This document shows, one piece after another, positions 1 to 64,000 of a stretch of 64,000 bases of DNA. Numbering within the stretch: position 1 is the stretch's first letter; the number at the start of each line of letters is the position of its first letter. This DNA is from Lepisosteus oculatus (Eukaryota; Chordata; Actinopteri; Semionotiformes; Lepisosteidae): assembly GCF_040954835.1 (NCBI RefSeq), contig NC_090703.1:16877444-16941443 (forward strand), in the 5' to 3' direction. The translations under genes were made by a program, and so were the position numbers. The notes beneath the pieces were generated by a model, which had not been told where the DNA came from, did no database searches, and saw only the letters and a program-made list of their open reading frames with translations.

Positions 1-206
1 ACAGCATTAAGGAAAGTTGCTCTGAGATACGTTTATTATGCTGTGCAAGTGTTGGCTTCATTGCTTTGGCACAGTATTTGTAGAGGTAAATGCTGGAGGT
101 TCTACAAAGTGAAAATAATAATATGCAAGATTCTTGTTTTTGAATGAGTAGTTTTCCAAAGTTTATTATTTCAGTCCTTCCATCATAGTATATAAGATCA
201 GCCTAA

Positions 207-9206
<9,000 letters not shown>

Positions 9207-9616
9207 ATGAAAATTCTGAGCATCAAGTCTATATTAATCATGTTAACTTATCATTATAGACTTAGTATATACTGTAGGTAAAATATAGAGTAACAGATGT
9301 GATATATATAAATCAAGTCCTTTTAACAAAGAAAAGGCAGTCATAACCTGATGTAGGATATCTGCAAAAAAGTTTTTCTTGACATCCAACCTAGCAGAGC
9401 TGATTTTCTGAGAGAACAGGACTCACCTAATAAAAGTTATTTAAAAGGACACACGACTCAGTTTACTCCAATTTACATATTTTTCTTTCACTATACTTGT
9501 TCTCTATTAATAAAAACTGTACATTCAATACTTTAATAACAGCTTTTAAATTAAGCATTTTTGTATCTGTGTTGGGCATCTTATATAAACGGACCATGTA
9601 ATCCAATGAAATGTTG

Positions 9617-9622
9617 AATAAA
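9617..9622 (+). other. Poly(A) signal of the GPCR gene
   Basis: AATAAA lies about 410 bp after the GPCR stop codon and is followed by T-rich sequence. Transcription here runs toward the convergent KNSTRN gene. Confidence 0.6.
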
Positions 9623-9758
9623 ATAATCTGTCATGCATTTCCAAGATTGATTTTAAAAAAACCTACCGTACAGATTTATAGAAAAAATCTGATGGCTCCT
9701 AAACAAATTTTATTTAAAATCATTCTCTTCAAGGGTCTGTTTTTCTTGGTTTTAATAT

Positions 9759-9764
9759 TTTATT
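9759..9764 (-). other. KNSTRN: Poly(A) signal of KNSTRN
   Basis: TTTATT on the plus strand reads AATAAA on the minus strand, 65 bp after the KNSTRN stop codon. The 3' UTR is therefore very short and ends within about 150 bp of the convergent GPCR 3' end. Confidence 0.65.
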
Positions 9765-9828
9765 AGCTTATAAAAAAATACTAATTTTTACATCTCAAAG
9801 CGAATGGCTTTTCTGCCGGCACACAAAT

Positions 9829-12800
9829 TTACACATCAAGTAGCTGCTGAGCATCATCTAAAGCTTTCTCCATTTCTTGTAGTTCTGTTTGAAAGTTTTC
9901 TTTTTCCTTCAGACGCCTCTCTATTTCTTCTTGCTGAGCCCTCACTTTGGATTTAATTTCCTACAAAAGAAAATTAGTGAAGGATTCAACCCAACTCATT
10001 TTATTGCAGGAAAAAATTATGGTTCTTAACAGTCAGTCTTTTAGATAAAATTCCACTTAAATGTGTTATTCTCTTTTTCTAGTATCTGACAACTGTACAT
10101 TACCTACACGGGAACTCACGGGACATTGCATACTTACAGTAGGTGTATGGTTCTGAGTGGAACACATACAATATATTTGTAATTAAATAAAAAATTAAAT
10201 TTATGTAATTTATGTACATATTTATAAATGTTTAAAGAATATTCTGAAAGGCTACACAAACACGGAATAAAATCTCTATGCCCTGCTCATGCTAGATTTT
10301 TCCAGAAAGGCTATGGCTTTTCAGAGAACAATTTATTATTCTTCTTATATGTTTAATGTTAAAGTGTATCACAGTGGGCTTTTCTAGTCATGAGCAAAGA
10401 CTTTTAAATGGAAATAAAAAAGCCTTTATTTGCTGTATATTAAGTAACTCCTTACCTGCATCTGTAGCCTGTGCTCAGAAGCTTTCTGACTAAATACCTC
10501 CAGTTCATTTTGCAAATTCCTAGACAGACTCTGGACCAGAGAAAATATTGATTATTTCCTTTCTAGCAGCAAACGTTTGCAAAAAGCTAAAATCTTTAAC
10601 AGTCTGATAACACTGCATTAAAAACAGCTGAAGAATAGCCATTCGCCTGTCACCTATCAGTGTGTTCATTGTTGTTTCTTTCTGTATGAAGTTCAGACAC
10701 CTTGCCCTTTTTAAACATAGGAATTTGTCAATGGAAACTCAGTTTTAGAAGTTCAAAAAAATAATGCTGAAATGTTTTAAATGGTTTTTATTTTTTAAAA
10801 GACAAGGCCAAGTAAAACTAGTGTTTATTATAATTAGTGTTAATCTGGGTGAAGATGACTCATCCTCATGTTCATACTATACTGATCTAAACTAAAATGT
10901 AACATTTGAAAGGACCAATTTTAGTCGTTCAGCCAAGTGTCCTTTTGTGCTGATTATTTTCTGCTGGTATGGGCTGAACTGGTTGGTCTCTAGAAACAAA
11001 AGAAAACTGTTCTGGCACAAAAGAAAACTGTCTCAGTCCAAGAATGTTCAAAATTAAACAATCACATTTGTTTCTATAAATTTCATTCAAATTAGATTGA
11101 TTTTAAAATGTCCTTACCATCCTATTAGTTAGGGTTCTCCAGTCAGTAAAGAAAGAACATTTTAATATGTGTGCACAAAACGATTCAGTGAAAATCACAG
11201 CATCCCAGATTTTGTTTTCTGGTATTACACATTCAATCACTACACAATAATATATTTTTGTCATGAGGGTGGGATATTATTTCAACCTTCCTGCAGCATG
11301 GGGTTATTTCAAGAATGGAGTACTAAGAGAGTGAATGCTGTGCACTATTAAGAATTACAAAACAGATACCTTACAGTTTAGAATGTCAGACTCACCAACA
11401 CTTCCTTTCTTTGCTCTTCATTTTGTTTTGCTGTTTCAAGGATTTTTTCACCTGAAACTTAGGATGAAAAAAGTCATACCCCTTAAAAAACTAGCTTGTT
11501 TAATTCTCTTATTGCTCTGGACTAAATCAATGTGGCAAAACATTTCATGCAGCTTTAAAAGACCATTTTTAAAACTATTTTTCTACTTCATTAATAAAAT
11601 ATATTTTACTTACATTCCAGATAGCCTACAGTTCTGTACTATCCATATTACAAAGCAGTATGCATTGTGAAACTGAACAAATCAAAAACAAAAGGAACAA
11701 AATCAAAATACAGAAAATGGATAATTTCTTTACCTGGATCAATGTTGCTAGTTTCCAGAAATAGCATGCACTTCTCCAGCTGCTTTTTAAGTTCACTGGA
11801 TTCTCCTTCCAGACCTGTGTATTTCTGCGTCAGCTTTGCAATATTCTCCTTTAAAATAAATGTGAGGTTTGTTCAGTATAGAAACGCATACCCTGCCTGA
11901 ATTGACAATCAAGGGGATGAAACTGCTGCACAATGTAGATTAAAAGAGTGGTAGTGTAGCCATATGAGCCTATTTATGTAGAACAAGGAATAACACCTCT
12001 AAAATTTCTCCAGACTAAAAAATCATGCATCAAGAACTAGAATAAACCATGAAACGTAGTTTCATCCATCTATTTTCCACTGCATCCAGTACAGGGTTGC
12101 AGGGAAGCCAGACCCTATCCAGGTAAGCAATGGGCGCAATTCAGGATACACCCTGTAGAGGACACCAGTCTTTCATGGAGCACAGATACACCAGGTCCAA
12201 TTTTTCCAGAAGCCAGTTAACCTTCCAGTATATCTGTGGACTGTGGGAAGAAACCGGAGCTCCAAACAGATAGCACCCTGGGAATTGAACCCAGGACCTG
12301 AGCCCTGGGCAATGCTGCACCACAGTGCCAGTCGTTTGCACAGCTTATTTAGGTTTAATATTTTATTAAAGGTTGCACCACAGAGTAAGTCTTATACCTT
12401 CTGATTCTTAATAATGGGTAATGGATACAAAAATATTACCAATACCTTATCTCCTAAGCCCCTTCATTTCAAAGGATGTTTAATGGTGGGTAATGGTGGC
12501 ACAGTAAAACCAATTGTTTCGTAAAAGTGAACATGGACCCAACTTACCTTTGCCTCTGAAAGATTTCGATACAGCTCCAGATTGGATGCTTCTAAAAGCT
12601 GGTTCTTATCTCTCAGTTCTGCTTCCACACGGAGCCTGGTATTTGGTCTGAAATGAGGATATACAAAATTAAAATATTCGTCTATTAACTTTCATGAAAA
12701 AAAACAGTATTACAATGTCATTAAAAAAAGCAAAAAGACACTTTTAAAAACAAATTCCTAATATAGTTACACACAATATTGATTTTTGAGAATAAATAAA

Positions 12801-13356
12801 AAAAACATTTCTTACCCTTTGTAAACACCATTTTGAGGAATTTTCCTGGCCAACAACATTGAAGAAATCAAAAGGTCAGCATTCACCTTCAAAACAGCTA
12901 TTTTAGGCTTTCAAAATAAAATCTTAACAAAAGCTAATCTATAATATATCAGTATACACTTTCCTAACTATGATGGTTATTGTTCATTATGAAGAAACCT
13001 TTAAGCAGAGGAGAGTAAACATTTTCCATGATCAGAACAGAAGCAATGCTGAAGTCACCTTTTGCTGACAGTTGGGTTTTGTGGTTTGAATGCTCCAACC
13101 TTTTCAGACTTTACAGCAAAGTTGAAACTGGTAGGTACTTCAAATTTGGGAGCCACCGCTTTTTTCATACTTTCAGCAGGGCGATCATTTGCTATATATA
13201 AAATAATAAATTTCTGTTACAATGTTACAGTTTTGGATTACAGAATTACATCACAGAAATAAAACATTTCGGGGTCTCATAAAACCTACATTTTGTTGCT
13301 TCGTATTGCTTTTTTTCTTGATAAAGAGGAATTCTGGAATTCTCTCTCTCCCCCAT
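9829..13356 (-). CDS. KNSTRN: Small kinetochore-associated protein (kinastrin/SKAP)
   Basis: Eight coding exons join in phase, listed from the 5' end: 13356-13290, 13191-13059, 12845-12816, 12647-12548, 11848-11734, 11451-11396, 10530-10456 and 9960-9829 (stop at 9829-9831), giving about 235 residues. The human protein is 316. The N-terminal third is basic, Pro/Ser-containing and poorly structured. From about residue 80 the protein is a long coiled coil. Matches to human KNSTRN include DKNQLLEA (identical), a Cys-containing segment ending LETSNIDP (human LESKGLDP), LQNELEVF (human LQEELKLF), and a C-terminus ending QLLDV (human QLLEM). KNSTRN acts with astrin at kinetochores and microtubule plus ends to stabilise attachments. 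The N-terminus contains SRIP, an EB1-binding SxIP-type motif. The start ATG (13354-13356) is the first in its exon, which follows a non-coding exon at about 13917; an alternative first exon cannot be excluded. Confidence 0.9.
12062..12336 (-). mobile_element. SINE with tRNA-like head and L2-like tail (minus)
   Basis: Read on the minus strand, it starts with a tRNA-like head holding the B-box-like GGTTCAATTCC. It continues with a GTGCTATCTGTTTGGAGC-like block and ends with the CATCC/GGATG-type tail. It is full length and lies in a KNSTRN intron. It belongs to the same family as 7485-7680, 35882-36140 and 39185-39540. Confidence 0.8.
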
Positions 13357-13683
13357 GATTTAAGTATCTGAAAAAAAAGGATCACCTTTCACTACACAGC
13401 ACCTATTTGATAGGTCAGATTTAAAAAGGGCCTTGAACTTTACGGTTCCCTAACATGTATTTTAGTTTAGCATACGAACAACGACTGATCACGATTAAAT
13501 TGTTAGTATTTAGAAATCAATGAGTTCATTGTTAATCTTAAAATATGCTGTATTTCAAGGCTCTCCGGCAGTATGTCTGAAAAAGATTGCGGCTATAGAA
13601 CTAAAAGTAAAAAACACGTTAAAGCATGGCACTATAAATACTTTAGTCACACAATCATCCGCAAATCGATTAAGTTAATAAGA

Positions 13684-13712
13684 ACTTTATACTTATACTT
13701 ATACTTTATACT
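13684..13712. repeat. Short TTATAC tandem repeat
   Basis: About four copies of a TATACT/TTATAC hexamer lie in the first intron of KNSTRN. It is a minor simple repeat. Confidence 0.6.
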
Positions 13713-13916
13713 TATTTTAAGAACTTCATGAGGTATACTTTACACTAATATTTTAATTACAGCCATTAAAAAGCTCAAGAATTAGTTATAGTTTAAGTAG
13801 TTAATAGTTATATTTCCCTAAATTGGCAACTAACATATTGAGAACTAGATTAATCAAAATAAGTAAACTTAATACAACACGATCTGTATTATGAACACGA
13901 GTCAAGAGTACTTACC

Positions 13917-13975
13917 AAGCTTGTTTGTTGCCACTTTGCAAAAATACAGCAAAACCCGCTCTGAAATTTTAAAAT
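13917..13975 (-). other. KNSTRN: KNSTRN 5' UTR exon (approximate)
   Basis: A minus-strand donor GTAAGT (complement of 13911-13916) follows sequence without a suitable start codon. An intron to 13367 then leads to the ATG exon. The transcription start is not defined by sequence. Confidence 0.55.
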
Positions 13976-14110
13976 AAAATACGTCACTTCCTTTTAACGC
14001 CCCTGGTATAGGAACTCAGGGTTTCGGAAAGTTAGTGCGCATGCTTGTTAGTAGAGCGGTTAAATTTGAAAAAATTAAACATTTGCAAAGGGTGGCGGAA
14101 ATGATTTTGG
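13976..14110. promoter_or_regulatory. Divergent KNSTRN/KNL1 promoter
   Basis: The two first exons face away from each other across roughly 100 bp. Visible elements are: AGGAAGTGACGT (minus strand, 13981-13992), an ETS/CRE composite; TGCGCATGC (14036-14044), an NRF1-like half palindrome; GCGG (14056-14059) five bases before TTTGAA (14065-14070), which resembles a CDE/CHR pair bound by DREAM/MuvB in G2/M genes; and GGTGGCGGAAA near 14090, an E2F-like site. There is no clear TATA box. This fits coordinated cell-cycle expression of two kinetochore genes. Confidence 0.65.
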
Positions 14111-14150
14111 ATAAATATAAATGAAGATTAAGACGGCGATATAATTAAAG
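14085..14150 (+). other. KNL1: KNL1 5' UTR exon (approximate start)
   Basis: The segment ends ATTAAAG before the donor GTATGT at 14151. The next exon, from 15067, carries the start codon. The 5' boundary is a guess from the promoter motifs. Confidence 0.5.
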
Positions 14151-15081
14151 GTATGTGTTAACATGTGTGTCACTTTTTAAAAGCAGTCTTTAGGTTTAGT
14201 TTGATTCAAAAGAATCATTTTAATCAATAGGGCGGTATGCTCTAACTACAGTAGTTACCTTGTTTGGTGCGGAGCTCACTTCTGCATACAATGGCTGTGA
14301 TGATAGGGGAAACGTTGTTGTGAAACCCTAGCGTGTTTCTGGTCTTGAACATGTATGATATTTCATTTCAAACAAAGAATATAAATGCCGTTTAACGATG
14401 TGGACGTGTGTGGTGATGTTGCTTTCTGTGCTTAACCAACCTGCTCACACTGGCTCAGAGCATCTGTGAAATTCAGAAATGTTAGCTACATCAGTTTAAT
14501 GACTGCATTCTACAATACTATATAAGATCTTTACGTGCATTTCTTCATGTGCATCCTAGCAAGTCATTTACAGTAATGTGTTTCTGATTTTACGTTTATT
14601 CATATGGATTTGTTCATTGGTTTAATGTCTATTACCAAACGTTTGACATTGATAAGACTAGAGTTATGTTCGCACGGCGAAAGCAGTGCCTTGTAGTGCA
14701 CGAATTCAACCAGATGGTCTGGAAACGTGATGATTTTATCGATAATTAACTGTTGAAATATGTATATGTTTCATTCGATATACACCTAATGTGGATGGAC
14801 TAGTGGACAGATTTACTAGTGTTACGAAACAATCTCGGAAAATGAAACCCCGCAGCATTTATGTCCTGATGTTCTTTCTCTTAAACTGTGTATCAATTTA
14901 GTTTCACATGAAACGCCTTTTTGGTGGAGAAACCTGTAGACAGAGTGTAGTCGAAAAGACTGTTTAGCAGGCATTACATTTTAATTTATTGACAATATTC
15001 TGATTTAAAACAAAATGGGATTAATAATAAATATACCAAGATAAATTAATTTATCTTTCTTTCCAGAATAAGATTGTTTGG

Positions 15082-18000
15082 ATGAAGATGGAGCCTTTTG
15101 TAGCAATCCCAAGTGATCAGTAAGTTGTGTGTTTAATCATAGTTGTAAACGTGTCTTTATTTGAACTTCTAGTTCAGAATGATGTTAAAATGTATTTATT
15201 TACAGTAGCAGTGACAAATTGGGGTGAATAAGATTCTGGTGTTGTTTGGAAGGTGAATACAATGGGCTAGGTTTACATACGGATTCAACATTCAGAAAAT
15301 TTTCATTTTGAGTGAACACCTGCCAACAAACTGAAGGCCAGAAAACTTCTCCATTTTAGGATTCTTAGAATCTTTTCTTTATTCTGATTTCTAACTTGGA
15401 ATTTTCAGTTAAGTGATTCTTTTAATCATAGTATATTATACTGAAAATATGGAAATGCATATTTACTTTTCATTGTAGCACCACAACTGTGTATTTTAAC
15501 TGCTAGAACTGTAAATGTTTGACTTTTTGCAAGGCGTGTTAGATTAATTAAAATTATCCAATTTTACAGGTCTGAACCGACTAAAACCAATAATATGCGA
15601 AGGATTTCATCGGTATGAGCCTTTAAAAAATTCTCTATGTTCCAGCTTTCATAACAGAGGTGCTTTTTAGCAATGAAAATGTGCATATTCTGTCAAATCC
15701 CCACAATAATTGATAAATCTAGATCTTTCAGAGTGCCAACTGTAGCCTTGGTGCTAACACCAGACACTATGCTTTTAATGTTAACGGCTCTACCTCTTGT
15801 ACTATTAAAGCAGTGATAACACAGTACATTTTTCATTCACGAATTTAAATTGGTTGTTCAAAACCATTAAAGATAACCCAGGCAAGGCTATGCCATCTTA
15901 AATAACTGCTGATTGTATTAGAACCATCATCATATATCTGTCTAGTTATATCTTGTCCACATTTATGATATTATATTATTTACCTTAGGCCTCTTTCTAA
16001 ACTAGTCTTTTTTACTATTATCAGAATAGTCTGATACAAACCATATAGTTTTCTCCTTTGTACTAAGTCCCATTACCTCCATACTCCATACCGCCATGTT
16101 TTTCTTCTTTTTTTTCTTTTGCATTCTATTTAAATGTACAGAAGTGCCGGGTGTCCCTAAAACATTTCCCTCAGGGGACAATAAAATCTTATCTTACATT
16201 TTAAGTGTTTTTGACTCTTTATCAAACACAGCTGTTCAGCTAGACCTTTCATTTTTGTATACAATGAGTAATTTGTACACTTTCTGAACAGAATGTGCAT
16301 TTGTTCTTACATTTGTTAAAGTACATGTGTATGTAAACTAAGAAGTCTGCTTTTTTTTTAGATTTTAAAAGCACCTCGCACCCCACTTAAAAGTATTGGG
16401 GGAGAAGATGGATGTCAGGTAATTTCAATGATACGTGATTGGGTATTTTAATTTTAAAAAGTCATCTAGTTTAGGAGCTGTTAAAAGTATTTTTAGTGTG
16501 CTCTGCTATGAAAAGCATTGCAACAGTTGAATAGTGTGGTCTAATAAAAGTAGTTTTCTCTTCCTGCTAATCTGAGATCGGTGTCAATGTTAATTCTGTA
16601 ACAACGATTGATGAAAGGTGAAGTGGGGCTTAAGCTTTTCCTTTAGTAAAGTTTGCAATTTGAGATCACCATGATTTAATTTTTTTCCCTGTTAGGACTG
16701 CACAAACAAACCATTTGAAAAGAAAAGACGAAGTTCTCGAAGAGTCAGTTTTGCCCAAACCAATAATATAAAGTAAGATTAACATATTTTCAGTTTTCTT
16801 CGCAAATGTAAAGTTGCATTCGATTGCAGTTTTTGTTATATAAAAGCTGAGTTGATAAGACAAGTTATGTCTATTCTCATTAATCATTATCTTTTCCTGC
16901 TTGGGATATCATTTGGTTCCTTGCTGTGAAGAACATATTTGGACAGAAATACTCCTGTTAATCTTTTTAAAATGTTTTTTTTCTAATATTTTAGTTAATT
17001 TAATAATTATGCTTAATTGCGTATGTATTAAGCTACATGTGTATTTACCCAATGTAAGCAGTTTCCTAAAGGTAGATAACATTAAAAAATGAATCCATAA
17101 ATGACTGTAATTGACATTTTATAAGCTGAATATTATGATCTGTATTTTTATTTTATTCTGTCCTCTTAGGGATTTTAAAAATGATTCACCTGTGACAAAA
17201 CTTTTGGGAGACCTGGATGGAACGGGTAGGTGTTTGTTTTCATTTAATATTTAATACTGATTTAGTAATATTCCCATTTCTTTTCAGGTAATAATTTTAT
17301 TTCTCCACTATTTGTCCAATTTTGCATGTAGTCATACTGGAATATTTCAATCATTTTGACTAGTTTAAGTAATAAACTGGAAATGTATTAATATTGAGAT
17401 ATTCAAAAATTGTTAATGATCTAAAACTTTCAAATGTTATATTGTTTTTGAAAAGTATACAAATTTACCCACATTCAGAATAAACAATGGAATATAGCTT
17501 AAGGCAAAACAGGTGGAAAAGCCAGCAAAATTTGTATGCATTTAATACTGTTTTGTATGTTAATGTTTCTAAATATCAGTTCTTAAAATGTCACATAAAA
17601 CATAAAAAATGTCTGACTTTTAGGTGAATGTTTATTTTTTGTAGTGATTGTTTTACCCTTAATTATTTATGCACGTCTCTGTCACTATGTTCCTGATTCA
17701 GAAAACACCAATACATAAAGTCTTATAGATAACCCTGAATTGCCTGTTTGTGAATTTTGGGAATGCTTGGTGGTTATAGACCAGTTAAGCAAGTCATATG
17801 CTCGGTTAAAGAAATTCCAGTCTTGGGGAGCTGATAGCTTTAACAAATTAGCAAAATTTTACGAATTTTACGTTTGTTATTGATCAGAGTTACAATTCTT
17901 CCATTTCTTCAGAAATTTATGATTTAAGGGTTACCTATAAAACCAGCAGGCCTAGTCAACTTTAGAAAAGGGGTTGGAGGCCCCTAATCCATGATGTTGC

Positions 18001-21000
18001 ACTTTTAATGTGAAGTAAATTTAACAATCTTGTATTAGTGCTAGATCATATAGTGTTTTTTCATGTAAGCACCATACATAGAAATGTTGGGTTAGACCAA
18101 ATTTGTTGCATTTATGAATGATCAAAGCAAAGAAAGCAGAATTCATCCGACTTACTCACTGAAGTGCAGGAGAAAGGGAAAAAAATTATATGCACATCTT
18201 TTAAAAATGAACCAGTGAGATGTCGTATGGCATTTAGTTGATATTAAAGACAAGTCACATTTTTTATTAAATTAATCTAAAAAATAAATTTGCCTTTTTA
18301 GAAATGGAAGATTTGGATAAGGAGAAGTAAGTATATTTTATTTTCCTACATGAAACTGACACCAGCTCTTTGCATGGCATTTGTTTTTTTTAATCATTTA
18401 TTGGCAAAAAGGCATACTGTGGTGCAGAAATAACATTCTATAAAGTATTATAAATAGTGTATATTAAGCCCCTAGCAGTTTTGATATACTTGCTAAAAGT
18501 TTTGGCTTGTATTTTTTATATTAAAGTAAAGCAATGTATATTAAAATCAGGGATTTTCTCTTGAATAACCTTATCAAAACCTAGTAAAATAATCAATTAA
18601 ACTCTTTTATTAGCAGGTTGAATGCTGATCAAGATGGAAAACCACAGTTACTTGGTAAGAATTTTGAAAATTTTAACTATGAATATTTTTTTTACATTTT
18701 AATTTATAATAATGTAATTGTTTCTTGCAAAGCTGGTATGAGTAGAAATTGTTTCTATTAATGGAGATAATTGAGTAATCATTTCATGTATAATTTTTCA
18801 GGCATGGAAACTTTGCTCAATGCTCCCCTACAAGTTCCACAGCAGCAGAATAAGGTTAGATATTTTGTTTCATTGTTATAAATTAAGCCAGGTAATATAT
18901 AGTACCTTTAATTGTCCCTGAAATTAGCGGGATGACCAATACAGACATTCTTCTAGTTTCATATTGGGATTTTACCTTGTTACACGAGAGCAGTGTCACT
19001 ATTCCACAGAACTGCAGCATTAGCTTTACATACAGTACATCATGAACAGTTTAATCATATAAGTTATCCAGAATCTTTAAATATCTCGCACATAGATAGA
19101 AACTATCAATTTAATATTTAAAAATAAGAAAACAAATCAAACATTTCAAAAACATTTTAATAGATGGCCTAAATGGTTATTTGAAAACATTTGTTAACAT
19201 CAACAAAAACCCCTTGGAGACAGAAAATTAGTTATAGCAGGCTTTGAATGATCGGGTTTCAGATAATACAGTAATGTCTTATTTCTTTATATAAATACTT
19301 TATTTTTTGGTTGAAAAATTCCACTTTATATTATATAAAGAATATCAATTCTAATACTATGTTAATGGAAATCGACATTATATAATTTTACTTTTTTCCA
19401 TCTCAGGAAAGGTCCTTTTTTGAGCATGGAACTATGGACACAGTTGCTGATAAAACGGTAGTATTTTCTGAAGAAGACAATGCAAATATGGATATGACCT
19501 ACAGCCACACTATTGTTATTAGTAAGGATGATGATGACATCAACGATGTTGCTAACTGTGGAAATCTAGATGTCGGAGAGTTCATTTCTAGACTGGACAA
19601 AAACAAGGACGTTGGTAATGCTGACTCAAGACGGGAATACAGCTACTTCAGCAGATGTGAAGATTCAACAATCTTTGGTAATAATTCTGTGAAGACATCT
19701 GATTTCAAAAATGGCCTTGCAAAATCAGTTGGACAGAGTGGTAACAGACGCTTTTTCAGTGATCCAAGTTCTTTAACCCCATTGGTTCAACAGAATTCTG
19801 TGCCACCTGGGCCTGAGAAAATATGTTCCAAAGATTTTCTTTCCAGACTCAAATCACATGGATCTGGTTTTGATAAAGAAAAGCAAGCATCTGTATTAAC
19901 AGAAAGGTTTGATCTCCAGTTCATCAATAAGACAATGTTAGTAGACAAAGAGGACAATATGGACATGACTAAAAGCCACACAATTTCAATAGATACCAGA
20001 ACAATAAATGAGAATAAATGTGTCATACAGCCTGCAGAACCAGATGATATGGACATGACAAAAAGCCAGACTGTTGACATTGCTTACAAGGAAGTTATGG
20101 CTTCTGATCCATTCAGAGTAATCCCTCCAAAAACTAGAAAACTTGTAGCTGGTTTAGCAGGTTGTAGCAATGAAACTGTTGTTTTTTCAGAGGAGCTTAA
20201 TGAAATGGACATGACTAAGAGCCATACAGTGGCTATTGACACTAAGAGCATTTTAAATACTGGTGAGAAACCATTGGATTTGTGTCATAATGCTCTAGGT
20301 TCTTGTGGATTGTCCTCAAGACCTGATTATAAGGACATGACAAAAAGTCAGATGAATTCACTTGATTACAAAACTAATGCAGCACTTACCAATCCAGCTA
20401 AAGACATTAACAAAAGATGTAGAAGTGTACTTGGTTTTTCTGTTCCAGCTGATAAAACAGTTCTTTTTTCTGTAGACGAAGATGATATGGACATGACTAA
20501 AAGCCATACAGTTGCTATTGACAACAGAAGTCTTTTTAGGCAGAAACGTGAACAAAATAATAAATTAGTTGACATGGAGATGACAAGAAGCCAAATGGCT
20601 GCAGTTGACTGCAGGACTATTGAAGTAACCGATCCACTCATGGCTGTGCAAACTAAACCAAGAAGTAATGCAACATCTTTTTCAGCTCCCTATGATAGAA
20701 CAGTGGTGTTTCCAGAACACTTGGCAGAAATGGAGATGACACAGAGCCACACAGTATCTATAGACAGCACAAATATCTTAATGGCTAGAGAGAAATCTGA
20801 AATGTGTTTTTCTGAAAGCCGTTTACCATGTTCCCCTTCTTTTACCTCTGTGCCAAAAGACATGGAACTTGCAAAGGGCCAGACTGTAAAAAGTGACTTT
20901 AAAACCACTCTGGCAGAAAATTCCACTTCAGCAATAAGGAGATCTAAACAAAGTATCTTTAGTTTGTCTGTTCCTGCTGATGGAACAGTTGTCTGTTCAG

Positions 21001-24000
21001 GAGAGTATGATATGGATATGACTAAAAGCCACACTGTGGCTATTGACTGCAAGAGCATTATTAGAGAAATTGATAACCCAATGCAGTCATCAAATAGCAA
21101 TGTTCCATCAACTTTGCATTCAGTAATTAGTAATGCTGATGAAATGGAATTAACAAAGAGCCAAACGGTATTTGGAATGTTTGAAAAATCTAAAAAAAAT
21201 CCGATTGGTTTGTCTATTTCTTCTGATAAAACAATTTTTTTTTCGGTGGACCAGGATGAGATGAACATGACAAAAAGCCATACTGTATCTATTGACAACA
21301 GGGGCCTTTATGAACAAAACGTGGAGCAAAATGACATGAAAATAATGAAAACCCAACCTGCTGCAGTTGACAGTAACAATATTGAAGATGATCGTTTCAT
21401 GGGAATTCATACTAAACCGAGACCTAATATGACTGTTTTTTCTGCTCTCCCTGATAAAACAGTGTTTTTTTCAGAGGGCATAGCTGAAATGGATATGACT
21501 AAAAGTCACACAGTAGCTATTGACAGATCATACATCTTACCAGCAGCAAGTGAAGCAATAGCCAGAAACAAAACAGGAATGTTATTGTCTGAAAGTATTC
21601 TACCAAGTTCCCATTTGTCCACCTCTGAAGCAGAAGATATGGAACTTACAAAGAGCCAGACTGCTAAGATTGACTTCAAAACCACTGCAGCAGACAGTTT
21701 TGTCCCGAAATGTAATATCAGATCTGGAAGAAGTGTCTTGGGTTTCCCTGTTCCTGCTGATATAACAGTTATGTTTTCAGGAGGGTGCGATGATATGGAC
21801 ATGACTAAAAGCCATACTATGGCTATTGAAACCAGCAGCCATTTTGAACAGAATGAGGAGTCAGATGATATGGAAATGACAAGAAGTCAAACTGTTGCAA
21901 TTGACTGGAAGAATATTGAAGCAGCTGATCCATTTATGGGGATCCCAGCTAAACCAAAATGTAATGCGACGTCTTTATTGGCGCCTTCTGATAGAACAGT
22001 ACTTTTTTCAGAGGACTTAGCTGAAATGGAGATAACTAAGAGCCACACAGTGGCTATCAATAGCTCAAACCTCTTACCAGAAAGTGAAAAAAGAGCGAGA
22101 GAGAAATCTGGAATGTTCTTGTCTGAAAGCATCCTACCGCATTCCCACTTTTCCACCTCTGAACCCGATGACATGGAACTTACAAAGAGCCAGACTGTTA
22201 AGATTGATTTTAAAACCACTGCAGCAGACAGTTTTGCCCCAAAATCTAACATCAGATCTAGAAGTGTCTTGGGTTTGTCTGTTCCTGCTGATAGAACAGT
22301 CGTGTTTTCAGGAGAGAATGATGATATGGAAATGACACGAAGTCAAACTGTTGCAATTGACTATAAGAATATTGAAGCAGCTGATCCATTTATGGGGATC
22401 CAAGCTAAACCAAAACGTAATACAACTTCTTTATTGGCTCCTTCTGATAGAACACTAGTTTTTTCAGAGGACTTTGCTGAAATGGAGATAACTAAGAGCC
22501 ACACAGTGGATATTGACAGCTCAAACATTTTACCAACAAATGACAAAATAGGCAGAGATGAATCTGGAATGTTCTTGTCTGTTTCTGCTGATAGAACAGT
22601 TGTTTTTTCAGGAGACTGTGACAATATGGACATGACCAAAAGCCACACAGTGGTCATAGATAAGAGAAAAGTAAAAGAGGTGGGTGAAGATTGCATGCAG
22701 TCTGTTCCAAATAGTGTCCAGCTTAATTCTGAGATGTCGGCTGCCATAAAAATTACAAGAAGCCAAACTAGTGCTGTTGACTGCAGGCCTGTTGAAGCTG
22801 ATTCATTCATTGGAATTCGACAAAGACCTAGAAAAAGTGTGACCTTTTCTTCACTTCCTACTGATAAAACTGTTGTGTTTTCAGAGGATCGGAATGAAAT
22901 GGACATGACTAAAAGCAACACAGTGGTTATTGAAAGTACTTTTTTTCAAAATAATGCAAATATGCAATATTTACTCAAAAGTGATACAGAAAAGACAAAG
23001 AACCAAACTATTGCTAATGATGTGAAAAGCAGCATTGAAATTAACCATCCGAATGCACAGGGAAATAAGAGATTTAAACAAAGTGTGCCTCGTTTGTCCG
23101 CCCCTGTGGACAAAACTACTCTGTTGACAGATGATCAAGATGAAATGGACACAACAAAAAGTCACACACTTGCTGTCGGAAGCAGTAATCTTTTAACACA
23201 AAGAGAGAAAACAACCGGTGAATTGAATAACTCCATTCTGCGAGTAGACTGTTCAGTTTTGGATCAACAAAATATGGATATAACAAGGAGCCAGACAGTT
23301 TTTATTGATTGCAGCACTAATCCAGCAGCAGGTAACAGTACGAAATCTAAGCAATATGTGGCTGCTTTATCGATATCTGAAAAAAATATTGAGTTTTCAA
23401 AACAATGTGATGATATGGATATGGCTAGAAGTCACACAGTGGCCATTGAGAGCAGGCGGCCTTTTGAGCAAGTACCCCGTTTACAATTTCAAGATGATAA
23501 ACAAATAATTGGAAACCAGACTGTTACCATTGGCCACCAAAACAGTGAGATAGTTAACCCATTAATCAAAAGTAAAAGTGCTTCAGATGAGTCAGTTCCT
23601 ATTAAAACAATTACTTTCTCAAAAGGTGAAAATATGGAAAAAACTAAAGGCCAAGAAGTGGCTATTAAAGGAAGGAGTCCTGTGCAAGGCAGTGAAAGAG
23701 ATGTAGAATCCCAGGAAATGTCAGTACAGTGTATGTCTAGAACTATCAAACCAGATATTTTTTCATCCTCTGATAAACCTGCTTTAGGTATGAGTGTATT
23801 GGTAGATGGTCTTGCAACAGAGAAAACACTCTCTGATTCACGTTTTTGTTTTGAACCTCAAAATGTAAATAAATTAGATGAAGAAAGAGGATCTGAAGAC
23901 AAGAGTAACTGTTTTGGATTAAATAATCAAGAAGTTAAAAGAGAGAGTGTTCCTTTCATAGTTTCTGACCTTAACTTAGAATCAAGAGAGCAAATGAAAA

Positions 24001-27000
24001 AGGCTGATTTAACTGAATTAACTTGTGAAATTAATAGAACAGTGGAAGAAAGTGGTGAACTATCTCTACAGAATTCAGGGGCTATTAATGAAGCTGTCAA
24101 AATGGCCAACAGAAGAAGGAGAAGTCTTGTGGATCTCCAGTCAAAACTTAAAAACATTAAAAATATGATCAACAAATCAGAAACTGGGATGACTTGCCAC
24201 ACAGCACCTTTACCTAAATTGATTAAGCTCTCAGAAACCGAAACTGAAGACAAATGTGATAAAGATTCCTTTCCCAGAAATGAATGTAACAATCCTAATG
24301 CAGCTGATTATGGAGAGGTACATTTTGCAGTATCTGAAGAGCCAAAAAATCTTCAATGCAACGACAACAGTAGTCATGTGGATCTAACCAGGAATATGAC
24401 CACACCTGTTAACTTCTGTTATGACAAGCCTCAGAAAACATCAATGTCTTTTGGTGGATTTCTACCAAAGCTCCCACAAAAAAAGAAAATTCTTAATAGT
24501 AAGACACTGAATTGTGCACAGAGCAGTCATTTTGGGAAAGTACTGATTAATGCTGTAACGTCGGACACTGCAATTCAACAAGGAAACAATGACCCTGTCC
24601 AAAATATTGATGAAGAAATTCTTCCTTACTACACTGATGAGGAGGACTCGGCTGAAAATATGAACTGCGAGTTCCCTGCAGAAAACTGCGATAAGGAAAA
24701 CCCTGTTGAAACTGTTGAGACTGATGTTGGTGTAAATGACTCAGGCTTTGATAAACCAGTACTCAACCAAACACCAAGGCAGAAAAGACCTCTCCAGGAA
24801 GATGGACATGAAGACATCATGGTGCATGACAGAAAGATCAAGAGAAGCCCCGATGTTCCTTCTGCAAATCAAGAAAAGGTGTGTTATGTTTTTTTATAAT
24901 GCTTCAGAATGTGCTTTGAAGATGCAATAAATCGATTTTTTGTTTGTTTGACTGTATAGGTTTGCTTTTTATTTAGAATTTATTATATGCTGGAAGGTAG
25001 GTTATTTAATTGATCCTGAAATTTACATCTCTACCAGGTAGAGTTCTTGTTTTCTTGTCACTACAGATTTTTATTTTCTTACTTAGGAAGCCAGAGTGTG
25101 TCGTGTCCAGTGGAGCAGTAGTGCTTTGGGCATTACAGCAGAAATCCTGCCAAGTGGGACAATGACCAAGACCTTTGACACCACTTCTGGTAGCAGCAAC
25201 AGCATGAACCTAAAAGCTGAAGCAACATTTGACTCAAGTGGTAAGCAACATTTTTTGTTATAATGTTTTACTCTAAGTTAGTGAACATGGAAAGGCTGTA
25301 ATGTTGGATTTAAGGAAAACAGAAAAAATATTAAACAATTTCTACTGAATTTGTATTTAAACGGAAGCCCTGTGTCCTTAGTGTCAAAAATGCTATATCT
25401 AACATCGTAGAAATATAAATGATAAAGTCTTTACAAAATGATCTAATTAAAATGTACTAGATTTCAAGTGATTCTAAGAATTTTGTCAATGATAAATTGA
25501 GACGAATAGGCAATAGAAAGAAAGTAGACGTAGTGCTCAGGAACTGTAAGAGCCAATACATTATTTAATGTTTTTTTTCCTGAATGATTCACAGCTCAGA
25601 GATGCAGTAGATTCGAATCCCAATTTTTGGAGGAGATAGAGGATTTACAAGAGGTAATTTTTATTGTATAGATACATTATATTTTGTTTTTTGTATAATA
25701 AAAGTTTTATACAACTATAAATTAGAAGGTACTAAACTGTATAATATATTCAGTATAAGTTTAATAAAGTAATGAAATGTTTAAATAGCTACTTTCTTTA
25801 ACTCTTAGAAATATTTATGTATCTTAAGCAGGTAGAATGTATTAATGAATAACCAAAAGTTTTATTTTTCCTGTGAGGGGAAAAATGTGAATAATCATTT
25901 AACTTTTACTTTTTTATTTTAGAAACTTCAAGATGGTAGCATTACAGCCAAAGAATTTCTCCAGCTCCTTGATGTCTATATGCATATCCAGAGACCTAGG
26001 CAGAGCACACTTCCTCACAATGTACGAATTGAAACAAGCCTGGATCTTTTGTTTTGTAGTTTCATTAAAAGCTTGTTTAGTCCTTCAGGATTCTGAAAAA
26101 TATTATAATTCTTCTTGCATCCATGCAAAGCATTGGCAAAGCATTACTGCTTTGGGGGTCCTTATTCCAAAAAGGTTATCCACTCTAGATTCAAAGATTG
26201 TATAGATTCTGTATAATGTAACTTGAATTATTATGTTAGCCTTCTCAGAACAATGTTATTTAAAATTGTACAAAGCAACAGGTTTTATATTTTTAAATGA
26301 CATTCTTGGTCGGGCAGTGGCTCTGTGGCTAAGGATCTGCGCCTGTGGCTGGAAGGTTGCCGGTTCGTATACCGCGACCGGCAGAGGAATCCTACTCCGT
26401 TGGGCCCCTGAGCAAGGCCCTTAACCCCAACTGCTTCAGGGGCGCCGTACAAATGGCTGACCCTGCGCTCAGACCCCAAGTTTCTCTCCCTGTCTGTGTC
26501 TCTCATGGAGAGCAAGTTGGGGTATGCGAAAAGACAAATTCCTAATACAAGAAATTGTATATGGCCAATAAAGTGATCTTATCATTTTACTCATCTGAAT
26601 TGCAGGTAGCATCAGATTCAGCTCCTAAGACAGAGGTCTTGCTCAAAGAAAAGTATATTTATAGACCTCAACAACAGGTTTACGAAGAGGACTGTCAAGC
26701 ATTGACAGAGACTGTGGACAAGTATGTTTATTTGACATATACTGTGTGACCTCTCATTCTTTACTGCTTTAGTAAAATGTATTCATTCATATTTTCATGT
26801 ATCAGCAAACGGATGTCAGCATTGTAATACATGTATTTACTTTGTTCATGCTTTCATTGTATAATCTTGCATTTAAAAACTTAAGAGATTTTCATTGTGT
26901 AGCATCAGTAGAAAATTGTTTGGCAAAATTGAAAACTTCTCACAAAATTAACAATGTCAGAAACTTTTAAAAATTTATTATTTAATTGTACACAAAATTA

Positions 27001-30000
27001 TTGTGACGTGTTTACAAATGACTGAATGAATGAAGGAATAAGATCTCAACCAAGAAAACATTCTGTTCTGTAATGTTTGCTCCTGTATATAGACATTGGG
27101 AAAAGAGAACCGGATTAAGTCATTTTTGATTTAAGTCTGGATTTCATATTTAAATAAAATTTACCTTTTTTTTCTTCAAGATTAAAGACCAGAATCTGTG
27201 ACCAAGAAAAAACTTTGAAGAGCATGAATGAATCTCTGTGGTTAACAGTGAAATCTTATTCAAAAGAACAGGTCTGTTACTCTCTTTAAATACATTTACA
27301 TCTCTTTAAATGTATAATTGGCTGAGTGAGAAACAGAAGGAATTATTTGAGATGTTTATCTACTTTTCTGCTATCATATTTTTTATACATATATCAAAAG
27401 TAGGAAAAAAATAATTATTCAACATTTGTCAATTATGTTTTACCAACTATTAAATATTTTTTGTATAGCCCTAAAAATCTATTGTGGTATGAATCTCTTA
27501 TGTATTAATTGCTTTTTTCAGATCTTGCTTTTACAAGTGCTGTATCACTATTAACTTATTTTTTATTCCCTTCAGTTGAGAAGTCTTGCATTCAAGCTGA
27601 ATGAGAAAAAAGTACAATTCAGGAAGAACGTTAAAGCTTATTTCCATGAAATAAAAATTGACTCGTATTCCAAGTTGGTGCAGTGTGCACAGGTGAGAGA
27701 GCAAGTGAACCTTCACACATTGTGTTTGGGATCTTATGGATGTTTATCGTAGGGTATTTTTGAGATATAGTGTTTTATAGATTGTCCAAGAGTAAAGTTC
27801 AATACACGTGCAATGATATACACCAAGTAGAAAATCTTAAACACGAAAGTAACTGCCACTGGGACTTCCCAAGCTAGAGTAGTGTGGATTTAGGGCTGTT
27901 TTGTCTGTTAATTAAAAAAAAATGTACACATGTAAAATCAATTGTGGCTGAGCAAGTTAAAATTGTGGTTTCTAATTTAGAAAAGAATCCTGTTAAATCC
28001 CATTAATCCTGTCCTCCTTTCCTTTTGTTGGCTTGTTGTATCTGATTTAGAGGTGGAGAAAGTACTGAGCAGCACATGTGCAGAATGTGCCTAACATGCA
28101 TTCCTTATTTTCCATACTGAAATACAGAATTATATCTCTGAAATTTATTGAACAGTGCTAAGATTATCATTACTGTACATATCCAGAAATAATTTCTTTC
28201 GACAGACTGCACAACAGGATTTAAAGGAAAAGATCAATTTGACTGAAGGGTTGCTGCAAAACTTAAATGAATGTTTCCATAATCTAGAAGCAGGTATGTA
28301 CAAATGTTTTGTTCAGCAAAAATTACTTAGTTATCTGCATTTCCTTTAATTTTAAACTATACACTGACACCTCGTGCTATGTTGATGATTTTAGGAGATT
28401 TAGTTAAAAGATTTGTCCACTTTGTTCTGTTGCTGAGTAGATATATTGTGTAATATAGTTGATATCTATCATTTATTATATATTAACGTTTATGTGTGTA
28501 ACTATATTTACTGGTATTATTTTGTAGAGCTTGCAGGCTTGGATTGTTCTGAAATGGAAGAAGAAAATGTGAACCCGGAATTGGAGCTTACCTTGAAGAC
28601 TAGGCAAGAAGGTAAATTACTTAGTTTGAACCCACTTACTTCCAGTACATTTAGATGAATTCCCAATTTATAGTAACCTTTTAAGTGCTTTGTTTGCATT
28701 GTTAATGTCCACTTTCTGTTGGAAATCACAACATGCACAATTTGGAATTACTTTCCTATTTTTTTTGTGATTATTGGGGAAATTAGACTGTAGGTATTTT
28801 TTACTGCTGCAAATGTATTGATATAATAAAATGAAGATGCAGATTGAGGCTTTTTCCCTTTTAGTTGTGTAGAAGGCTTAATGATAGCACAAATACTATG
28901 CCCAACCTTGCCACATGTTTGAGTTCACGTTCTACAGGAGGTAATACTTAATACTAATATTAGCAATAATAATTGATGTCCATGTTAATGTTTCATTCAA
29001 AGATAGTTTAAAATAGCCTTTCTTATTTTAATTATATAATTCAAATGTGCTTATTCAGTTTTCATTTTTTCATTTTTCTTTGGTCAATTATAGAGCTTGA
29101 AAACCTCAATGCAGAGGGTGCGGATTGTGAAAGGTAATCTGTTTAAATGTCTGATAAAATATGAAGAACCTTTTTGTCTACGTTAAACTTAATTTAAAAT
29201 TACAATAAATATTTACTTTTCATGTATTCTGTTACAATGGGAGCAATGTGAAAGTTGCATTAAATAGATTTCTCAGAGGTTTTCCCCCAAGCACTGGTTT
29301 AAATGCATTTGCTGTTGGTGACATAATTATGTCAAAAAGTGACATTAGTAACCACTTTATACTGTAAATTAAATTTACTTAGATTACTAGATTTTGTGTG
29401 CTTTTTGCATTTGTAACTATGTGCTCCTAGGCACAGAGGTAAGTGTCAATATTTATTATTGTTTTTGTTGTTGTTGATAAAGATATTACTAATTTAAAAA
29501 AAAAAACTTTTGTTCAGGAAATTGTTCAAATTGGTGACGGAAAATAAACAGCTTGAAACTGAAGTTTGCAAACTGCAGGTGAAAACACAAGAGTTGGAAC
29601 TCTACATTCAAGACCTCAACAGGTGTGGAAATTTTATTTTAATAATAAAAAGTATTTTTTTTGTAAAAGTTTTTCTTTCTTAAATCAGGAAATTAATGTA
29701 ATGAAACATTGAACCATATTTCTCTCTTTATATTTTTATTTCTAGATTATCAGAATGGACACTTACTCAGTGGCTAGATGGCCGGGCAGTCTTCACCTTT
29801 TTGAATGGATCTCTTGAACTCGAACTGGTATTTGAAGCACCACGTGGTGAGTAGCAAAAGCGTATGTATAAAATATTAACCTTAGGTTACGTGAGATACA
29901 AACAGGTTCAATGATGTAGTTTTATTTTTCTTTCCCAGATGAAACTCATTCAAGTGAAAAGGCTGTGCTAAATATTCTGGCTATAAACTTTTACACACTA

Positions 30001-31747
30001 TTGGATGGTAAGTATAACTATACCTTTGAATCTTTTGTTTCTGCTCACACAGGCTGCCTAAGTCTTTCAGTAAATACATTTTAAACCTGTTACATTAGCA
30101 TGATGTTTTTGTAATACAGAATAAATAAAATGAATTTCCAAGACCGACTCAGTTTTCATTAATGGTTATTGATGTTGATGCAAAAAATTTTTCTGATTTC
30201 CACAGATGAAAGAGCACATCCTTCCTCTCTTGTAATCCACAGTCTGATAAACCAGTTCATAAACAGTAAGGAAAGTTGGTGCAAGAAATACTCAACGCAG
30301 TATGATATTCCTAAGGTATGTACTAAACTGTTGAATTGTTGTTGATATTATATTTTGACAGCTTTTCTGCTAAATGTTGGAGATATTTGACTAAATACAG
30401 AACTTTTGTATGAAACATTTAAATGTCTCAATCATTGTTTTCATAGTATGGCATCTGAATAGAAATATGTTACTGAAATCTTTAATTCAAGTTGCTGACA
30501 AAAATGTCCTGTAAATAAGGAGTAATAAGCCAAATATTTCTGTTAGTAGTTTTTAAAATGCTACTTATTTTTTTGACAGCTCCTTCATGACTTCTCTATT
30601 GTGGTTAGTCATCTACGTCTTCTTGGACAAGAGCTCCGATACCTGAAAAAATGGGGGCCGCTCAAATTTGATATATTGGAAATGACACTTTTAGACACAC
30701 AGTGAGTTTTTATGTCTTTGGTTACTATACATAAAGGTGGTCTAGAACCATCTAATTCTAAAGATAACTGGCTGGTTTTGATTTTGACCTGTGCCTCTAA
30801 ACAAAAAATATATATGGTTGCAACTACTTATTTTTAAAATATGCATTTTAAAAGTTATTTATGGGTTTTTTTCTTTGACATTTGCTACCTAAATCGAATA
30901 TCATGGAAAATAAATTTTATATATCAACCTTAAACAATTCATCTTGTTTCCCTTTTTGTAATTTCAGTGTCAAGATTTTGTTCTCCAGTGTTAAAGGATT
31001 TGCAAAGTTTGAAATTACATTAGCTCTTACTCCAGCTTACCCATTTTCCCGTCTAGTGCTGTTGGACTTCAAAAATTACATTGGAAATTTAAGGTAAGTC
31101 AGTAAAAATTGTGTTGGGGTGCAAGTTTAAACTGATTCCTAAACAGTTTGGCTTTTACATCATTCCTTTTGCACCCAAACCCCCTCCTTTTAGTGTTTTG
31201 CATTCCAAATTTTCTTTGAAAAATGTGATGACTCCAAATACATGTCTCTAATCATTGCCTCGATTTCCAAAAAAGTAATGGTATCATCAAAAATAAGCCA
31301 TCATTTTTCTGTTTCCCTTGGAACCAATTTAGCCATTCCCCTTTTAAACCTGAACTCCACAATTTTCCATTAAAATTATTTTTACACTTTTTCATGTCTC
31401 TTGGATTGTACAAACCTACTTTTTAACAAAGTAGTATTCACAATATATCACAGTATTTATATCATCACATCAGCAGTGATACAAAACCCAATTTCTTTTA
31501 TGTGGCATCTATAATACACTGTTGAATACACTGTTTACCTTCATATAGTATCATATAAGAAAACAGTAAGGTTAATATTTTATGGTTGTTTCACATTAAC
31601 TAATTAGAATCTGAAACCTGTTTATTTCTTAGGTGGGAACAGATCGAAGAGGTACTATGTGCAGTTCAACCTGAAAACGACTACCTTACCAGGATTGTGG
31701 AAAAGATTCACCTAAACCTACTGACAAAGCCTTCTGTCCATTTTTAA
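15082..31747 (+). CDS. KNL1: Kinetochore scaffold 1 (KNL1/CASC5/Spc105)
   Basis: KNL1 is the outer-kinetochore scaffold that joins the MIS12 complex to BUB3/BUB1/BUBR1 and PP1. Twenty-five coding exons join in phase: 15082-15119, 15570-15612, 16362-16418, 16696-16772, 17170-17225, 18302-18326, 18617-18654, 18802-18854, 19407-24878, 25087-25240, 25595-25653, 25923-26021, 26606-26721, 27181-27271, 27576-27692, 28206-28293, 28528-28611, 29094-29133, 29518-29622, 29746-29846, 29939-30007, 30206-30315, 30580-30701, 30968-31093 and 31633-31747. The product is 2484 residues; human is about 2340. PP1-docking motifs SILK (27-30) and RVSF (62-65) are intact. KI-like BUB1/BUBR1 motifs are NLDVGEFISRLD (182-193) and KICSKDFLSRLK (267-278). 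The 1824-codon exon holds the MELT array. A coiled coil covers about 2070-2270. The C-terminal RWD region (about 2270-2484) matches human in segments such as LSEW and GFAKFEITL. Two in-frame ATGs (15082, 15088) could start translation. Confidence 0.95.
16140..16200 (+). mobile_element. L2-type LINE 3' end fragment
   Basis: A stretch with CATTTCCCTCAGGGGACAA followed by TAAAATCTTATCTTA resembles the 3' terminus of fish L2-type LINEs (stem plus AATAAA-like tail). Nothing upstream is recognisable. It lies in a KNL1 intron. Confidence 0.5.
19488..23672 (+). repeat. KNL1: KNL1 MELT repeat array (about 30 units)
   Basis: This coding array lies wholly inside exon 19407-24878. Units carry M-[D/E]-[M/L/I]-T followed by KSHT or [K/R]SQT and a hydrophobic-acidic end such as VAID. 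SHT-type units are usually preceded by an aromatic TVVF/TVLF motif 8-12 residues upstream. SQT-type units lack it and are followed by motifs such as DFKTT or KNIEAADPFMGI. SHT and SQT units alternate along the array. The last units (for example GENMEKTKGQ) are degenerate. In known KNL1, MPS1-phosphorylated MELT threonines bind BUB3-BUB1, and the SHT segment contributes to that binding. Confidence 0.92.
26308..26583 (+). mobile_element. tRNA-derived SINE, copy B
   Basis: The head GGGCAGTGGCTCTGTGGC is tRNA-like and a B-box-like GGTTCGTATACC follows. The central GAGCAAGGCCCTTAACCCC block and the tail with GCCAATAAAGTGATCTTAT follow in order. It is the opposite-strand sibling of 774-1046. It ends about 20 bp before the acceptor of the KNL1 exon at 26606. 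Confidence 0.88.
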
Positions 31748-32600
31748 GCACTGCTATATCCAATGCCATTTTTTAATGTTGATGAGAGTTAAATATTTTA
31801 AATCCAAAACATTGTTTAAAAGCTTTTTAACATATGCACTCACTTTATTTTGAAGATTAAATTCTTCATAACCCTGTGTTAGCCACCAAGCCTAATATGT
31901 TATTTCTGAGCACCTTTAGCTCAGGATGGAGGAGCTGTGCACTAAAGACTCCAGCCTCCCTCATATGTTTCTGATGCTGATATATTGACTTGTCATTTTC
32001 TCTTTTGTATTCAGTGCTACTGCCTAGCTAATGTTCCGATTTGGTAGTCAGTAAAAACTTAATTAGGGCTCTAATCAGAAGTTACAATAATACGCAGCCT
32101 TTCATTTCACAATGTCCTGGTTTTAACAAGCCATGCTGTGTAGTACTAACATACTATTGTGGGTTTATCTGAGTGACATTTGCAGTGAAACTTTGCTGTA
32201 ACTTCACTGTCCCTTTTTAGTACACATCCTGAATTTAAGTTTCTCATTAGTGCTAATCAGTTTGTAAAGTCAGCCTTGTATATATAAAACAAATCAGATA
32301 GCTCCAGATATTTACTATTTGCAAAGGATTTACCATTTTTTAAGTAGACTTTGTATATTTGAATAAATATGTAAGCGTTTATGTATTTTTTTTACTCTGT
32401 ATATGTATAGATGCAGCTTTAAGTAGAGGTGAATCAGGAATTAGTTTTCTCTTTCTTAAAGTAATTTTAAGTATGCTTGAAGTTGTTGTGTATTTAATTT
32501 AACCAGATTTATTTCTTAATTTTGCTTTTCTGAAAAGTTAAGCTTGATAAAAGAGATACAATGTTTTGTGTTGAATAAAAACATTTCTAAAAAGATTCAG
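31748..32600 (+). other. KNL1: KNL1 3' UTR with two poly(A) signals
   Basis: After the TAA at 31745-31747 the sequence is AT-rich and non-coding. AATAAA occurs at 32362-32367 and 32574-32579, so two alternative 3' ends are plausible. Confidence 0.6.
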
Positions 32601-34786
32601 ACATGATTTGCTTTAAGTGTGCATAACTACACTGCCTGTTATTAAATCTCTTCAGTGCCTTTAATAAACACCAATTTGGATGATGCCTTCAATATACAGC
32701 AAAATAACAGCAATTAGATAGGATTACATTATAAAAATGTGTTCATAATTGAAATTGCTGCCAATTTCTAAAGTATATCTGGTATACTAAACAAAAAGAT
32801 TGATCCTCCTGTTTGTAGTTTTGTACTTTCGATGTCCCACATCTGCAATGCAGTTCTTTCATTATTTCATTTTTACCTCTTCACCAATCTGTACAACAGA
32901 TTCTGTGGTTAAGGAATTTCCCATGACCAACAGATTCAAAAGGTGGTGTAATGAAGATCATAATAAAGGCTGCAAATGACAAGAGGCCGTCCAGCTCATT
33001 AGGCCTCTTTGGTAGGAAATTGATCAGCCATTTCTTGAAAGAAACTAGGGTAGGGGCTTCAACACTATAACTGGGTCATTTGTTCCATTCCCTCACAATC
33101 CTTTGGGTAAAAAGATGTTCCTGTTCTTGGATTTTAAATGTACTGTACACAATATTCAGAATGAGACCTTTCTAGTGCATAGATTGTGTACTGTATAATT
33201 GTGGCTTAGACAGCAACATTGAAAGACCCAGGAAGCTATCAAGTTTGAAAAGCATCAATTGTAAAACTGACTGAAGAATTAATGTCCAATAAATGATACC
33301 TGGTCATTTGTTTAATTTACAAATCACTTTTACTTTTTTAATTATCCTTTTATTCATGATGTCATTCATTTTTGTTACTTATTCTCTACTTTGAAATGAA
33401 TAGGTTATAATGTCAAATGTTTTATTTACTGTAAGTATTGTATTATGTAACATTTGTATTATGCTGCTTAATCATAGTTTGTTGATTTTATGTTGGATGT
33501 ATTTCATAAGGATATTGAGTAAATATGTATATGTCATATTTAGATTTTTAAGGTAGTGGCTAGAATGTGATAACCTGAATTGCATGGACCTGCTGAACTT
33601 CAGTTTCGAGGGTCTGACAGGCAATTTTTGTCCTGTGTATTCATATCCATTTCCACTAGATGGCTCTGTTACACTTCAATGTCGAGATAACGTTGAGGGA
33701 GTGTACTGGTGCACATTGGCTGCTTTTGCATCATCCTGGAGGGAATACTTGTTAAATTAACCTTACTAATGTAAATGTCATTGAAACTAAATTGAGTTGT
33801 AGGTATGAGAAAGACACGTTTCAATTTTTTTCTCCAAAATTAGACATTTTATTTTTTCTTGTTAAAGTTGTTAAATTAGCATTTTCCACCAGTTTCACAA
33901 GTTAGTGCACGTCAGTACCCATGGACTGGATAATGTGTAATGCAGTGTCCATCCATAAGAAGGTCGCAAAATCGACCAAAGTAACTATTGGCCAATAAGT
34001 CTCTTATTACGCATAAGGTTACTAATAATCAAGAAAACCATAATTTGTAGAACATTTAATAAAAATCCTAGATTCCCAAGTTTTCAAAAGATTGTGGAAT
34101 GGCTACATTAGATATTAATTTATACTTTGTTGCAATATTTTTCTTGCTATCACGTTACAATGAAGTCGGCCATATTAAAAACATTTTTTTAAGTCAAAGC
34201 TTGAACGATTGTTCCAGGAGTGAAAAGAGGCTTCCAACACAGTATAGTGCTACCAGGGGAATTGCATTGCGTGCCTGGGAATAATTAACCAAATTTGCCC
34301 GACTCTCCAGAGAAGCAGAATCTATAGGCAAGTAACCGATTCGCAGTCTGCTCCTGCTGATGTATGATCTTTCAGCCTCCTAAAGCAATGCAGCTCAAAA
34401 GGCGCACCCCCACCCCAAAATGGCACAATGTGATTTTTAACAGACCGCTGCGATATTCGTCAACAAAAACTTAAAACTGTTTGGTTTCGGGCAAAATCTA
34501 TACTGGGATGAACCAGATAGTGGTTGTATTCAGACCCATTTAGGTAATAAAATAAAAAGCATACTGAAGGCTTGAACCTACTGTACAGCAATGTATGACA
34601 CAAGAACAGTTAAAGAAATATATTCATCGTTATACCGCATCTGGAATACTGCACACCTGGTGTCGCCATCGTTTTTGGAAGGCAGAATAAAATATTCACT
34701 CGTAGTTTTCAATTACACGAACCAATATGGAACGCTTCAAAACAATATTAGTAAACTTCAAATTGAAATTACGGAACATTCATATT
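32601..34786. other. KNL1-RAD51 intergenic region
   Basis: No gene is seen. At about 32975-33130 there is a probable old interspersed repeat (a GGCCGTCCAGCTCATTAGG-like start and a TTCAACACTATAACTGGG segment that resembles a common fish repeat). A CTCF-like site lies at 33653-33664. Short open frames near 34100 and 34590 have no recognisable product. Confidence 0.55.
33653..33664 (+). promoter_or_regulatory. CTCF-like site
   Basis: CCACTAGATGGC matches every position of the CTCF core consensus CCASYAGRKGGC. It lies between the KNL1 3' end and the RAD51 promoter, a plausible insulator position. Occupancy cannot be judged from sequence. Confidence 0.5.
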
Positions 34787-34887
34787 TGGGGACCTGCTCC
34801 TTTAAGAAAGGCGAAAACGTCATCACGCACGGACGCTTGGTGGTGCGCGGGAGTTTCTGAATTCCACGAACAGGAAGAAAGCGGGAG
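34787..34887 (+). promoter_or_regulatory. RAD51: RAD51 promoter and non-coding first exon
   Basis: A locally CG-containing stretch ends GCGGGAG before a donor GTGAGT at 34888. It includes AGGCGAAAAC (E2F-like), ACGTCATCACG (CRE-like) and GTGCGCGGGAG. The transcription start is not defined, but the position and donor fit the non-coding first exon found in other vertebrate RAD51 genes. Confidence 0.6.
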
Positions 34888-35881
34888 GTGAGTTTGTCAA
34901 TAACATTGCAGATCAGAGAAACAAAAAAAAGTTTGTGTTTAATGATTTCAAAGTGACATTCAAGTCACGGTATTATTCCCGAGGAATTACATTAGAAGCG
35001 CGTTGAAGATAGATTTAACATTCTTTTAAGTTGTCCAAAGGAGACAAAGGTACTGTACTATTCCTCAACACACGTCCAGGTTACATAACATTGTGTTGTT
35101 CCTTAATGTTTTTTTCAGAAGATTTACTGCAAACAGAGGGCTTGGAAGCTAAACTGGACCGTTATTAGTGATTTTCTTACCTGTTCTTCACTTAATAGCA
35201 TATAGGCCAATTTGGTTAGATTGACCATATTTAGATAGTGTAAGCGAACATTTGAAAATCTAGTTTCAATCTATGGCTTCATAATATGCAATACGTGTAT
35301 ATATCGGCTTACGTGACTTTAGTGTTTTTGTGATACGCCTTATAGTATTCCCTTCAGAACAGGGCCTCTGACTATTTGATCTAATCCTACAAAGGCGAGG
35401 TCTGTACTGAAATGCTAAATGCCACCGCTCACTCTACACTGTAGACTCGGTAGTGTGAACTCCTTCAGCTTCTGCATTTCTTCAGTGTTTGGCAAAAAGA
35501 CAACTGTCACGAGTTATGAATTAAGCGCATTTAAGCAACCTTGTGCATGTTTTATGCAGTTTGTTGGAACAGAAATTGTACGCCTGTTTATAAGTGTACC
35601 ACATTTGACCACATTGGTCAAAATATACTTTATTTTATATTAGCAGCCTTATATTTTAGTGGTCATTTTACTTGGCAATATGTACAGAATATCCTTATTC
35701 TGTGAGGTTTGATTGGAAGTCTAATAGTAGAAGTAGCATGGATGGTGATTTTACAAACGCTTTGTTTTGTTTTTTAACTTAGGCCTACTATAAAATGATC
35801 ACAAGTTAGCTTCTGCTAAGGGAAATTTGCCTTTAATATCAAACCCTCCCTGAATAAAACTAAGTTCATTTTTGAGCCCAT

Positions 35882-36140
35882 TTAATTCAGCCCAGATCTG
35901 GAGTGCTATCTGTGTGGAATTTGTATGTTCTTGCTGTGTTTGTGTGAGTTTCCTCTGGGTGCTCTGGCTTCTAGGAAAGTCAGTCCTTGGTGTGGATGTG
36001 TGCGTGTTTGTGTCTGCCTGGCGATGGACGGGCGTCCTGTCCAAGGTGTACCCTGCTTATTGCCTGCTGCTTTCAGAGATAAGCTCCGGCTCTCCCTCGA
36101 CCCTGCATTGGAAGAAATGGTCAGAAAATGGATGGGTAAT
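35882..36140 (+). mobile_element. SINE with L2-like tail next to RAD51 exon 2
   Basis: The block GTGCTATCTGTGTGGAA, then GCGATGGACGGGCGTCCTG, and a tail AAAATGGATGG identify the family. It lacks most of the tRNA-like head. It ends about 75 bp before the acceptor of the first coding exon of RAD51. Confidence 0.8.
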
Positions 36141-36216
36141 TGCTGCCCTCCTAGTCTTGAATGCTTACATTTAGTCTGTTTTGACATACTGTATACAGAC
36201 GCAAAGGTTTTCCAGA

Positions 36217-54457
<18,241 letters not shown>

Positions 54458-54985
54458 GCTGCTTGCAACTGTAGAACTTAGAAGCAGTTGTCAGAAATTA
54501 ACATTGGTCTTTTTTTTTGCATTAAGGACGCTATTTAACAGTTTGCATTGCTTGTCCAACATGATCTGTCGAAGATGATTTTTTACCCTTGTCAATTTTA
54601 CTCTTTGGAAAACACATGAGTGAACACATAGATGTGTGAAGGCCCTTTTATTGAAGAAATGGTAGTTCTTGCCTGTTTTGCTAAAGAAGTTTAATATTGA
54701 GATGTTCGGGCTAAGACAACAAAGGTGTATAATAGACTTTGCTGAAGAATTCATGTTGAATATTGTGCTCTGAAAAGGTAATGAATTACTATGTAGTTAC
54801 TGTTTTGGACAGAGAAAAGCAATGATAACTGCAAAATCTCGAAGACCTTGAGGTTTTCTTTATTTTTCCTCTGTAGGTATGGAAGGAAATTGTCATTTTT
54901 TTTGTTTCCCTTTTATGTTTTTGTTATATCACCTTCCTTTGTATATATATGATATACCCTATTAAATTTATTTTTAAACCACTAA
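54458..54985 (+). other. RAD51: RAD51 3' UTR
   Basis: Non-coding sequence after the stop reaches ATTAAA at 54961-54966, followed by a TG/T-rich stretch near 54990, a likely cleavage region. Confidence 0.6.
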
Positions 54986-54989
54986 TTTC

Positions 54990-57900
54990 AGGTTTGTTGT
55001 TTTCATTATTTTTAAGCGATTGTAAAGATAGTTTCTGATTTTACAGTTTTGTCTTGAAAGAACATTGTGTTCTTAAGATGTATGTTGGCCGATTGTCAAG
55101 TGTCTAGCATGCAACATACAATATTTTAAATTTCTCCTCAGACAAACTGCAGGGTCATTTTGTTATGGAGTATGTTTTTAAAAGTTACAACAACTCTAAA
55201 ATTCTGTGCTTTGTCTGTTTGGATATAACTTTTCAATGAATGACAATGAAATTCAACTGTATAATTTTCAATTTCATGCTGTTGGAGGGCTTAGGGAATG
55301 TAGACTTCAAACGTTTTATACAAAAAGTGCTGTATTTGTTTTCTCGCAATGTATGAATTAAGTGAAATCCAACAGAACTTTCTAACTATTTTGTTGTAGG
55401 GGTTTTATGTGGGATGTTGTTCTTTTAAAGGGTGTGTGCTGGTATTTATGCATGTGGAAGAAAAAAAACCTTTATGTTTATCTGTATTAAGATGATGATC
55501 AATAGGCTATAAAAACCATGCAAAGCAGTCTCACCACATAAACAACTACAGACACATCTCCCCTTGGAGCTCCTTCACTTAGATTTGATTGTTTTGCTGA
55601 AATGCTGTCAGCATTCTTAGGGCACTCGGAACAATCTTATTTTACTCTTAATTATTGTACCCCTTTCAATCCCGATTTGCCACCGCACACACAAAACTCT
55701 GAGACATCCCTTAGTTGTGGGCTGTAACATCTGTTGTACAGCCTGTAGGAATTAAGTCGCAGTGATACACATTGCTCAGTGCATAACTAACCCAGGAAAG
55801 GAGAAAATTACATCAGGTTCTTGTTTATAGCAATATCCTGGTGTTGTCATGTTGTTGAATGAAAAAAAAATGCTGTCTTAAATCATTGAATTTAATGTGT
55901 TACCAATAATGTGTATCATAAGATGGCTTCATTTTATATTTATAGCAGTGTGTGGTCAGTACCAGAATGCATTTGTGGTTTTTCATAATGACTGGGGCTG
56001 CATTTCAACAAAAAGGATTTGTGTTTAGTCCTGCTTTAGATACAGTGCCTAAGCTGAAATACTGTGCTTGATGTAGTACTGATCCATGTTTGCCTATCAT
56101 TACAGCAAATCGCTGCTCTTGCTTTAGAGTTATTTCACCATCTACAGTATATGCATTACCTTTTTGTCAGCATCAACTGAGGTCCAGACAATAGTGTTAA
56201 AGGTATTGTAATTTGTTTTTGTTTAAAATACTTAAATATGATAAATTAACACTCACACTTTTTTGGCATTAATTAAACAATGAATATCCAAAAATTTATG
56301 AAAGGATTTACACAGTAGTCAGGGCCTCTTTTTACTGTTTTAAATCCCCTGCCGATTTACACCTCTGATAGTCACTTTAACCTGTCAGGAATTGATGACA
56401 TTGAAACATAGAGCTTTTTTTTAGCTGACCTCTGACATTCTTTTTTTTTTTAATATGTCAAATTTAACCTGTCACACCAAACATAGAATGTGTATCCCAT
56501 CACTCAGGTTACTCCACAATAATAATATAAAATGAATGTTGTTGTTTTTTCTCATGTATGACGTTGAAAATCCCACAGTACACTCGTTTGTCTGAAGGCA
56601 CTCTGCCATGGTGCGGCACATTGTTTAGAAAATGCCTTAGGGGTCTTCCAGTAAGAAAAAAACATTAAGAAAAGCTCTACACGAATTGTATCACAATATT
56701 AAAACATGAGAGTCCAACTAAAACATTTTGGCAATATTTCAACCTCTATTCTTTTCCATTAATCCCATCTTTAATTCTTAAAAATATTTTACAAGTACTA
56801 GAGATACATTATCACTGATAAGTAGGTTACAGAGCAGACTTTTTTTATGAGCAGATGTAGGTAAGGACTTAATGTTTCAATTTGCCTTGTTCTGTTGTTT
56901 TTGTTGGTTTTACTAATTAGTAGTTTTCAGGTAAATCTGCTTATTCATTTTTCTAATTGTTACATGATAACACATTAAAGGTTTGGAAAATGTTCAGATG
57001 TTATTAATTGAGGCTTTGTGGTGAAAAATGCATGGTTAATCTGCCTCACGTATGCTAATTGTGTACTGTACAGTGAATCATTGACATCAAGCATTCTCTT
57101 CATGCATTTCGCATAGTTCCTCACCCTGGTAAACACTGCATTAGTCTCTAAACTCCAGCTGACCTGAAACACAAGTGTACCAAAGTGTTATCTGTTCCTA
57201 AAAAGCAGCAAACCCAGATTTGGAGTGACACATTTCCCTGTAACCAGACGGGAGGGGCGCTGTATTGTCTGTCTTATGAAATAAGAATGAAAGAAATTAC
57301 AGCCACGCAAAGCTTCACTTGGCATTTTGTCCCTTTGCGGTGAAGTCAGCCATGAATGTGTGAACCATTTCCAGAATGTAACTTTCTAAAAAAAAAAACA
57401 ATGTGCTGTGACTTACTAATTGTACAACCGGGGTTAAAGGAGCCTGCTGGAAGGTGAGAAGGTGACAGAGCGGCAGAGGGGAGAAACATGGTCACGAAAG
57501 AAAACAAACCAAGCTGGAATAGGGCATGGTTCTCACGCACAGACTAGTCATGTATCTTGTCATGCAATCGCCGCCCTGTCACTGCGTATTAATGCTGACA
57601 GAGGCATTAGGCTGGTGCAGATCAGGACGAGACTGAGGTATGCCAAGACAAAAACTGCTCAAGGACAAAATCACTGTATTTCTATTTTTCAATATTGTGT
57701 CAGTCTTGAGTGAGTCAGTTATGTGGTGTTCCAACATTAAAACACCATTAAACCATGAGTGAATTTTACAGCCTTTGAGTCAGTGTAGCCAATGGGTTTG
57801 TGTCATTGTGAACAAACCCCCGTTTTCCGCTAAACTAAATAGGCAATTATGTATTGTTTATTGCATGTTGTCCAGAGTCTGGTGCATGTCAAGTAATCTC

Positions 57901-60900
57901 TTCTCTTTTTTCTAGATTTATGTCAACATCCCCGAAAAAAAAAAAATCTGTGTGACATTCGTTACATATATTGGTCAAATGTTCACATTCCAGAAGTCTG
58001 TTCTATCATGTTTTGATACTGACGAGAAAAAAATGGTTTATATCTGATCTGTTTCTCTCACCTTTTTTGAAATAAAAAAATAGTTTGTAACAGGAAATGA
58101 ACTCAGCTCAATCTTTGTATTTTCACTATTGAGGTTATTTTTCTTTTTTTTATCATTGTTACATATTGTAAGCCTCAGAGACAGTGGCTTTTTTAGAGCC
58201 AACAAATTTGACCCCAGTAATCTTTTAATATTTTCTTCATAAGAAGACGATTCAAGTTTGGATAAAAGGAGTGCAACAAATAAATCATAGCAAGTCAAAA
58301 CCAAACAATAACTTTAAAAGAGTGTCAGATGGGCCTAGCATAGGTGGTCTGCTCCAGATGTGTAGTACAATATATCTTTGCCTCCAGAAATGCATATGGA
58401 ACGCATTGTGCAAGTCATTCCCTTATGACTGTGGTGTGAGAAACTATGTGGCTGGCAAGACAGCTGATTCTGTTCAGGAACAAGAGAAATGTGAAATTTA
58501 TCACCTTTGTGGGATTTTTGGCAAATTTAGAGGTCAGAACTTCCCGGCTGGCTTCGGGTATGTATCTTGTGGCCTGTATGTCACAAGTAATGTCTGTGGT
58601 TGTCTGACAGGAGGAATAATAAATTATGCTCATGGTGATGGTCTTCCTGTGGAGTAAAATGATTCACCTTGTGGTTCTGTAATGAATAGTCTCCCAATGG
58701 ACCATTGAACAAATAAGGAATTATTTGCTGCCCATTTGGATGCATAAATACAAAACACTTTTAACTGTGCTACATCAGTAAACAATTCAGTAAGGGCACA
58801 ATCCCTCAAGACTTAAATACATTTTGCTTCAGTATATACAGCCCTTATACTGTATATAACCTAACATTCATCTACGGTTTGGGGGATTTTTTATACTTTT
58901 CTGGGGAGACAGCACACAACTTAAGGGAGTCTTTAAGGGAAGATTATAAAGATTTTTCATTTGACCTTTACTAGTAGAAACTCCAGTCCCTGAACTCCAA
59001 AATGAAGCAGCTTTTAAATCTTTTTAAATTATGACTTGCTTTAGACCTGGGGACAGCATTGGTTAATTAACACATCGGTGATAAATTAATTTGTTCTATT
59101 GCATGATTAATTGCTCAGGTGGAATCAAAAGAAAAATAACCTATAGCCTTTGATGATCAGATTTCAAGTATATCCTAAACAGATATCCCAATTGAACATT
59201 CAACAATATTCAGGACAGGTAAAAACAGAATGATATAGTGAACAGACTACATACCCAAAAACAATAATATCTGGTCTGTCTACGTAACTTAGCATTGTTG
59301 CACAAGTTAATGTCTCTTAACCTTAATAAGGAGGCTATGCAAGAACAAAACGTGTGTTCAAAATGCATTACAAATGTGTTTTAATGCATTTTGAAAATTT
59401 TAAAAGAGAAAAAAATAATACCAGCAAGAGGATAGTCTTTCTGTTGTGAACCATACAGTATGTGTGATTCTTTTAATTGTTGCTGCCAGAGGACATTTTA
59501 AAATATTCCTTCCTAACTTTCTAGTTAAGAACACCATCTTCATAACTAGTAGCAGAAATGTATAATTAAGAGTTGACAAACATTTGCTTATACTGTATGT
59601 GTGTGTTTTGGGAAGTGAGGGTAGGTTGTGTTAATCTGTAAAACATATTCTTGTGGCTTCTCTCAGATAGATACTTATTTTCTAGAATATTTTAAAGGAT
59701 TTCTTCACATTTAAAATACTCACAAATCTTATCTAAAGGACTGTGAATCTTAGAATTTTTAAATCAAAAGTCAACGCTTTCCTTTACTTGAAATGTAATT
59801 TCTGTTGCTACCAATTGAGAGCGGTATATCTCAAGCAAAATTCAGCCACATTGAGAGGCAATTTCAAATAATCCTTAAGTGGACCATTTACTGTAAATCT
59901 TCTCTCTTGTTTATTTGAGGATCAAACGTCAAAGAAATAAGATATGTACAGATTATAATTGCTGTCTTTTTATGTGACAGATGTTTAAAACAGGCAGATG
60001 AAGGGTTGACGTGCTCTTTTACTGCACCTGCTGTGTGATGTCTTACAGACTCAAAGAAACTCAGGAATAACAATACTCACTATGAAATGAGTGCTATTGT
60101 AATGATGATGTGTGAAGAGTTGCTTTCATACCATATGTCCCTATAAATATATGGTGTGATAGTTTCAATTATTAAAAATCCCTAGTGTACTACAAATACA
60201 TTTGTGCCCATGGTCCAGTGTTAACTGTCCCCAAGCAAAGTTTTCCCACACTTCCATGTTTACACTCCATTAATCCTAACTGTAAAAAAAACAAACCTTT
60301 TTCCAGTCCAAGGACTCCTACCTGGATAGAAGGAGAGACAGGGGACCACATTAGATTTTGACCTATCTCCTGTCACTTTTTTGCATATCATATTTTACAT
60401 TCATTGATTTAAATGCCTAATAATGCTGATGTTTATGCTGGTGATTAAATATCAATGAATTTACAGGATAACAAAACTCATTGTAATCATTCCACATACA
60501 TTCGTGGGGAGATGGAGGATGATGGACAGAGCCCCAGATTGCTCTCTGGCTGGATTCTTGAAAGTTATTTGTTTTTCATGTAATCTGGGGCAGAAAATCC
60601 ACTTTCACACAAAACATGTTGTTGCAAAGGATGACAAGGCCCCTCACTGTCGTTGTGCTCAGCTGGAGGAAATCCTCCTGGCAACAAATCCGGCACTAGA
60701 TGAGAGGCCTGGAGCCATAAATGTTCCTGTATATGCTGTTTGAGGAGAGTTCAGTCAGTAGGTTCTCCTCAAGGGCTGTCAAATATAACCCTTCTGATGC
60801 ATTTTTCTTAAATGCAAACTGCCTCCAGTTGTTTTGTCCCATCACCAGTAGTCAACCTCTAAAAAAAGAACCTGTGACATTGAAGTTCAAGTTCCTCCAA

Positions 60901-61376
60901 GTGTCCAAGTATTGCACTTATCACCTTGGCTGTGAGTGCTGCACTATCAGCCAACTATTCCACTGACGAAAAATTGCACCCTCCACCACTTAATCTTTTT
61001 TAGAAAGTCATCCATTTCGTCATACAGTTGAATGGCATGTAAATTGCGGCCCTGCAGTCAAGTAAGAGTTAGCATTTTTGGAGTTAGAGTTATAAAATAA
61101 AGCATTTGTTCTTTACTAACAGGTCGAAAAATGTATTATATATAATTGTTTTTTTTTCTTGCCAGAAAAATTTGTCTTGCAAAAATATTTTTCGAAAATC
61201 ACCATTCTGTCTCATCAATATACCTGCATGTAAACCATAGAATCCTGCAGTTAGAAAATGTGTTCTACAGCATGTAGACAAAATAAATCCTCACAGAACC
61301 AGAAGCTGGAAACCCACATTATGTTTAAAAGATCTGTGTACTGTAAAAGGTTATAAAGAAGCCTGTTTTTCTCAGC
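54990..61376. other. Region downstream of RAD51 without recognised genes
   Basis: No gene-like exon series is visible on either strand. A G+C-richer segment at about 57180-57720 may be conserved non-coding DNA. A 128-codon frame at 58271-58657 and others near 60504-60966 have no recognisable product. A 14-bp perfect hairpin lies at 59357-59395. Confidence 0.5.
59357..59395. repeat. 14-bp perfect inverted repeat
   Basis: TTCAAAATGCATTA (59357-59370) and TAATGCATTTTGAA (59382-59395) are perfect reverse complements with an 11-nt spacer. Each arm contains ATGCAT. Confidence 0.8.
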
Positions 61377-61707
61377 TCATAGTTTACAGAGTTTAGACAC
61401 CTTCATTAAAATTAAGTAATTTAGAACTGCTTCCAATGTCTTTAAATTACTTGACCAGTCTGCACTATGTATGACAACATCATCCATATACAGTATATTA
61501 TATTGCTGCAGTGTAGGTATGCTATATGTGAACCAGAAGGTACCACAGTAGGGAAATACTGTCCTGAGTAGTGCAAAAAACAGCTTTAGGGTTTTCTGTG
61601 TCAGTGACACTTGCCAAATACCCCTTAGTTAGGGGTATTGATAGCATGTCTCTTGGCTTCTGGCAGCTTTTATTTGAAAAAAGATTTTTAAACCTTGTGA
61701 TTATCAC
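61377..61707 (-). pseudogene. Degenerate Ty3/Gypsy reverse-transcriptase fragment
   Basis: Two overlapping minus-strand frames show motifs of a Gypsy-type reverse transcriptase in the right order: LTKGYLASV with PKAVF about 11 residues later (61522-61707), then YMDDVVIHSADW (61377-61610), where the DD pair is the polymerase active site. A frameshift separates the parts and no gag, integrase or LTR is recognised beside it. It is a dead fossil. Confidence 0.75.
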
Positions 61708-63954
61708 TTCATTTCAAACAGAATAAGTTCTCTTTCCCATGACTGAAATTGTGGAGTTAAGGCAGAACCATGCCTCCACTTCAGATTTGTATATTTTACT
61801 AATTTCCAAGTAATATCACTACAACCTAGCAGTCTGGAAAACAAAGCCAGAAATCATCATTAAGTACAGAGTAAGTCCATTATTTTTTAAAAGCTAAAGC
61901 ACTTTAGTTACATTTAATACTGTATGTGCAATTTTCATGCTGGAAATTTTTGAGAGTTGCAGTAGCAAAAGGACAATTTTATAAACACAATAAAGTTACT
62001 ATTTATATCCTTGCACTAGATAGGATTTTAAATGTCATTTACCTAAGGTTGTTAGGAGGTCACTTCTTCCTGTTTAGCTTGAAATACTAAAAGCAATTAG
62101 CAAAGAAAAATGCTGCAGTGCCAATATTATTTGAAAAAAAAGTTGCAGTTTTCTTCTATTCAGATTTCATTTTTGTTTTCTATTTTTGGTATTAGAAGCT
62201 GGCAAAGACTTAAACAGTACTTTTAGCAGAAAACTTGAATGCCAGAGAGTTATGGAAAAATGAGATTGTGTGGTCTTACCTTATTTTTATGGATGAATGA
62301 GTGACTTTCTCATTTAATTGCTTCTTGCAAACAAATTTTGTGATAAACAAATGAAGCAGTCAACAATGTAATTAGTTTCACTTGTTATTGCAAGCACAAC
62401 ACTGAGGATGGGGAAATATTATTATTAACATTTTTGGTTTATAAACTAAAAAGACAGTTAAAGGATTTTTTTTTCTTTGACAACAGGATTAAGTGTGCTC
62501 TTCTATTACATCTTGCATCTGAAGCAAATAACTCAATACATTTTTGGACAAATCTTCATTCTGAAGTTAACCATTAAGAAAACAGACCATTTTTAAAATT
62601 AAATAAACTCAAAATATGAACACAAAACTTGCAGTGCATTTGTATACTGCCTTCAGACTGAGATTATTTATTTTCTCTCTGGGTTTGTAATCAGAGATAA
62701 TGTGACCTAGAAAATAAAAATGAGAGAAAGGACTGAATCCACACTTTAAAGGGTTGCCAGGCTTCACCTCTGGAAACACAAAAGGCCACAGTTGTCCTTC
62801 AGTGAGGCCTAATTAAAGCTTTTGGACTTGTATACTGACTGATAGAATACCAGAGTTTGGTTGTCAGTGTAAATACACTGTTATAATGTACAGGGGCATA
62901 GAGGGAAGACAGAGAAAATAAAACAGAGGAGCAGATAGAGAGAGAACAAGGAACATCACAATCACGCTCCTCTTCCTCAAGGCTTGTTCCATGCAAGAGC
63001 ACCTTGTTCTGATCAGTTTTGGGGACCATATGCTGGCTAGGTAATTTTACATGAACATTATGCTGTATAATATAAACATCATTATCGAGTGCTGATTTTC
63101 TGTGTTGTAGAATACTCACACTCAAAAAGGTTCTTTCCCATTCGGTTTTAGGCAATCATGTTGCAAGTCAGGAGATTTAGTTTTGTTTAGAATCCATTTA
63201 TTAGGAAAAAAGGGCTTTCTTTTTGACTTAAGTATTATAAAACATTATAACTTGCATAGAGCTTATGAATTTAGTTTTACATAATTTGAGCTGATTGACT
63301 CAGTTATTCATTCCAAATCCTAAAAGACTGTTTTTTTTTTTAGGACAGCTAAAGGAACATTCCAGAAGACAAAAGTACAGAAATCTGTCTTGTGCTGTGA
63401 TGTCAGGAGAAGATGATGTTTCATTATGAAATGCATTTAAAAAGAGTAGCAATACTGTAAATTGAGTAAGCTCTTTCCTCAGCTGAAGCCCATTCTCTGG
63501 AACGGAATTGTAAAACTCCCTGGTGAGCTCCAATCCTTTTAATCCCTTTGAACCTAGCTGAGCTGAAAATGACATTCAGGAGATTAGACACCCATATACT
63601 AATTTCCAGTGAAGATAATGTCTATTTCCACTGCTAAAAAAAGCAGTTGGTTGCTTGAGCTGCTGTTAGCTTTAAGAATGTCATAAGATTGAGCAAACAT
63701 CAGAGTTTGTTTCAAATTAGTGTCTATACTGGCCAGGTTTTCAGATGAGACTGTTCCCCTTAGTTCATTTCTTAATAATTTCACCAGGAGACAAAATCAA
63801 GTTGTGGGTCTAGAACATGTCTTTCTGTTTACCATATTTATGAATGTTCTTCTGTTTCTATCATAGCATTTCATCGCAGTCTTGTAGTTAGCTGACTTCC
63901 AAAAATTGTTTCCAGTTCTAACACATGGGATTCAAACAGTAAAAGCGAACAGTG
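61708..63954. other. AT-rich region without recognised features
   Basis: No gene is recognised. A minus-strand frame of 118 codons at 62799-63155 lacks identifiable motifs and is probably chance or an old repeat. Confidence 0.4.
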
Positions 63955-64000
63955 GAATAGTGGTCAGGGTTTTGGACTTATAACTGGAAGGCTGTAGATT
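63955..64000 (+). mobile_element. tRNA-like SINE head, cut by window end
   Basis: AGTGGTCAGGGTTTTGGACT followed by ACTGGAAGGCTGTAGATT resembles the A-box to B-box part of tRNA-derived SINE heads. It is related in layout to the head at 26308. The element continues beyond the window. Confidence 0.65.

Follow-up and report, generated by a model that had tools for sequence, protein, structure and literature searches.

A nested array of alternating SHT- and SQT-type MELT units in the large KNL1 exon of gar

Centromeric satellites form higher-order repeats, in which monomer classes stand in fixed order and the block is copied. The repeats of KNL1 have reportedly undergone 'higher order multiplication', an expression attributed to Tromer, Snel and Kops in 2015 (Genome Biol Evol). 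KNL1 arrays are rebuilt through duplication and loss, with motifs that change fast, as a later paper summarises that survey (Tromer, Snel and Kops, 2015, cited in PMC7292645). The later paper also describes strong and weak MELT motifs within one scaffold in budding yeast Spc105, and argues that such an affinity mix reconciles a strong checkpoint with its prompt silencing (PMC7292645). In human KNL1, the TxxAromatic motif is present in 10 of 19 MELTs and critical to BUB1 recruitment, and SHT is required by the most active sites (PMC7614552).

The gar locus lies in a window of 64,000 nucleotides of Lepisosteus oculatus (NC_090703.1, positions 16,877,444 to 16,941,443), to which all coordinates below refer. 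Like centromeric satellites, its array has ordered monomer classes copied as a block, but in frame, within a coding exon and over six diverged turns only. It resembles the recurrent evolution of KNL1 repeats (Tromer, Snel and Kops, 2015) in having been reshaped by duplication and loss, and Spc105 in carrying, as its sequence suggests, sites of differing affinity on one scaffold; the yeast protein differs in having six motifs, and neither a repeat block nor a regular alternation is described for it in the text consulted (PMC7292645). Human KNL1, the one orthologue compared (PDB 8ppr chain K, used as a sequence), has TxxAromatic-MELT-SHT modules as well, likewise mixes modules that possess the aromatic motif with others that do not, and shows block growth of its own: in our reading, a three-unit block occurs twice (stretches starting at 884/929/964 and 1094/1139/1176) with a period of about 210, so the human blocks are of three units, as against two pairs in gar. 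We regard the process of repeat growth as already known and the alternating SHT/SQT form as a probably new variant.

The following features place the array within its gene:

16741 to 16752, forward strand: RVSF (motif letters RRVSF), possible PP1-docking site in a presumed KNL1 exon upstream of the large one
19386 to 24899, forward strand: large KNL1 exon, single open frame of 1837 codons with the stop included at the end
19488 to 19511, forward strand: first core, MDMTYSHT, type H, with TVVF upstream
29705 to 30342, forward strand: two open-frame pieces resembling the KNL1 C-terminal RWD domain (PF18210)

By its matches, the exon is part of vertebrate KNL1 and encodes its predicted BUB-recruiting array. 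It was matched by the Pfam MELT family PF19221 in 22 stretches (549 bits, E=1.3e-170), and its translation matched human KNL1 at E=4.6e-21 (phmmer, single sequence). The RRVSF at 16741 precedes the exon in the same orientation and only putatively belongs to a KNL1 exon; an RVSF near the N terminus is the PP1-docking motif of KNL1/Spc105 scaffolds. The two PF18210 matches (2.6e-5 and 8.4e-5) come from unspliced pieces covering profile positions 52-84 and 98-136, each alone under the curated whole-domain cut-off; nine open-frame pieces downstream of the exon were searched in all, and the other seven gave no PF18210 match, one of them having an unrelated weak match.

We found 30 MELT-like cores at 19488-23657, 28 through a loose pattern and two degenerate ones added by eye. 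Fifteen are of type H (14 with SHT, one with SNT) and 15 of type Q (eight with SQT, seven with variants), so that of the flanks first described for these units SHT is exact in nearly all H units (14/15) and SQT in only 8/15 Q units. H and Q alternate in 25 of 28 steps across the 29 cores from 19959 on (P=3e-5, 200,000 shuffles). The repeat has two nested levels, an HQ pair inside an HQHQ block whose units are called a, b, c and d, and is laid out as follows:

19905 to 20150, forward strand: leading H-Q pair, cores 19959 and 20049, class uncertain
20151 to 20675, forward strand: turn 1, complete by position, a 20205, b 20331, c 20487, d 20574
20676 to 21434, forward strand: turn 2, a 20730, b 20862, c 21012, an extra Q 21144 and H 21261, d 21336
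21435 to 21971, forward strand: turn 3, clean, a 21489, b 21639, c 21795, d 21870
21972 to 22427, forward strand: turn 4, a 22026, b 22173, fused c/d unit (core 22326)
22428 to 22844, forward strand: turn 5, a 22482, b lost, c 22626, d 22746
22845 to 23657, forward strand: turn 6, degenerate tail, H 22899 (SNT), Q 22986, H 23145, Q 23274, H 23415, Q 23499, Q 23634

The second layer, a-b-c-d, is visible in the linkers with cores excluded, which fall into classes AB, BC, CD and DA. These were assigned by the author from a score matrix to 18 of the 29 linkers, while 11 (linkers 0, 1, 3, 9, 10, 20, 21, 23, 26, 27 and 28) were dropped as hybrid, weak or unlike; the sequence-only reading had every MELT assignable to one of four classes, which goes too far. 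The cycle order is obeyed at 12 of 17 steps among the classed linkers, dropped linkers being passed over, against 6.5 on average in permutations that kept the H/Q type slots fixed (P=0.0028). The proposed recurrence of a-b-c-d thus holds in the linkers, but of the six turns one is clean, one is complete by position (its a-b linker is unrecognisable as AB) and four are edited. Turn 3 alone is clean in both cores and linkers, and the next a core, at 22026, follows 179 residues on, in line with the period of about 180 that had been read from this part. Blind clustering kept AB and CD distinct and merged BC with DA, which were parted in linker trees alone, and weakly (DNA 50/52 and 71/79; 13 linkers, namely 12 Q-to-H and one leading into the fusion). 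Plain lag tests within linker types did not reach significance (P=0.06 for HQ at the two-dimer lag and P=0.56 for QH), which we put down to register shifts.

Unit trees covered 28 of the 30 cores, all but 19488 and 23634, in 42-residue windows; at short c-d linkers the windows of adjacent units overlap. In DNA, H is split from Q at 99/100. Three of the five b units (20862, 21639 and 22173) form a group at 99/99, and four of the six a units do so at 99/94, all six at 51/86; class c forms no clade (5 changes for 5 rows). Neighbouring units are not grouped, so the outcome that had been named in advance as speaking against the four-class reading did not occur. As in a higher-order repeat, the classes recur in order, and units resemble their counterparts in other blocks more than the units beside them. 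The silent Q codon also differs, being CAG in 4/5 b and CAA in 4/4 d units. NG86 silent divergence is 0.13-0.20 between the youngest copies, 0.41-0.78 between most other same-class pairs (one at 1.26), and 1.7 and 2.0 when an a-b pair is set against a c-d pair, a ranking that fits a pair formed first and a block later, with silent sites of old pairs close to saturation.

Recombination left two joints in the array:

22320 to 22330, forward strand: c/d fusion point, 11 bp GATGATATGGA common to both parents
22575 to 22581, forward strand: a-to-c linker fusion point, 7 bp TTGTCTG common to the a-b and b-c linkers

Unit 22326 is c-like upstream and d-like from the core onward, in frame; linker 22482-22626 joins an a-b to a b-c linker, with the b unit missing and the frame kept. 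These two in-frame fusions at stretches common to both parents indicate recombination and, together with the order of classes, show that the array grew largely via copied blocks of four. Single duplication of MELT units, with four classes converging through selection on position, would agree with the single units or pairs gained or lost in turns 2, 4 and 5 (one extra pair, one c/d fusion, one lost b), but is scarcely credible given that the classes are seen in core-free linkers, silent Q codons and DNA trees, and that neighbours do not cluster. Growth by the four-unit block, as first proposed, is upheld by the trees, the silent codons and the length of the youngest copied tract, with the amendment that units and pairs also came and went. 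This tract comprises:

21627 to 22061, forward strand: first copy (b-c-d-a core)
22161 to 22517, forward strand: second copy (b, c/d fusion, a core)

The two copies are identical at 0.86-0.97 per 12 codons, falling to 0.75 at the fusion, while identity outside is 0.58-0.83 in windows before the tract and 0.75 after it. The youngest copied tract is about b-c-d-a long, and gene conversion fits it as well as crossing-over. Unequal crossing-over of a block had been suggested; the block stands, but the mode is not singled out because older a-b linkers flank the young tract on both sides, which one whole-period crossing-over would not simply leave. We give nearly even chances to the tract having arisen by gene conversion between adjacent blocks and not by block-adding crossing-over: the flanking a-b linkers are identical at just 0.75-0.81, and the difference (234/261 versus 140/183, Fisher P=3e-4) is marked in a comparison picked post hoc. 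The a-b linker may, however, just evolve faster, the compared stretches are short and the block number itself still requires additions. Gene conversion would concern the young-tract step alone and is compatible with growth by copied blocks.

Constraint on the cores was compared across 15 H and 14 Q units (23634 left out) and in two reduced sets. Core pN/pS was 0.12 in H and 0.35 in Q units at similar pS (0.70 and 0.66), against 0.73-0.81 in the flanks; the Q-minus-H difference was above zero in 500/500 bootstraps, and in 499/500 in each reduced set. The b and d units alone gave core ratios of 0.48 and 0.41, resting on 4 and 5 units. Purifying selection is stronger on H cores, and Q cores are constrained more weakly but really. 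The aromatic motif TxxF/Y/W lies upstream in 11/15 H and 1/14 Q units (P=0.0005), or 2/15 Q including the last core; H units 19959, 21012, 23145 and 23415 lack it, and the Q units that have it are the c/d fusion 22326 and 23634 (TITF). The 17/30 units without the motif come close to the half first estimated. TxxAromatic, MELT and SHT are all present in 10/15 H units, whereas Q units are not classed as full BUB-recruiting modules because SHT occurs in 0/15, by type definition, and TxxAromatic in just two. From these motifs and the difference in constraint, H and Q units are likely two interleaved grades of BUB3 site.

The alternation could also be a mere trace of copying, with Q units as decaying passengers of little or no function inside the copied block. 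Q cores have been lost more often ([MILV][EDN]xT retained in 8/14, versus 14/15 H, P=0.035), no third conserved island was found in the middle of 11 Q-to-H linkers (pN/pS 0.6-1.2), and the human stretch aligned to a Q core, EEITKSRNE, is without the usual motif. We nevertheless consider this unlikely, since Q cores remain below their own flanks (0.81) in 500/500 bootstraps and the newest Q pairs (21639/22173 and 21870/22326) show no amino-acid difference in the core. In the human comparison, profiles were built from 14/15 H units (19488 left out), 13/15 Q units (fusion 22326 and core 23634 left out) and 13/15 H-Q pairs (two fused pairs left out), the last matching human KNL1 at 5.2e-63. The best human fit to the Q profile, unit 936 (14.5 bits), has a TILY of its own along with SHT, and the H profile gives it the higher score (22.0); SQT is absent from the 14 human cores compared, out of the 19 counted in the review (PMC7614552).

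It is highly improbable that SQT units serve a partner other than BUB3, as an ATM/ATR-type S-Q phosphosite or an LC8 anchor, even if 11 of the 15 S/TQ pairs in the exon fall at the SQT place of Q cores and SQT resembles the TQT anchor of partners of LC8 (dynein light chain) (PMC3078936, PMC6607443). Composition alone predicts 13.3 S/TQ pairs, close to the total of 15, so common descent of the Q cores accounts for their clustering. By the published LC8 rules, bulky hydrophobic residues at -4 and hydrophobic ones at +2 are unfavourable (PMC6607443), but position -4 is M, L or I in 13/15 Q units and position +2 is V, A or I in 13/15. An array of LC8 (DYNLL) anchors was rejected on these positions around the anchor glutamine.

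Most probably, a pair doubled to an a-b-c-d block that was copied in frame, with H units as strong and Q units as weaker BUB sites. An ancestral pair would have joined an H unit (aromatic TxxF, MELT core, SHT) to a Q unit (MELT core, SQT, without the aromatic motif) and doubled to H-Q-H-Q; the block would then have spread and been homogenised along the exon via in-frame recombination of misaligned copies, during which some units fused or were lost. During mitosis, cores phosphorylated by MPS1 would bind BUB3-BUB1, and strong H and weaker Q sites would alternate along the scaffold. That this alternation is itself selected, with a Q-to-H spacing of about 52 residues held in two linker classes of different sequence and the weak site timing the fading of the checkpoint, is a decidedly doubtful extension; if true, the scaffold would have two interleaved registers, with every weak site placed a constant distance ahead of a strong one. 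The literature names it as an open question why the MELTs of KNL1 so outnumber those that are used (PMC5192424, PMC7292645). The alternating array, with like silent divergence and a roughly threefold gap in core constraint, may serve as a natural test of the purpose of weak sites, and the natural c/d fusion, an SQT unit with a gained aromatic motif, would be a ready test peptide.

The large KNL1 exon, open in frame over 1837 codons (19386-24899, forward strand), matched human KNL1 (E=4.6e-21) and, in 22 stretches, the Pfam MELT model. Ten matches among the best candidates scored for a 179-residue query against the gar's own genome (1.2 Gb, 813 contigs) all lay within it. Judged on unspliced pieces, the KNL1 gene looks intact, with the following features around the exon:

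16741: RVSF motif, upstream of the exon
29705 and 30163: two RWD-like pieces, downstream of the exon, neither reaching the curated cut-off by itself
36952-37383: open-frame piece with a helix-hairpin-helix match (PF14520, 9e-8)

The last piece reads like RAD51, which neighbours KNL1 in human too. Beyond the first core but ahead of the array lie two stretches resembling the human KNL1 KI motifs, one aligned with the human KI region (19563-19610), the other assigned by eye (19821-19868). Open frames at 773-1045 (+) and 26288-26578 (-), very similar in translation and opposite in orientation, are probably copies of a dispersed repeat; those flanking the RAD51-like piece, 35802-36056 (-) and 39222-39611 (-), share similar stretches (GYTLDRTPVHRQ in the first) and probably represent another. 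A further open frame occupies 47863-48090.

Thirty MELT-like cores lie between 19488 and 23657, 28 found by a loose pattern and two degenerate ones (22986 and 23499) added by eye. Typed by the residue preceding the last threonine, they comprise 15 H cores (14 SHT, one SNT) and 15 Q cores (eight SQT, the remainder SQM, GQT, TQP, NQT and GQE), and from 19959 onward the types alternate in 25 of 28 steps (P=3e-5). Between 19959 and 23657, 10 of the 12 Q-to-H steps measure 50-53 residues (the other two 39 and 47), whereas the distance from H to Q is bimodal (25-30 residues in six, 40-50 in seven; Levene P=0.002 for unequal spreads). The near-constant spacing occurs in two linker classes differing in sequence, and we found no conserved motif in the Q-to-H linkers accounting for it.

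A DNA tree built from 28 units separates H from Q at 99/100; the protein tree unites the H units at 95/93. Within the DNA tree, class a holds together at 99/94 for four of its six units and at 51/86 for all six, and three of five class b units group at 99/99, class c being a remainder without a clade; all groups jointly need 11 changes, against 19.2 when shuffled (0 of 200 shuffles as low). The glutamine codon is CAG in 4/5 b units and CAA in 4/4 d units. Neighbouring units do not cluster, so the tree shape that the sequence-only reading named as refuting its proposal, growth by a four-unit block and not by single MELTs, was not seen.

That reading also held that the order a-b-c-d recurs along the exon. 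To avoid circularity, 29 linkers were compared without their cores by local alignment against 100 shuffles, and four groups, named for the classes they join, were set by reading the score matrix: DA (6), BC (5), AB (4, plus one hybrid) and CD (3, besides some weak members). Of the 17 steps between the 18 linkers given a class, 12 fit the cycle, against a mean of 6.5 under permutation with the H/Q slots kept (P=0.0028). However, plain lag tests within linker types were not significant (HQ P=0.06, QH P=0.56), which counts against block order, and blind average-linkage clustering recovered AB and CD but left BC and DA unseparated. Trees of 13 linkers kept DA and BC on opposite sides, each weakly supported (71/79 and 50/52 for DNA; 69/86 and 58/73 for protein); shuffled labels matched this in 0 and 2 of 500 runs with DNA and in 0 and 3 of 500 with protein. 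The a-b linker of the first turn (20151-20675) is not recognisable.

Silent divergence (NG86) is 0.13-0.20 between the youngest copies, 0.41-0.78 between most other same-class pairs, 1.26 between the first a-b pair and that of the third turn, and 1.7 and 2.0 between a-b and c-d pairs, a series that fits a pair arising first and the block later. Unit 22326 is c-like before, and d-like after, an 11-bp stretch identical in c and d; likewise, the 22482-22626 linker passes from a-b-like to b-c-like at a common 7-bp stretch, lacking unit b but preserving the reading frame. The array is a real nested repeat, built by recombination of four-unit blocks and edited later. The youngest tract spans about b-c-d-a (residues 747 to 891 versus 925 to 1043), with identity of 0.86-0.97 (0.75 at the c/d fusion, 22326) against 0.75-0.81 in the a-b linkers on both sides (Fisher P=3e-4, the comparison being picked after the pattern was seen). 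Since a crossing-over that added one whole period would be expected to make all four linkers young, gene conversion explains this last event equally well, although the a-b linker may simply change faster; of the earlier proposal of growth by unequal crossing-over, the four-unit block is supported, its mechanism only as one of two.

Block copying is not peculiar to the gar gene, since human KNL1 carries a three-unit block twice (884/929/964 and 1094/1139/1176). A pair profile matched nine human stretches, the top one (884-956) spanning H, linker and second core. The Q profile's best human match is the middle unit, 936 (14.5 bits), but the H profile gives that unit a higher score (22.0), and it has SHT and TILY; descent of the gar Q type from it is no more than a lead. 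SQT is absent from 14 human cores read letter by letter; the review PMC7614552 puts the number of human MELTs at 19.

TxxF/Y/W lies within 16 residues upstream of 11/15 H but 2/15 Q cores; of these two Q cores, one is the fusion and the other the aberrant final core of the array, 23634. Pooled over eight core codons (15 H, 14 Q units), pN/pS is 0.12 in H and 0.35 in Q at similar pS (0.70 and 0.66); the twelve codons 3' of the core give 0.73 and 0.81. Silent sites are near saturation, which makes these ratios approximate and probably overestimated, equally for H and Q. Over units, both the Q-H core difference and that between Q core and Q flank exceeded zero in 500/500 bootstraps; with only the block region counted (9 H, 9 Q), pN/pS was 0.09 and 0.30, the difference being positive in 499/500. 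Q cores are thus constrained, yet held less tightly than H cores. Given this graded constraint, the statement in the review PMC7614552 that active human sites are distinguished by the aromatic motif and SHT, and the strong and weak sites described for yeast in PMC7292645, the likeliest reading is of strong sites with weaker ones between, for which we infer phosphorylation and binding; the two interleaved grades suggested earlier show in motif and constraint, and would probably extend to binding.

Overall, we consider it probable that this is a BUB-recruiting KNL1 array in which an H-Q pair was doubled and the block copied in frame, H strong and Q weaker, our confidence being slightly lowered by the unrecognisable a-b linker and by a second Q core with the aromatic motif. 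A thin literature search found no published description of SHT/SQT alternation in KNL1. KNL1 is already known as a protein that rebuilds its array; the new element is the alternation of SHT and SQT with graded constraint.
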